This document shows positions 1-64,000 of a DNA stretch of 64,000 nucleotides, piece after piece. The notes under the pieces were generated by a model, which worked only from the letters and a program-made list of their open reading frames with translations, ran no database searches and was not told where the DNA came from. Each line of letters opens with the position of its first letter. Position 1 is the stretch's first letter. The translations under genes and the position numbers were made by a program. The DNA is from Saccharopolyspora galaxeae (GTDB taxonomy: Bacteria > Actinomycetota > Actinomycetes > Mycobacteriales > Pseudonocardiaceae): NCBI RefSeq assembly GCF_016526145.1, contig NZ_JADDUE010000004.1, positions 372,001 through 436,000 of the forward strand, in the 5' to 3' direction.

Positions 1-666
1 GGAATAGGCGTCCCGGAATTCCTGCGAACTCGGCAGCGTGTTGAGCTCGCCCAGCTTGTGCCAGCTGGGGTGCAGGAAGAGGTTCAACGCGTCCGTGGCC
101 GCCCCGGCATCGGCGGTGGCCCGGTACACGGCTTCGGCGTTCTGGAACGCGACCGGGATGTGCCAGTCCGCGTCCCGGCCCTTCCGGGCGTGCAGGTCGG
201 TCCGCTGCGGTTCCAGCACGACCAGCCGCCCGCCCGGGGCGACCAGCGAGCGCAGGTGCGGCAGGATCTGTTCGTAGGGACGCATGTGGAACACGGCGCT
301 GAAGGCGAAAACGACGTCGAACACGCCATCCGCCGCGGGCTCGACGTCGTAGGCGCTGCGCGCCTCGTAGCGGATGTTCGCGGCCGGCCGGGTCCGCCGC
401 GCGATGTGGATCAGCGCTTCGGACAGGTCGACGCCGAGCACCTGCGCGTAGCGTTCCGCGAGCAGCGGGCAGTGCCTGCCGGTACCGCACCCGACGTCGA
501 GCGCTCGGTCACCGCCGGGCAGTTGGGCGTCCAGCCAGGTGCGGAACGGGCCTTCCGCGTCGATCATCCGGGTGGCCATCCGGTCGAAGTGTTCGGCCAC
601 GTCGTCGAAAAGCGCGCCGACTTCCGCGGACCGCGCAGCAATGGACTCTTTTCCCGATGATTCCAT
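1..666 (-). CDS. Class I SAM-dependent methyltransferase (C-terminus cut by window edge)
   Basis: Reads without a stop for 222 codons from an ATG at 666 to the window edge, so the C-terminus is missing. Motif I is LDVGCGTG at residues 56-63. An acidic second strand follows (VLGVDLSEAL), then a motif IV-like stretch (FDVVFAFSAVFHM). This is the Methyltransf_11/25 layout, so it should transfer a methyl group from SAM to an unidentified small molecule in the cytosol. An AGGA lies very close to the ATG, so the start is only fairly sure. The substrate cannot be read from the sequence. Confidence 0.85.
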   Translation of the reverse strand, partial: MESSGKESIAARSAEVGALFDDVAEHFDRMATRMIDAEGPFRTWLDAQLPGGDRALDVGCGTGRHCPLLAERYAQVLGVDLSEALIHIARRTRPAANIRYEARSAYDVEPAADGVFDVVFAFSAVFHMRPYEQILPHLRSLVAPGGRLVVLEPQRTDLHARKGRDADWHIPVAFQNAEAVYRATADAGAATDALNLFLHPSWHKLGELNTLPSSQEFRDAYS

Positions 667-1027
667 GTCCTGGCACGATACCTGCAGCCGCCATTCCCGT
701 TCGGGTGAAATGATGCGCAGGATTTGCACAAATTCCGACAATTTTCGGCATCGCGGGATGCGAGCCGATCAGACACTCCGGCGGATGGAGTTCGCCGACC
801 GGAATCGACGACGTCCTGCCCTGGTCCAGCCCTCGGCAACGGCGTCCCGCAGGAGTCCGGGGTCGCCGTGCGGCGACCACTCCGTCGACACGACGCTCGA
901 TCACGGACACGCCCGCTGGTGACCGAGCATCCGTTTTCCAGCGCGAACACCGTCGCCGACCTGCGCAACGAACACGGACACCGCACCTCCGACGGAGGTG
1001 CTCAGTCCGTCAAGTCCGTCGTGCCCT
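667..1027. other. Non-coding or decayed stretch
   Basis: About 360 bp lying between the methyltransferase start and the recombinase-like remnant. No reading frame here has a convincing start, ribosome binding site and recognisable protein. The part next to 666 should contain the methyltransferase promoter, but I see no clear -35/-10 pair. It may be further decay of the mobile-element remnant that follows. Confidence 0.4.
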
Positions 1028-1252
1028 GTCCAACCGCATCGACAGGTCGCCGACCACATCGACGAGACCACCAACAGCGGCACACCCGACGAGCGCAAGG
1101 CTCGCACCGAAGCCCTAGCGCCCCGGACCGAGATCACCGACCCGAGCCGGCTCGTCCCGGTCCCACTCCCCCAGCCCCGCGACAAAACGAGGCCGCCCCC
1201 ACCTCACCAGCGGGAACGACCTCGGAAGGAGCGGTTCGCACAATGTTTGCTT
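1028..1252 (+). pseudogene. Decayed C-terminal remnant of a site-specific serine recombinase (tentative)
   Basis: One forward frame (about 1028-1198) reads HRQVADHIDETTNSGTPDER, then a segment ending near LVPVPLPQP. That resembles the coiled C-terminal tail of large serine recombinases in actinomycetes. The similarity then jumps to another frame, GAVRTMFALV (about 1219-1252), as expected after a frameshift. The N-terminal catalytic domain is absent. It abuts the tRNA-Glu at 1253, a usual integration target. The family assignment is from memory of typical tails and is not secure. Confidence 0.4.
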
Positions 1253-1328
1253 TGGTAGTCCCGACGGGATTCGAACCCGCGCCGCCGGCGTGAGAGGCCG
1301 GTGTCCTAGGCCGCTAGACGACGGGACC
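1253..1328 (-). tRNA. tRNA-Glu (anticodon CTC), 3' CCA encoded
   Basis: On the minus strand the acceptor arms GGTCCCG and CGGGACT pair, with a terminal G.T. The anticodon stem-loop is CCGGC-CTCTCAC-GCCGG with anticodon CTC (codon GAG). The T-arm is GCGGG-TTCGAAT-CCCGT. The discriminator A is followed by an encoded CCA. It differs from the second tRNA-Glu at 1859-1931 mainly in one acceptor pair and in having the CCA. Confidence 0.95.
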
Positions 1329-1390
1329 GCGCTACACCGAGAACTCTACAACACCCCCACACCACCAAGACCCCCACCCCCATTCCCACA

Positions 1391-1563
1391 CTCGACGTGC
1401 GAAGCACGAGCCCCAACTTCACCTCGACGTGCGAAGCACGAGCCCCCACTCACCTCGACGTGCGAAGCACGAGCCCCCACTCACCTCGATGTGCGAAGCA
1501 CGAGCCACGCACTCCCCGCCACCACACAAAGCCGACCCCACAACTCAATGTGCGAAGCACGAG
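1391..1563. repeat. Five copies of a 20-bp hairpin repeat with GAA loop
   Basis: The unit CTCGACGTGCGAAGCACGAG occurs at 1391, 1423 and 1454, with one- to two-base variants at 1485 and 1544. Spacing is 32, 31, 31 and 59 bp. Each unit folds as CGTGC-GAA-GCACG, extended by CTCG/CGAG flanks. Spacers are short and C-rich. It lies between the two tRNA-Glu genes, downstream of the 1859-1931 tRNA as transcribed. Function is unknown. Confidence 0.9.
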
Positions 1564-1582
1564 CGCCCACACAGCAGTGGCC

Positions 1583-1692
1583 GACCACACCTGCGGTGGC
1601 TCAAAACAAGCGCCGGTGGCGACCACACATGCGGAGGCCCCAAACAAGCAGTGGCAACCACACATGCGGAGGCGACCACACACGCGAGTGGC
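1583..1692. repeat. Imperfect direct repeats, core CCACACATGCGGAGGC
   Basis: Related units occur at about 1583-1600 (CCACACCTGCGGTGGC), 1623-1638, 1658-1673 and 1676-1692 (CCACACACGCGAGTGGC). The spacings (about 18-40 bp) are irregular. They follow the five hairpin units on the same side of the terminator and, together with them, fill the space between the two tRNA-Glu genes. Confidence 0.7.
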
Positions 1693-1817
1693 CCCACACA
1701 AGTGCTGGTCCCCACCCAGCCCCTCCACACACCTATGGCGAGGAGCCCTCCCCACGCAACCACCGCACCGTGGGGGTCTGGGGGGTCGCCCCCCAGATAG
1801 ACAGACAAAAACGGGAA

Positions 1818-1845
1818 AAGGCCCGCCCCCAAAGGGGCGGGCCTT
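1818..1845 (-). terminator. Intrinsic terminator of the tRNA-Glu at 1859-1931
   Basis: A perfect 12-bp stem (AAGGCCCGCCCC and its complement) has a four-base loop. On the minus strand it is followed by a T-rich run (TTTTCCCGTTTTTG). It lies 14 bp beyond the 3' end of the tRNA, so it should end that transcript. Confidence 0.85.
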
Positions 1846-1858
1846 GAACACGCGCGTG

Positions 1859-1931
1859 TAGCCCCGACGGGATTCGAACCCGCGCCGCCGGCGTGAGAGG
1901 CCGGTGTCCTAGGCCGCTAGACGACGGGGCC
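1859..1931 (-). tRNA. tRNA-Glu (anticodon CTC), second copy, no encoded CCA
   Basis: Acceptor arms are GGCCCCG and CGGGGCT, with discriminator A. The body from the D-arm to the T-arm is identical to the tRNA at 1253-1328, including anticodon CTC. The sequence after the discriminator is CAC, so CCA must be added enzymatically. Having one copy with and one without CCA suggests different origins for the two ends. Confidence 0.95.
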
Positions 1932-1993
1932 TCGGCGAACGATCGCGACCTTCGCGCTGATCGTGATCAACGCACTCGGTCTTGATCCTCGCG

Positions 1994-2065
1994 CTGGGGT
2001 ACCAGGACTCGAACCTAGACTAACTGAACCAGAATCAGTCGTGCTGCCGATTACACCATACCCCA
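1994..2065 (-). tRNA. tRNA-Gln (anticodon CTG)
   Basis: The acceptor arms TGGGGTA and TACCCCA pair perfectly and are followed by discriminator G73, as in other bacterial tRNA-Gln. The anticodon arm is ACTGA-TTCTGGT-TCAGT, giving CTG (codon CAG). The T-arm is CTAGG-TTCGAGT-CCTGG. No CCA is encoded. It is probably co-transcribed with the downstream tRNA-Glu, 62 bp away. Confidence 0.95.
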
Positions 2066-2257
2066 AGGGCTTTGACGTTCAGCGTTGTTCGTCCGGGCTT
2101 CTGGGGAAAGTCCGGCTCGGCGGCCGCTGTCCGTCTTGCTGGTGTTAAATACTAGAACATCCTCGCGGGGGCGCTGTAAGGCACCCCCTGCTCGGGTCGT
2201 TTTCGCTGGTGGGCGCGGTGGTGGCCGGGCCGGGTCCGGTGGCGGCCCGGCCGGGGC

Positions 2258-3037
2258 TCAGGCGAGGGCGCGCTCGTGTCTCGTTTCGTCCTGCGGGGCC
2301 GCTGCTTCGGGGATGCCGGGCAGGTCGCAGACGAGCAGTTCGGGCAGCTCGGCGAGACTGGTGATCATCGACACCCCGTCCGGCGGGGCGTGTTCGGTTC
2401 CGTTGCGGTTGAGCCAAACGCCGTGCATTCCGGCGTTGGCGGCGCCGAGCGCGTCGGTGTCGAGCCGGTCGCCGACGTGCACGGTTTCGTGCGGTTCGGC
2501 GCCGACGGCGGTGCAGGCAGCGTGGAAGATCTGCGGGTCGGGTTTGGCGACGCCGAGTTCTCCGGAGATGACCAGGTCGTCGAAGGTTCCGGCGAGCCCG
2601 GTGTCGCTGATCTTCTTGCGCTGGTAGGCGCTGTCCGCGTTGGTGATCACGGCGAGCCGCAGGCCGCTGGCGCGCATCCAGTCGAGGCAGGGGCGCGCGT
2701 CGTCGAACAGTTGCCAGGCGCGTTGCATGGCGGCCATCCGGTAGTCCTCGCGGGCGGCGACTTCGGTGTCGCCGAGTTGTTCGCCGAAGGCGGCGAAGAA
2801 GTCCCGGGTGCGTTCTCGGCACATGGTGGCGAAGTCGTACTCGCCGGCGACGAAGCGCGCGTAGTGCTGCTCGGTGGTGCTGCGCCACACCGGCCAGGCG
2901 GCGTCGTTGCCGATGAGGGCGCGCAGGCCCATCCGGGACGAGGTGGCGTTGTCCAGCAGGGTGTCGTCGATGTCCAGGCACACGGCCTTGATCGGGCCGG
3001 GCGGGGGTGCGTTCGGCGGTTCAGGCGCGGTTGTCAC
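2258..3037 (-). CDS. HAD superfamily (subfamily IA) hydrolase
   Basis: A 259-aa cytosolic phosphatase-type hydrolase of unknown substrate. All HAD motifs are visible. Motif I is DIDDTLLDN, with nucleophile Asp22 and acid/base Asp24. Motif II is VITNAD, motif III is the Lys of GVAKPDP, and motif IV is HVGDRLDTDALGA. The stretch between motifs I and II is a helical cap of about 85 residues, as in subfamily IA enzymes (phosphoglycolate phosphatase or haloacid dehalogenase type). The first 15 residues are Pro-rich and may be untranslated if a later start is used. It lies downstream of gltX on the same strand, 122 bp away. Confidence 0.88.
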   Translation of the reverse strand: MTTAPEPPNAPPPGPIKAVCLDIDDTLLDNATSSRMGLRALIGNDAAWPVWRSTTEQHYARFVAGEYDFATMCRERTRDFFAAFGEQLGDTEVAAREDYRMAAMQRAWQLFDDARPCLDWMRASGLRLAVITNADSAYQRKKISDTGLAGTFDDLVISGELGVAKPDPQIFHAACTAVGAEPHETVHVGDRLDTDALGAANAGMHGVWLNRNGTEHAPPDGVSMITSLAELPELLVCDLPGIPEAAAPQDETRHERALA

Positions 3038-3159
3038 CCCGAGAGGCTAGGTGATCACCGGGCGTACCCGACTCGACCAAGCCGGTGATACTCGGTTCCC
3101 TGGCACGGTTTAGTGCCGCTGGGGCCGTTGGGGGTGGCGGCGCTCCGACCGCCACCCGT

Positions 3160-4674
3160 TCAGCGCATTTCCGCGGTGTTCCCGTCCAGTGCGCGGTGGA
3201 GTCTGCTAAGGGACACTTCGCGGCCCAGCAGTTCCATCGATTCGTACAGCGGCGGGGACACGGTGCGGCCGGTGACGGCGACCCGCACGGGCGCGAAGGC
3301 TTTGCGCGGTTTGATGCCGAGCCCGTCGACGACGGCGGCCCGCAGCGCCGCTTCGATGGAGTCGGTGTCCCATTCGGGCAGCTGCTCGAGCGCGCCGATG
3401 CTCGCTTCGAGCACCGGGCGCGCGTCTTCGCCGAGCGCTTTCTGCGCGGAGGCTTCGTCGGGCTCGAAGTCTTCGCCGGCGAACAGGAATCCCATCATGT
3501 TCACCGCGTCGGAGAGCACGATCAGCCGTTCCTGCACCAGCGGCGCGGCGGCGCGCACGGTTTCGAGCTGCTCGCCGGTGGGTTCCGCGGGCAGCACGCC
3601 GCCGTCGATCAGGTACGGCACCACGCGCTGCACGAAGTCGTCGGGTGCGAGCGCCCGCAGGTGCGCGGAGTTGATCGCGTCGGCCTTCTTCTGGTCGAAC
3701 CGGGCGGGGTTGGCGCTGACCCGCCCGATGTCGAAGGCTTCGACCATCTCGTCGAGGGTGAACACGTCGCGGTCGTCGGCGATGGACCAGCCCAGCAGCG
3801 CGAGGTAGTTCAGCAGCCCTTCCGGCAGGAATCCGCGTGCGCGGTGGTGGAAGAGGTCGGATTGCGGGTCGCGCTTGGACAGCTTCTTGTTGCCCTCGCC
3901 CATGACGAACGGCAGGTGGCCGAATTCGGGGGTGAAGTCGGTGACGCCGATGCGCCGCAGCGATTCGTACAGCGCGATCTGGCGGGGCGTCGAGGACAGC
4001 AGGTCTTCGCCGCGCAGCACGTGGGTGATCCGCATCAGCGCGTCGTCGACGGGGTTGGTGAGGGTGTAGAGGGGTTCGCCGTTGCCGCGCACCAGGACCG
4101 GGTCGGGCACGCTGCCCGCGGGGAAGGTGATCTCGCCGCGGACGAGGTCGGTGAACGCGAGGTCGTGCTCGGGCATCTTCAGCCGCAGCACGGGGTTGCG
4201 GCCTTCGGCGCGGAATTCGGCCTTCTGGTCCTCGGTGAGGTGCCGGTCGTGGTTGTCGTAGCCGAGCTTGGGGTCGCGGCCGGCGGCTTTGTGCCGGGCT
4301 TCGACCTCTTCCGGGCTGGAGAAGGCTTCGTAGAGCTCACCGGCGGCGAGCAGGCGCTGCGCGATGTCGGCGTAGATGTCCTTGCGCTCGCTCTGCCGGT
4401 ACGGGCCGTGCTCACCCCCGGCCCCGGGGCCTTCGTCCCAGTCCAGCCCGAGCCAGCGCAGCGCGTCCAGCAGCGCGTCGTAGGACTCCTGGCTGTCCCG
4501 GCTGGCGTCGGTGTCCTCGATGCGGAACACCAGGGTGCCTTCGTGGTGCCGGGCGAAGGCCCAGTTGAACAGGGCGGTGCGGATCAGCCCGACGTGCGGT
4601 GTGCCGGTCGGCGACGGGCAGAACCGGGCGCGGACGGTGCTGTGCGGCGTGGCGGTGACCTCTGACGTGCTCAT
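3160..4674 (-). CDS. gltX: Glutamyl-tRNA synthetase
   Basis: Charges tRNA-Glu with glutamate using ATP. In organisms with GatCAB, as here, a non-discriminating GluRS may also load tRNA-Gln. The class I signature is [11 protein letters not shown] at about residues 20-30, and the KMSKS-type loop is KLSKRDPQ. The ATG at 4674 gives 504 aa, usual for the family; the frame stays open further upstream but without a credible start. The gene is divergent from the FAD monooxygenase, with a palindromic operator in the shared 109-bp gap. tRNA-Glu and tRNA-Gln genes lie about 1 kb downstream. Confidence 0.97.
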
Positions 4675-4742
4675 GACGCGGTCCAGCTTAGCGAGCCCGG
4701 TTCCGTGGTTGACCAGCGACTCCGGTAGGAGGATGGTGAGGT

Positions 4743-4762
4743 TATTCAACAGACGTTGAATA
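4743..4762. promoter_or_regulatory. Perfect palindromic operator candidate (8-4-8)
   Basis: TATTCAAC, a four-base spacer (AGAC) and GTTGAATA form a perfect inverted repeat, AT-rich against its surroundings. It ends 21 bp before the FAD monooxygenase ATG and lies 69 bp upstream of gltX. The size and symmetry suit a dimeric TetR- or MarR-type repressor. No regulator gene is adjacent, so the partner must be encoded elsewhere. Confidence 0.6.
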
Positions 4763-4783
4763 CTCGCTCGGGAGGGGATCGCG

Positions 4784-6022
4784 ATGACGCGAACGGAACG
4801 CACGACGTGCTGCATCGTCGGCGGCGGCCCCGCCGGGATGGTCCTGGGCCTGCTGCTGGCCCGCTCCGGTGTGCAGGTGACCGTGCTGGAGAAGCACGGC
4901 GACTTCCTCCGCGACTTCCGCGGCGACACCGTGCACCCCACGACGCTGCAACTGCTCGACGACCTGGGCCTGGCCGAGCGGTTCGCCGAGCTGCCGCACC
5001 GCAGGGTGGACCGGGTGCGGCTGCCGGTCGGGCAGCGCGAGGACCAGTTCCTGACGATCGCCGACTTCACCAGGCTGCCGATCAAGTACAACTACATCGC
5101 GCTGGTGCCGCAGTGGGATCTGCTGGACCTGCTCGCGGACGAGGCCAAGCAGCAACCCGGTTTCGACCTGCGGATGAACACCGAAGTCACCGGGCTCGTC
5201 CGGGAGGGCGGCCGGGTGAACGGGGTGCGCTACCGCGAATCCGACGGCAGCACCGGCGAGCTGCGCGCCACCATCACGGTCGCCTGCGACGGGCGGGACT
5301 CGCTGGTGCGGCAGCTTCCGGAGCTGGGGCTGCGGGACTTCGCCACGCCGATGGACGTGCAGTGGTTCAAGATCCCGCGCCGCGCGGACGACCCGGCCGG
5401 GCTGCTCGGTCTGATCGCGGACCGCACCTTCCAGGCGCTGATCGACCGCGGCGACTACTACCAGGCCGCCTCGATCATCGGGAAGGGCACCGACGCGGAA
5501 CGCCGCGCCCGGCCGGTGGCGGAGTTCAACGAACGGCTGCGCCGGTTCCTGCCGTGGCTCGACGACGGCCGCGACCTGGTGCGCGACTGGGACGACGTGC
5601 GGCTGCTCAGCGTCAAGCTGGACCGGTTGCGCAAGTGGCACGTGCCGGGGCTGCTGTGCATCGGAGACGCCGCGCACGCGATGTCACCGGTCGGCGGGAT
5701 CGGCATCAACCTGGCCGTGCAGGACGGCGTCGCCGCCGCGCGGTACCTGGCGACGCCGCTGCGCGAGGGGCGGTTGCGGCGCAAGCACGTCGCGGCGATC
5801 CAGCGGCGGCGGTGGCCCACGACGGTGCTGATCCAGCAGCTCCAGCGGGTGCTGCACCGCAACGCCGTCGCCCCGGCGCTGCGCGGCGAGGTGGACTTCT
5901 ACAAGAGCCTGCCCGCTCCGGTCCGGCTGGTCACCAACGCGCCGGCGCTGCGGGTCGTGCCGCCGTACGTGCTCGCCTACGGCGCGCTGCGGGAACGCCC
6001 GCCGCAGGAGGCGCTGCGCTGA
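4784..6022 (+). CDS. FAD-dependent monooxygenase (aromatic hydroxylase / UbiH type)
   Basis: A 412-aa class A flavoprotein monooxygenase expected to hydroxylate an aromatic or polyketide-like substrate with NAD(P)H and O2. The Rossmann motif VGGGPAG is at residues 12-18. A DG motif (CDGRDS) follows, and the second FAD motif [18 protein letters not shown] is near residue 295. The ATG follows a GGAGGGG ribosome site. It interrupts the gltX-FAH neighbourhood seen in mycobacteria, so it is probably a lineage-specific insertion. The palindrome just upstream suggests substrate-induced expression. The substrate is unknown. Confidence 0.88.
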
Positions 6023-6176
6023 GCGCGCCGCTGCACCCGGTCTCGGCCCGGGCCAGCGGCGCAGCCGCTCCAGCAGCGACCACGGAGCTGCGTCTCCGAG
6101 GAGATCCGGCAGCGAGCAGGCGCCTGCGGCGCCATTGCCCGAACCACCTGCGCAAGACGAGCTCGAAGACAGGGAC

Positions 6177-6959
6177 TCAGCGGTCCTGCACCGGGTTGGT
6201 CAGGGTGCCGAGCCCGTCGATGGACACCGAGACCTGCTGGCCCGCCTGCATCGGCCCGACCCCGGCGGGCGTGCCGGTGAGGATCACGTCGCCCGGCAGC
6301 AGCGTCATGATCCGCGAGATGTACGACACCAGCGCCGGAACGTCGTGCAGCAGCAGCGAAGTCCGCGACTCCTGCTTGAGCTCGCCGTCCAGTTCGGTGC
6401 GCAGTCCCAGGTCACCGGGATCGAGCTCGGTGTCGATCCACGGGCCCAGCGGGCAGAACGTGTCGTAGCCCTTCGCCCGCGTCCACTGCCCGTCGGCCTG
6501 CTGCTGGTCGCGGGCGGTCACGTCGTTGGCGACGGTGTAGCCGAGCAGCACGTCGGCGCCGCGCGCCTCCGGGACGTCCCTGCACGGCTGGCCGACGACC
6601 GCGGCCAGCTCGCCCTCGTAGTCGACCCGCTCGGAGTTCGGCGGCAGCTTGATCGCCGCGTTCGGGCCGGTGACCGAGGTGGACGGCTTCATGAAGATGA
6701 TCGGGTTCTGCGGCACCTCGCCGCCCATCTCCCTGGCGTGCTCGGCGTAGTTCTTGCCGACGCAGATCACCTTGCTGGGCAGGATCGGCCCCAGCAGCCG
6801 GACGTCGGCCATCGGCCACTTGCGCCCGGTGAACGTCGGTTCGCCGAAGGGGTGCTGGTCGATCTCGATGGCCAGCACCTTCTCCTGCGGGGCGGACGGG
6901 TCGGGTTCCAGCGCGACGAACGACACCCCGTCGGAGTGGGCGACTCGGGCCAGGCGCAC
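6177..6959 (-). CDS. Fumarylacetoacetate hydrolase (FAH) family protein
   Basis: A 260-aa FAH-fold enzyme. The family includes HHDD isomerases, acylpyruvases and oxaloacetate decarboxylases. The N-terminal cap is followed by the core with VICVGKNYAEHAREMG, the metal-binding acidic stretch DYEGELA, and TVANDVTARDQQ. The C-terminal LTGTPAGVGPM is also typical. GTG at 6959 follows a GAGG site. The M. tuberculosis neighbour of gltX, Rv2993c, belongs to the same family, so this is the syntenic orthologue. The true substrate is not established; acylpyruvate hydrolysis or oxaloacetate decarboxylation are the likeliest. Confidence 0.88.
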   Translation of the reverse strand: MRLARVAHSDGVSFVALEPDPSAPQEKVLAIEIDQHPFGEPTFTGRKWPMADVRLLGPILPSKVICVGKNYAEHAREMGGEVPQNPIIFMKPSTSVTGPNAAIKLPPNSERVDYEGELAAVVGQPCRDVPEARGADVLLGYTVANDVTARDQQQADGQWTRAKGYDTFCPLGPWIDTELDPGDLGLRTELDGELKQESRTSLLLHDVPALVSYISRIMTLLPGDVILTGTPAGVGPMQAGQQVSVSIDGLGTLTNPVQDR

Positions 6960-7044
6960 GACGACCTCTTTTCGTTGCGGCGTTGCTTTCCCCGGCCACC
7001 CTAAGCCTCCGGGCCCGCGGGCTTGCGGAGCGCGGTTTAGCGAG

Positions 7045-7097
7045 GAGTGAACGGACTGTTCGTCCGAACAGATCGGGCCAACAGGCCGTCCGCTCGG
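7045..7097. repeat. Dispersed palindromic element, copy A
   Basis: Left arm starts GAGTGAACGGACTGTTCGTCC and the right arm ends CGTCCGCTCGG, around a short centre. It fills the gap directly downstream of cimA (stop at 7107) and is one of at least ten related copies in the window. Confidence 0.8.
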
Positions 7098-7106
7098 AAA
7101 GAGCCG

Positions 7107-8750
7107 TCAGTCAGCGCCGCTGAGGACGGTGCGGCGCAGCGCCTTGTAGGCGAGCGCGTCGCACAGCGCCAGCCAGCTCGCCTCGACGATGTTGCCGTGC
7201 ACCCCGACGGTGGTCCACTCGTCCTGATCGTCGCGGGACTCCACCAGCACCCGCGTGACCGCGTCCGTACCCGCGGCGTCGGTGAGGATGCGGACCTTGT
7301 AGTCCACCAGTTCCACCGAGTCCACCCAAGGCAGGTGCGGAACCAGCGCCTTGCGCAACGCGGCGTCGAGGGCGTTGACCGGGCCGTTGCCCTCCGCCGT
7401 GGCGATGACGCGCTCCCCGTCCACGTGGATCTTCACCGTCGCCTCGGAAACGACCGTCCCGTCCGGGCGGTGATCCAGCAGCACCCGGTAGGACTCCAGC
7501 TCGAACGGGGCGTCCACGGCGCCTGCTTCGGCCTCCCCCGCGGCATCCATCTCGCGGCGCAGCAGCAGTTCCAGCGAAGCGTCCGAGCCCTCGAACGACC
7601 AGCCGCGGGCCTCCAGCTCCTTGACCTTGCGCACCGCGCCGGAGACCGCCTCCGGCGAGTCGGACAGGTCCAGCCCGAGCTCGGCGCCCTTGAGCTCCAG
7701 GCTCGCCCGCCCGGCCATCTCGGTGACCAGCACCCGCATCCGGTTGCCGACCACGTCGGGGTCCAGGTGGTTGTAGAGCTCGGGGTCCACCTTGATCGCG
7801 CTGGCGTGCAGCCCGGCCTTGTGCGCGAACGCCGACGACCCGACGTAGGGCTGGTGGGTGTCCGGGGCGAGGTTGGCGATCTCGGACAGCGCGTGCGAGA
7901 CGGTTGTGAGCTCGGTCAGCTTGCCCTCCGGCAGCACCGGCATGTCCAGCTTGGTCGCCAGGTTGCCGAGGACCGCGAACAGGTCGGCGTTGCCCGCGCG
8001 CTCGCCGTATCCGTTGGCGGTGCATTGCACGTGCGTGGCACCGGCCTGCACCGCCGCGATCGAGTTGGCGACCGCGCAGCTGGTGTCGTCCTGGCAGTGG
8101 ATGCCCACCCGGAACCCGGTGCGCGCGACGATCTCCTCGACCGTGGACGCGAGCTGCATCGGCAGCTGCCCGCCGTTGGTGTCGCACAGCACCGACACGT
8201 CGGCGCCCGCGGTCATCGCGGCCTCCAGCACCCGCAGCGAGGCGTCCGGGTCGTGGGCGTAGCCGTCGAAGAAGTGCTCGGCGTCCACGAACACCCGGCG
8301 CCCCTCCCCCACCAGGTAGCGCACGGTGTCTGCGACCATCGCGCAGTTCTCTTCGACCGTGGTGCGCAGCGCCCGCTCCACGTGCCTGCGGTCGGACTTG
8401 GCGACCAGCGTGACGACCGGCGCCTGCGAATCGACCAGCGCCCGCACCTGCGGATCTTCGTGCGCTTGCGCGCCCGCGCGGCGGGTGGAGCCGAACGCGA
8501 CCAGCGCGGCGTGGTCGAGCCGCAGCTCGCCCGCGGCGGCGCGGGCGAAGAACTCGGTGTCCTTCGGCAGCGCGCCCGGCCAGCCGCCTTCGATGAAACC
8601 GACCCCGAGCGAGTCCAGCAGCTTCGCCACCGCGATCTTGTCCGGGACCGAGTAGGAGATCCCTTCCCGCTGGGCGCCGTCGCGCAGCGTGGTGTCGTAG
8701 ACGTGGAAGTCGTCGCCCAGGGGGGTCCCGGCCGGGGTCGTGCGAGTCAC
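7107..8750 (-). CDS. cimA: Citramalate synthase
   Basis: Condenses pyruvate with acetyl-CoA to (R)-citramalate, the first step of the threonine-independent route to 2-ketobutyrate and isoleucine. The HMGL/IPMS signature YDTTLRDGAQREG is near residues 18-30. The stretch EGGWPGALPKDTEFF is typical of CimA rather than LeuA. A C-terminal LeuA-type allosteric dimer domain follows. The usual second metal-ligand His appears as Gln (GIHCQDD), which I believe occurs in actinobacterial members. GTG at 8750 follows an AGGAG site and gives 547 aa. It lies downstream of leuB and is preceded by an Ile leader peptide and terminator. Confidence 0.9.
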   Translation of the reverse strand: MTRTTPAGTPLGDDFHVYDTTLRDGAQREGISYSVPDKIAVAKLLDSLGVGFIEGGWPGALPKDTEFFARAAAGELRLDHAALVAFGSTRRAGAQAHEDPQVRALVDSQAPVVTLVAKSDRRHVERALRTTVEENCAMVADTVRYLVGEGRRVFVDAEHFFDGYAHDPDASLRVLEAAMTAGADVSVLCDTNGGQLPMQLASTVEEIVARTGFRVGIHCQDDTSCAVANSIAAVQAGATHVQCTANGYGERAGNADLFAVLGNLATKLDMPVLPEGKLTELTTVSHALSEIANLAPDTHQPYVGSSAFAHKAGLHASAIKVDPELYNHLDPDVVGNRMRVLVTEMAGRASLELKGAELGLDLSDSPEAVSGAVRKVKELEARGWSFEGSDASLELLLRREMDAAGEAEAGAVDAPFELESYRVLLDHRPDGTVVSEATVKIHVDGERVIATAEGNGPVNALDAALRKALVPHLPWVDSVELVDYKVRILTDAAGTDAVTRVLVESRDDQDEWTTVGVHGNIVEASWLALCDALAYKALRRTVLSGAD

Positions 8751-8828
8751 TGGATTCTCCTGTCGGCTTCGGTATCGATGCCTCGAAGCGGCCGTCTCGC
8801 CGCGCTGGTGGCGGGTTCCTCCGGGCAC

Positions 8829-8858
8829 AAAAAAGACCCCCCGCGAATGCGAGAGGTC
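8829..8858 (-). terminator. cimA attenuator terminator
   Basis: On the minus strand GACCTCTCGC pairs with GCGGGGGGTC (10 bp with two G.T pairs) across an ATTC loop and is followed by six T residues. It lies 79 bp before the cimA start and 22 bp after the leader peptide stop. It is therefore placed to stop transcription before cimA. Confidence 0.85.
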
Positions 8859-8859
8859 T

Positions 8860-8893
8860 GCGCGCCGGGGGTGCGAGTCGTCACCCGGCGCGC
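8860..8893 (-). promoter_or_regulatory. Upstream attenuator hairpin overlapping the leader peptide end
   Basis: On the minus strand GCGCGCCGGGTG (8882-8893) can pair with a complementary segment at 8860-8873, leaving a small bulge. The 5' arm covers the last codons and stop of the leader peptide, and the 3' arm ends right beside the terminator stem. Whether this hairpin forms would depend on where the ribosome stands. Confidence 0.6.
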
Positions 8894-8922
8894 CGTCCAA
8901 TAATGCGGAAGCTGATGGCCAC
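8881..8922 (-). CDS. Isoleucine leader peptide of cimA (13 aa)
   Basis: GTG at 8922 opens a 13-residue frame, VAISFRIIGRRAG, ending at TGA 8881. It contains three Ile codons, two of them consecutive ATT codons, which are rare at this GC content. A TTG 18 bp upstream in frame is an alternative start. The frame ends 22 bp before the attenuator terminator. Stalling at the ATT pair under isoleucine shortage would change folding and let transcription reach cimA. No strong ribosome site is visible. Confidence 0.6.
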   Translation of the reverse strand: MAISFRIIGRRAG

Positions 8923-9011
8923 GCCCGTATGCTGCCACAACCGCTCGCGGCGCCACCAGGTGGGCTGCCATTCCCAGCTGCCGGACGGGCGCGCGGTCCC
9001 GACATGCGAAA

Positions 9012-9040
9012 CGGGCGCCCTCCCGGCAGGAAGGCGCCCG
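9012..9040 (-). terminator. Hairpin downstream of leuB
   Basis: CGGGCGCC and GGCGCCCG form an 8-bp GC stem across a 13-base loop, 55 bp beyond the leuB stop. On the minus strand it is followed by CGTTTC, with only a weak T-run. It may be a leuB terminator or a processing hairpin. Confidence 0.5.
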
Positions 9041-9094
9041 CAGCGCAGGAAACTCGAAGTCGACCAGGCTTGCCGGCCGGTCACGCTTGGACTG

Positions 9095-10138
9095 TCAGGC
9101 TTGCTGGGCGACCTCGCGGGAGGACACCAGCGCCGCCAGCCGGTCGCCGATGGCGAAGGTCGCACCCGGCGCCGAGTGGTCCCGGGTGGCCAGGTCGAAC
9201 GCCACCGAAGCCTCCACCCGGCGGGCCGCCTCGGCCTGCCCGACGTGGTCCAGCAGCAGCGCCACCGACAGCACCGCGGCCGTCGGGTCGGCCGCACCGT
9301 GCCCGGCGATGTCCGGGGCGCTGCCGTGCACCGGCTCGAACATGCTCGGGTTGCGCCGGGTGGCGTCGATGTTGCCGCTGGCGGCGAGCCCGATGCCGCC
9401 GGTGACCGCCCCGGCCAGGTCGGTGATGATGTCGCCGAACAGGTTGTCCGTGACGATCACGTCGAACCGGCTCGGGTCGGTGAGCATGTGGATCGTCGTG
9501 GCGTCCACGTGCTGGTAGGCGACCGTGACGTCGGGGTGCTGCAGCGAGACCTCTTCGACGACCCGGGACCACAACGAGCCGGCGTGGGTGAGCACGTTGG
9601 TCTTGTGCACCAGCGTCAGGTGCTTGCGCGGGCGGGCCGCGGCGCGGGCGAAGGCATCGCGCACGACCCGCTCCACGCCGAAGGCCGTGTTGATGCTGAC
9701 CTCGGTCGCGATCTCGTGCGTCGTGTCCTTGCGCAGCAGACCGCCGTTGCCCGCGTACGGCCCTTCGGTGCCTTCGCGCACCACGACCATGTCCACGTCG
9801 CCGGGATCGGCCACCGGGCTCTTCACCCCGGGGTAGAGCCTGCCGGGACGCAGGTTGACGTGGTGGTCGAGCTCGAAGCGCAGCCGCAGCAGCAGCCCGC
9901 GCTCCAGGATCCCGCTGGGCACCGAGGGGTCGCCGACCGCGCCGAGCAGGATCGCGTCGTGCTGGCGCAGCTCGGTCAGCACCGACTCGGGCAGCAGCTC
10001 GCCGGTGGCGTGCCAGCGCGCGGCTCCCAGGTCGTACCGGGTGATCTCGGTATCGGGAACGACCTCTCCGAGGACTTTGAGCGCCTCGGCGACCACCTCC
10101 GGCCCGATCCCGTCACCGGGGATCACAGCGAGCCGCAT
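9095..10138 (-). CDS. leuB: 3-isopropylmalate dehydrogenase
   Basis: Oxidises and decarboxylates 3-isopropylmalate to 2-oxoisocaproate with NAD+ in leucine synthesis; the same enzyme type can act on 3-methylmalate in the citramalate route. The 347-aa chain has the family opening GDGIGPE at about residues 8-14. The NAD/metal signature [19 protein letters not shown] and the late motif [13 protein letters not shown] are present. The ATG at 10138 is preceded by GGAGG at 7 bp and preferred over a GTG two codons earlier. It is on the same strand as cimA and serA. Confidence 0.96.
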
Positions 10139-10302
10139 GAACACACCTCCCGACTAGGCGACCCCGAAACCGCGGGGCTCGATCTGTTGCGGCGAAGGCT
10201 ACCGGCAAGCCTTCGCGGGCAGGCACGCCGCACCCACCAAGTGGTCCAACCATCCCGGCCGGCGGGACACCCATAGGGGTGAACGACGACGGGCGGGACG
10301 AC

Positions 10303-10337
10303 GAAAAAGGACCGCCGCGGCGCGCGCGGCGGTCCTT
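10303..10337 (-). terminator. Intrinsic terminator between serA and leuB
   Basis: A perfect 13-bp stem, AAGGACCGCCGCG with its complement, has a five-base loop. On the minus strand it runs into TTTTTCGTCG. It ends transcripts from the serA side about 165 bp before leuB. An attenuator role for leuB is possible, but no convincing Leu-rich leader peptide was found. Confidence 0.75.
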
Positions 10338-10469
10338 CGCCGAGTGCCACGACCCGGCGGATCACGGCGAGCTCCCCATGATCCGTTGGATCCCCCGCAG
10401 CCTGCCACGATCCAGCGGATCACGCGATGCCCGGCCGGGGGATCATCAGCGGTGCTTACGAGGCCGTTT

Positions 10470-10672
10470 CATGAGCGGCGTCAGCCGCTTGCGGCGCCCG
10501 AGGACGCAGCCGGACCACCGGCGGGTTCTCAGGCGTCTTCTGGCGAGGACAGCGGCCCGGACCTATAAAGACGCCGCGTAGGACGCTACGTCAGGACGAG
10601 ATCCCGGAGCCAGAAGACGTCCGAGGTTCCGCTGGGTGACCCACTACGCAATCCGCTCAAGCACGCCTGATG
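10470..10672. repeat. Second intergenic repeat family, copy 1
   Basis: Begins with the AGCGGCG..AGCCGCT palindrome and continues through TCTCAGGCGT, GCGAGGAC, CGCGTAGG..CTACG and CCCGGAGC. The same order of segments recurs at 12482-12650. It fills most of the 538-bp gap between serA and leuB, which otherwise holds only the terminator at 10303-10337 and a cluster of GGATC inverted repeats (about 10350-10435). It lies directly after the serA stop codon. Confidence 0.6.
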
Positions 10673-10676
10673 CGGC

Positions 10677-12266
10677 TCACTCGAAGCTGACGGTGCGGAC
10701 GGTGGTCGCGCCCACCGCAGCGCCGATCGGCTCCAGCACACCGGTGTCGACCGGCCGGTCCACCCGCAGCAGCATGATCGCGTCGGAGCGCTCGGTGGTC
10801 TGGCTGACCGTGGCGGCATCGATGTTCACGCCGACCTCGCCGAGCAGCGTGCCGACCTTGCCCATCACGCCAGGGCGGTCCGGGTACTCCAGCAGCAGCA
10901 CGTTGCCCTCGGCGCGCAGGTCGAAGTGCCTGCCGTTGACCTCGATCAGCTTCTCCACCAGGTTCGCGCCGGTGAGCGCGCCGGAGACCACGGCGCGGCG
11001 CCCGTCGGCCAGGCCCGCGCGCACCGACACCACGCTGCGGTGGTTCTGGCTCTCCGATGCCTTCTGCACCTCGACGCTGACTCCGAGGTCCTCGGCCAGC
11101 TGCGGGGCGTTGACGAAGGTCACCTGGTTCTCCACCGCTCCGGAGAACACCCCGCGCAGCGCCGCGAGCTGCAGCACCGAGACGTCCTCGTCGGCGAGTT
11201 CGCCGCGCGCCTCGATGGTCACCGAGGTCGGCGTGCTGCCCAGCACCGCCGCCAGCAGCTGGCCCAGCTTCTGGGTCAGCGGCAGGTACGGGCGGACCTC
11301 CTCGCCGACCGCGCCGCCCTGCACGTTGACCGCGTCCGGCACGAAGTCGCCTGCCAGCGCCAGCAGCACCGACTTGGCCACGTCGGTGCCCGCGCGGTCC
11401 TGCGCCTCCGCGGTGGAGGCACCCAGGTGCGGGGTGGCGACCACGTTCTCCAGCTCGAACAGCGGGCTCTCGGTGGTCGGCTCGGACTTGTAGACGTCGA
11501 TGCCCGCGCCGCCGATGTGCCCGGAGCGGATCGATTCGGCCAGCGCCTCCTCGTCGATCAGCCCGCCGCGCGCGGCGTTGACGATCAGCTGGCCCTGCTT
11601 GGCCTTCTTCAGCTCCTCGGCGCCGATCAGGCCCAGCGTCTCGGCGGTCTTGGGCAGGTGGATCGACACCGCGTCCGCGCGCGCCAGCAGGTCTTCGAGG
11701 CTGACCAGCTCGATGCCCAGCTGCGCGGCGCGGGAGGCGGACACGTACGGGTCGTAGGCGATCAGCTTGGTGCCGAAGGCGGCGATGCGCTGCGCGAACA
11801 GCTGGCCGATCTTGCCGAGGCCGACCACGCCGACGGTCTTGCCGTTGAGCTCGACGCCGCTGTAGGAGCTGCGCTTCCACTCCCCTGCGCGCAGGCTCGC
11901 GTCGGCGGCGGCCACGTTGCGGGCCACCGACAGCAGCAGCGCCAGGGCGTGCTCGGCGGCGGAGACGATGTTGGACGTGGGGGCGTTGACCACCATCACG
12001 CCGCGCTCGGTGGCCGCGGGCACTTCGACGTTGTCCAGTCCTACCCCGGCCCGGGCGACGACCTTGAGCTTGCTGGTCGCGGCCAGCACCTCGGCGTCGA
12101 CCTTGGTGGCGGAGCGGACCAGCAGCGCGTCTGCGTCGGCGACGGCCTCCAGCAGCGCCGGGCGGTCCGTGCCGTCGACGTGACGGATCTCGACCTCGGC
12201 TCCGAGCGCTTCGAGCACGGAGGGGGCCAGCTTCTCGGCGATCAGGACGACAGGACGATTGGTCAC
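10677..12266 (-). CDS. serA: D-3-phosphoglycerate dehydrogenase
   Basis: First step of serine synthesis, oxidising 3-phosphoglycerate to 3-phosphohydroxypyruvate with NAD+. The catalytic domain has the Rossmann motif VGLGKIGQ and the catalytic Arg in [13 protein letters not shown]. The catalytic His is in TPHLGAST. A long middle domain and a C-terminal ACT domain ([20 protein letters not shown]) make this the long, serine-inhibited form. GTG at 12266 gives 529 aa, nearly the length of M. tuberculosis SerA. GGAG precedes it by 9-10 bp. It sits alone between two repeat-filled gaps. Confidence 0.96.
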
Positions 12267-12400
12267 GGGCGCGCTCCATTGAGAGGGATCACGGTCGTAG
12301 CAGGGCACGGCGTTGTACCCGGACGGTGAGGCAGTTTAACCGGAGTTTGAGAACTCGTTCACAAGGGTGTGACGCACGACAAACCCGCCGCAGAAGTCGG

Positions 12401-12422
12401 AAAGGCCCGTTTCCGGGCCCTT
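12401..12422 (-). terminator. Short hairpin between DUF397 gene and serA
   Basis: GGCCCG and CGGGCC pair across TTTC, flanked by AAA and CTT. On the minus strand it ends in TTTCC. It is a weak terminator candidate for transcription from the DUF397 gene toward serA. Confidence 0.4.
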
Positions 12423-12481
12423 CGTCGCAGGTCAGCGCGATGATTGCGCAGCGAACAATCGCTCGGACTTCGGTTCGCCTG

Positions 12482-12650
12482 CGTGCAGCGGCGAAGCCGC
12501 TTGCGCCGAACGCCTGAGCAACGGCACCGCCGCGGGCTCTCAGCCGTTCGCTCGCGAGGACGGCTCCGACGCGCGTAGGGCACTACGCCTCCGAGGATCT
12601 CCCGGAGCGAGCGGACGCCTGACTGAGGTTCCACCGCCCGGCCGCCCACG
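12482..12650. repeat. Second intergenic repeat family, copy 2
   Basis: Contains AGCGGCGAAGCCGCT, then GCGAGGAC, CGCGTAGG..CTACG, GGATCTCCCGGAGC and TGAGGTTCC in the same order as copy 1 at 10470-10672. It lies directly after the DUF397 stop codon. With the short hairpin at 12401 it occupies most of the 407-bp gap before serA. Confidence 0.6.
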
Positions 12651-12673
12651 CGAAGCATCCCGAAGCTCGCGGA

Positions 12674-12973
12674 TCAGGGTTCGTCGAACTCGCCGTCCTT
12701 CGCCCCGGCCACGAACGCGTCCCATTCCTCGGGCGTGAACACCAGCACCGGGCCTTCCGGCTCGGCGCCGTTGCGCATCCCGATGTAGCCGTCCACGAAA
12801 GCGATCTCCACGCCCGGTTCGTCGTCGTCCTCGGTGCTGGTGATCCACTCCGCGTCGGTGAAGTCGAGCTCGTGGCGGATGTGCGCCTTGTCGTCCACCG
12901 GGGCGTCCGCGGTCCGCGTGGTATCGCCGCCGGTCTGCGTTGTCGTGCTGGCTTCGTCGTTCACGACCGGCAC
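12674..12973 (-). CDS. DUF397-domain protein
   Basis: A 99-aa acidic protein. The C-terminal half, IAFVDGYIGMRNG followed by PVLVFTPEEWDAFVAGAKDG, matches the DUF397 pattern common in actinomycetes. DUF397 proteins usually pair with an XRE/HTH regulator gene next door and act in development or stress signalling. No HTH partner is present here, and the N-terminal 40 residues are an unusual Thr/Asp-rich extension. GTG at 12973 or 12964 could be the start. Confidence 0.75.
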   Translation of the reverse strand: MPVVNDEASTTTQTGGDTTRTADAPVDDKAHIRHELDFTDAEWITSTEDDDEPGVEIAFVDGYIGMRNGAEPEGPVLVFTPEEWDAFVAGAKDGEFDEP

Positions 12974-13250
12974 GATACCCGCGGCAGCGCCCGCGACTCG
13001 ATCGCGTGAACGGGTGGCCGGGCATCGATTCGCGCGGAAACTTCCTGCGGTGCAAGGAGAACGCTGGGAAACCGCGCCGGGAAGGGACCGCGTCCACTCC
13101 GAGCGGCGTCAGCTGCCATCCAAGCGACCGGCAGGGACAACACGCCGAAGGCCCGGCGATCCCTCGTGGGGACAACCGGGCCTTCCGACCACGCGGACCG
13201 CCGGTCGGGCGGGCCTGCGCGGGAGATCATGCGCAGCGCAGGGCGCTCAC
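12974..13250. other. Gap between DUF397 gene and ilvC tail
   Basis: Holds the hairpin at 13147-13185 and the DUF397 promoter region. No protein-like frame with a credible start is visible. Short antisense frames here are GC-bias artefacts. Confidence 0.5.
13147..13185 (-). terminator. Hairpin downstream of ilvC
   Basis: GAAGGCCCGG and CCGGGCCTTC form a perfect 10-bp stem across a 19-base loop, about 146 bp past the ilvC stop. There is no real T-run. It probably ends or stabilises the ilvBNC transcript. Confidence 0.5.
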
Positions 13251-14904
<1,654 letters not shown>

Positions 14905-14912
14905 GGAGGCGC

Positions 14913-16745
14913 TCACCCCTCGTCCTCGTCGAACAGCGGGCGGATGCCGCGCGCCGCCATGATCTCGTCGTTGCCGGTGCCCGCGGCCACCATCGGCCAC
15001 ACCTGCGCGTCCTTGCCCACCACGAAGTCGATCACGACGGGTCGGTCGTTGATCTCCATCGCCCGCTGGATGACGCTGTCGACGTCCTCGCGGGACTCGC
15101 ACCGCAGGCCTGCGCAGCCCAGCGCCTCGGCGAGCAGCTTGAAGTCCGGGATGCGGTGCTTGTGGGTGCCGAGGTCACTGTGTGAGTAGCGCTCGGCGTA
15201 GAAGAGGTTCTGCCACTGCCGGACCATACCGAGGTTGCCGTTGTTGATGACGGCGACCTTGATGGGCAGTTCCTCGATGGCGCTGGTCGCCAGCTCCTGG
15301 TTGGTCATCTGGAAGCAGCCGTCGCCGTCGATGGCCCACACCGGCTTGTCCGGCACCCCGGCCTTGGCGCCCAGCGCGGCGGGCACCGCGTAGCCCATCG
15401 TGCCCAGGCCGCCGGAGTTCAGCCAGGTCCGCGGGTGCTCGTAGCCGATGAACTGCGCGGCCCACATCTGGTGCTGGCCGACACCGGCGACGTAGCAGGC
15501 TTCCGGGCCGACGATGTTGCCGAGCCGTTCGATCACGTACTCGGGCGCGAGGCTGCCGTCCGACGGCCACTCGTAGCCCAGCGGGAAGGTGTCGCGCCAC
15601 TGCCGGAGCTGGTCCCACCACGGGCCGAGGTCGGCGGTGCCGTCCTCTCCGGTGGCGGTCGCCAGCGCGTCGATGAGCTCCGTGATGACGTCCTTGCAGT
15701 CGCCCACGATCGGCACGTCGGCGTTGCGGTTCTTGGAGATCTCGGCCGGGTCGATGTCGGCGTGCACCACCTTCGCCTCCGGGGCGAACGAGGACAGCTG
15801 GCCGGTGACCCGGTCGTCGAACCGGGTGCCGAGCGCGATCAGCAGGTCGGAGCGCTGCATCGCCGCGACCGCCGAGACGGTGCCGTGCATCCCGGGCATC
15901 CCCAGGTGCTGCGGGTGCGAGTCGGGGAACGCGCCGCGCGCCATCAGCGTGGTGACGACCGGGATGCCGCTGCTCTCGGCGAGCTTGCGCAACTGCTCGG
16001 TCGCCTCGGCCTTGAGCACGCCGCCGCCGACGTAGAGCACCGGGCGCCGCGCCGCGGTGATCAGCTTCGCGGCCTCCCGGACCTGCTTGCCGTGCGGCTT
16101 GCTGGTGGGCCGGTAGCCGGGCAGCTTCATCTCCGGCGGCCAGGAGAACGAGGTGGTAGCCGTTTGGACGTCCTTCGGGATGTCCACCAGCACCGGGCCG
16201 GGCCTGCCGCTGTTGGCGATGTAGAACGCTTCCGCGATCGTGCGCGGGATGTCCTCGGCCTTGGTGACCAGGAAGTTGTGCTTGGTGACCGGCAGCGTGA
16301 TGCCGCAGATGTCGGCTTCTTGGAAGGCGTCGGTGCCGATCAGGGTGGTGGCCTGCTGGCCGGTGATCGCCACCACCGGCACCGAGTCCATCTGCGCGTC
16401 GGCCAGCGCGGTGACCAGGTTCGTCGCCCCCGGCCCCGAGGTCGCCATGCACACCCCGACGTTGCCGGTGGCCTGCGCGTAGCCGGTCGCCGCGTGCCCG
16501 GCGCCCTGCTCGTGGCGGACCAGCACGTGGCGGACCTTCGTGGAGTCCAGCAGCGGATCGTAGGACGGCAGGATCGTGCCGCCGGGAATGCCGAACACGA
16601 CCTCGGCGCCTACCGCCTCGAGCGAGCGCACGAGCGACTGCGCGCCGGTGGCCTGCACCGGGGCGCCGCTTGGCGGGGCGGGCTTGGGACGGTGCCCCGG
16701 CGGCGGCGCCGGGACGGGGTTCTGCCTGGTGTTGGCGCTGGTCAT
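14913..16745 (-). CDS. ilvB: Acetolactate synthase, large (catalytic) subunit
   Basis: ThDP- and FAD-dependent synthesis of acetolactate or acetohydroxybutyrate, the committed step of branched-chain amino acid synthesis. The chain is 610 aa. The ThDP-activating Glu lies in [15 protein letters not shown], the FAD region contains [12 protein letters not shown], and the ThDP/Mg motif is [17 protein letters not shown] Pro-rich N-terminal stretch of about 30 residues is specific to this lineage. ATG 16745 follows AGAGG at 7 bp. A leader peptide and terminator precede it (16806-16944). Confidence 0.97.
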
Positions 16746-16805
16746 CGGTTCGCCTCTGTCCGAGCGGTGTTGATCGGTGAGTGGACTGTCGATGCGTTGG
16801 GCACG

Positions 16806-16845
16806 AAAAAACCCCCGCCGGTCAACACAGGACCGTACGAGGGTT
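16806..16845 (-). terminator. ilvBNC attenuator terminator
   Basis: On the minus strand AACCC pairs with GGGTT and GGTC with GACC, in an interrupted stem followed by six T residues. It lies about 60 bp before the ilvB ATG and 24 bp after the leader peptide stop, the position of a transcription attenuator. Confidence 0.8.
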
Positions 16846-16869
16846 GGCGCGTCGACGCTGCGAGCTTCC

Positions 16870-16944
16870 TCAGGCGTGGACGCGCCGGGGAAGTACGAGA
16901 ATGTCGTCGATTCGCAGCATGGCCAGGACGTTAACGGCAGCCAT
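16870..16944 (-). CDS. Branched-chain leader peptide of ilvBNC (24 aa)
   Basis: ATG at 16944 opens a 24-residue frame beginning [10 protein letters not shown] and including IDDILVL, ending at TGA 16870. Ten of its 24 residues are Val, Leu or Ile. The stop is 24 bp before the attenuator stem. Ribosome stalling when any of the three amino acids is short would favour read-through into ilvB. Leader-peptide attenuation of ilvB is described in other actinobacteria. The ribosome site is weak. Confidence 0.8.
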
Positions 16945-17179
16945 GTCGCCGGGTCAAACCATGCGGGAAGGATTTCCCAGCCAGTGGACGCGCTGCGCCC
17001 CGCTCGCACGTCGATCGGCAGTGCGTTTCCGCAGCTTACCGATCCCGCATTCGCCTTCGGGCGGGCGAATTTGTGGCGTACGTCGCGCATCCCGCGTGTC
17101 CGATGTCCGCGGAGCGGGCCGCTCGCCGGTTCTCACCTGCCCCGCGATCCGTCGCGCACGCGGGTGAGACCATCGGGAC

Positions 17180-18049
17180 GTGAGCGAGTCCCCCAAGTCC
17201 TCCGGACCGGACGGCGCCGGCGCGAACGAAGCGCACGCGGCGGCCGAGGGCTCGCGGCGGCAGACCGGCGAACGCCCGGCCGCAGAGAGCCCGAACGACG
17301 AGGGGACCCCCGAAGTGAGCACGACCGAGGACCAAGGCTCGACCGCCGTGCGGGAGCCGGGCACGACCGAGCAGCCGCAGGCCGCGCCGGAAAGCACGGC
17401 GCCGGACTCGGAGAACACCGCGCGGACTCCGGATGGCGGCGCGGCCCGCCCGACCGCGAAGGCGGTCCCGAAGTCGCTCACCTTCCACCTCACCCGAACC
17501 TCGCTGCTGGCGGTGGCCGTGGTGGCGGTCTGCACGACGCCGATCGCGTTCGCGCAGCCGTTCCCCTACCTGCTGCCCGCCTTCCTGATCCCCGCGGCAC
17601 TGGCTTACGCCGTGCTGTGGCCGCGGACGATCGCCACGGACGAAGGGATCCGCACCCGGTTGCTGGCGGGCGAGACCTCGTTCGGCTGGGACGAGCTGGC
17701 CTCGGTGCGGCTGAACGAACGCCGCTGGGTGCGCGCGGTGCTGGAGTCCGGCGGCGAAGGCCGGACGCGGGAAGTCCGGCTCTCGGCGGTGCGGGTGCGC
17801 GACCTGTCCCACCTGGCGCTGATGAGCGGCGGCCGGCTGCCGGACCCGAACGAGCCGCTGGAACGCCCGGCGGAGACCGGCGCGGTGTCGGACGGCGAGC
17901 AGGGCACCGGATCCGCGAACTCCGAATCGGACTCCGCCGCCGAATCCGCGGACGACACCGGGAAATCCACCGCCGCGCAGCAGGATCCCTCGGCCGCCGC
18001 AAGCGAATCCGCTCCGGGCGAGGACTCCCCGGACGACCGCCGCGGCTGA
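17180..18049 (+). CDS. PH-domain membrane protein (Cfp6-like)
   Basis: A 289-aa protein divergent from ilvB, in the position of M. tuberculosis cfp6 (Rv3004). The first 95 residues are an acidic, low-complexity Glu/Ser/Thr/Pro region. Two membrane segments follow ([18 protein letters not shown] and [17 protein letters not shown]). A small bacterial PH domain (bPH6 type) comes next, with [18 protein letters not shown] and ERRWVRAVL. The last 80 residues are again disordered and Ser/Glu-rich. GTG 17180 is the start. Function is unknown; the long disordered ends go beyond the mycobacterial protein. Confidence 0.75.
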
Positions 18050-18191
18050 ACACCTCGCGCGAACGGCGCGAACCGGGCGCACGACCAGCACCGCGGCAGG
18101 AGTAACGTCGCGGTCACCGCGCTGTGCTCGCACCCAAAAGGTGCCGTTCTCCCCGCCCCGACGCGGGTCTCGCAGAGGAACCGAGAAGACC

Positions 18192-20036
18192 ATGCCCCAG
18201 TTGCGCTCCCGCACCACCACGCACGGCCGCAACGCCGCAGGCGCCCGTTCGCTGTGGCGTGCCACCGGCATGACCGACGACGACTTCGGCAAGCCGATCG
18301 TGGCCATCGCCAACTCCTACACCCAGTTCGTGCCAGGGCACGTGCACCTGCGCGACCTCGGCGACGTGGTGGCCGACACGATCCGCGAATCCGGCGGCGT
18401 GCCGCGGGAATTCCACACCATCGCCGTGGACGACGGCATCGCGATGGGCCACAGCGGGATGCTCTACTCGCTGCCGTCCCGCGAGCTGATCGCGGACTCG
18501 GTGGAGTACATGGTCAACGCGCACCAGGCCGACGCGCTGGTGTGCATCTCGAACTGCGACAAGATCACGCCCGGGATGCTCAACGCGGCGATGCGGCTGA
18601 ACGTGCCGACGGTGTTCGTCTCCGGTGGCCCGATGGAAGCGGGCAAGGCGGTGGTCGTGGACGGTGTCGCGCAGGCACCGACCGACCTGATCACCACCAT
18701 CTCGGCATCGGCCAACGCCGCGGTGGACGACGCGGGCCTGTCCGAGGTGGAGCGCTCCGCCTGCCCGACCTGCGGGTCCTGCTCGGGCATGTTCACCGCG
18801 AACTCGATGAACTGCCTGACCGAGGCGCTCGGCCTGGCGCTGCCCGGCAACGGCTCGACGCTGGCCACGCACGCCGCCCGCCGCGCGCTGTTCCAGGAGG
18901 CCGGGCGCACCGTGGTGCGCGCCGCCGAGCGCTGGTACCAGCAGGACGACGACTCGGTGCTGCCCCGCTCGGTCGCGAACAAGCAGGCGTTCGAGAACGC
19001 GATGGCGCTGGACATGGCGATGGGCGGCTCGACGAACACGGTGCTGCACACGCTGGCCGCTGCGCAGGAGGGCGGCATCGACTTCGCCCTGGAGGACATC
19101 GAGCGGATCAGCAGGCAGGTGCCTTGCCTGTCGAAGGTCGCGCCGAACTCCGATTTCCACATGGAGGACGTGCACCGGGCGGGCGGGATCACCGCGATCC
19201 TCGGCGAGCTGGACCGCGGCGGGATGCTGCACCGCGAGGTCTCCTCGGTGCACAGCCCCAGCCTCACCGACTGGCTGTCCACATGGGACGTCCGCGGCGA
19301 GTCGCCGTCCGAGCAGGCCGTGGAGCTGTTCCACGCCGCGCCCGGCGGAGTGCGCACCACGCAGGCGTTCTCCACCGAGAACCGCTGGTCCTCTTTGGAC
19401 ACCGATGCGGCGAACGGCTGCATCCGCAGCGTCGAGCACGCCTACACCGCCGACGGCGGGCTGGCGGTGCTGCGCGGCAACCTCGCCGAGGACGGCGCGG
19501 TGGTCAAAACCGCCGGTGTCGAGGAGGAGCTGTGGCTGTTCGAGGGCCCGGCGCGGGTGCTGGAGAGCCAGGAGCAGGCGGTCTCGGCGATCCTGAACAA
19601 GGAGATCCAGGCCGGTGACGTGCTGGTGATCCGCTACGAAGGCCCCGCGGGCGGGCCCGGGATGCAGGAGATGCTGCACCCGACCGCGTTCCTGAAGGGC
19701 TCCGGCCTCGGCAAGAAGTGCGCGCTGATCACCGACGGCCGGTTCTCCGGCGGTTCTTCGGGACTGTCGATCGGGCACATCTCGCCGGAGGCGGCCAACG
19801 GCGGCGTGATCGGGCTGGTGCAGGACGGCGACCCGATCCGCATCGACGTGCGCGAGCGCGGCCTGGAGCTGCTGGTCGACGACGAGGTGCTGGCCGAGCG
19901 GCGGGCGAAGATGGACGCCGCCGAGCACCCGTGGCAGCCGGTCGCCCGGGAGCGCTCGGTGACCACCGCGCTGCGGGCCTACGCGAAGCTCGCGACTTCG
20001 GCGTCCTACGGCGCGGTCCGCGACATCAGCAAGTAA
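18192..20036 (+). CDS. ilvD: Dihydroxy-acid dehydratase
   Basis: An Fe-S dehydratase making the 2-oxo acids of valine and isoleucine. The 614-aa chain has the IlvD/Edd signature [12 protein letters not shown] near residue 120 and [19 protein letters not shown] near residue 195, supplying the cluster cysteines. The C-terminal [15 protein letters not shown] motif is intact. ATG 18192 is chosen over earlier in-frame codons because the family starts with a short leader before [15 protein letters not shown]. It is unusual in lying next to ilvBNC but divergent, with no leader peptide visible. Confidence 0.97.
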
Positions 20037-20045
20037 CTCCGCCGG

Positions 20046-20098
20046 CAGTGAACGGACCGCTCGTCCGGGGAAGATCGGTCGAACGGTCCGTTCACTCG
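20046..20098. repeat. Dispersed palindromic element, copy B
   Basis: Starts AGTGAACGGACCGCTCGTCC and ends GAACGGTCCGTTCACTCG, with a short centre. It lies 10 bp after the ilvD stop and 15 bp before the end of the convergent DoxX gene, where it would act as a strong bidirectional hairpin. Confidence 0.85.
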
Positions 20099-20112
20099 GT
20101 GCGTACGGCGCC

Positions 20113-20802
20113 TCAGTGCAGGAAGAACAGCACTCCGGCGGAAGAACCGGCCGCGATCAGCAGGCAGATGATTCCGCTGACCACCGGGTGCCGGAACCAG
20201 GAACGGCCGTTGTCCAGCGCGGCCCTGCCCGGTCCGATGAACATCAGGCCGACCGCGAGCGCGGCCAGCACCACGTTGTACTCGTAACCGTCCGGCGAGA
20301 AGAATCCGTCGCCGAGTCTGGTGCCGATCACCGCGCTGGCCATCACCCCTGCGATGCCGGCCGCGGCCAGCGGGGTGAACAGGCCGAGCACCAGCAGCGC
20401 GCCCGCACCGAGTTCGGTGCCGCCGGTGACCAGCGAGAGGATCTGGCTCTGCTGGAATCCGGATTTCGCCAGCGACTGCGCGAATGCCTCGGGGCCGCTG
20501 CCGCCGAGCACGCCGAACAGTTTCTGCGCGCCGTGCGCGGCGAAGATCCCGCCGAGCACCAGCCGGATGACCAGCAGGCCGAAGTCCGCGCCCGCGTTCC
20601 AGCCGAACTGCTTTCGCTGCGGCGGCAGCGGCTCGTAGTAGTCGTCCTCGTAGCGGCGGTCGACCACCGACGTTGCCGTGCCGTCGCTGTAGGCGGCGTC
20701 GTCGTAGTAGTTGTACGTTCCGGGACCCGAACCTTCGGTGTCCCGCACGCGATCGTCGCGGTGTGCGCCCCCGCCGCTCGGGCGCTCGTCGTGAATGCTC
20801 AC
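20113..20802 (-). CDS. DoxX family membrane protein
   Basis: A 229-aa protein with a polar Tyr/Asp-rich N-terminus of about 80 residues. A four-helix DoxX domain follows: FGLLVIRLVLGGIFAAHGAQ, ILSLVTGGTELGAGALLVLG, AAGIAGVMASAVIG, and a final helix before LFFLH. The HGAQKLFG motif is typical. The M. tuberculosis counterpart (Rv3005c) sits in the same place next to cfp6 and takes part in a membrane oxidative-stress complex with superoxide dismutase. GTG 20802 is the best start, though it lacks a clear ribosome site. Confidence 0.85.
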   Translation of the reverse strand: MSIHDERPSGGGAHRDDRVRDTEGSGPGTYNYYDDAAYSDGTATSVVDRRYEDDYYEPLPPQRKQFGWNAGADFGLLVIRLVLGGIFAAHGAQKLFGVLGGSGPEAFAQSLAKSGFQQSQILSLVTGGTELGAGALLVLGLFTPLAAAGIAGVMASAVIGTRLGDGFFSPDGYEYNVVLAALAVGLMFIGPGRAALDNGRSWFRHPVVSGIICLLIAAGSSAGVLFFLH

Positions 20803-21129
20803 GGCGCTGGAGGTTAAGCCATCCCAAGCACAAAAAGCGACCCTTTCGAGTGAAGATTTCGCGACGTCCTTGCGCCGGGTTCCGACGCTTGGCGGAATCC
20901 CGCCGAAAGCCTCCGCATTCGCCGCATTCCGCAGCGCGCCCGCGCACTGCTCGTATCGGTTCGCATTCCCGCCGTAGAAGGTTGCAACCCGCCACCAGGT
21001 GTATTTGCTGCATTCGGCCCTAACCCGGCGGCCGGGCAGAGCGCGGACGAATTCCATTCGGTTTCCGGGAGGCGGAACGCCGGGGCTGCTCACCGGACGT
21101 TCACGGACCGGCCGATACCCTCGTGCCCC
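20803..21129. other. Divergent intergenic region, DoxX / lppZ-like
   Basis: About 327 bp between divergent genes, somewhat less GC-rich than the coding DNA. It must contain both promoters. No leader peptide, strong palindrome or credible small gene was found. Confidence 0.4.
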
Positions 21130-22305
21130 GTGGCAGCCTCGAACCGCGCGAACCGCACGACCCGCCGCCTGCGGACGGCCGCGGGTGCGCTGCTCGTCGC
21201 GGCCGCGTTCGCCGGTTGCGCCCAGTTCCCGAACGAGCACCCGAACGCCTGGAAAGACCAGCCGTCGCTGGAACCGCAGGCCGGACCGCAGCCGTCGATC
21301 GAGCAACCGCCGCCACCACCGCCACCGCCCGGGCAGCCGGTGCCCGAGGAACCGGCCGTTCCGGAAGGCTGCGTGGACCCTGATCCGTCGGTCGTCGCTA
21401 CCTGCTTGTCCCCGGTCGGCGCGGTCGCGGTGCTGCCGGACGGGCAGAGCGCGCTGGTCGCCGAACGCGACACCGGCCGGGTGCTGCGAGTGCGCAAGGA
21501 CAGCGAACCGGTGGAGGTCGCCCGCGTCCCGGTCGACTCGTCCGGCGACGGAGGGCTGACCGGGCTCGCGCTGTCCCCCAGTTACCAGGAGGACGAGCTC
21601 TTCTACGCCTACGCCAGCACCGGCGGCGGCAACCAGGTCCTGCGCGTGGCGCCGGGCGACCGGCCGAAACCGGTGCTGACCGGCATCCCGAAGGGCGGCT
21701 CCGGCAATTCCGGCGCGCTGCTCGACGACGGCCAGGGCGGGCTGCTGGTGGCCACCGGCGATGCGGGCGATCCGGCGAACGCCGCGGACCCGGCTTCGCT
21801 GGCGGGCAAGGTGCTGCGCATCGACGCGTTCGGCGCGCCAGCGCCCGGCAACCCCGATCCGGCGTCGCCGGTGGTGGCCTCCGGGGTGACCAGTCCCGGC
21901 GGGCTGTGCGGATCGGCCGCGGCCGGGATCTGGCTGACCGACCGGGACGCCTCCCGCGACTCGCTGCACCGCGTGCAACCGGGTCAGCCGGTGGGGTCGG
22001 CGGTGTGGAGCTGGCCGGACCGGCCCGGAGTCGCCGGATGCGCCGCGGCGCCGAACGGGATCGTGGTGGCGTTGCGCGAGGCCGCGGCGCTGTACACGCT
22101 CACGCCCGGGCCCGGCGGTTCGATCACCGGGGAACCCGCCAAGGTCATGGAGAACACCTACGGCCGGTTCTCCGCCGCGGCGATGAGCAAGGACGGGCAG
22201 CTCTGGCTGGGCACCGCGAACAAATCCGGTGGCCGCCCGGTACCCAGCGACGACCGGGTGCTGCGCATCGACCCGCCGAGCGGCGGCACCGCGGGCAAGG
22301 ACTGA
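21130..22305 (+). CDS. LppZ-like lipoprotein, soluble glucose/sorbosone dehydrogenase fold
   Basis: A 391-aa exported lipoprotein. The signal peptide has twin Arg residues, a hydrophobic core and the lipobox AFAGC at about residue 33. A Pro-rich linker with eight consecutive prolines follows. The rest is a six-bladed beta-propeller of the GSDH/PQQ sugar dehydrogenase type (GDGGLTGLALSP, GGLLVATGDAGD, GKVLRIDAFG). It is the positional orthologue of M. tuberculosis LppZ (Rv3006). Whether it binds PQQ or has activity is unknown. GTG 21130 is the start. Confidence 0.82.
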   Translation: MAASNRANRTTRRLRTAAGALLVAAAFAGCAQFPNEHPNAWKDQPSLEPQAGPQPSIEQPPPPPPPPGQPVPEEPAVPEGCVDPDPSVVATCLSPVGAVAVLPDGQSALVAERDTGRVLRVRKDSEPVEVARVPVDSSGDGGLTGLALSPSYQEDELFYAYASTGGGNQVLRVAPGDRPKPVLTGIPKGGSGNSGALLDDGQGGLLVATGDAGDPANAADPASLAGKVLRIDAFGAPAPGNPDPASPVVASGVTSPGGLCGSAAAGIWLTDRDASRDSLHRVQPGQPVGSAVWSWPDRPGVAGCAAAPNGIVVALREAAALYTLTPGPGGSITGEPAKVMENTYGRFSAAAMSKDGQLWLGTANKSGGRPVPSDDRVLRIDPPSGGTAGKD

Positions 22306-22525
22306 GCGTTCGAGGTCTTCGCCGAAGATTCGGCTACCCGGCGGAATCACCGTCCTCGCTGACGGGCCACCGCAGCGGAAGGCTCCCCCGTCGTTCACCC
22401 GGCAGGCAGCGAGCTCGCGCCGCCATGCGTGGCGCACCTGACGCGGCCGCGCCGCTCGTGGTCCACTCAGGACACTCCGCCGCGCGTGATCGGGACCGCG
22501 GCGCGATGCCGGACGGGGACCCGCG

Positions 22526-24022
<1,497 letters not shown>

Positions 24023-24036
24023 CCCGGTCCCTCGAC

Positions 24037-24078
24037 GAGTGAACGGACTCCAGCCGGACCAACGAGCCGCTCGCTCGG
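24037..24078. repeat. Dispersed palindromic element, degenerate copy C1
   Basis: GAGTGAACGGACTC, then a shortened centre and GAGCCGCTCGCTCGG. It lies 15 bp after the antiporter stop and is a worn copy of the same family. Confidence 0.6.
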
Positions 24079-24122
24079 AACCGCTCTCCGCCGGCCGGGT
24101 AGCGCGTGCGCGGGTCCGCAAT

Positions 24123-24175
24123 GAGTGAACGGCCCGTTGGTCCAATCTGGTCGGACCAACAGGCCGTTCACTCGG
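24123..24175. repeat. Dispersed palindromic element, copy C2 (near perfect)
   Basis: The arms GAGTGAACGGCCCGTTGGTC and GACCAACAGGCCGTTCACTC are complementary apart from one position, across a short centre. It is followed by a run of A residues, so for the minus strand it resembles a terminator of gatB in the wrong orientation, and for the plus strand it ends antiporter transcripts. Confidence 0.9.
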
Positions 24176-24211
24176 AAAAAGTCACCGGTGCGGGAGCGCC
24201 GGAGTGGCGGC

Positions 24212-25717
24212 TCACTGCCCGCAGGCGGCGAGGATGAGTTCGCGGACGCGCTTGGCGTCGGCCTTGCCGCCGGTCGCCTTCATGACCGCGCCGACGACCG
24301 CACCCGCGGCCTGCACCTTGCCGCCGCGGATCTTCTCGACCACGTCCGGCTGCGCGGCCAGCGCCTCGTCCACCGCGGCCTGCAGCTCGGAGTCGTCGGA
24401 GACGACCTCCAGCCCTTGGGCGGCCACGACCTCGTCCGGCTCGCCCTGCCCGTCGAGCACGCCGTCGACGACCTGGCGCGCCAGCTTGTGCGTCAGCTTT
24501 CCTTCGGTGACCAGCTCGACCACCCGCGCGACCTGCGCGGGCTGGATCGGCAGCTCGCCGAGCTCGACGCCGCGGGTGTTGGCCTGCTGGGACAGGTAGG
24601 CCACCCACCAGGACCGCGCCTCGGACGGCGCCGCACCGGCGTCCACAGTGGATGCGACCAGGTCCAGCGCGCCCGCGTTGACCAGGTCGCGCAGTTCCTC
24701 ATCGGACAGCGACCACTCCTGCTGGATGCGCTTGCGCCGCTCCCAGGGCAGTTCCGGCAGCGTCTGGGACAGCTCGCCGACCCACTCGCGGGACGGGGCG
24801 ATCGGCACCAGGTCCGGCTCCGGGAAGTAGCGGTAGTCCTCCGAGGTCTCCTTCGGCCGACCGGCCGAAGTCGCCGCGGAAGCCTCGTCGAAGTGCCGCG
24901 TCTCCTGCTTGATCTCGCCGCCGGAGACCAGCACCGCCGCGTGCCGCCGCATCTCGTAGCGCACCGCCCGCTCGACGCTGCGCAGCGAGTTCACGTTCTT
25001 CGTCTCGGTGCGGGTGCCGAACTCCGCCGCGTCCTTGGCCATCAGCGACACGTTCGCGTCGCAGCGCAGCGAGCCCTGGTCCATCCGCACGTCGGAGACC
25101 TCCAGCGAGCGCAGCAGGTCCCGCAGCGCGGCCACGTAGGCCCGCGCCACCTCGGGCGCGCGTTCGCCTGCGCCGGTGATCGGCTTGGTGACGATCTCGA
25201 TCAGCGGCACCCCGGCCCGGTTGTAGTCCAGCAGCGAGTGCTCGGCGCCGTGGATCCGCCCGGTGGCACCGCCGACGTGCAGCGACTTGCCGGTGTCCTC
25301 CTCCATGTGCGCGCGCTCGATCTCGACGCGGAAGGTCTCCCCGTCGTCGAGCGCCACGTCGAGGTGGCCGTCGAAGACGATCGGCTCGTCGTACTGCGAG
25401 GTCTGGAAGTTCTTCGGCATGTCCGGGTAGAAGTAGTTCTTCCGCGCGAACCGGCACCACTCGGCGACCTGGCAGTTCAGCGCGAGCCCGATCCGGATCG
25501 CCGATTCCACCGCTTTGCCGTTGACCACCGGCAGCGCACCGGGCAGGCCCAGGCACACCGGGCAGACCTGGGTGTTCGGTTCGGCGCCGAAGGCGTTGGC
25601 GCAGCCGCAGAACATCTTGGTGGCCGTGGACAGCTCCACGTGCACCTCGAGGCCCAGCACCGGGTCGAACCGCTCCAGGACCTCCTCGTAGTCCATGATC
25701 TCGGCGACCGCGGTCAC
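24212..25717 (-). CDS. gatB: Aspartyl/glutamyl-tRNA amidotransferase subunit B
   Basis: The kinase subunit of GatCAB, which phosphorylates Glu-tRNA-Gln (or Asp-tRNA-Asn) so GatA-derived ammonia can amidate it. The 501-aa chain has the GatB opening [20 protein letters not shown] and the zinc-type [11 protein letters not shown] region (seen as [15 protein letters not shown]). The tail domain ends [11 protein letters not shown] 25717 overlaps the stop of the small upstream gene by four bases (GTGA). It is the last gene of gatC-gatA-small ORF-gatB. Confidence 0.97.
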
Positions 25718-25911
25718 TTCGCGTCCTCCCCCTTGCGCAGCGTGCGGATCGCCAGCGCGGTGCCGGTGACCAGGCCGAGCGCGGTGATGATCGAGTCGGC
25801 CATCGCCAGCTTGTCGTTGTTGGCCTTGGCGTCGCGGATGCTCGCGCGCAGCCCGAAGGCCGCCGACAGCACCGACGCGAGCTGGATCACTGCCTTGATC
25901 TTCGAGTTCAT
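25714..25911 (-). CDS. Small membrane protein inside the gat operon (65 aa)
   Basis: ATG 25911 overlaps the gatA stop as TGATG, and its own stop overlaps the gatB GTG, so it is translationally locked into the operon. The N-terminus is basic. There is one clear hydrophobic stretch near residues 42-58 ([18 protein letters not shown]) and a weaker one near 8-20. A small gene at this position also occurs in Streptomyces, as I recall. No function is known; it could tether or tune the amidotransferase. Confidence 0.8.
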
Positions 25912-27446
25912 CACGCCACCTCCAGGGCGGGAATGCGGTCGATCAGCGGGCCGCCCTGGGCGGCGTCGCGGGCGGTCTCGTAGGCCGCGCCGACCCGGTA
26001 GAGCCGGTCGTCGGCCAGCGCCGGGGCCATGATCTGCAGTCCCACCGGCATTCCGTCCTCATCGGACAGTCCACTGGGGACGCTCATGGCGGCGTTGCCC
26101 GCCAGGTTCACCGGAATCGTGCACAGGTCCGCCAGGTACATCGCCAGCGGATCGTCGGAGCGCTCACCGATCTCGAACGCGGTGGTCGGCGTGGTCGGCG
26201 AGACCAGCACGTCCACCTGCTCGAACGCGGCGGTGAAGTCGCGGGAGATCAGCGTGCGGACCTTCTGCGCCTGGCCGTAGTAGGCGTCGTAGTAGCCGGA
26301 CGACAGCGCGTAGGTGCCGAGCATGATCCGGCGCTTGACCTCGGCACCGAACCCGGCTTCGCGGGTCAGCGACATGACTTGCTCGGCGCTGCGCTCCCCG
26401 TCGTCGCCGACGCGCAGGCCGTAGCGCATCGCGTCGAACCGGGCCAGGTTGGACGACGCCTCGCTCGGCGCGATCAGGTAGTAGGCGCCGAGCGCGTAGT
26501 CGAAGTGCGGGCAGGAGATCTCCACGACCTCAGCGCCCAGCTTCGACAGCTGCTCCACCGCGGCGCGGAACGAACGCTCCACCCCGGGCTGGTAGCCCTC
26601 ACCGGCGAACTCGCGCACCACGCCGACCTTCACGCCGGTCAGGTCCCCGGCCGCGCCTTCGCGGGCGGCCGCCGCGACCTGCGGCACCGGGGCGTTGATC
26701 GAGGTCGAGTCCATCGGGTCGTGCCCGGCGATCACCTCGTGCAGCATCGCCGCGTCCAGCACCGTGCGCGCGCACGGCCCTGGCTGGTCCAGCGAGGACG
26801 AGAACGCCACCAGGCCGTAGCGGGAAACGCCGCCGTAGGTCGGTTTCACGCCGACCGTGCCGGTCACCGCGCCCGGCTGGCGGATCGAGCCGCCGGTGTC
26901 GGTGCCGATCGCCAGCGGCGCCTCGAACGCGGCCAGCGCCGCCGCCGAACCGCCGCCCGAGCCGCCGGGGATGCGCTCGGTGTTCCACGGGTTGCGGGTG
27001 GGGCCGTAGGCGGAGTTCTCGGTGGACGAGCCCATCGCGAACTCGTCCATGTTGGTCTTGCCGAGCACCACCACACCGGCCTCGCGCAGCCGCTGCGCCA
27101 CCGTGGAGTCGTACGGCGGGACCCAGCCCTCCAGCATCTTCGAGCCGCAGGTGGTGGGCATGTCGCCGGTGGCGAACACGTCCTTGAGCGCCAGCGGCAC
27201 GCCAGCCAGCGGGGAAGCCGACCGGCCGGCGGCGCGGTCCTCGTCGGCCTTGTTCGCGGCATCGAGCGCACCGTCGGCGTCCACGTGCAGGAAGGCGTGC
27301 ACGTTGCCGTCCACGCCGGAGATGCGGTCCAGGTGGGCGCGGGTGGCCTCGACCGAACTCACCTCGCCGGCGGCCAGCTCGGCTGCCAGCTCCGCGGCGG
27401 TCAGGCCGGTCAGGGCCGAGTCGCCGCCGGTCGCGGTCTGGGTCAT
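25911..27446 (-). CDS. gatA: Aspartyl/glutamyl-tRNA amidotransferase subunit A
   Basis: The glutaminase subunit of GatCAB. It is a 511-aa amidase-signature enzyme with the Ser-cisSer-Lys triad: the Lys in PLALKDVF, the Gly/Ser-rich segment [21 protein letters not shown], and the nucleophile region [14 protein letters not shown] 27446 overlaps the gatC stop as TGATG. The operon presence fits an organism that makes Gln-tRNA (or Asn-tRNA) indirectly. Confidence 0.97.
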
Positions 27447-27745
27447 CACGCCTCCTCGTTCAAGATCCGCGGGACGCGGAACCGGTTCTCCTCGGCCGCG
27501 GGCGCGCCGTCCAGCGCGGCCTCGCGCGGCAGGCTGGGCCGCACCACGTCTTCGCGGAACACGTTGGTCACCGGCACCGCGTGCGAAGTCGGGGGGATGT
27601 CCTGCGCGGCGACCTCCCCGACGCGGGCCACCGATTCGAGGATCACGTCGAGCTGACCGGCGAAGGTGTCGAGCTCCTGCTCGGTGACCGCCAGCCTGGC
27701 CAGGCCGGCGAGGTGCGCGACCTCGTCGCGGGAGATCTTGGACAC
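27446..27745 (-). CDS. gatC: Aspartyl/glutamyl-tRNA amidotransferase subunit C
   Basis: A 99-aa stabilising subunit wrapped around GatA. The opening [20 protein letters not shown] and the ending [10 protein letters not shown] are standard for the family. GTG 27745 is preceded by AGGGAG at 7 bp and matches the family length; the frame runs further upstream but without family similarity. It is the first gene of the operon. Confidence 0.95.
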
Positions 27746-28165
27746 TGCGAAGGCTCCCTGGTCATGTCCGGTATCACGGGTTGTCCTCAGTCTATTGCCG
27801 AGCCCGCATGGCCCCGGCCAGGGGGCGAACCCGGTCGTCACCCCGTGTCACCGCTGCGCCGCGGAGCGGCAGCGCAGGCCCCTTCCGCCTGCTCGCCACT
27901 TCGCCGCATCGGCCCCCCTCGGCTGACGGCCGCGCGTGTCGGCCGCCCTCTCCGGAACAGCAGCGGCGGACCGCTTCATCGGGGTCAATGCGGCCTTCGC
28001 GGGTAAGCCGGGCAGCGCGGGAAGGTGCAACGACGACCTCGCGTTGCACTACACGAACGGCGGGCGCACCGCTAGGGTGCGGTGTCTGCCACAATTTGGC
28101 CCGCCTGCTGCTCGCACGGCGGCCCTGGTGAGCGGCCGTGCGTCGCGGGGAGCGCGGACGGCGAG
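27746..28165. other. Divergent promoter region gatC / ACT protein
   Basis: 420 bp between divergent genes. A TAGGGT -10-like hexamer lies about 90 bp before the ACT-protein start, with a weak -35. Otherwise I see nothing: no stable hairpin and no credible small gene. Confidence 0.4.
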
Positions 28166-28852
28166 GTGCCGCGCACGAAGCTGGAGGCGTTGAGTCCGGT
28201 GTCCTTCCTGATCCGGGTTCAGATACCGGACCGCCCGGGGATCCTCGGGGCGGTGGCGAGTGCGCTGGGCGAGATCGGAGCAGACATACTCAGCGTCGAC
28301 GTGGTCGAGCGGGCCTCGGACGTGGCCATCGACGACATGGTGGTGGAACTGCCGTCCGGTCGCCTGCCGGACATCCTGATCACCGCCGCGGAGTCCATCG
28401 ACGGGGTCGAGGTCGACGCGGTCCGGCCGTACGCGGGCGTGCTGGACACCCACCGCGAGCTGGAGCTGGTCGAGGACATCGCCGCCGAGCCCGGCAACGG
28501 CCTGCAGATCTTCGCCGAGGGCGTGCCGAAGATCATCCGCTCCGGCTGGGCGATCGTGTTCGGGCACCACTCGGGCGGTGCCGAACAACTGGCCGCGAGT
28601 TCGTCCGCACCGCAGCAGGGCTACCTGGAGCTGCCGTGGCTGCCGCTGCCGCGCGCCACGATCCTGGACGGCGACGAGGGCTGGGTGCCGGAAACCTGGC
28701 AGGAACTCGGCACCGAACTGGCGGCGACCCCGATCGGCAAACCGGATCGCGTGCTGCTGGCCGGACGCCCCGGTGGCCCGATGTTCCGCGCCGCCGAGGT
28801 CGCGCGCCTCGCGCACCTGGCGGGCATCGTCTCGGTGGTCCTGGACGACTGA
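28166..28852 (+). CDS. ACT-domain protein (Rv3013-like)
   Basis: A 228-aa protein with an N-terminal ACT domain (FLIRVQIPDRPGILGAVASA, residues 12-31) likely to bind an amino acid. A second, longer domain is conserved with M. tuberculosis Rv3013, which has the same position between gatC and ligA. It ends LAHLAGIVSVVLDD. GTG 28166 is chosen because upstream in-frame residues are not ACT-like. A sensor of amino-acid supply linked to the gat operon is possible but unproven. Confidence 0.85.
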   Translation: MPRTKLEALSPVSFLIRVQIPDRPGILGAVASALGEIGADILSVDVVERASDVAIDDMVVELPSGRLPDILITAAESIDGVEVDAVRPYAGVLDTHRELELVEDIAAEPGNGLQIFAEGVPKIIRSGWAIVFGHHSGGAEQLAASSSAPQQGYLELPWLPLPRATILDGDEGWVPETWQELGTELAATPIGKPDRVLLAGRPGGPMFRAAEVARLAHLAGIVSVVLDD

Positions 28853-29263
28853 TCAGTCCAGTGCAGACCGCACCCGAAGCTCGGTAGCGATATCCGCCAG
28901 CAACGCGTAGTCACGGTCTCGATGAACCAGCGTTGCGCCAGTTCGGATGGCGACCGCAGCGATCAGGCAGTCGACCATGGAGCGGACAGTGTTCCCGTTG
29001 CGGCGCACCTGCCTGTAGAGGTCGGCCGCCACGAAGAAATCTGTGGTCGGCTGAACGCCAAGCTGCGCGAAGCGGTTCAACGTCCCTTCGATCCGAGCCA
29101 GCCGAGTTCCCACGGCTCCGGCTCGCAGTTCCATGATCACAGGCTCTGTGGTGGCGATGCAGTCGGTGTCCTGCCCCAAGTCCTTCATGACGTCGTGGGA
29201 TCCACCGGGAATCCCGCGAAGAAAGTCGATCCAGACCGACGTATCGACGAGATACTGCTTCAT
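28853..29263 (-). CDS. vapC: VapC-type PIN-domain ribonuclease toxin
   Basis: A 136-aa PIN nuclease that probably cleaves a tRNA or rRNA when freed from VapB. The catalytic acids are visible: Asp7 in [10 protein letters not shown], a Glu in [10 protein letters not shown], and the Asp cluster in VDCLIAA and [10 protein letters not shown]. Its ATG overlaps the vapB stop by four bases (ATGA). The codon use is less GC-biased than its neighbours, consistent with acquisition by transfer. It ends right beside the convergent ACT gene. Confidence 0.92.
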
Positions 29264-29469
29264 ACCTGCTCCGGAGCATCGTCGCGGATCTCGTTGAGAT
29301 CGCCATCCCAGCCGATCCCTTCCAGCGCGAAGAACTCCTCGCTGGTCACTTTAGGACCGACAAGTCTGCGCAACGCGACGTCGACCGCTTCGCGCTTGGT
29401 CGTCAGGCCGTACCGGTGCATCGCGGCTTCGACCAGTTCATCGTCTATATCGATGTTTGTGCGGCTCAT
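29260..29469 (-). CDS. vapB: VapB-type antitoxin
   Basis: A 69-aa antitoxin of the type [17 protein letters not shown], with a short N-terminal DNA-binding strand and helix and [16 protein letters not shown]. The C-terminal half should wrap VapC. It is first in the vapBC pair. Two GTGTAT direct repeats occur just before the ATG and could be the autoregulatory site or part of the promoter. Confidence 0.9.
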
Positions 29470-29531
29470 ACACCAACAATACACATCAACGCGAGTAGAG
29501 CGACAGGCGGCATCCGCGACAGGCCGAGGCT

Positions 29532-30125
29532 CTACCCGAACAGCGCGTTCAGGTGGTAGTTCAGCACGGTTCGGGCGGAGTCGGCGGTGCGCTGGCCGAC
29601 CAGGACCGTGGTTCCGAGGCCGTGGCCGAGGGCCAACAGCCGGGCGGATTCGATCGCCGGGTCGGCGCTCGCGAGCAGTTCGCCGTTCTCCCGCGCCCGC
29701 GTAAGCAGGCCGGTGAGCTGCTCCTCCAGCCGTTGCGGGCCCTCGACGAACGGCTGCGCGGACAGCTCGGCGTCGGTCATCGCCAGCGCCGCGAACGAAG
29801 TCCACACCAGGTGGAACGCCCGGCTCGCCTCGTCGGTGGGCAGCGCTTCGGCGAGCAGTTCCGCGACCAGCTCGCGGGTCGACCCGCCGCGAGCGCGCAT
29901 CCGCTCCGCCCACCGCTGGTGGCTGCGTTCTTCCAGGTGCAGCAGAGCGGAGTGCATGAGCTGGGCTTTGCTGTGGAAGTAGTACTGCACCAGCCGCAAC
30001 GAGACGCCGGCCTCGGCGGCGACGGCGCGCATCGTGACCGCGTGCAGCCCTTCCCGCGCGGCCACCCGCACGAGGCCGTCCGCGATCGCGGCTCGGCGCT
30101 GGGCGTGATCGACGGTCTTCGGCAA
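29532..30125 (-). CDS. TetR family transcriptional repressor
   Basis: 197 aa. The N-terminal HTH spans about residues 10-56, with [24 protein letters not shown] as the recognition region. The C-terminal ligand-binding domain is helical. TTG at 30125 is preceded by AGGAG at 5 bp; no better start exists. It is divergent from the MFS exporter gene, with twin palindromes in the 67-bp gap, so it very likely represses the exporter and itself. Confidence 0.9.
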
Positions 30126-30148
30126 TGCTTCTCCTAGCTTCTCCTACG

Positions 30149-30177
30149 TGATACTGCTGTATATGATACTGCTGTAT
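30149..30177. promoter_or_regulatory. Twin TetR operator between repressor and exporter
   Basis: TGATACTGCTGTAT occurs twice, at 30149 and 30164, a 15-bp shift. Each copy holds the palindrome ATAC-TGCT-GTAT. This tandem arrangement lets two repressor dimers bind side by side. It also covers the codons upstream of 30193, which supports the later TTG start for the exporter. Confidence 0.75.
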
Positions 30178-30192
30178 CAAAAAGGGGGAATC

Positions 30193-31566
30193 TTGGATCG
30201 CCGGAGGCTCCTGCTCGCCCTGGCCTGCGCGGCGCAGTTCATCGTCGTGCTGGACGTGTCCGTGGTGAACGTGGCGTTGCCGTCGATCAGCGCTTCACTG
30301 GGTCTCGACGAAACGGTGCTGCCCTGGGTGGTCAACGCCTACGCGCTGGTCTTCGCCGGTTTCCTGCTGATGGGCGGGCGGCTCGCCGACGTGATCGGGC
30401 GCAGGCGCGCGTTCCTCGCCGGGCTCGCGTTGTTCTGCGTGGCCAGCCTGGTGGGCGGGACGGCGGTCGAGCCTGGCGCGCTGATCGCGGCGCGGGCTGT
30501 GCAGGGGCTCGGCGCGGCCGTGCTCGCCCCGGCCACGCTGACGCTGCTGACCACCACGTTCCCCGAGGGGAACGACCGGACCCGAGCGCTGGCGATCTGG
30601 GCCGCCGTCGGAATGGCCGGTGGCACGGCCGGAAATCTCGCGGGCGGAGTGCTCACCGAGTACCTCTCCTGGCGGGCGACGCTGCTGATCAACGTGCCGA
30701 TCGGGGTCGTTGCCGCGCCGCTGGCGCTGAGCCTGCTGGCGCGCGACCGGGCCTCAACGGCTGCACGCCTGGACGTGCCCGGAGCGCTCACCGCCACGGC
30801 CGGTCTGATCACGCTCACGTACGGGATCACGCAACTGCGCGACGCGGATTCGCTCGCCGTTGCGGCGGCGTTCGCGGGCCTGACCCTGCTCGCGCTGTTC
30901 GCAGCGCACGAAGCGCGCCACAGCGATGCCGCCCTGATTCCGGTGCGGCTGTTCCGGCTGCGCGCGGTGTCGGCGGGCAATGTCGTGCTGTTGCTGGCCG
31001 GGGCGTGCCTGAATCCCATGTGGTACTTCCTGTCGCTGGCCATGCAGGAACTCCTGCACTACGGGCCATTGGCGACCGGGCTCGGATTCCTGCCGCACAC
31101 GCTGGTGAGCATCCTGCTGGGCGTGAACGTGGTGCCGAGGCTGATGCGCCACGTCGGCACGCGCGCGCTGATCGCGACGGGTGCGTCGATCAGCGCGGCC
31201 GGGTTCGGCTGGCAGAGCCTGCTGACGCCGGACTCCGGTTACGTGCTCGGGCTGCTCGGGCCGGGGATCCTGATCGCGATCGGCGGCGGACTGCTGAACA
31301 CTCCGATCACGACCGTGGTGACCAGCGGAGTCGCCGCCGAGGACGCGGGCGCGGCATCCGGGCTGATGAACACCACCAAGCAGGTCGGCGGCGCCGTGGG
31401 ACTCGCGGCCGTGGCGGCGGCGACCGCCACCGCCGACCGCGCGCCCGAGGCGCTCGCCGCCGCCTACGGGCACGCGTTCCTGCTGATGACCGGGCTGATG
31501 CTCGCCACAGCGCTCGCCACGGCGATGCTGCCGAGAACGGAGCGCACCGAAGCGGTGGCGAGCTGA
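30193..31566 (+). CDS. MFS drug exporter, DHA2 (14-helix EmrB/QacA) type
   Basis: About 457 aa from TTG 30193, which follows an AAAGGGGGA ribosome site. Proton-driven efflux is expected. The first helix carries [15 protein letters not shown], the DHA2 signature. The loop 2-3 motif is [15 protein letters not shown] and motif C follows helix 5 ([21 protein letters not shown]). An ATG at 30148 would place the operators inside the gene and is less likely. The paired TetR gene suggests induction by the exported compound. Confidence 0.88.
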
Positions 31567-31644
31567 GCGTTGGGTTCGAGAAGCGGCGTCAGCCGGTTGC
31601 GATGTGCTCAGCCCGGCCACCGGCGCGAACTCCCCGAGCAGCTC

Positions 31645-34044
<2,400 letters not shown>

Positions 34045-34072
34045 TCAGGGGTCGCTGAACGAACGGATCGGC

Positions 34073-34120
34073 GAGCGAACGGGTCGCCCGACTGGTCCGG
34101 GGCGACCGGGTCGCTCACTC
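34073..34120. repeat. Dispersed palindromic element, copy J, overlapping a stop codon
   Basis: GAGCGAACGGGTCGCCC and its near complement ending GGGTCGCTCACTC enclose GACTGGTCC. The right arm contains the stop codon of the next gene (34115-34117), so the element has replaced or abuts the gene end exactly. Confidence 0.7.
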
Positions 34121-34849
34121 CGAGCTGTTCGGGTCGTCGAGGCGACGGACCAGGTCGCGGAACTCCAGCAGGCCCACCGCCCCGGACGGTTCCGCCTCGG
34201 CGGTCTCCACCCGGCCCAACCGGTCGGCGGCCAGCCGTTCGCCGAGCGCGGCGTCCAGCGGCAGGAACGTCAGCGCCGAACGCGCCTCGGACTCCAAACC
34301 GGCGAAACCGGGGTGGTAGACCGCCACGTCCACCAGCCCTTCGCCCTCGTCGACGCGCGCGAACACCCGCACCTCGTCGAGCGCGTAGCGCCGGTCGCGG
34401 AGGTTGACCGTCACCTGCGTCGGGTCCGGCACCGGCGGAACCGAGTCGTGGTACTCGAACAGGGCGTCGGCCTCCGGGGCGGCCGCCTTCCACGCGTCGG
34501 TGTAAGGCCGCAGCTCGGGATCGGCCTGCGCGCTGATCACCAGCGCGTACACCGCCTCTTCGCCTTGCTCGACGGAGAACGTGAGGTCCGGGTGCACGCC
34601 CGCGACGGCCTCGGCGAGCTGGTGGTCGAAGCGCTGCGGGGCGCCTTCGCCGAGGGCGGCGGCGACCTCCGGCAGCAGTTCTTCCCAGCGGCGCCAGAAC
34701 TCATCGGCCTTCGCACGCGCATCGGCGGTGACTCCGGATTCCGGCGCGGTGTCGAGCGGTGCGGCGCCGGTCGACGTGCCATCGGCACCGGCTTCCGCGG
34801 CCTCGGCTGCGTCGGCATCGGCACGGCGGCGGCGCAGGAACCTCATCAT
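34115..34849 (-). CDS. Conserved actinobacterial protein of unknown function
   Basis: About 244 aa from ATG 34849 (a second ATG follows directly). It opens with a basic run, MMRFLRRRR, then an Ala/Glu-rich linker, then an alpha/beta domain beginning near residue 55 (FWRRWEELLPEVAAALGE). Segments such as VYALVISAQADPELRPYTDAW and VDVAVYHPGFAGLE suggest a soluble fold. No catalytic motif is recognised. It resembles uncharacterised actinomycete proteins with a DUF695-like feel, but I would not name a family. Confidence 0.6.
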   Translation of the reverse strand: MMRFLRRRRADADAAEAAEAGADGTSTGAAPLDTAPESGVTADARAKADEFWRRWEELLPEVAAALGEGAPQRFDHQLAEAVAGVHPDLTFSVEQGEEAVYALVISAQADPELRPYTDAWKAAAPEADALFEYHDSVPPVPDPTQVTVNLRDRRYALDEVRVFARVDEGEGLVDVAVYHPGFAGLESEARSALTFLPLDAALGERLAADRLGRVETAEAEPSGAVGLLEFRDLVRRLDDPNSSE

Positions 34850-34941
34850 GCGCTCATTGTGCAAGCCGCCCGCCGCCCGCCGTGGCGATTCCCGCCGATC
34901 CGCATCGAGTCCGCGGCGGGCGCCCGCGCGGCTTCGTCAGC

Positions 34942-34987
34942 AGTGAACGGGCCGTTCGCCCGCTCCCATCGGTCCAGCGGTTCGCAC
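34942..34987. repeat. Dispersed palindromic element, degenerate copy H
   Basis: AGTGAACGGGCCGTTCG starts the left arm; the right arm is partial (CGGTTCGCAC). It lies 17 bp before the end of the DUF6461 gene. Confidence 0.55.
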
Positions 34988-35003
34988 TTCGGACGAGTGG
35001 GGG

Positions 35004-36050
35004 TCAGGACAGGGCGGCCGCGGCCAGGTCGGAGATGGTGGCCTGCTCCAGCCGGAGCCTGCGGGACTCGGCCAGCGTCCCGAGCAGGCCCACCAGCGGA
35101 TCGTCGTTGGTGGCCTGCCGCAGCACCTCCAGCGCGCGCACGCGGGCGCGGTCGGCGCTGGTGGCCGGACCGCGGTGCAACTCCCAGCGGCGCAGCCGCA
35201 CGAGCTCACCGATCCGCCCGGCGTCGAACTCCGCGCCGGTTTCCAAGGCCCGCAACGTCTCGGTCACCTCGGGCCACCCGAACCCGTCGGCCACGTCCAG
35301 CACGTACCGCGCCACACCCACCGCGGCACGCCCGCACCTCGACGACCCTGCGCGGCGGAGTTCGCTCAGCAGCGCCGCCGAATCCGGGTGCTCGGGCCAG
35401 ATGCGCGCCAGCCCGACCTCGTCCAGCAGCTCCTCCGGGGAGGCGGGCAGGTCCTGCGGCCAGGGCGCGACGGGGTAGGTGAGGAAATCGCCTTCCAGCC
35501 ACTCCGGGGTGAGCGGGCATCCGGTGATCCGGGCGGCGAGCGCGAGCATCAGCTCGACGCTGTTCTCACCCCGCTCCTCCGAGCCGCTGCCCGCCCACGG
35601 CAGCCCGGCGCGGATCTCCTCCAGCTCGTCCGGGGCGACGCCGAGCCGGTACTCCGGCATCAACGCCTCGAACGAGGTGCGCACCGCCCCGTCCACCGCG
35701 TGCGAGAACCGGGTGAGCCCGTTGACGTCCCAGAACGCCGACACCGCCGCGGTGCCCGCGCTGACGCGCCGCAGCACCTCGCGGCGGGTGCCCTGCAGCC
35801 CGCCGTCCTCGGCCACCAGCGTCCAGCCGTCCCCGGTGCGCAGGCCGATCACCGGGTAGCGGTCCTGGTGCGCGAACGCTTCCTCGCAGAACTCGTCGAA
35901 GTCGAGCTTCTGCACGTGCTCGGTGACCGCACCGAAGCCGCGCCCGACGCGGTCCGCGTCGACGCCGCGCACGAAGGTCAGGCAGGCGGCGTCCTGGATG
36001 GTGCTGCGGTGCACCCAGGAGAACCGCGCCACTTCGCCGGTGTTGGACAC
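35004..36050 (-). CDS. DUF6461-like protein
   Basis: About 348 aa from GTG 36050, which follows AGGAAAA at 7 bp. The N-terminal segment with DAACLTFVRGVDADRVGRGFG and GWTLVAEDGGLQGT looks like the DUF6461 family of Streptomyces and relatives. The C-terminal half is helical with a repeated Glu/Arg pattern and no catalytic motif I can name. Actinomycete-restricted; the role is unknown. It may be cytosolic, with no signal peptide or membrane helix. Confidence 0.65.
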   Translation of the reverse strand: MSNTGEVARFSWVHRSTIQDAACLTFVRGVDADRVGRGFGAVTEHVQKLDFDEFCEEAFAHQDRYPVIGLRTGDGWTLVAEDGGLQGTRREVLRRVSAGTAAVSAFWDVNGLTRFSHAVDGAVRTSFEALMPEYRLGVAPDELEEIRAGLPWAGSGSEERGENSVELMLALAARITGCPLTPEWLEGDFLTYPVAPWPQDLPASPEELLDEVGLARIWPEHPDSAALLSELRRAGSSRCGRAAVGVARYVLDVADGFGWPEVTETLRALETGAEFDAGRIGELVRLRRWELHRGPATSADRARVRALEVLRQATNDDPLVGLLGTLAESRRLRLEQATISDLAAAALS

Positions 36051-36183
36051 GACGTTTTTCCTACCACCGTTGAAACATCCGAGTGACCCGAACCGCATAG
36101 ATTGATCTTGCATGATCGGTCCGCGGGAACCCCGAAGCGCATCCGACCGCGGGCCTCGGCGGCCGGATGACCTCGCAAGGCCC

Positions 36184-37218
36184 TCAGCGGTGCGCCTCCT
36201 CCTGGAAAACCTCGGTGAGATCCCGCACCAGCCCGAACGCCCGCCGCGCCCAGTCCGGCGTCGCCCCGGCGAGGCCGCAAGCGGGGCTCACCATGCTGCG
36301 CTCGATCAGCACCCGCGGCCCGAAACCGAGTCGTGCGGCCAGCTCCAGTCCCGGCCGAGCCAGTTCCCGAGCGTCCGGGCGGTTCGCCGGTTCGGTTCCG
36401 GGTACCAGGCCGAGCAGCAGCGTGGTGCCTTCCTCCCACGCCTCCCCCAGCTCGTCGGCGAACGCCCCGGACACCGAGCCGAGCCCGGTCGCGTCCAGCG
36501 CCACGGCGCCCGCACCGGCCCGCCGCAGCAGCGTCACCGGCGGCCGGTCGGCGCAGCAGTGCGCGATCACGGGCGCGCCGGAGACGTCCGCGAGTTCGCC
36601 GATCACCTCGCCCAGCAGTTCCCGCACCTCCGGCTCCGGAACCGCGAGAACGTTGCCGTAGCCGGAGGGAGTCTTCAGCGATCCGGCCAGCACCGCGGGC
36701 AGCGACGGCTCGTCGAGCTGCACCACCACCCGCGCACCGGTGCGCGCCGCGACCTGCTCGACGTGCCGGGACAGGCCCTCCACCAGCGACGCGGTGAAGT
36801 CCCGCAGCGCGCCCGGGTCGGTGAGCACGCGGTGCCCGCGCTCCAGCTCGACCCCGGCGGCCAGCGTCCACGGCCCGGCCGCCTGCACCTTCACCGCCCG
36901 CGGCGCGCCCGCCTCGGCGACCGCCTGCTCGACGGCGTCCAGGTCCCAGCGCAGCAGGTCCACCGCGCGCCGCTGATCCCGGCCGGGACTGCCGGTCACC
37001 CGGTAACCGGACGGCACGACCTGCACCGCGAGATCCACCAGCAGACCGGCGGCGCGCCCGATCAGGTCGGCGCCGACGCCGCGCGCGGGCAGTTCGGGGA
37101 ACGGCATCAGCCCGGGCAGCTCGCCCGCCACGACCCGCGCGGTCTCCAACGGGTCGGTGCCCGGCATGGAGCCGAGGGCGGTGGCGGTGCCGGGGTTCCA
37201 CGCTGCTTCATCGCTCAC
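36184..37218 (-). CDS. MetE-like (cobalamin-independent methionine synthase) C-terminal domain protein
   Basis: A 344-aa barrel equivalent to the catalytic C-terminal half of MetE only; the N-terminal half is missing. The zinc ligands remain: the His-Cys pair in VIAHCCADRP and the Cys of SPACGLAGA. Pocket motifs GSMPGTDPLETARVV and VVQLDEPSLPAVLAG are present. It corresponds to Rv3015c downstream of ligA. It probably transfers a methyl group from an unknown donor to a thiol rather than using methyl-THF-triglutamate. GTG 37218 starts it. Confidence 0.82.
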   Translation of the reverse strand: MSDEAAWNPGTATALGSMPGTDPLETARVVAGELPGLMPFPELPARGVGADLIGRAAGLLVDLAVQVVPSGYRVTGSPGRDQRRAVDLLRWDLDAVEQAVAEAGAPRAVKVQAAGPWTLAAGVELERGHRVLTDPGALRDFTASLVEGLSRHVEQVAARTGARVVVQLDEPSLPAVLAGSLKTPSGYGNVLAVPEPEVRELLGEVIGELADVSGAPVIAHCCADRPPVTLLRRAGAGAVALDATGLGSVSGAFADELGEAWEEGTTLLLGLVPGTEPANRPDARELARPGLELAARLGFGPRVLIERSMVSPACGLAGATPDWARRAFGLVRDLTEVFQEEAHR

Positions 37219-37300
37219 CCGGCCATTCTGACGTGGCGGCCCGCGGCTGATCGCGAGGGATTCCCAGCAAGCGCACCGGACGGGTGATCCCGGCGGCCTG

Positions 37301-37319
37301 AAAGGTTAGGCTAACCATG
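37301..37319. promoter_or_regulatory. Iron box (IdeR/DmdR type)
   Basis: Contains AGGTTAGGCTAACC, the palindromic core of the actinobacterial iron box (consensus TTAGGTTAGGCTAACCTAA, about 14 of 19 bases match). It lies 92 bp before the siderophore-binding lipoprotein gene. Fe2+-loaded IdeR/DmdR would repress that gene when iron is plentiful. Confidence 0.8.
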
Positions 37320-37410
37320 CTCGATCCGGGGATCCGGCTCGGCGCCTGTTCCGGTTGCTCGCCGGACCACCCGCGCCGAACGAGAGCAAGACCGTCGCCA
37401 AGGAGTTCCG

Positions 37411-38361
37411 ATGCCGTCACTTTCCCGCCGCGGCCTGCTGCACGCCGCGACCGCGCTGGCCGCCGCCGGAGTCGCCGGGTGCGCGCAACAACCCGGCGGG
37501 GCGGCGCCGGAAGGACCGTCGCGCAGCATCGACACGCACCTCGGCCCGGTGCGCATCCCGGCGAATCCGCAGCGCGTGGTGTGCCTCGACCAGTACGCGA
37601 CGCTGGCGCTGCTGGACGTGGGCGTGCGACCGGCGGCCACTGTGGACGGACTCGACGACTGGATGCCCGCGCAGCACCTGGCGGCATACCGGTCGTTACC
37701 GCGGGTGGGCGGTTACCAGCCGGAGTTCGAGCGGGTGCTCGCCGCGCAGCCCGATCTCATCATCGGCAACAGCGCGTTCACGCTCAGCGGCGGCGACACC
37801 TACGAGAAGCTCAGCTCGCTGGCGCCGACGGTGATCCTGACCTCGCTGGTTTCCGGGCAGTGGCAGGACATGGCGCTGCAAGCGGCGAACGCGGTGAACC
37901 GCCCGGAGCCGATGAACCGGCTCCGCGAGCGCTACCTGCAGCGGGCGGCGCAGATCCGGCAGCAGCACGCGGATGCGTTGGCGCGCACCGAGTTCAGCCT
38001 CATCGCGTCGTTCAAGCAGGGCTCGTGGAACCTGTGCCTGCCGGACTCGTGGAGCGGGGTGGTGCTGACCGAGGCCGGAGCCCGGTTCGCGGGCGCTTCG
38101 GCCGGGCGCACCGGCAGCGCGGTCGAGCAGTCCTTCGAGCAGATCGGCGTGCTGGCCGACTCGGACGTGATCTTCTACCAGGTCAACCCGGACGGCGCGG
38201 TGGACCCCGCGATGCAGGCGCTGCTCGACCAGGGCGCGTACCGGAACCTGCCCCCGGTGCGCGCGGGCGGGGCCGTGCCGCTGCGGAACCTCTACGTGTT
38301 CAGCTTCACCCAGGCGCTCGGCGCCCTCGACGAGCTCGAAGCCGTCCTGCGCGGCCGCTGA
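37411..38361 (+). CDS. Iron-siderophore ABC transporter substrate-binding lipoprotein (Tat)
   Basis: A 316-aa FhuD/FepB-type binding protein for ferric siderophores. The signal peptide has the twin-arginine motif SRRGLL and the lipobox VAGC at about residue 24, so it is probably exported folded by Tat and lipidated. The two lobes follow: PQRVVCLDQYATLALLDVG, then RVGGYQPEFERVLAAQPDLIIG, and VGGAVPLRN near the end. ATG 37411 follows AGGAG at 5 bp. There are no permease or ATPase genes nearby. The iron box upstream indicates IdeR-type repression. Confidence 0.92.
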   Translation: MPSLSRRGLLHAATALAAAGVAGCAQQPGGAAPEGPSRSIDTHLGPVRIPANPQRVVCLDQYATLALLDVGVRPAATVDGLDDWMPAQHLAAYRSLPRVGGYQPEFERVLAAQPDLIIGNSAFTLSGGDTYEKLSSLAPTVILTSLVSGQWQDMALQAANAVNRPEPMNRLRERYLQRAAQIRQQHADALARTEFSLIASFKQGSWNLCLPDSWSGVVLTEAGARFAGASAGRTGSAVEQSFEQIGVLADSDVIFYQVNPDGAVDPAMQALLDQGAYRNLPPVRAGGAVPLRNLYVFSFTQALGALDELEAVLRGR

Positions 38362-38400
38362 CCGACGTTCGCGAAGTGCCGAGCCCTTCCGGCCGATCGG

Positions 38401-38483
38401 GACGAACGGTCCGTTCACTCCGAAACGGTCTCGAGTGAACGGCCTGTTTGACCAATCTATTCGGACGAACGGTCCGTTCACTC
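38401..38483. repeat. Dispersed palindromic element, copy D plus a half copy
   Basis: A half unit, GACGAACGGTCCGTTCACTC, lies at 38401-38420. The complete unit at 38433-38483 starts GAGTGAACGGCCTGTTTG and ends GACGAACGGTCCGTTCACTC. Both lie between the convergent iron-binding and mnmA genes. The half and the right arm are identical. Confidence 0.88.
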
Positions 38484-38499
38484 CTGAACGTCGCTCGGG

Positions 38500-39588
38500 T
38501 TAGCGGGTTGCGGAGATCAAGGCGCTGCCGAGCACGACGTCGCCCGCGTCGTCGGGGCGGTAGAGCACGATCGCCTGGCCCGGCGCCACGCCGCGCAGCG
38601 GCTCGTCGAGCCGGACGCTCAGCCCGCCGTCGGCGACCTCCGCGACGGCTCCGGCGGTGCCGCCGTGCGCGCGCACCTGCACGACGCACTCGGTGGCACC
38701 GTCCAATTCCCGCTCCGAAGGCCAGATCGGCCGCTTCGCGTCGATGCCGGTGACGCCGAGGTCCTCGGCGGAACCGACCTTCACGGTCCCGGAAACCGGC
38801 TCCAGCGAGAGCACGTAGCGCGGTTTGCCGTCCGCGGCGGGCGCTTCGATGCCGAGGCCCTTGCGCTGGCCGACGGTGAACCCGTGCACGCCGGTGTGGT
38901 GCCCCAGCACCGCGCCGCTTTCGGCGTCGACCAGCTCACCCGGGCGCTCGCCGAGCTTGGACTCCAGGAACCCGCGGGTGTCGCCGTCCGGGATGAAGCA
39001 GATGTCGTGGCTGTCCGGTTTCTGCGCCACCGCCAGGTCGCGCTCGTCGGCCTCCGCGCGCACCTCGGACTTCAGCGAGTCGCCCAGCGGGAACATCGAG
39101 TGCCGCAGCTGCTCGGCGGTCAGCGAGGCCAGCACGTAGGACTGGTCCTTGCCATCGTCCCGGCTGCGGCGCAGCTCCGGCACGCCGTCCCGGACCACCA
39201 GGCGCGCGTAGTGGCCGGTGCAGACGGCGTCGAAGCCCAGCGCCATCGCCTTCTCCAGCAACGCCTCGAACTTGATCTTCTCGTTGCAGGTCAGGCAGGG
39301 GTTCGGCGTGCGCCCGGCGGCGTACTCGCCGACGAAGGTCTCGATCACCTCTTCGGTGAACCGCTCGGCGAAATCCCAGACGTAGAACGGGATTCCGAGG
39401 ATGTCCGCGGCGCGGCGCGCGTCCCGGGAGTCCTCGACCGTGCAGCAGCCGCGGGCACCGGTGCGCAGCGTGCCGGGCTTCGCCGACAGCGCCAGGTGCA
39501 CGCCGGTGACGTCGTGCCCGGCGGCGACCGCGCGGGCGGCGGCGACCGCGGAGTCCACCCCGCCGCTCATCGCTGCCAGTACTCGCAC
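38500..39588 (-). CDS. mnmA: tRNA 2-thiouridylase
   Basis: Thiolates U34 of tRNA-Lys, Glu and Gln with sulfur from IscS and ATP. The chain is about 362 aa. The PP-loop is MSGGVDSAV, and the catalytic cysteines are in [12 protein letters not shown] and [14 protein letters not shown] 39588 matches the mycobacterial start [10 protein letters not shown]; a GTG three codons earlier overlaps the iscS stop (GTGA) and is also possible. It follows iscS in a two-gene sulfur-transfer operon. Confidence 0.95.
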
Positions 39589-39593
39589 TGCTC

Positions 39594-40826
39594 TCACACC
39601 TCCGTCGTGGCGGTCGTCGGACCCGCCGCCCTGCGCAACCCGGTCAGCCCGGCGTTGCGCGCCCGTTCCACCACCGGCCCGATCGCCTCGGTCAGCGCCC
39701 GCACGTCGGCCTCGGTGGAGTCGTGCCCCAGCGAGAATCGCAGGGAGCTGCGCGCGGCCCGCGCCTCGGCCCCCATCGCCAGCAGCACGTGGCTCGGCTC
39801 GGCCACTCCGGCGGTGCAGGCGGAGCCGGTGGAGCATTCGATTCCGTTGGCGTCCAGCAGCATCAGCAGGCTGTCGCCTTCGCAGCCGGGGAAGGTGAAG
39901 TGCGCGTTGCCGGGCAGCCGGGACCATTCGCCGTCCTGCCCGCCCGCGCCCGGATCGCCGTTGAGCACGGCGTCCGGCACCGCGGCGAGCACGCCGCTGA
40001 TCAGCTCGTCGCGCAGCTTCGCCAGCGCCGGGCCGTGCTCCGGGCGTTCGCGCACCGCTTCCCGCACCGCGCTGGCCAAGCCCAGCACGCTCGGGGTGTC
40101 CAGCGTGCCGGAACGCACTTCGCGCTCCTGGCCGCCGCCGTGCAGCACCGGAGTGCATTCGACGTCGCGAGCCAGCAGCAGCACGCCCGCGCCGTAGGGA
40201 CCGCCGAGCTTGTGGCCGGTCATGGTGAGCGCAGCGGCGCCGGAGGCGGCGAAGTCGACCGGCACGGTGTCCACCGCCTGCACCGCGTCGGTGTGCAGCG
40301 GCACGCCGTAGCGGTCCGCGACCGCGGCCAGCCGCGAGATCTCGTTGACCGTGCCGACCTCGTTGTTCGCCCACATCACGGTGATCATCGCGACGTCGTC
40401 CGGGTTCGCGCGCAGCGCCTCCTCCAGCGCTTCCGGGCGCACCCGGCCGACCTGGTCGACCGGCAGCCAGGTGATCTCCGCGGCTTCGTGCTCGGCCAGC
40501 CACTCGACCGCGTCCAGTACCGCGTGGTGCTCCACCGCCGAGGCGAGGATGCGGCGCCGGTTCGGGTCCTTGGCGCGCCTGGCCCAGTAGATGCCCTTGA
40601 CCGCGAGGTTGTCGCTTTCGGTGCCTCCGGCGGTGAACAGCACCTCGGAGGGGCGCGCTCCCAGTGCCGCGGCGATGCCCTCGCGGGACTCCTCCACGGC
40701 GCGGCGCGCGCGCCTGCCCGAGGTGTGCAGCGAGGAGGCGTTGCCCAGCTGGGCCAACGCCTCGCTCATCACCGTGACCGCCCCCGCGCGCATGGGGGTG
40801 GTGGCGGCGTGGTCGAGGTAAGTCAT
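39594..40826 (-). CDS. iscS: Cysteine desulfurase
   Basis: PLP-dependent removal of sulfur from cysteine, supplying MnmA and possibly Fe-S assembly. The 410-aa chain opens [14 protein letters not shown], has the PLP Lys in MTGHKLGGP, and the persulfide Cys in [17 protein letters not shown] binds the cofactor. ATG 40826 is the start. It overlaps or abuts mnmA and gives it sulfur directly; no other isc/suf gene is nearby. Mycobacteria have the same iscS-mnmA order (Rv3025c-Rv3024c). Confidence 0.95.
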
Positions 40827-40913
40827 CGCGACACCAGGGTAAACCAGGCGTGCACCGGTCCGGCCGGGCTCGTCGGCTCCGGGCGGCTCAGGTCTCAGGC
40901 GCGGTCGCGCGGC

Positions 40914-42308
40914 TCAGGTCCCAGCCGCGGCCGCCCGGCGCAGGACCCGCACGGCGCACAGCACCGCGACGCAGGCCAGCAGCAGGTCCAGCGGCACCAC
41001 CCCGGCGGTGGCGGCACCGGGCCGGGACATCGCGGCCACGAGCACTCCGCCCAGCCCCACCAGCAGCGCCTGCCCGAGCATGTCCGAGAGCTGCAGCGCG
41101 GCCGAGTTGAACCCGCGCCGCTGCGGTTCCGACAGCGACAGCACCCGGACCGAGGTGCTGGAGATCGCGATGCCCATGCCCGCACCGCCCAGCGACCACA
41201 GCCCGAACACCGCCCACGCGGGCCCCCAGACCGGCGCGATCAGCACCAGTCCGGCGACCGCGGTAGCCACCAGCAGCAGACCGGCGCCGACCAGGTACTC
41301 CCGCCGGATATCGCGCCGGGAGCTCTGGAAGAACGCGCCGGCCGACCAGCCCAATGATCCGACGGTGAGCGGAATTCCGGCCGTGGCAGGCGAGTAGCCG
41401 TGCACGACCGACAGCGTCAGCGGCACGAACGCCTGCGCGGTGATGAACACCCCCGCGAGCAGCCCGCGCGCGAGCACCATCACCGGAATCCCGGACTGCC
41501 CGCTGAAGGTGCCGCGCGGCAGCAGCATTCGCAGCGACGGAGCCAGCACGACCAGCGCCACGGCGCCGATCACCACGACCGGCACGGAGGTGTTCCCGTC
41601 CGTCGCGGTCTGCGCCGCCCAGTTCACCCCGACGACCCCGGCCGCAGCACCCACCGCAGCCAGCGGCAATCCCGGCGCACCGGCCGGGGATGCGGTCTCA
41701 CCGGCCCCGAGCCGCCGCACCGTCGGCACCAGCAGCAACGCCCCCACCAGCATCAACGGCGCGAGCCCGAGGAAGGTCCAGCGCCAGCTGAGGTGCTCGG
41801 TGAGCAACCCCGTGATCGCGGGCCCGACCAGCGCGGGCACCACCCAGGCCGCGGACAGCGCACCGAACGCGGCAGGCCGATCCCGCTCCGGGTAGACCCT
41901 GGCGATCAGCACGTACAGCGCCACGATCTGCCCACCGGCGCCGATGCCCTGCATGGCGCGCGCCACCAGCAGGCTCGGCATGTCCGGGGCGAATCCGGCG
42001 ATCAGCAGCCCGAGGCCGAAGGTCGGCATCGCCACCAGCAACGGCGCCCCTGGGCCGCGGCGGTCGGCGATGCGCCCGCCGACGACGTTGCCGATCGCGC
42101 TCGCCGCCAGGAAGACGGTGAACGGCCACGAGTACCACTGCTCGGCGTGCAGCTCGCGCACGATCGTCGGCAGGGCGGTGCCGATGCCCATCGCCTCGAA
42201 CGCGGCCAACGTGATCACCAGGACCAGGCCGATGGTGAAGTTCCGCCGCCCCGGGCTCCACAAGGCGCTTTCTGAGGTTCCGTCAACGCGCACCCGGCGA
42301 GCCTGCAA
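40914..42308 (-). CDS. MFS multidrug exporter
   Basis: 464 aa from TTG 42308, or 459 from GTG 42293. About 14 hydrophobic segments are seen. The opening NFTIGLVLVITLAAFEAMGIGTALPTI and GGRIADRRGPGAPLL are MFS motifs. The antiporter motif C appears as VVPALVGPAITGLLTEHLSW. It belongs to the DHA2-like efflux proteins of actinomycetes. It is divergent from the SRPBCC gene. The 98-bp gap holds a CTTGCAC/GTACAAG inverted repeat. Confidence 0.85.
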   Translation of the reverse strand: MQARRVRVDGTSESALWSPGRRNFTIGLVLVITLAAFEAMGIGTALPTIVRELHAEQWYSWPFTVFLAASAIGNVVGGRIADRRGPGAPLLVAMPTFGLGLLIAGFAPDMPSLLVARAMQGIGAGGQIVALYVLIARVYPERDRPAAFGALSAAWVVPALVGPAITGLLTEHLSWRWTFLGLAPLMLVGALLLVPTVRRLGAGETASPAGAPGLPLAAVGAAAGVVGVNWAAQTATDGNTSVPVVVIGAVALVVLAPSLRMLLPRGTFSGQSGIPVMVLARGLLAGVFITAQAFVPLTLSVVHGYSPATAGIPLTVGSLGWSAGAFFQSSRRDIRREYLVGAGLLLVATAVAGLVLIAPVWGPAWAVFGLWSLGGAGMGIAISSTSVRVLSLSEPQRRGFNSAALQLSDMLGQALLVGLGGVLVAAMSRPGAATAGVVPLDLLLACVAVLCAVRVLRRAAAAGT

Positions 42309-42326
42309 CTTGCACGGGGGTACAAG
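42309..42326. promoter_or_regulatory. Inverted repeat, possibly a MerR-type operator
   Basis: CTTGCAC, GGGG and GTACAAG form a 7-4-7 inverted repeat with one mismatch, next to the MFS start and 80 bp before the SRPBCC gene. A second small palindrome (TGCAACTTGCA) overlaps it. MerR family sites are of this size with a G/C-rich centre, but no merR gene is adjacent. Confidence 0.4.
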
Positions 42327-42406
42327 TCCAGCGAAGTCGCCCGCACGGGCGCAACGCCTGGTTCAATCGCGCCCGGGATGCGCACTTTCGGCGAAGGAGA
42401 GCACCG

Positions 42407-43033
42407 ATGCCCGAGGTCGAGCAGCAGATCAATGCCGTCACCCGCACGGTGGGCACTCGCGAACTCGAAGCAGGCACGGCGAACGTCGTGACGATCGCGC
42501 AGAGCTGCCCGGCGCCCGTGGCGGACGTCTGGGACGCCTGCACCAACGCCGAGCGGATTCCCCGGTGGTTCATGCCGATCAGCGGTGACCTGTCCGAAGG
42601 CGGCCGCTACCAGCTGGAGGGCAACGCGGGCGGCACCGTGCAGCGCTGCGACCCGCCGAACGGCTTCGACGCGACCTGGGAGTTCGGCGGCGCGACGAGC
42701 TGGATCGAGGTGCGGCTGACCGCCGAGGACGCGAGCAGCACGCGGATGGAGCTGCGCCACATCGAACTCGACAACGACAACTGGGCCGAGTACGGGCCGG
42801 GAGCCGTGGGCGTCGGCTGGGACATGGGGCTGCTCGGGCTCGCGGTGCACTTCACCGGCGACTCGGCGTACGGGGCGGAATGGATCGGGTCCGCGGAGGG
42901 CAGCCGGTTCGCGTGGCTCAGCAGCAAGGCGTGGTGCGCGGCGAACATCGCCGCCGGAACGCCGGAGGCGCAGGCCACGGCGTGCGCGGATCGCACGACG
43001 GCGGCCTACACCGCACCGCCGGAAGGGTCCTGA
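42407..43033 (+). CDS. SRPBCC / AHSA1-like protein
   Basis: 208 aa of the Aha1-like START fold. The helix-grip signature is CPAPVADVWDACTNAERIPRWFMPISGDL, followed by GGRYQLEGNAGGTV and a long final helix near WDMGLLGLAVHF. It is a small-molecule binding or polyketide-cyclase-like protein with unknown ligand, soluble and cytosolic. ATG 42407 follows an AAGGAGAG ribosome site. It is divergent from the exporter and may share its control region. Confidence 0.85.
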   Translation: MPEVEQQINAVTRTVGTRELEAGTANVVTIAQSCPAPVADVWDACTNAERIPRWFMPISGDLSEGGRYQLEGNAGGTVQRCDPPNGFDATWEFGGATSWIEVRLTAEDASSTRMELRHIELDNDNWAEYGPGAVGVGWDMGLLGLAVHFTGDSAYGAEWIGSAEGSRFAWLSSKAWCAANIAAGTPEAQATACADRTTAAYTAPPEGS

Positions 43034-43055
43034 GCCCGCGGGTGACCGCCCGGGC

Positions 43056-43901
43056 TCACGCCGCCGCGGGCTGCGGCAGGTGCGGGAGGTGCGGCTCGGC
43101 GGGTGCGGTGACCTCTGCCACGGCGCGTTCGGTGCGGCGAGCCAGTTCCCGGCGATCGCCAACCGCGGCCGCGTCCATCTCGGGCAGCAGCGACAGCTCC
43201 ACCACCAGATCCCGGACCCGAGCCACCGCGAGCACGGATTCCAGCAGCGTCGCCTCGCCGACGAACGCCGCAGCGGTCGTCGGCCGCCCACCGGCGCTGA
43301 ACCGCAGCGCCACCGGCTGCACCGGCACCCGCGCGTCCACCGCCGCCTGGAACACCGCGGGCCGGTACCTGCCGGACGCGAGACCGCACCACGTGGTGCC
43401 TTCCGGGAAGGCTCCGACCACGGCGCCGCCGCGCAGCGAGTCGGCGATCGTGCGCACCGCCCCGGGCAGCGCGGACAACCGCTCCCGGTCGATGTAGAGG
43501 GTGCCGACGCGCCCGGCCAGCGGCCCGATCACCGGCCAGGACCGCACCTCGGTCTTGGCCAGCAGCCGCATCGGGCGCACCGCCATCAGCGCGACCACGT
43601 CGAGCCACGAAACGTGGTTGGTGACCACCAACGCCCCGGAATCGAGCCGGTGCTCACCGCGCACCGCGAACCGGATGCCCAGCACCCGCAGCAGCGCCCG
43701 GAACCACGACCGCACCAGCGCAGTGCGCGCGGACCGCCACAGCAGCGCGAACACCACCGCGACCCCGATGCCCGCGAGCATCAGCCCGGCGGCCCCGGCC
43801 AGCCGCAGCGCCACGCGGTGCGTTCCCGCGCGGCGCACCGACCCCGGCCTGGGCAGGCAGCCCGGGCCGCACGGCGAATCCGGCGCCCATCTGTGCGTCA
43901 T
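43056..43901 (-). CDS. PlsC/OlsA-type 1-acylglycerol-3-phosphate or lyso-ornithine O-acyltransferase
   Basis: 281 aa. One N-terminal membrane helix precedes the acyltransferase motif I NHVSWLD (the HxxxxD box). Block III is FPEGTTW, and PVQPVALRFS lies near the end. Its ATG overlaps the stop of the upstream gene by four bases (ATGA), so the two are translated together. The partner is OlsB-like, so lyso-ornithine O-acylation (OlsA) is a good guess; a plain PlsC role is the alternative. It is equivalent to Rv3026c. Confidence 0.85.
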   Translation of the reverse strand: MTHRWAPDSPCGPGCLPRPGSVRRAGTHRVALRLAGAAGLMLAGIGVAVVFALLWRSARTALVRSWFRALLRVLGIRFAVRGEHRLDSGALVVTNHVSWLDVVALMAVRPMRLLAKTEVRSWPVIGPLAGRVGTLYIDRERLSALPGAVRTIADSLRGGAVVGAFPEGTTWCGLASGRYRPAVFQAAVDARVPVQPVALRFSAGGRPTTAAAFVGEATLLESVLAVARVRDLVVELSLLPEMDAAAVGDRRELARRTERAVAEVTAPAEPHLPHLPQPAAA

Positions 43902-44677
43902 GCCGCGGCACCGAGGAAGAACCGCAGGTAGCGCGGGTCGATCCGGGTGAAGTCGAGCAGCACAAAGAAGTCCGCGACCCCGAACTCCGGGTCGTGCGCG
44001 GGCCGCCCGCACACCTGCGCGCCGAGCCGCAGGTAGCCCTTCAGCAGCGGGGGCAGCGGACCGCGGTGGGTGCGCTCGACGGGTTCCGGGTTCCACGGCA
44101 GGTACGGCTGCACCCGCGAGTCCTCCGGCGCGTAGTGCTTCGCCGAAACCGTGTCCCACACCTTCGCCGCGAGCGCGCCGCCGTCGTCCAGCGGCACCGA
44201 GGCGCACCCGGCGAGCCAGGTGTGCCCGTGGAGCAGCATGTAGCGGGCGATTCCGGCCCACACCAGGCTCACCACGCCGCCGGTTCGGTGGTCGCGGTGC
44301 ACGCAGGAACGGCCGGTTTCCACCAGGGCGGGGCGCAGTTCCCCGAGCGCGGACAGGTCGAACTCGGTCTCGGAGTAGAGCCCGCCCGCTTCCCGAGCGC
44401 GCTCCGGCGGCAGCATCCGGTAGGTGCCGACGACTTCGCCGGTGCGGTCGTCGCGGACGATCAGGTGGTCGCAGTGCTCGTCGAACGGATCGGTCTCCAC
44501 GCCCGGCGCGTCGCCGTGCACGGTGGCGCCCATCTCTTCGGCGAACACTTCGTAGCGCAGCCGCTGCGCGGCCCGCACCTCGTCGCTGTCCCGGGCCACG
44601 AGCAGCGAATAGGGAGTGGTGGCAGTGGTCGGAGATCCCGCTGGAGCGGTGCTGGCAAGCAGCGTCGACTCGGACAT
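43898..44677 (-). CDS. OlsB/GNAT-like N-acyltransferase
   Basis: 259 aa in the acetyltransferase superfamily, close to the ornithine-ACP N-acyltransferase type. Features are LRYEVFAEEMGATVHGD, HCDHLIVRDDRTGEVVGTYR, and ETGRSCVHRDHRTGGVVSL. It is the first of a two-gene operon with the PlsC-like enzyme and is equivalent to M. tuberculosis Rv3027c. The pair could make ornithine-type aminolipids, but the substrate is not shown by sequence. ATG 44677 is the start. Confidence 0.78.
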   Translation of the reverse strand: MSESTLLASTAPAGSPTTATTPYSLLVARDSDEVRAAQRLRYEVFAEEMGATVHGDAPGVETDPFDEHCDHLIVRDDRTGEVVGTYRMLPPERAREAGGLYSETEFDLSALGELRPALVETGRSCVHRDHRTGGVVSLVWAGIARYMLLHGHTWLAGCASVPLDDGGALAAKVWDTVSAKHYAPEDSRVQPYLPWNPEPVERTHRGPLPPLLKGYLRLGAQVCGRPAHDPEFGVADFFVLLDFTRIDPRYLRFFLGAAA

Positions 44678-44997
44678 GCCCGCAGGTGTATCGCCGCGCG
44701 CAGAAAGCGCAGTAGGACCGCTGAGGACACGCAATAGGAATTTTCGGTGAATGCCCGGTACTTACCGCACTGGCCTGCCCTGACCGGCCCAACGAACACC
44801 GCATCCCGGAAGTTCCCGCGCCCCCGGAGTTCTCCAAGCGAACGGACCGCTCGTCCCACAAGACTGGTCGAACGTGCCGTTCACTCGGCGCGAAAGCTCC
44901 CCGGCAGAACGACGCGTGCGCGTGTCGCGCGGGAGTCTCGTGGTCCGCGGGTGACCGGGGTGGCGGGCCGGGTTCGCCCGCGCGCTAGGTTGCGGGG
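44678..44997. other. Divergent region OlsB-like / rnhA
   Basis: 320 bp that must contain both promoters. The palindromic element copy E lies at 44838-44887. Nothing else is clear; no leader peptide or operator-like palindrome was found. Confidence 0.4.
44838..44887. repeat. Dispersed palindromic element, copy E
   Basis: GCGAACGGACCGCTCGTCCC opens the left arm, and GGTCGAACGTGCCGTTCACTC closes the right arm. It is one of the few copies in a divergent rather than 3' gap. Confidence 0.7.
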
Positions 44998-45465
44998 ATG
45001 CCGCAGCAGGACGAAGCCGGGGCGCGCGACCGCGTCGAGTTGTTCACCGATGGCGCGTGCAGCGGCAATCCCGGCCCGGGCGGCTGGGGCGTGGTGCTGC
45101 GCTACGGAACGCACGAGCGCGAGCTCCACGGCGGTGAGCCGGGCACCACGAACAACAAGATGGAACTCACCGCGGTCATCGAAGGGCTCGCGGCGCTGAC
45201 CCGCCCGATGCCGGTGGTGCTGGTGCACACCGACAGCACCTACGTGCTCAAGGGCATCACCGAATGGCTCGCGGGCTGGAAGCGCAACGGCTGGAAGACC
45301 GCGTCCAAGCAGCCGGTGAAGAACGCCGAGCTCTGGCAACGGCTGGAAGCCGAAGCGCAGCGGCACGGCACCGTCGAGTGGAACTGGGTCAAGGGCCACG
45401 CCGGGCACCCGGAGAACGAGCGCGCCGACAAGCTCGCCTGCCGCGGCCGCGACGAGAATCGCTGA
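44998..45465 (+). CDS. rnhA: Ribonuclease HI
   Basis: 155 aa; cleaves RNA in RNA-DNA hybrids in replication and R-loop removal. All four carboxylates are present: the Asp of [11 protein letters not shown], the Glu of NNKMEL, the Asp of HTDSTYV and the Asp of NERADKLA. The basic handle [15 protein letters not shown] is present, so it is full-length E. coli type. ATG 44998 is the start. It is divergent from the acyltransferase pair. Confidence 0.95.
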
Positions 45466-45527
45466 GAACTCGCACCGGCGCGGAATTTCGCGCGCCGCAA
45501 CGGATTCGGCAGAACCGGACCGAAAAC

Positions 45528-45548
45528 AGCACATTTGCGGAATGTGCT
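45528..45548. promoter_or_regulatory. Operator candidate upstream of the small-ORF/YcaO genes
   Basis: AGCACATT and AATGTGCT form a perfect 8-bp inverted repeat across TGCGG. It lies 116 bp before the small ORF and 32 bp upstream of a possible -35 (TTGACG at 45581), with CAAACT at 45605 as a weak -10. This AT-rich symmetry stands out in the local sequence and suits a dimeric regulator. Confidence 0.5.
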
Positions 45549-45664
45549 ACTTCCGTCGTAGTCCATCCGAATGCGCCCCGTTGACGCGATCTCGCCCACC
45601 CGCGCAAACTCCGAATGCGCACAATGGGCTCATCGCCCGCGTCGACCCCGCAACGGAGGAAAAA

Positions 45665-45808
45665 ATGGGTGTTCTCATTGCCAAGGATATTGCCGCCGCA
45701 CGAGCGGAAAAGCTCGAACTGTCGAAGGCCGAGCAGCAGGTGATCGCGCACCTCGTTCGCGAGCACCAGCAGCAGGACCAGCAGCGGACCGGCGCAGCAA
45801 AGCGCTGA
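45665..45808 (+). CDS. Small protein (47 aa), possible YcaO substrate peptide
   Basis: ATG 45665 follows an excellent site (GGAGGAAAAA). The peptide starts MGVLIAKDIAAARAEKLELS, is predicted helical, and ends Gln/Arg/Lys-rich (HQQQDQQRTGAAKR). It has no Cys, only one Ser and one Thr, so it is not an azoline-type core. It lies 168 bp before a YcaO gene. Whether it is a RiPP precursor, a helper peptide or an unrelated small protein is unknown. Confidence 0.65.
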   Translation: MGVLIAKDIAAARAEKLELSKAEQQVIAHLVREHQQQDQQRTGAAKR

Positions 45809-45814
45809 CGACGT

Positions 45815-45852
45815 GGGCACCCGGCGCAAGCGGCACACCTCGCCGGGTGCCC
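45815..45852. terminator. Strong hairpin between the small ORF and the YcaO gene
   Basis: GGGCACCCGGCG and CGCCGGGTGCCC form a perfect 12-bp stem across a 14-base loop, seven bp after the small-ORF stop. There is no T-run, so it is probably a partial terminator or an mRNA-stabilising hairpin, giving more small-ORF than YcaO mRNA. Confidence 0.5.
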
Positions 45853-45976
45853 GGCCGAAATCCACCACGCAGCCGACCGTGCGGTTTCAGCAACGATTCC
45901 TGTTCAGCGCGAACGAATTGTCCGCGAATCGCTTGCACCGCTCCCACGAACACTCGATCAAAAGCGAGGCGTTGCA

Positions 45977-47218
45977 TTGCGCACCATCGACGGAGATCAG
46001 CACGCGCAAGCCGGTGAGCGGTCCTGCGACTGGCGGACGGCGCTGTCGAACGGCGAGCGAGCCGTCCGGCGGTTCGGGTGGACCGCAGAACTCGACCCGC
46101 TCGGCGATGACCCCGCGCTGTGGCGGTGCGTCCTGCACGACCGCAACGGCGAGCCGGTGCCGAGCGGAGCAGGCTCCGGCAAGGGATACCGGCTGCCCGC
46201 CCAGGTCGGGGCGATCTTCGAGGCGCTGGAGCACCACTTCGGCCGCGAGCAGCACAAGACCCCCGACATCGTCCTGCGCTCAGCGCGCGAAGCCGCCACC
46301 GAGCTGACCGGTGATGTCGTGGGCGCCCGCCTCGCGGAAGGCCCCGACGAGCCGATCGCCTGCCTGCCGTTCCGGAACCTGTCCGACGACGCGGCGACCC
46401 TGCTGCCGGCGTTCCTGACGTCTCCCGACTACGTCAGCGACGCCTTCGAGCCGGAACGCCGCGAACTCGGCGACACCTACGACTACGCGGGCGTGCTGCG
46501 CTATTCGCTCAACAGCGGCTGCGCGGCGGGTTCCACGCGGGAAGAGGCCACCGTCCACGCGATCAACGAGATCGTGGAGCGCGACGCCTTCTCGCTGATG
46601 CTGATCAACACGTTCCTCGCCGCAAGCCCGGCGCCGCTGACCGTCGTCGACCCCGCTACCCTTCCCGACAACCTCGCCGAACTGCACGGGATCGCGCGGC
46701 AACGCAGCGGCGGGAGCGTGCAGCTCATCGACATGACGACGAGCCTCGGAATCCCCGCCGTGCTCGCTTACCTCCCGCCGCAGCCCGGTGAACCGGCGCG
46801 AGTGCGCGGTGCAGGCGCGTCGTTGTCCCGCGAGCACGCCATCCGGCGGGCGCTGATCGAGCTGCTGCAACTAATGGCGGGCAGCACGCAACGCGAAGAC
46901 GAAGACAAGGAACGGGACTGGACCGCCGAGTACCCGCCGTTCCACGACTGCTACCTGATGAACCTCGGCCCGAGGCTGCTCGAAGCCGAGGTGGTGCCGT
47001 ACGCACCGACCATCGCCCCGGGCGCTCCGGACGGCCACCTGGAACGGCTCGTTCGCATCCTCACCTCGCACGGCTTCACCCCGCTCGTGCGCGAGCTGCA
47101 CACCAGCGCGGAGCTGACCGTGGTCAGCACCGTCGTGCCAGGACTCGAACGCTTCATGGTGATCACCGACGGCCAACTGGTCGTTCCCGGTCCGCGCGGG
47201 CTCGCCGCCCGGCCCTGA
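45977..47218 (+). CDS. YcaO-domain protein (standalone cyclodehydratase-type ATPase)
   Basis: A 413-aa YcaO enzyme. The core ATP-binding segment is GCAAGSTREEATVHAINEIV then ERDAF, giving the SxxxE and ExxER motifs, with RALIELLQ later. YcaO enzymes phosphorylate peptide amides to make azolines, thioamides or macroamidines. The PxPxP azoline-type C-terminus is absent (it ends near VVPGPRGLAARP), and no E1-like or TfuA partner is near. TTG 45977 follows GAGG at 7 bp. It is downstream of the 47-aa ORF and convergent with etfA. Confidence 0.82.
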   Translation: MRTIDGDQHAQAGERSCDWRTALSNGERAVRRFGWTAELDPLGDDPALWRCVLHDRNGEPVPSGAGSGKGYRLPAQVGAIFEALEHHFGREQHKTPDIVLRSAREAATELTGDVVGARLAEGPDEPIACLPFRNLSDDAATLLPAFLTSPDYVSDAFEPERRELGDTYDYAGVLRYSLNSGCAAGSTREEATVHAINEIVERDAFSLMLINTFLAASPAPLTVVDPATLPDNLAELHGIARQRSGGSVQLIDMTTSLGIPAVLAYLPPQPGEPARVRGAGASLSREHAIRRALIELLQLMAGSTQREDEDKERDWTAEYPPFHDCYLMNLGPRLLEAEVVPYAPTIAPGAPDGHLERLVRILTSHGFTPLVRELHTSAELTVVSTVVPGLERFMVITDGQLVVPGPRGLAARP

Positions 47219-47222
47219 GACG

Positions 47223-47257
47223 AAAAAGCGGGCCGCGCCCGAATGGACGCGGCCCGC
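47223..47257 (-). terminator. Terminator of etfBA (bidirectional with ycaO end)
   Basis: GCGGGCCGCG and CGCGGCCCGC pair perfectly across a 10-base loop. On the minus strand five T residues follow. It lies 16 bp past the etfA stop and also just after the YcaO stop, so it can end both transcripts. Confidence 0.8.
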
Positions 47258-47273
47258 CGAAGCGTTCGAGCGC

Positions 47274-48233
47274 TCAGCCCTTGCGCTTGCCGACCTCCTC
47301 GGTCAGCTGCGGGGCGACCTTGAACAGGTCGCCGACGACGCCGTAGTCGGCGATCTCGAAGATCGGGGCCTCGGCGTCCTTGTTGACCGCCACGATCGTC
47401 TTCGAGGTCTGCATCCCGGCGCGGTGCTGGATCGCACCCGAGATGCCCAGCGCGATGTACAGCTGCGGCGACACGGTCTTGCCGGTCTGGCCGACCTGGA
47501 ACTGGTGCGGGTAGTAACCGGAGTCCACCGCCGCGCGCGAGGCGCCAACCGCGGCACCCAGCGAGTCGGCGAGGGTCTCCACGACCTCGAACGACTCGGC
47601 CGAACCGACACCGCGACCACCGGAGACGACCACGCTGGCCTCGGTCAGCTCGGGCCGGTCCCCGGCCTCCACCGGCTGCGTGCCGGTGATCTTCGCGTTC
47701 TTCGAACCGTCCAGCGCGGGCACCTCGACGGCCTGCTCCGCACCGGCACCGGCGGTCGGCTCGGCGTCCACGCTGCCCGGCAGCACGGTGACCACCGGCG
47801 TACCGGAGGCGACCTTGGCCTTGGCGTTGTAGGTACCGCCGAACAGCGAGTGGCTGCCCACGCCGTCGCCGTCGATGTCGACGACCTCGGACAGCAGACC
47901 GGAGCCGAGCTTGACCGCGAGCCGCCCGGCGATCTCCTTGCCGTCCACCGAACCCGGCACCAGCACCGCGGCCGGCGACGCCGAACCCACCAGCGAGGCC
48001 AGCACCTCCACCGACGGGGTCACCAGGTAGCCGCCCGCGTCCGCGGACTCGGCGACGTAGACCTTCTCCGCGCCCTGCGACGCCAGCGCGCCCTTGAGCT
48101 TGTCGGCGGTGCCCGGCTCACCGACCACCACCGCCGACGGCTCACCGATACGCCGCGCCGCGGTCAGCAGCTCGGCGGTGACCTTCTTCACCTCGCCACC
48201 GGCGTGGTCGACGAGGACCAGAACCTCAGACAT
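47274..48233 (-). CDS. etfA: Electron transfer flavoprotein, alpha subunit
   Basis: 319 aa. With EtfB it takes electrons from acyl-CoA and other dehydrogenases and passes them to the quinone pool. The N-terminal domain is ETF-type. The C-terminal FAD domain carries [32 protein letters not shown] and the signature [17 protein letters not shown]. It follows etfB by 31 bp. M. tuberculosis has the same pair (fixB-fixA). Confidence 0.96.
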
Positions 48234-48264
48234 GACTTTGACTCTCCTCGCGAAACCAGTGGAC

Positions 48265-49047
48265 TCAGACGAGCTTCTCGGCGGCCAGGAACTCGACGAT
48301 CTTGGTGCCGCCGTCGCCCTCGTCGTTGACGCGCTGACCGGCTTCCTTCGGCGGCTTCGGCGCGGACTCGGTCACCTGCGAACCGGCGTTGGCCAGCCCG
48401 ACCTCGGACGGGTCGATGCCCGCGTCGGCCAGCGTCAGCGCGGAGACCGGCTTCTTCTTGGCCGCCATGATGCCCTTGAACGAGGGGTAGCGCGGCTCGT
48501 TGATCTTCTCGGTGACCGACACGACCGCGGGCAGGTTCGCCTCCAGGCTCACCACACCGGCGTCGGTCTCGCGCTCGATGCTCACGGTCGAACCGTCGGT
48601 GGAGACCTTGCGGGCGTAGGTCAGCTGCGGCTGCCCCAGCAGCTCGGCCAGCATCGCCGGGACCGCGCCCACGCGGCCGTCGGTGGCCTCGTTGCCCGCG
48701 ATCACCAGGTCCACCGACTCGACGGTGCCGATGACCTTGGCCAGCGCCTTCGCGGTCTGCACCGCGTCGGAGCCGTGCAGCGCCTCGTCGGACAGGTGGA
48801 TCGCCTTGTCCGCACCCATCGACAGCGCCTTGCGGATGGCGTCGGTCGCGCGATCCGGACCCATGCACACGGCGGTCACCTCGCCGCCCTGGGCCTCCTT
48901 GATCAGCAGCGCCTCTTCCACCGCACGTTCGTTGATCTCATCCAGCACGGCGTCCGCCGACTCGCGGTCGAGCGTGTGGTCGGAGTCAGCGAGTTTGCGC
49001 TCGGACCACGTATCGGGCACCTGCTTCACCAGGACGACGATGTTCAT
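48265..49047 (-). CDS. etfB: Electron transfer flavoprotein, beta subunit
   Basis: 260 aa, AMP-binding partner of EtfA. It opens MNIVVLVKQVPDTW and has the nucleotide-binding segments GGEVTAVCMGPDRATDA and VIAGNEATDGRVGAVPAML. The recognition loop ANLPAVVSVTEKINEPRYPS is conserved. ATG 49047 follows GAGGA; the earlier in-frame start adds a non-conserved head. First gene of etfB-etfA, with fatty-acid oxidation the likely context. Confidence 0.96.
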   Translation of the reverse strand: MNIVVLVKQVPDTWSERKLADSDHTLDRESADAVLDEINERAVEEALLIKEAQGGEVTAVCMGPDRATDAIRKALSMGADKAIHLSDEALHGSDAVQTAKALAKVIGTVESVDLVIAGNEATDGRVGAVPAMLAELLGQPQLTYARKVSTDGSTVSIERETDAGVVSLEANLPAVVSVTEKINEPRYPSFKGIMAAKKKPVSALTLADAGIDPSEVGLANAGSQVTESAPKPPKEAGQRVNDEGDGGTKIVEFLAAEKLV

Positions 49048-49330
49048 GGGTCCTCTTCGACCTCCTGCGGACTGACGACGACTCATACGTGCTTGCGGGG
49101 TTCCGGCCGACGGTTGCGCATCGTTACCGGGAAGTTCGACCTTGCCACGTCACAGTGTCGGTGGCACAGTGACGCCAACCACCCCGGATGTTACTTGTCG
49201 GTAGCCCCGGTGCAACCAGCGTATCCCGTGACAGTACTCACTTACTCCGTCGACTCCGATACCGCGGTGAGTACCGCCACCTACAGAAACCACATCCAGA
49301 AGCGAACATCTCGGGACTAGCCTGCACGCC
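49048..49330. promoter_or_regulatory. Divergent control region etfBA / degV with two inverted repeats
   Basis: GTCACAGTG and CACAGTGAC (49149-49173) form a 9-bp inverted repeat with one mismatch. GTACTCAC (49234) and GTGAGTAC (49267) are an exact 8-bp pair 25 bp apart. Both are candidate operators. No regulator gene is adjacent. I cannot tell which gene each serves. Confidence 0.4.
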
Positions 49331-50176
49331 ATGAACAACCGCGTCGCCCTCGTGACGGACTCGACCGCTTCGATCCCGGTCGATGTCGCCGACAAACTGG
49401 GGATCTGCGTCGTACAGCTCGAATTGAAGCTCGGCGAGCTGGAGAACGACGAACGCCGAATCCCGCACCCCGACCTGGCGCAGGCCATGCGCGACGGCGT
49501 CGCGGTCGAGACCAGCCCTCCCCCGCCGCCCGCCTTCTTCTGGAACTACACCGACGCGGTCTCGGCGGGCGTCGAGTCGATCGTGTCGGTGCACATCTCC
49601 GAAGGTCTCTCGCAGACCTGCGACTCCGCGCGCAGCGCCGCCGCCGAGATCAACCTGCCGGTGTACGTGGTGGACTCCCGGCTGTGCGGGCTGGGAATCG
49701 GTTACCCGGTGATCGCCGCCGCCGAAGCCGCGGCGGCCGGGGCGGGTACCCAGGGCGTGCTCTCGGTGCTGGACCGGCGGCTGCGCAGCACCACGCAGAT
49801 GATCTACGTGGACACCTTGGAGTACCTGCGCCGCAGCGGGCGCGTCGGCCGGGCGCAAGCGCTGCTGGGCAGCGCCCTGTCGATCAAACCGGTGCTGGTG
49901 CTGCGGGAAGGCGTCCTGGAACCGATGGTCAAGGGCCGCGGCCCGGACCGGGCGCTGAAGAAGGCCGTGCGGCAGGCCGCGCAGCGCGCCGGGAACGGGC
50001 CGGTCGACATCGGCATCGAGCACTTCCAGTACGCCGACCGCGCCAACGAGGTGGCCGAGCAGTTGCGCGCCGCGGTGCCGCAGGCGCGGCGGGTCGTGAT
50101 CGCCGAGACCAGCGCGATCATCGGCGCGCACGCCGGACCTGGCGCGCTCGGCCTCACGGTCTCGCCGGTGGTGTGA
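49331..50176 (+). CDS. DegV family fatty-acid-binding protein
   Basis: 281 aa. The opening VALVTDSTASIPVDVADKLGI and VVDSRLCGLGIGYPV are DegV signatures. FMN is not used; the fold binds a fatty acid, and in other bacteria the related FakB passes it to FakA kinase. No fakA (DAK domain) gene is here. ATG 49331 is the start. It is divergent from etfBA, which fits a shared link to fatty-acid metabolism. Confidence 0.85.
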   Translation: MNNRVALVTDSTASIPVDVADKLGICVVQLELKLGELENDERRIPHPDLAQAMRDGVAVETSPPPPPAFFWNYTDAVSAGVESIVSVHISEGLSQTCDSARSAAAEINLPVYVVDSRLCGLGIGYPVIAAAEAAAAGAGTQGVLSVLDRRLRSTTQMIYVDTLEYLRRSGRVGRAQALLGSALSIKPVLVLREGVLEPMVKGRGPDRALKKAVRQAAQRAGNGPVDIGIEHFQYADRANEVAEQLRAAVPQARRVVIAETSAIIGAHAGPGALGLTVSPVV

Positions 50177-50231
50177 ACGCACTCGCCGGTCGCTCGCGGC
50201 GGCGCTGCTGCGGCGGTCGTAGTGTCTCCGC

Positions 50232-51713
50232 GTGACCGAACCGATCGGCGCGTTCTGCCTGGTGTTGCACAGCCATCTGCCGTGGCTCGCCGGGCACGGC
50301 AGCTGGCCGGTCGGAGAGGAATGGCTGCACCAGGCGTGGGCGCACTGCTACCTGCCGCTGGCGGGGATGCTGGAGCGCTTCGCCGCCGAAGGCCGCCGGG
50401 ACGTGCTCACGCTGGGGATCACACCGTCGCTGGCCGCGGGGCTGGACGATCCGCGCTGCCTGCGGTCCTTCCACCACTGGCTGGGGAATTGGCGGCTGCG
50501 CAGCCACGAAGCGGCGGCGCGCTGGCGCGGCGACCCGGTGCTGCGGGAACTGGCCGCGGCCGAGCACCGCGCCGCGGGTGAGCGGCTGGCCGAGTTCGGG
50601 GCGCGGTGGCGGCACGGCGCTTCGCCGGTGCTGCGGCCGCTGATCGAGTCCGGGACGGTCGAACTGCTCGGTGGTCCCGCCACGCATCCCTTCCAGCCAA
50701 TGCTCGAACCGGAAATGCGGGATTTCGCGCTGCAGATCGGACTAAACGACGCAGAACTGCGATGGGGCGTGCGGCCGGACGGAATCTGGGCGCCGGAATG
50801 CGCGCACCGGCCCGGAATGGAGCGGGAGTACGCGGCGGCCGGGGTGCGGCGATTCCTGGTGGACGGCGGCGCGCTGGAGGATGTTTCGGTGGCGCACCCG
50901 GTCGGCGGCGATGTGCTGTGCTTCGGCCGCGACGTCGCGCTCAGCGAGGAGGTTTGGTCGGCCACCGGCTATCCGGCGCATTCCGACTACCGCGACTTCC
51001 ACACGTTCGACCACGCCGTGGGGCTCAAACCGGCGCGGATCACCGGGCGCGACGTGGATCCCGGGGACAAGGAGCCGTACGACCCGGCGCGAGCCGCCGC
51101 GGCGGTCGACGGCCACGCTCGCGAGTTCGTCTCAGCGGTCACGAACCGGTTGGCGCAGCGCGGCGGGCTGGTCGTGGCGGCCTTCGACACCGAGCTGTTC
51201 GGGCACTGGTGGTTCGAGGGTCCGTCATGGCTGGAGAAGGTGCTGCGCGCGTTGCCTGCGGCGGGAGTGCGCGTGACGACGCTGCGCGGGGCCGTGCAAG
51301 CCGGTCACGTCGGTGCGCCGGTGCAGTTGCCGGAAACCTCGTGGGGCGTGGGCAACGACTGGCGGACGTGGTGCGGCGACGCGGTCTCCGACATCGCCGA
51401 GGCGAACCGGGCGCTGCAGGAACGGGCGCTGCGGCACCTGCGGCGCGTTCCCGGCTCAGCAGCGCGCGATCCGGTGCGGGACCAGTTGTTGCGCGAGGTG
51501 CTGCTGGCACTGGCAAGCGACTGGGCGTTCATGATCAGCCACGAGACCGGTGCGGATTACGCGCGCGGGCGCGCGCGGCTGCACGCGGCACGGGCGCACC
51601 GGCTCGTCGATCTGGTGGAGCGCGGTGCGCACGCCGAAGCGGCCGAGTTCGCTCGCGGGCTCCGGTCGCAGGACGGGATCTTCGGGCACCTCGACGCACG
51701 CTCGTTGCGGTAG
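50232..51713 (+). CDS. GH57 alpha-glucan branching enzyme type (Rv3031-like)
   Basis: 493 aa. The N-terminal barrel carries FCLVLHSHLPW, the nucleophile Glu in WAPECAHRPGMERE, and the acid Asp in AFDTELFGHWWFEG. It is the counterpart of M. tuberculosis Rv3031, which makes branches in the methylated glucose lipopolysaccharide pathway and glycogen-like polymers. GTG 50232 gives a normal length. It is followed at 86 bp by a GT4 glycosyltransferase, the same pair as Rv3031-Rv3032. Confidence 0.9.
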   Translation: MTEPIGAFCLVLHSHLPWLAGHGSWPVGEEWLHQAWAHCYLPLAGMLERFAAEGRRDVLTLGITPSLAAGLDDPRCLRSFHHWLGNWRLRSHEAAARWRGDPVLRELAAAEHRAAGERLAEFGARWRHGASPVLRPLIESGTVELLGGPATHPFQPMLEPEMRDFALQIGLNDAELRWGVRPDGIWAPECAHRPGMEREYAAAGVRRFLVDGGALEDVSVAHPVGGDVLCFGRDVALSEEVWSATGYPAHSDYRDFHTFDHAVGLKPARITGRDVDPGDKEPYDPARAAAAVDGHAREFVSAVTNRLAQRGGLVVAAFDTELFGHWWFEGPSWLEKVLRALPAAGVRVTTLRGAVQAGHVGAPVQLPETSWGVGNDWRTWCGDAVSDIAEANRALQERALRHLRRVPGSAARDPVRDQLLREVLLALASDWAFMISHETGADYARGRARLHAARAHRLVDLVERGAHAEAAEFARGLRSQDGIFGHLDARSLR

Positions 51714-51799
51714 TGCCCGCGCGGATCGAGTGATCATGCGCGGCCGGGCCCGGCGTGCAAACGTCCTGTTCCGGGAGCTGCCGGAAGGAATCTCATCTC

Positions 51800-53044
51800 A
51801 TGCGCGTGCTGATGCTGTCCTGGGAATACCCGCCGGTCGTCGTCGGCGGACTCGGCCGCCACGTGCACGCGCTGGCCCGGCACCTCGCCGCGCAGGGCCA
51901 CGAAGTCGTCGTGCTGTGCAGGCAGGCCGGCGGCACGGATGCCTCGACGCATCCCGGTACCGACGCGGTCGCCGATGGCGTGCGGCTGGTGCGGGCCGCC
52001 GAGGACCCGCCGCACCTGACCTTCGAGCACGACCTGGTGGCGTGGACGCTGGCGATGGGTCACGCCATGCTCCGCGCCGGCTACCGGTTGCTGCGGGAAT
52101 GGTGCCCGGACGTGGTGCACGCGCACGACTGGCTGGTCACGCACCCGGCGATCGCGCTCGCCGACGCCTGCTCGGTGCCGCTGGTGGCGACCGTGCACGC
52201 CACCGAAGCGGGCAGGCACGGCGGCTGGCTCTCGCAGAGCCACAACCGGCAGATCCATTCCGTGGAGTGGTGGCTGGCGCAGCGCGCGGACGCGCTGATC
52301 ACTTGCTCGGCGGCGATGCGCGACGAGGTCAGCGCGCTGTTCGAGCTGCCGCCGGAGCGGATCACCGTGCTGCACAACGGAATCGAGCCGCGCACCTGGG
52401 AGGTGCCGGAGCACGCGGTGGCGGCCGCGCGGGCCGGGCGCGGGCGGTCTCCGCTGCTGCTGCACTTCGGCCGCCTGGAGTTCGAGAAGGGCGTGCAGGA
52501 CCTGCTGGCCGCGCTGCCGCTGATCCGGCAGCGCCACCGCGGAACCGAACTGGTCATCGCCGGACGCGGCAGCTACCAGAGTCGGCTGCGGGAGCGGGCC
52601 GACGAGCTCGGCGTCTCCGCGCGGTTCGCCGGGCACCTGCCCGACACGGACCTCGCCGCGCTGCTGGCCGCTGCGGACGCGGTCGTGCTGCCGAGCCGGT
52701 ACGAGCCGTTCGGGGTCGTGGCGCTGGAAGCCGCCGCGGCCGGGACGCCGCTGGTGGCCTCCACGGCAGGCGGGCTCGGCGAACTGGTGGTGGACGGGCG
52801 CACCGGCGTGACGTTCCCGCCCGCTGCGCCCGAGCGGCTGGCGGACGCGGTGAGCCGGGTGCTGGCCGATCCGGCGGTCGCGCGAATCCGGGCGCGGCGG
52901 GCGAAGTCCCGGCTGCGCAACGACTTCGACTGGCACACCATCGCCGCAGGCACCGCCGCGGTCTACGCAGCCGCGGTCCCCGGCGCACACCCCGCGCTGG
53001 CCCGCCCCAAGATCGCGACCGGCAACGTCCTCGACCGCCGCTGA
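51800..53044 (+). CDS. GT4 glycosyltransferase, alpha-1,4-glucan elongation (Rv3032-like)
   Basis: 414 aa, the same length as M. tuberculosis Rv3032, which elongates alpha-glucan and MGLP. The GT-B fold shows MLSWEYPPVVVGGLGRHVHA, then LHFGRLEFEKGVQDLLAALP and the E-x7-E-type SRYEPFGVVALEAAAAG. ATG 51800 follows GGAAGGAA. It works with the GH57 enzyme just upstream and, through the polymer, may give substrate to the GlgP phosphorylase in this window. Confidence 0.92.
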   Translation: MRVLMLSWEYPPVVVGGLGRHVHALARHLAAQGHEVVVLCRQAGGTDASTHPGTDAVADGVRLVRAAEDPPHLTFEHDLVAWTLAMGHAMLRAGYRLLREWCPDVVHAHDWLVTHPAIALADACSVPLVATVHATEAGRHGGWLSQSHNRQIHSVEWWLAQRADALITCSAAMRDEVSALFELPPERITVLHNGIEPRTWEVPEHAVAAARAGRGRSPLLLHFGRLEFEKGVQDLLAALPLIRQRHRGTELVIAGRGSYQSRLRERADELGVSARFAGHLPDTDLAALLAAADAVVLPSRYEPFGVVALEAAAAGTPLVASTAGGLGELVVDGRTGVTFPPAAPERLADAVSRVLADPAVARIRARRAKSRLRNDFDWHTIAAGTAAVYAAAVPGAHPALARPKIATGNVLDRR

Positions 53045-53082
53045 TTCCGGCCACTCCACCCGTGTCGCCACTCGATCTTTCC

Positions 53083-53110
53083 GAGTGAACGGACCATTCG
53101 TCCGATCTAT
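53083..53110. repeat. Dispersed palindromic element, half copy F
   Basis: GAGTGAACGGACCATTCG then TCC; the right arm is missing. It lies between the convergent GT4 and hrpA genes. Confidence 0.6.
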
Positions 53111-53172
53111 TTCGCTCCGGGTGGTAGGCGTTCTGTTGAGTGGCGGCGGGGCGTGTCGGGCGGCGAAGCCGG

Positions 53173-56100
53173 TCAGCGGGTGAGTTCGTCCAAGGCGCGG
53201 TGGATGCGCTTGGCGGAGATGGGGTGCGGGGTGCCGAGGGATTGGGCGAACAGCGAGACCCGGAACTCCTCGATCATCCAGCCGACCCGCAGGAGCTCCT
53301 CGCCCGGCGAGCGCCCGGCGGGCAGCGCGTCGAGCGCGTCCCGGTAGCGCTCCTGCACGTCGTCGACCTGCGCGAGCCGGTCCCGGTCGCGCTGCGGGTG
53401 GTGCTGCACCTTCTCCAGCCGCTGCTCGAGAGCCCGCAGGTAGCGCTCCACGTCCGGCAACCGGTCCCAGCCGAACTCGGTGACGAAACCGGGATGCAGC
53501 AACCCTTCCAGCTGTTCCTTGACATCGGCCAGCGACTCCGCGGGCATCGACCGGGACCGTTCGGCAAGCGCCGAATCGACCCGCTGCGCCACCGCGAGCA
53601 CCCGCTCGGTCCTGGCAGCCGCGTCCGCGGCGACCTCGCCGAGCCTGCCGCGCACCCGCTCCTGCAGCGCGGCGAAACCGCTCTGCGTCCACACCGGACC
53701 ACCGGCGTCCGCGACGAGTTTGTCGACCGCGGCGCTGCGGCAGTCTTCGAGCACCTGCACCACATCGCCGTGCGGTGCGGCGCTGAGCACCAGCCGGGTG
53801 CGCGGGCTCATGCCGCGCTGCAACGACTTCACCGGCGACGGCAGGTTCAGCAGCAGCAGCTTGCGGGTGCCCTGCCACAGCGCGCGGCGCTGCTCGTGCT
53901 CGGTGTCGAACATCCGGACCGCGACGCTGTCCCCTTCGTCCACAAGGGACGGGTAGGCTTTCACCGCGTTGCCGCCGCGGTCCTTCTCGAAGGTCTGCGG
54001 AAGTTCGCCGAAGTCCCACGAACGCACTCCGGAGCGCTCCACCGAGTCGGCGGCCGCGGAGATCTCCGCGCGCAACTTCGGCCGCAACCGGCGCTTGAGC
54101 TCGCCGAGGTCCTTGGATTCCCCGGCCTTGCCGCCCTTTCCGTCGATGACGCGGAAGGTCATCTTCAGGTGCTCGGGCACCGAGTCGAAGTCGAAGTCCT
54201 GCGGCGCAACGGTCACGCCGGTCATCCGGCGCAGCTGCTCGGCCAGCGCGTCCGGCAGCGGCGCCGCCATCACCGGCATCCGGTCCAGCGCGGCCCGCGC
54301 GTGGTCGGGAACCGGAACGAAGTTGCGGCGCAACGACTTCGGCAGCGACTTCAGCAGCGCCACCACCAATTCCTCGCGCAACCCCGGGATCTGCCAGTCG
54401 AACCCGGCCGGTTCGATCTGGTTGAGCACCGGCAGCGGGATGTGCGCGGTGACGCCGTCGGCGTCCGCGCCCGGCTCGAACTGGTAGGTCAGCGCCAGCC
54501 GGTGCCCGTCCTGCTGCCAGGTGTCCGGGTAGTCGTGGCCGGTGACCCGCGCGGATTCCTGGTTGATGAGCATGGACTTCTCGAAGTTGAGCAGGTCCGG
54601 TTGCTCGCGGCGGGTCTTCTTCCACCAGCTGTCGAAGTGCCGCCCGGAGACCACGTCCGCGCCGACGCGCTGGTCGTAGAACTCGAACAGCGTCTCGTCG
54701 TCGACCAGGATGTCCCTGCGGCGGGCGCGTTCCTCCATCGCCTCGACCTCGGCCAGCAGCCTGCGGTTGTCGTGGAAGAACTGGTGATCGGTGTCCCAGT
54801 CCCCTTCCACCAGCGCGTGCCGGATGAACAGCTCCCGGCTCAGCTGCGGGTCGACCTTGCCGTAGGTGACCTTGCGGCCCGCCACCAGCGGCACGCCGTA
54901 GAGCGTGACCTTCTCGCTGGCCACCACGGCGGCGCGGTTCTTCTCCCAGTGCGGTTCGCTGTAGCTGCGCTTGACCAGGTGCTGGGCCAGCCGCTCGATC
55001 CACTCCGGTTCGACCCGGGCCACCACCCGCGCCCACAGCCGGGAGGTCTCCACCAGCTCGGCGGCCATCACCCACTGCGGGGGCTTCTTGAACAGCGAAG
55101 AACCGGGGAAGATGGCGAACTTCGCGCTGCGCGCGCCGAGGTATTCGGTGGCGCCGCGCTGCGGTTTGCCGGATTTCTTGTCGGTGTCCTTGAGCCCGAT
55201 GTGCGACAACAGCCCGGAAAGCAGCGATTGGTGCACGCGCGCGGCGTCGGCGGGCTCGTCGTTGAGCGACATCTCCAGCCCGTTCGCCATCTGCCGCAGC
55301 TGCGAGTAGAGGTCCTGCCACTCGCGCACGCGCAGGTAGTTCAGGAATTCCGCCTTGCACAGCTTGCGGAACTGGTTCGACGACAGCTCCCGCTGCTGCT
55401 CGCGCAGGTAGCGCCACAGGTGCACGAACGCCAGGAAGTCGGATTCGGAGTCGCTGAACCGGGAATGCTTCTCGCCCGCCGCCTGCTGGTGCTCCGCCGG
55501 GCGCTCCCGCGGGTCCTGGATGGACAGTGCAGCGGCGATCACGAGGACCTCGTGCAGGCAGCCGTTGCGCTCGGCTTCCAGCACCATCCGCGCCAGCCGC
55601 GGATCGATCGGCAACCGCGCGAGCGTGCGGCCCACCTCGGTCAGCTTGCGGCCGGAACCGTTCTCGCGCCGGGCGTCCTTTTTGGACTCCTGCAGCGCGC
55701 CCAGCTCGTGCAGCAGGTGCACGCCGTCGGTGATCTGCCTGCTGTCCGGCGGCTCCACGAACGGGAACGAGCCGATGTCGCCGAGCCCCAGCGAGGTCAT
55801 CTGCAGGATCACCGAGGCGAGGTTGGTGCGCAGGATCTCCGGATCGGTGAACTCCGGGCGCGCCAAGAAGTCCTGTTCGGAGTACAGCCGGATGCAGATG
55901 CCTTCGGACACCCGGCCGCAGCGGCCCTTGCGCTGGTTCGCCGACGCCTGCGAGATCGGCTCGATCGGCAGCCGCTGCACCTTGGTGCGGAAGCTGTAGC
56001 GGGAGATCCGCGCGGTTCCCGGGTCGATCACGTACTTGATGCCGGGCACCGTCAGCGAGGTCTCCGCGACGTTGGTGGCCAGCACGATCCGGCGGCCGGT

Positions 56101-57135
56101 GTGCGGCTGGAACGCGCGGTGCTGCTCGGCCGCGGACAGCCGCGCGTACAGCGGAAGCACCTCGGTGTTGCGCAGCCGCAGCTGTTCCAGCGCGTCCGCG
56201 GTGTCGCGGATCTCCCGTTCTCCGCTGAGGAACACGAGCACGTCGCCGTCGCCCTCGGCGGACAGTTCGCCGACGGCCTCGCAGATGGCCTGCGGCTGGT
56301 CCCGCTCGACGACCGGCTCGTCCGGGTCCGCGGACTCCTCCACCAGCGGCCGGTAGCGCACCTCGACGGGGTAGGTGCGCCCGGAGACCTCCACCACCGG
56401 AGCGTCGTCGAAGTGCCGGGAGAACCGGTCCGGGTCGATCGTCGCGGAGGTGATGATCACCTTCAGGTCGGGGCGGCGCGGCAGCAGCTCCTTGAGGTAG
56501 CCGAGGATGAAGTCGATGTTCAGGCTGCGCTCGTGCGCCTCGTCGATGATCAGCGTGTCGTACTGCCGCAGCAGCCGGTCGCGCTGGATCTCGGCCAGCA
56601 GGATGCCGTCGGTCATCAGCTTGACCAGCGTGGCATCGCCGGTGCGCGCGGTGAACCGCACCTGGTAGCCGACCGCGTCGCCGAGCCCGGTGCCGAGCTC
56701 CTCGGCGACCCGCTCGGCCACGGTGCGCGCGGCCAGCCTGCGCGGCTGGGTGTGGCCGATCACGCCCTGCACGCCGCGGCCCAGCTCCAGGCACATCTTG
56801 GGGATCTGGGTGGTCTTGCCGGAGCCGGTCTCACCGGCCACGATCACCACCTGGTTGTCCCGGATCGCTTCGAGCAGGTCGTCGCGGCGGGCGCTGACCG
56901 GCAGCTGCTCGGGGTAGCTGATCCGCGGCATCGCCGCGCGGCGCTGCTCGACGCGGAGTTCGGCGGCGGCGACGTCGCTGGCGATCTCGTCCGCCACCGA
57001 GTCCAGCGCCTGCGCGTCGCGGATCTTGCGCGCGCCCTCGATGCGGCGGCGCAGCCGCTGCTGATCGCCGAACATCAGCCCGGGCAGGCGTTCGCGCAGA
57101 TCGGCCAGCGGGGAGTTCACAGGTGACTTGCCCAT
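53173..57135 (-). CDS. hrpA: ATP-dependent RNA helicase HrpA
   Basis: 1320 aa DEAH-box helicase. Motifs seen in order: Walker A GETGSGKTTQ (residues 101-110), DEAHERSLNI, SATID, and the arginine-finger QRKGRCGRVSEG. An HA2/OB region and a long C-terminal DUF3418 domain follow. It probably rescues or remodels stalled ribosome-mRNA complexes. It is convergent with the GT4 gene; ATG 57135 fits family length. Confidence 0.95.
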   Translation of the reverse strand: MGKSPVNSPLADLRERLPGLMFGDQQRLRRRIEGARKIRDAQALDSVADEIASDVAAAELRVEQRRAAMPRISYPEQLPVSARRDDLLEAIRDNQVVIVAGETGSGKTTQIPKMCLELGRGVQGVIGHTQPRRLAARTVAERVAEELGTGLGDAVGYQVRFTARTGDATLVKLMTDGILLAEIQRDRLLRQYDTLIIDEAHERSLNIDFILGYLKELLPRRPDLKVIITSATIDPDRFSRHFDDAPVVEVSGRTYPVEVRYRPLVEESADPDEPVVERDQPQAICEAVGELSAEGDGDVLVFLSGEREIRDTADALEQLRLRNTEVLPLYARLSAAEQHRAFQPHTGRRIVLATNVAETSLTVPGIKYVIDPGTARISRYSFRTKVQRLPIEPISQASANQRKGRCGRVSEGICIRLYSEQDFLARPEFTDPEILRTNLASVILQMTSLGLGDIGSFPFVEPPDSRQITDGVHLLHELGALQESKKDARRENGSGRKLTEVGRTLARLPIDPRLARMVLEAERNGCLHEVLVIAAALSIQDPRERPAEHQQAAGEKHSRFSDSESDFLAFVHLWRYLREQQRELSSNQFRKLCKAEFLNYLRVREWQDLYSQLRQMANGLEMSLNDEPADAARVHQSLLSGLLSHIGLKDTDKKSGKPQRGATEYLGARSAKFAIFPGSSLFKKPPQWVMAAELVETSRLWARVVARVEPEWIERLAQHLVKRSYSEPHWEKNRAAVVASEKVTLYGVPLVAGRKVTYGKVDPQLSRELFIRHALVEGDWDTDHQFFHDNRRLLAEVEAMEERARRRDILVDDETLFEFYDQRVGADVVSGRHFDSWWKKTRREQPDLLNFEKSMLINQESARVTGHDYPDTWQQDGHRLALTYQFEPGADADGVTAHIPLPVLNQIEPAGFDWQIPGLREELVVALLKSLPKSLRRNFVPVPDHARAALDRMPVMAAPLPDALAEQLRRMTGVTVAPQDFDFDSVPEHLKMTFRVIDGKGGKAGESKDLGELKRRLRPKLRAEISAAADSVERSGVRSWDFGELPQTFEKDRGGNAVKAYPSLVDEGDSVAVRMFDTEHEQRRALWQGTRKLLLLNLPSPVKSLQRGMSPRTRLVLSAAPHGDVVQVLEDCRSAAVDKLVADAGGPVWTQSGFAALQERVRGRLGEVAADAAARTERVLAVAQRVDSALAERSRSMPAESLADVKEQLEGLLHPGFVTEFGWDRLPDVERYLRALEQRLEKVQHHPQRDRDRLAQVDDVQERYRDALDALPAGRSPGEELLRVGWMIEEFRVSLFAQSLGTPHPISAKRIHRALDELTR

Positions 57136-57283
57136 ACTTCGTTCCAGGATAGAGAACCGGACCGGGGCGGCGCCTCCGAATAAGGGCTCACTTTGGTCTT
57201 GGGTCCTTGTCTTGTCAGCGGCGTAGCCGCTGAGCAGTGGTCATGCAAGCAACCGGCATCCCCGAACCGGTGTGCCGCAGCGC
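57136..57283. repeat. hrpA promoter region with a partial second-family repeat
   Basis: 148 bp holding AGCGGCGTAGCCGCT (57219-57233), the core palindrome of the second intergenic repeat family, and the hrpA promoter region. It is next to the 3' end of the hexapeptide transferase gene. Confidence 0.45.
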
Positions 57284-57925
57284 TCATTCCGCATCGGCCC
57301 GGTGGCGCACGACACGCGCGGGAACGCCCGCGGCGATGGAGTTCTCCGGCACGTCGCCGCGCACCACGGCGTTCGCGCCCAGCACCGAACCGCGGCCGAC
57401 GCGGGTGCCGCGCAGCACGGTGACCTTCGCGCCGAGCCAGCAGTCCGGGCCGATGCGCACCGGTGTCTTCACGATGCCCTGGTCCTTGATCGGGCGGGCG
57501 AGGTCACCGGTGCCGTGGTCGAAGTCGCACAGGTAGATCCAGTCCGCGACCAGCGTGGACGCGCCGATCTCCACGTCCAGCCAGCAGTTGACGGTGTCGT
57601 GCCTGCCGAAGACCACCTTGTCGCCGATGCGCAGCGAACCCTCGTGGCAGCGCACCGCGGTGCCGTCGCCGAAGTGCGCCCAGCGGCCGATCTCCATCCG
57701 GGCCAGGCCCGCCCGGCAGCTCAGCTCCACGTCGCGGCCGAGGAAGACCATGCCGCGCAGCACGATGTGCGGCTGCCGCACGCGCAGCTTCAGCAGCCGC
57801 CAGTACCGGACCAGGTACCAGGGCGTGAAGGCGCGGTTGCGCAGCACCCAGCGCAGCGACGCCGCGGTCAGGAAGCGAGCCTGCCGCGGGTCGCGTCGCA
57901 GCCACGCGCGCAACCACAACCACAT
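57284..57925 (-). CDS. Hexapeptide-repeat acyltransferase (Rv3034c-like)
   Basis: 213 aa. A basic N-terminus (MWLWLRAWLRRDPRQARFL) is followed by left-handed beta-helix repeats such as IGRWAHFGDG, IGDKVVFGRHD and VGRGSVLGANAVVRGDVP, ending SIAAGVPARVV. An acetyl or similar group transfer to a sugar is expected. It matches the position of Rv3034c in the M. tuberculosis locus. Its first 58 bp overlap the upstream phosphatase gene in another frame. Confidence 0.85.
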   Translation of the reverse strand: MWLWLRAWLRRDPRQARFLTAASLRWVLRNRAFTPWYLVRYWRLLKLRVRQPHIVLRGMVFLGRDVELSCRAGLARMEIGRWAHFGDGTAVRCHEGSLRIGDKVVFGRHDTVNCWLDVEIGASTLVADWIYLCDFDHGTGDLARPIKDQGIVKTPVRIGPDCWLGAKVTVLRGTRVGRGSVLGANAVVRGDVPENSIAAGVPARVVRHRADAE

Positions 57926-58722
57926 GCGTGGAAGCCTACGGACCGGCGCGCGGAACGCCTGCGCGCCTGCATCGGCCCGCCCCTGCTGCGCCGCGAACCG
58001 GCTCGGTCGTCCAGCAGCCGGGCGCGCAGCGCCTGCAAGTCCAGTTCGGAAAGCCCGGCCGCGCTGAGCAAGGCCGGGAAATCCACCGTCTCGGTGATCG
58101 AGGTGAGCACGTCCTCGGCGGTGCGCCCGTGCTCGGCGAGCAGTTCGGCGATCTTCGGCGCGTCGTCGTCCCGGCCCTCGGCCGCGGCCAGCAGCCGCAG
58201 CGGCTCGTGGCTCAGCGCGTGATCGGCGGCGATCTCCTCCGCGGGGACGCCGACCAGCGCGAGCATCACCAGCACGATCAGGCCGGTGCGGTCCCGGCCG
58301 CCGCCGCAGTGCACCAGGACACCGCCCGGTTCGGCGCGGGCCACGGCACGCACCACCTCGGCAACGCGCTCCGGGTAGCGCTCCAGGAATTCCGCGTAGT
58401 ACAGCGGTGTGCACGACAGCGGGCCACCCCAGCGCTGCCAGAACTCGGTGTCGGAACTGTCGTCCAGCGGTAACCGCACGGTGCTGAGTCCGGGCGGCCG
58501 CGGCGCGCGGTCCGGGCCGTCCTCGCCGGGGTCGGTGAGGTCGATGACGGTGCGCACGCCGTGCCCCCACAGCGCCGACCAGCCCTTCGGGCGCAACCGC
58601 GCGACGTTGCCGGAGCGGGCCAGCGCTGCCCGCCGCACGCTCCGCCCCCGACGGGCGGGCAGCCCGCCCAGGTCCCGGCCGTTGACCAGGCCGTCCCAGT
58701 TCAGCTCTCGAACACCAGCCAT
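57868..58722 (-). CDS. Protein tyrosine/lipid phosphatase, PtpB-like
   Basis: 284 aa. The P-loop VHCGGGRDRTG has the catalytic Cys and Arg, and GRDLGGLPAR near residue 17 is typical of the PtpB/Siw14 group. A lipid or phosphotyrosine substrate is possible. The last 45 residues, rich in Arg and Cys, do not look like the family and overlap the next gene by 58 bp. The real end may once have been earlier. ATG 58722 lacks a clear ribosome site. Confidence 0.82.
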   Translation of the reverse strand: MAGVRELNWDGLVNGRDLGGLPARRGRSVRRAALARSGNVARLRPKGWSALWGHGVRTVIDLTDPGEDGPDRAPRPPGLSTVRLPLDDSSDTEFWQRWGGPLSCTPLYYAEFLERYPERVAEVVRAVARAEPGGVLVHCGGGRDRTGLIVLVMLALVGVPAEEIAADHALSHEPLRLLAAAEGRDDDAPKIAELLAEHGRTAEDVLTSITETVDFPALLSAAGLSELDLQALRARLLDDRAGSRRSRGGPMQARRRSARRSVGFHACGCGCARGCDATRGRLAS

Positions 58723-58828
58723 GACCGGTAGACGCGCGGCGATGGAAGTGGTTGCGCCGCAAGGGTTTTTTCCACCGGGTGCGGCCGTCTCACCGAGCGG
58801 GCGCAGGGCCATCCGGCGCAATCACGGC

Positions 58829-60298
58829 TCACGGATATCTGGTGCTGCATGGCGCGAAGCCTTGCTGGAATCCGGTGCGGAAGGCTTCCACGCGGGCGAA
58901 TCCGGCCGGTACCTGCTCGCCGTTGATGCCGGCCGCGATGAGGCTGTCGTCGCCGAGCAGCGCGGCGACGCCCTCGTCGACGTCACCGGGCGCGATGCGC
59001 AGCTTGCCGACCGGGTTGCGCTGCCCGATCGGGTCCTCGACCAGCAGCCCGCTCCACGACCCGACCATGCACGCCGTGCGCAGCCCCGCGTTGCCGCCTT
59101 CCAGCGGCAGACCGGCCGCTCGCTGCACCGACAGCGCATAGCGGGACGCGAACTGCGCGTAGGCGGCGAAGTCGCCGTAACCGGAGTTCGGGTCGTCCTT
59201 GGCGGGCGGGTTGGCGATCTTCTGCAGCCCGTCCATCGACAGCGAGACGGTGTTCGTGGCCGGGCAGTAGGAAACCGGCCGGGTGCCGCGCATTCCGGGG
59301 CAGCTGCGGGGTTCGCCGACGATCTGCGGCGGCTGCGCGCCGGTGTCCCGGAACACCTCGCGCAGGCTGTCGCGCACCTGCGTCAGGTTCCGCTGGTCGA
59401 CCGGCAGGTCCTGCTCCTGGTCGTCCTTCCAGAACCGGAACTGGGTGGTGCGCTGCTTGACCTCCGCGGCGTCCAGCTCCGCGCAGCGCTGCGGGCCGCC
59501 GCTGAAGCCGTCCTGGAAGGCGGTGACCCGGTCGAACGCGCTGCCGTGCGCACCGGTGCCGGTGAAATCGCCGTCCGCAGGGGTGTCGCGGATGTAGTTG
59601 AGCACGCCCATGACCTCGTTCAGGCCGTCGCCGGTGGAGACCTGGAAGTGCTCGGCGCCGCCTTCGGCGACGTGCCGGAAGAACGTGCCGGTGAAGCAGT
59701 CCGCCTGCTGCTCCAGCACGATCGCCGGAGCGTCCGGCGGCGCGGTGCCTGCGCGGGCCTGCACGGCGTGGCCCATTTCGTGCGCGAGCACGGTCACCAC
59801 CGCCATCGGGCCGAAACTGGCGCGCAGCTGCGGGAGCAGTTGCGCGCGGTCCCACGCGACGGTGTCCTCCTGCGCGCAGTAGAAGGCGTTCTCGGCGCCC
59901 TGCGTGCTCTTGCCGCACAGATTCCCGCCGGGCGCACCGGAATCGTAGGAGACCAGCTTCTTGACCGGCTCGAATTCCTTGCCGTCGAAGGATTCCGGGA
60001 ACCGCTGCCGCCAGTAGGACTGCACATCGGCGACCGCGTCGCGGGCCAGCCGATCCATCTCACCGTTGTCGGTGCCTTCCACCGGGAGCGTGGAGGGTTG
60101 CGCACCGCTTTTCGGGCCACTGGGCCCGTTGCTCGCGGGTAAGCCCGCGACGTCGTCGGTGGCGGCCCGGCCCGCCGTGGTGGGCGTACCGCTGATCACC
60201 CGGGAGCAGCCGCCGAGCAAGGCGACGCACGAGATCAGCGCGAGCAGCACGCCGACGATCCGCCTGCTGCGCCCGGTGCCTGCCGAAACCGCTGCCAC
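58829..60298 (-). CDS. Neutral zinc metallopeptidase lipoprotein (YpfJ type)
   Basis: About 489 aa from GTG 60298. A signal peptide ends at lipobox LLGGC. A Thr/Ser/Gly-rich linker precedes the catalytic domain, which holds HEMGHAVQ with the zinc His pair and Glu. QADCFTGTFFRHVAEGG and FDRVTAFQDGFSGG also match the YpfJ/neutral zinc metallopeptidase family. Several cysteines may form disulfides outside the cell. Its paralogue starts at 63224, with glgP between them. Confidence 0.88.
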   Translation of the reverse strand: MAAVSAGTGRSRRIVGVLLALISCVALLGGCSRVISGTPTTAGRAATDDVAGLPASNGPSGPKSGAQPSTLPVEGTDNGEMDRLARDAVADVQSYWRQRFPESFDGKEFEPVKKLVSYDSGAPGGNLCGKSTQGAENAFYCAQEDTVAWDRAQLLPQLRASFGPMAVVTVLAHEMGHAVQARAGTAPPDAPAIVLEQQADCFTGTFFRHVAEGGAEHFQVSTGDGLNEVMGVLNYIRDTPADGDFTGTGAHGSAFDRVTAFQDGFSGGPQRCAELDAAEVKQRTTQFRFWKDDQEQDLPVDQRNLTQVRDSLREVFRDTGAQPPQIVGEPRSCPGMRGTRPVSYCPATNTVSLSMDGLQKIANPPAKDDPNSGYGDFAAYAQFASRYALSVQRAAGLPLEGGNAGLRTACMVGSWSGLLVEDPIGQRNPVGKLRIAPGDVDEGVAALLGDDSLIAAGINGEQVPAGFARVEAFRTGFQQGFAPCSTRYP

Positions 60299-60594
60299 TT
60301 CAGGTGCCCCATCCTGTTCGCAGGTCCGATCTGGTCGCGGAATCCGCCCCCGCTCGCTTCCGCCGCGCCGCAGCCTATCGGGCGCCGCCACGACTCCGAC
60401 GACGCTCACGCCTTGGCACCTTTCCCCGCACACGGTCCAATTCCGCAACCGCCGATCAGGCGAGGCACTCCGAGTGAACGGACCGTTCGTCCAATCCAGT
60501 CGGCCGGACAGTCCGTTCACTCCAGGAGGAGCAGCGCTGATCGGGTGGCGCGCGGGCGCGTCGGGCGAGGTCGCGGCCGGGCGACGGCGCGGGG
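60299..60594. other. Gap between metallopeptidase and glgP end
   Basis: 296 bp. It contains the palindromic element copy G at 60472-60522 and the metallopeptidase promoter region. No other gene or clear promoter is seen. Confidence 0.4.
60472..60522. repeat. Dispersed palindromic element, copy G
   Basis: GAGTGAACGGACCGTTCGTCC is followed by a centre near AATCCAGTCGG and the right arm GACAGTCCGTTCACTC. It is a near-consensus copy, located 73 bp past the glgP stop. Confidence 0.88.
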
Positions 60595-63138
60595 TCAGGC
60601 CAGCACGATCCTGCCGAGTTCGGTGGGGCCGGACAGCAGCGGATGCTTCGGCAGCACGCGCACCGTGTACCCGGCGGGACCGGCGTGCGGCAACGTCACC
60701 GTGGCCTCGTAATGCTCGCCACCGCCGTGCTGCATCGAATGCGCCATGAAGTCGTGCAACTCGTCGTCATCGTCCACCCGTCCGACCACGACCTCGACGT
60801 CCACATCGGACGGTTGCAGCCCGGCCAGGTGCACCTCGGCCCGCACCGTCACCCGCCCGCCGAGCAACGGCGTGCGCCCGTCCTCCACGCTCATCGCGGT
60901 GTCGCGGATCTGCACCCAGGTCCACGCCGCGGCCAGCCGCGCGCGGTATCCGGCCACCTCCCGCGCACCCCGGTATTCCTGCGTGCAAACGGATTGCACC
61001 GACCGCGCGGCAGGGCCGTAGTGCCGGTCGACGTACTCCCGCACCATCCGCGACGCCTGCACCTGCGGTCCGAGGTTGGCCAGCGTGTGCCGCACCATCG
61101 ACATCCACTTGCCCGGCACGCCGTCGGCGGTGCGCTCGTAGAACGCGGGCGCGACGCTGGTGTTGATGAGTTCGTAGAGCGCGGCGGCCTCCAGGTCGTC
61201 GCGGCGGTTCGGGTCGGTGACCCCGTCGGCGTTCGGGATGGCCCACCCGTTCTCGCCGTCGAACATCTCGTCCCACCAGCCGTCGCGGACCGACAGGTTC
61301 AGCGCGCCGTTGAGCGCGGCCTTCATCCCGGACGTCCCGCAGGCCTCCAGCGGCCGCACCGGAGTGTTCAGCCACACGTCGCAGCCCGAGACCAGGTAGC
61401 GCGCCAGCGACATGTCGTAGTCCGGCAGGAACGCGATGCGGTGGCGCACCTGCGGATCGTCGGCGAACTTCGCGATCTGCTGGATCATCGCCTTGCCGCC
61501 CTCGTCGGCCGGATGCGATTTGCCCGCGACCACGACCTGCACCGGGCGGTCCGGGTCCAGCAGCAGCCGCTTGAGCCGATCGGTGTCGCGCAGCAGCAGC
61601 GTCAGCCGCTTGTAGGTCGGCACTCGGCGGGCGAAGCCGATGGTGAGCACGTCCGGGTCGAAAACCGAGTCGCACCAACCCAATTCGAGGTCCGAGGCAC
61701 CGCGCTGCAACCAGGCGTGCCGCAGCCGCCTGCGCACCTCGTCGACCAGCCGGGCGCGCAGCGAGCTGCGCAGCTCCCACAGCAGCGGATCGCTCACCGG
61801 CTCCATGCCCCGCAATCCCGCACCGCTGTCCATTTCGGACTCACCGATGAGCTTGCCGAGTTCCCGCGCAGACCAGGTCGGCCCGTGCACGCCGTTGGTG
61901 ACCGAGCCGATCGGCACCTCCTCGACGCCGAAACCGGGCCACAGCCCGCGGAACATCTTGCGGCTCACGCCGCCGTGCAACCGCGAGACACCGTTGGCGC
62001 GCTGGGCCAGCCGCAACCCCATGTGCGCCATGTTGAACATGCCCGGGTTGTCCTCGGCGCCCAGCGCGAGCACGCGATCCGTCGGCACACCGGGCAGCAG
62101 CGCTTGCGAAGAACCGTCGCCGAAGTAGTGCCGCACCAGGTCCACCGGGAAGCGATCGATGCCCGCCGGTACCGGCGTGTGCATGGTGAACACGGTGCCC
62201 GCGCGCACCGCCGCGACCGCCTCGTCGAAGTCCAGCTCGCCGGTCAGCTCGCGAACCCGCTCCAGCCCGAGGAAACCGGCGTGGCCCTCGTTGGTGTGGA
62301 ACACCTCCGGCTGGGCGTGCCCGGTGAGCTCGCAGTACGCGCGCACCGCCCGCACACCGCCCACGCCGGCCAGGATCTCCTGCCGGATGCGGTGGTCCGA
62401 GTCGCCGCCGTAGAGCCGGTCGGTGGTGCCGCGCAGATCGTCGTCGTTCTCCGGAAGGTCGGTGTCCAGCAGCAGCAGCGGAACCCTGCCGACCTGCACC
62501 TTCCAGATCCGCGCCCGCAGCAGCCGCCCGCCCGGCATCGCCACCTGCACGGTGATCGGCGCGCCGGACGGTTCGGTCAGCGTCTCCAGCGGCAGCGCGC
62601 GCGGGTCCTGCACCGGGTAGTGCTCCAGCTGCCAGCCCTGCTCGGACAGCGCCTGGCGGAAGTAGCCGGAGCGGTACAGCAGCCCCACGCCGATCAGCGG
62701 AACGCCCAGGTCGGAGCCGGATTTCAGGTGGTCCCCCGCGAGCACGCCGAGGCCGCCGGAGTAGTTCGGCAGCGCCTCGCTGACCCCGAACTCCATCGAG
62801 AAGTACGCCACCGCCGAAGGCAGCACCGCCCCCTCGGACTGCCGCTGCTGGTACCAGCGCGGAACCGTGAGGTAGTGCCGCAGGTCGTCGTCCACGGCGC
62901 GGGTGCGGGCCAGGAAGTCCTCGTCCTGGGCGAGCTCGCGCAGCCGCTGCGCCGGGACCTCCTCCAGCAGCCGCAGCGGGTCACCGCCCACCCGCGACCA
63001 GACCTCCGGGTCCACCGCAGCGAACAGGTCCTGGGTGGGCGGGTGCCAGGTCCAGCGCAGGTTCGTCGCCAGGGTGCCCAGCGCCGCCAGCGGTTCCGGC
63101 AGGTGCGCTCGAACGGTGAATCGGTGGACGGCTCTCAC
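60595..63138 (-). CDS. glgP: Alpha-glucan phosphorylase (GT35, maltodextrin type)
   Basis: 847 aa from GTG 63138, close to mycobacterial GlgP length. The N-terminal DUF3417 region (LRWTWHPPTQDLFAAVDPEV) marks the actinobacterial type. The PLP Lys is in ACGTSGMKAALNG. It frees glucose-1-phosphate from alpha-1,4-glucans such as the GH57/GT4 products in this window. HTNEGHAGFLGLERV and DGVTDPNRRDDLE are conserved. The start is supported by conservation; no strong ribosome site. Confidence 0.93.
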   Translation of the reverse strand: MRAVHRFTVRAHLPEPLAALGTLATNLRWTWHPPTQDLFAAVDPEVWSRVGGDPLRLLEEVPAQRLRELAQDEDFLARTRAVDDDLRHYLTVPRWYQQRQSEGAVLPSAVAYFSMEFGVSEALPNYSGGLGVLAGDHLKSGSDLGVPLIGVGLLYRSGYFRQALSEQGWQLEHYPVQDPRALPLETLTEPSGAPITVQVAMPGGRLLRARIWKVQVGRVPLLLLDTDLPENDDDLRGTTDRLYGGDSDHRIRQEILAGVGGVRAVRAYCELTGHAQPEVFHTNEGHAGFLGLERVRELTGELDFDEAVAAVRAGTVFTMHTPVPAGIDRFPVDLVRHYFGDGSSQALLPGVPTDRVLALGAEDNPGMFNMAHMGLRLAQRANGVSRLHGGVSRKMFRGLWPGFGVEEVPIGSVTNGVHGPTWSARELGKLIGESEMDSGAGLRGMEPVSDPLLWELRSSLRARLVDEVRRRLRHAWLQRGASDLELGWCDSVFDPDVLTIGFARRVPTYKRLTLLLRDTDRLKRLLLDPDRPVQVVVAGKSHPADEGGKAMIQQIAKFADDPQVRHRIAFLPDYDMSLARYLVSGCDVWLNTPVRPLEACGTSGMKAALNGALNLSVRDGWWDEMFDGENGWAIPNADGVTDPNRRDDLEAAALYELINTSVAPAFYERTADGVPGKWMSMVRHTLANLGPQVQASRMVREYVDRHYGPAARSVQSVCTQEYRGAREVAGYRARLAAAWTWVQIRDTAMSVEDGRTPLLGGRVTVRAEVHLAGLQPSDVDVEVVVGRVDDDDELHDFMAHSMQHGGGEHYEATVTLPHAGPAGYTVRVLPKHPLLSGPTELGRIVLA

Positions 63139-63223
63139 GGCGGGCGAGGATATCGCCCGCCGTTCGACAGCGTGTTCCGAAGCCGCAACGAGATGATCAA
63201 CTCGATGATGCGAAGCTGAGGCG

Positions 63224-64000
63224 GTGCGCGCACCACGGTTGCTGGTCCTTGCCGTCGCCCTGCTGGCGCTCGTGCTCGCAGGGTGCGCACCCGCGCGCGC
63301 ACCGCGACCGGACGCGGGCCCGCCGCGGGTGGATCCCGCGTTCGTGCACGGCACCGACGGCGGATCGATCGACCGGCTCGCCGCGAGCGTGGTCACCGAC
63401 GTGCAGGCGTACTGGTCGGCGACCTTCCCCGAGCTGTTCGGCAAGCCCTGGCACGACCTCGACGGCGGCTTCTACTCGGCCGACACCTCGGCCGCGGACA
63501 GCCGCCCGCCGCCGTGCTCCGGCACGGTGCAGAGCTTGGAGGGCAACGCGTACTACTGCGGTTCGGTCGACGCCATCGCTTGGGACCGCGGCGCGCTGCT
63601 GCCGGTGCTGCGGGAGCACTACGGGGACGCGGCGGTCGCGGTCGTGCTCGCGCACGAGCTCGGGCACGCGGTGCAGCAGCGCGCGGGCATGGACGTCGGC
63701 AGCAGCCGTGATCCGATGCGCACCGAAGCCGGAGCCGACTGCTACGCGGGGGCGTTCATGCGCTCGGCCGCCGATGGGCACGCGCCGCATCTGCGGTTCA
63801 CCGATCAGCAGCGGGACCAGGCGTTGCACGCGCTGATCGTGTTCCGGGATCCGGTCGGTGCCGGTTCGGGGGATGCGCACGGCAGCTCGTTCGACCGGAT
63901 CACCGCTTTCCAGGACGGCTACCAGCGCGGTCCCGGCCAGTGCGGGCAGGTTCCCGCGGACAGCGACCGGCTGACCAACGGACGTGCCGACGACGGCAAC
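63224..64000 (+). CDS. Neutral zinc metallopeptidase lipoprotein, paralogue (cut by window edge)
   Basis: GTG 63224 opens 259 codons without stop to the window edge, so the C-terminus is missing. The signal peptide ends at the lipobox LVLAGC. The catalytic motif is HELGHAVQQ, followed by EAGADCYAGAFMRSAADG and FDRITAFQDGYQRGPGQC. It is a second copy of the gene at 58829-60298, on the opposite strand across glgP. The early region is shorter, with no long linker. Confidence 0.9.
   Translation, partial: MRAPRLLVLAVALLALVLAGCAPARAPRPDAGPPRVDPAFVHGTDGGSIDRLAASVVTDVQAYWSATFPELFGKPWHDLDGGFYSADTSAADSRPPPCSGTVQSLEGNAYYCGSVDAIAWDRGALLPVLREHYGDAAVAVVLAHELGHAVQQRAGMDVGSSRDPMRTEAGADCYAGAFMRSAADGHAPHLRFTDQQRDQALHALIVFRDPVGAGSGDAHGSSFDRITAFQDGYQRGPGQCGQVPADSDRLTNGRADDGN

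What the first reader, a model, noticed from the sequence alone, without database searches (positions are those of the whole stretch)
45528..47218. Small-ORF plus standalone YcaO locus: possible new RiPP or peptide-modifying system
A 47-aa ORF with an excellent ribosome site, a perfect upstream palindrome, a strong hairpin after it, then a YcaO gene with the ATP-binding motifs but without the PxPxP azoline tail or E1/TfuA partners. The peptide has no Cys and only one Ser and one Thr, so a usual azoline product is unlikely; amidine, thioamide or another backbone change is more plausible. The locus sits alone between rnhA and etfA, not in a large cluster. This is the best candidate in the window for an undescribed system.
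Basis: partly seen in the sequence, partly recalled or inferred. Interest (0 to 1): 0.75.

Follow-up and report, generated by a model that had tools for sequence, protein, structure and literature searches.

The report
Minimal bottromycin-like peptide and cyclase pair
A two-gene unit, a short peptide plus one YcaO enzyme related to the enzyme that closes the ring of the antibiotic bottromycin, recurs in many bacteria and probably makes ring-closed peptides by a stripped-down version of the bottromycin route.

Summary
In detail: a 47-aa ORF with a strong ribosome site, an 8-bp palindrome, a 12-bp hairpin and an intact standalone YcaO lie between rnhA and etfA. The pair is conserved. In 27 of 27 loci with the YcaO 5' end held (window included, some close kin), a short ORF starting Met-Gly (23) or Met-Ala (4) sits just upstream; two YcaO fragments had none. 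Of 87 comparable ORFs upstream of 243 other genes, 10 start so.

The peptide has a variable N-terminal and a conserved C-terminal part (12% versus 83% identity among five tandem copies): a RiPP precursor with N-terminal core and follower, as in bottromycin. Among the characterised YcaOs compared, the nearest is the bottromycin macroamidine enzyme BtmF (29% over 421 columns, E 2e-28); the thiazoline and streptamidine YcaOs match far worse. In a same-genus genome the pair sits inside a bottromycin cluster.

Best reading: Met is removed, and the YcaO joins the freed Gly amine to a backbone amide (N-terminal amidine). The chemistry is inferred. Neither a bottromycin nor a streptamidine cluster: a new variant of the bottromycin kind.

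The parts
45528..45548 (.). Perfect palindrome (8-bp arms, 5-nt spacer) 116 bp upstream of the peptide start; possible operator, role unknown
   Evidence: one place in the genome at up to 2 mismatches; also present in the same-species strain, where the whole stretch is nearly identical, so conservation says little
45655..45660 (+). Shine-Dalgarno GGAGGA
45665..45808 (+). Precursor peptide gene, 47 aa, MGVLIAKDIAAARAEKLELSKAEQQVIAHLVREHQQQDQQRTGAAKR
   Evidence: similar peptides upstream of the relatives' YcaO genes
45668..45697 (+). Proposed N-terminal core, starting at Gly2 (its end is inferred)
   Evidence: variable part in another locus; the two tandem peptides of the sister strain differ here
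45713..45757 (+). Follower motif LELSKAEQQVIAHLV
45815..45852 (+). 12-bp perfect hairpin after the peptide stop, no T-run; possible attenuator or stability element setting the peptide:enzyme ratio (inferred)
   Evidence: stems after the peptide also in L018, L019, L020, L022, L027, L016, L041; clearly better than shuffles only in L018, L041 and L016
45977..47218 (+). Standalone YcaO, 413 aa, TTG start (uncertain), relative of the bottromycin macroamidine YcaO BtmF

Best explanation
A minimal bottromycin-type RiPP unit. Shown: a precursor gene and one standalone YcaO gene are linked across phyla; the precursor has an N-terminal core that begins Gly (or Ala) after Met and, in most Actinomycetota members, a recognisable C-terminal follower; the YcaO is closest, among the characterised enzymes compared, to the bottromycin macroamidine synthase. 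Inferred: the follower docks the peptide on the YcaO without an E1-like partner; the host methionine aminopeptidase removes Met (allowed by Gly/Ala; bottromycin's MGP needs its own peptidase); the YcaO activates a backbone amide with ATP and the free Gly amine attacks it, giving an N-terminal (macro)amidine, by analogy Gly1 to residue 4 (GVLI ring, loss of 18 Da); a host or, in some loci, a local hydrolase removes the follower; export is by MFS or ABC exporters where present.
For: Conserved pairing with control. Core/follower split: 8 of 66 versus 208 of 250 identical positions among five tandem precursors. Vibrio and Eubacterium precursors share the N-terminus MGNKRSEI/MGKKRSEI while the rest differs, so there the N-terminus looks like the kept product part. 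Family HMM: BtmF 198 and 184 bits, BtmE 41 and 49, best non-family YcaO of the bottromycin producers' genus 84 (L070), AmiD 14; BLASTP E 2e-28 for BtmF versus 0.08 (BtmE) and 2e-4 (AmiD). Bottromycin followers fit the family follower profile better than most shuffles (41 and 2 of 2000 as good); the streptamidine precursor does not (1708 of 2000). Same-genus genome G005: the pair lies between the O-methyltransferase (63% id, LCM family) and MFS (66% id) genes of a bottromycin cluster. Papers: BtmF takes part in macrocyclisation, Met removal is needed and MGP is a poor substrate for host aminopeptidases (PMC5103208, passages); both bottromycin YcaOs act without partners and the precursor has a follower (PMC7136475, passages); follower removal makes macrocyclisation irreversible (PMC10885120, passages).
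Against: No product or activity is known. YcaO homology does not fix chemistry: relatives make azolines, thioamides and several amidines. In the wider tree the set of MG-peptide YcaOs plus BtmF is not recovered as one clade (not rejected either, p-AU 0.205). PMC5103208 reported that BtmF works with a partner, BtmI, and the genome has no close BtmI: one 106-aa match at 37%. Core sequences share no motif around residues 4-5. Two loci carry a nitroreductase/SagB-type dehydrogenase, which hints at azole chemistry there. Synonymous/non-synonymous counts in close relatives give only weak evidence of selection on the peptide. Follower similarity is faint in the Ala-starting, Vibrio and M. chelonae peptides.
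Confidence: 0.6

Rival explanations
1. A RiPP precursor-YcaO pair, but with another YcaO reaction: azoline at a core Ser/Thr/Cys, a thioamide, or a backbone amidine of the kind reported for ItfB.
For: YcaO chemistry is diverse; a nitroreductase-family/SagB gene follows the YcaO in L016 and L119; some cores hold Cys, Ser or Thr. ItfB: PMC10352776, passages.
Against: The window peptide has one Ser (in the follower), one Thr (near the C-terminus) and no Cys; no PxPxP tail and no E1-like gene among 11 neighbours scanned; Gly/Ala at position 2 is not needed for these reactions (recalled); the nearest characterised relative compared is BtmF.
Confidence: 0.25
2. A member of the streptamidine family (ami clusters).
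For: Also a standalone actinobacterial YcaO with a Ser/Thr/Cys-poor precursor and an amidine product (PMC8442711).
Against: AmiA and its ALV motif differ; AmiD aligns best over 65 aa only; no Fec transporter, hydrolase or dehydrogenase like those of ami clusters among 11 neighbours scanned.
Confidence: 0.03
3. The small protein is not a substrate but a regulator or antitoxin-like partner of the YcaO, which modifies another protein.
For: Weak CcdA-like hit below cut-off (E 0.034, 14.9 bits against 22.4).
Against: N-terminal variability, tandem copies (2 in L028, 5 in L016), exporters next to several relatives, fit of the bottromycin follower.
Confidence: 0.08
4. The pair is a decaying remnant in this strain: the window peptide is a recombinant of two tandem copies.
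For: Window peptide equals copy 1 of the sister strain up to the follower and copy 2 for most of the rest; damaged relatives exist (L026, L116; frameshifts in L016 and L041).
Against: Frame, ribosome site, follower and YcaO are intact in both strains; YcaO differences are few (9 synonymous, 16 not).
Confidence: 0.04

Closest known systems
Bottromycin biosynthesis (precursor BtmD/BotA, YcaO BtmF/BotCD)
   Same: MG start, N-terminal core, C-terminal follower of similar pattern (ELSxxExxxLE), standalone YcaO of the BtmF type (29% id); a same-genus genome carries a bottromycin cluster with this pair inside it
   Different: One YcaO instead of two; no match in the genome to the bottromycin radical SAM protein searched; no P450, amidohydrolase or peptidase among 11 neighbours scanned; no core Cys; precursor does not hit NF033414; Gly is followed by a residue other than Pro
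Streptamidine (ami) family
   Same: Standalone YcaO, azoline-poor precursor, amidine product
   Different: Core in the middle of the precursor, ALV motif, AmiB/AmiC/AmiE needed, distant YcaO
Klebsazolicin N-terminal amidine
   Same: Amidine formed at the N-terminus of the core
   Different: LAP with leader, cyclodehydratase partners and azoles (PMC7136475 passages)
ItfB backbone amidine
   Same: YcaO-made amidine in a RiPP

Membership tests
Bottromycin | Precursor recognised by NF033414 (bottro_RiPP) | tested here: not met
   0 of 11 family peptides tried hit; true bottromycin precursors score 114 bits
Bottromycin | N-terminal core after Met-Gly, C-terminal follower | tested here: met
   (architecture by sequence; processing not tested)
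Bottromycin | Macroamidine YcaO (BtmF type) | tested here: inconclusive
   closest characterised homologue of those compared, but a clade with BtmF is neither shown nor rejected
Bottromycin | Second, thiazoline-forming YcaO (BtmE) | tested here: not met
   one PF02624 match in the genome
Bottromycin | Radical SAM C-methyltransferases | tested here: not met
   no match in the own genome to one of the three (PF04055 + PF02310); the tool notes that an empty answer without a positive control shows little; the same protein finds its homologues in G005 by BLASTP
Bottromycin | Amidohydrolase for follower removal | tested here: not met
   only a 106-aa match at 37%, on another contig; none among neighbours
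Bottromycin | M17 aminopeptidase in the cluster | tested here: not met
   none among 11 neighbours scanned; not searched genome-wide
Streptamidine | Precursor with motif A or B and ALV | tested here: not met
   judged from AmiA-type sequences; motif B was not seen and not tested
Streptamidine | AmiD-clade YcaO | tested here: not met
   AmiD is a long branch
Streptamidine | AmiB, AmiC, AmiE, FecBCDE neighbours | tested here: not met
   window neighbours by Pfam; relatives by gene listing only
Azoline RiPPs (TOMM/LAP) | E1-like or Ocin-ThiF partner and PxPxP C-terminus | tested here: not met
   SagD-family model 85 bits, cut-off 219; genome not searched for E1-like genes
Thioamide RiPPs | TfuA partner | tested here: not met
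   no TfuA domain among 11 neighbours scanned; not searched genome-wide
Any amidine RiPP | Amidine in the product | not testable with these tools
   needs mass spectrometry or NMR

The most novel reading that the evidence does not exclude
A phylum-spanning RiPP class, not found described in the searches made here, in which one partner-free BtmF-like YcaO acts on an MG/MA-starting precursor through a C-terminal follower to make an N-terminal macroamidine; bottromycin would be one elaborate member that added a second YcaO and methyltransferases, and the bare pair would be the smallest macrocyclase system of this chemistry, able to accept very different cores.
Probability: 0.45. Interest if true: 0.85.

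Novelty: new variant of a known kind. Interest (0 to 1): 0.7.

Why it matters
The bottromycin macroamidine is a rare chemistry known from one antibiotic family. A widespread two-gene version with variable cores would give a simple, testable route to N-terminal macroamidine peptides, bear on where the bottromycin enzymes come from, and explain a set of unnamed standalone YcaO genes in Actinomycetota, Vibrio, Pantoea and a Eubacterium MAG (Bacillota).

Tried and rejected
Streptamidine membership: rejected on precursor, YcaO and neighbours. Azoline TOMM: rejected on partner, tail and residue content. Antitoxin-like reading (CcdA, E 0.034): not supported. Palindrome as a regulon site: only one place in the genome. 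Hairpin as significant structure: in the window the stretch is not better than shuffles; of nine intergenic stretches folded, clearly better only in L018 (0 of 200 shuffles as good), L041 (2) and L016 (5). Codon-level selection on the peptide: counts small and mixed. NF033414 over 394 class genomes: 50 with a match at E up to 1, none over the cut-off, taken as chance. A control on non-family YcaO loci had only 3 usable loci (0 of 3 with an MG/MA peptide).

Full report
What is there. Pfam gives YcaO E 1.5e-45; NCBIfam gives only sub-cut-off matches (SagD-type 85 bits against 219), and the peptide has no match above a cut-off. One YcaO was found in the genome. Eleven neighbouring genes scanned with Pfam look unrelated: aminotransferase class V, MFS, AHSA1, acyltransferase, GNAT, RNase H, two ETF subunits, DegV, GH57, glycosyltransferase. 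The MFS gene (40914-42293) is several genes away from the pair and a link is not shown.

Conservation of the pair. The YcaO was searched in 6 genus genomes (3 with a match, own included), 397 order genomes (11 with E up to 1e-40, own and same species included), 394 class genomes (7 with E up to 1e-60, own included), 101 genomes of one genus that I take to be Streptomyces (29 with E up to 1e-8, among them two long family members and one fragment), the GTDB contigs (2 loci) and plasmid records (137 with a match, 9 covering at least 80% of the query; 6 records looked at). By one rule I asked whether a 28-60 aa ORF with a good ribosome site (score 5 or 6 of 6) ends near the YcaO start, which for some loci is my estimate. 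All 21 loci had such an ORF, and 20 had an ATG-started one whose second residue is Gly or Ala. In the 21st (L042) the rule's only candidate is another ORF; MGNSNSN... with ribosome score 4 was chosen by hand. L019, L040, L041, L016 and L017 had further candidates besides the one taken. Under a laxer rule (score 4 or more) all 6 plasmid loci also have one, four of them annotated as hypothetical proteins; L119-L124 except L120's nearest also had other candidates under that lax rule. Together 27 of 27 (window included): Gly in 23, Ala in 4 (L025, L038, L039, L040). They are not independent: L028 is the same species as the window, and L019-L022 and L023-L024 are close kin. As control, 67 of 243 other called genes in these stretches had any candidate (ATG or GTG), and 10 of 87 candidates began with Gly or Ala after the start. 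Two YcaO fragments (L026, L116) had no such peptide. The peptide ends within about 11 nt of the called YcaO start in L023, L024, L037, L039, L040 and L042, which fits translational coupling.

A RiPP precursor with the core in front. In Actinomadura L016 five tandem precursors share 8 of 66 positions before the DHA motif and 208 of 250 after it (the third copy has CTG where the others have ATG). The same-species strain has two tandem precursors with different N-termini; the window's peptide is a recombinant, N-part of copy 1 and mostly the C-part of copy 2. Conversely, precursors of a Eubacterium MAG (Bacillota) and two Vibrio share MGNKRSEI/MGKKRSEI while the rest differs. Both patterns point to an N-terminal core. 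Exporters or tailoring genes follow the YcaO in some loci: ABC transporters (L017; L121 and L122 as annotated), MFS (L027, L042; L124, second gene after it), alpha/beta hydrolase (L018, L041), methyltransferase (L120; a divergent upstream gene in L038-L041, tested by Pfam for L038 and L041), nitroreductase/SagB (L016, second gene after it; L119).

The bottromycin link. Searching the NCBI bottromycin precursor model in 392 genomes of the same large genus gave two loci; the precursor, read from DNA, is MGPVVVFDCMTADFLNDDPNNAELSALEMEELESWGAWDGEATS. The family HMM scores the second YcaO after the precursor at 198 and 184 bits and the first at 41 and 49. I name these BtmF and BtmE by gene order, which is recalled and fits the lettering BtmD, E, F; the functions are from passages of PMC5103208. 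Pfam confirms the labels of other genes in that cluster: radical SAM with B12 domain (one of the three tested), P450, amidohydrolase, alpha/beta hydrolase, LCM-type methyltransferase, MFS. Pairwise: BtmF 29% over 421 columns, E 2e-28; BtmE E 0.08; AmiD of streptamidine E 2e-4 over 65 aa. BotA followers fit the family follower profile (41 and 2 of 2000 shuffles as good), the streptamidine precursor does not (1708 of 2000). The signal is modest for one of the two BotA sequences, and the profile was built from 13 precursors; Ala-starting, Eubacterium and plasmid precursors and some near-duplicates were left out of it.

The link inside the genus. Genome G005, same genus as the window, holds a bottromycin cluster syntenic with the one above (precursor 82%, BtmF 68%, BtmE 56%, three radical SAM proteins about 70%, P450 61%, amidohydrolase 58%; an M17 peptidase was not looked for). 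The family's own precursor plus YcaO lies between its O-methyltransferase (63%) and its MFS exporter (66%), which are about 180 bp apart in the other genome. A bottromycin cluster in Saccharopolyspora is already in print (PMC10145562, passages), without mention of this pair in the passages seen; that the window's genus is Saccharopolyspora is my guess.

Tree. In a 36-row tree BtmF falls among the family (fork of 23 rows 81/81; in a fork of 5 with L042 and the Eubacterium YcaO 93/86), with BtmE next to that fork and AmiD and TOMM YcaOs across a 97/97 branch. With plasmid relatives added and close kin dropped (34 rows), deep forks are weak, BtmE becomes a very long branch of uncertain place, and the MG-peptide YcaOs plus BtmF are not one clade in the best tree, though this is not rejected (p-AU 0.205). 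So 'nearest characterised relative among those compared' is firm, 'same clade as BtmF to the exclusion of others' is not.

Mechanism. Shown: gene pairing, precursor architecture, homology. Inferred: follower docking, Met removal by the host, attack of the Gly/Ala amine on an ATP-activated amide, follower removal. Bottromycin needs a dedicated aminopeptidase because host enzymes work poorly on MGP; none of the family precursors read has Pro at position 3, and no peptidase is among the 11 window neighbours scanned, which fits. The restriction to Gly/Ala is tighter than methionine aminopeptidase needs (recalled), which suggests that the freed amine itself takes part. Against a fully partner-free enzyme stands the report that BtmI helps BtmF; PMC7136475 states that the bottromycin YcaOs act without partners.

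What is known. Searches for streptamidine and YcaO, standalone YcaO and amidine, bottromycin and follower, macroamidine, bottromycin and Saccharopolyspora, and YcaO with Vibrio listed no paper whose title or abstract start describes this pair; most listed papers were not opened. Cox 2015 calls standalone YcaO clusters harder to mine (PMC4603692, passages). Russell 2021 mined standalone actinobacterial YcaOs and reported a series of peptide families in a supplement that I could not read (PMC8442711, parts 1-3 of 5 and passages), so the family may be listed there without a name. Schwalen 2017 was not held and Franz 2017 was not looked up; both are cited as given in PMC7136475 and PMC6511847 (passages).

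Verdict. A real, widespread RiPP-like unit; most likely a minimal bottromycin-type macroamidine system; chemistry untested.

Noticed in passing
L027 1058-12640 and L117 (genome G005, same genus): Bottromycin-type cluster with precursor MGPAVVFDCMTADFLNDDPNNAELSELEMRELESWGSWSDENGSVE, plus an extra precursor-YcaO pair inside it.
   Followed up: partly
L016 6872-7660: Five tandem precursor copies with unlike cores; the third has CTG where the others have ATG. The YcaO frame after them is shifted near its 5' end.
   Followed up: partly
L017 1711-1869, L121 7830-7955, L122 about 7723-7845: Precursors from a Eubacterium MAG and two Vibrio share the N-terminus MG[NK]KRSEI although the hosts are in different phyla; each YcaO is followed by an ABC transporter gene.
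   Followed up: partly
L019-L022, upstream of the pair: A divergent regulator gene of one cluster flanks the pair in all four loci; BTAD/NB-ARC by Pfam in L019, the one tested.
   Followed up: no
L124 (Mycobacteroides chelonae plasmid pMchErm55) 4821-6290: A small MG-starting protein gene and a distant YcaO of this kind sit on a plasmid, followed by a hypothetical gene and an MFS gene.
   Followed up: no
window 45806-45976: The peptide's TGA is the stop directly upstream of the YcaO frame, so both lie in one frame with 56 open codons between; probably coincidence.
   Followed up: no
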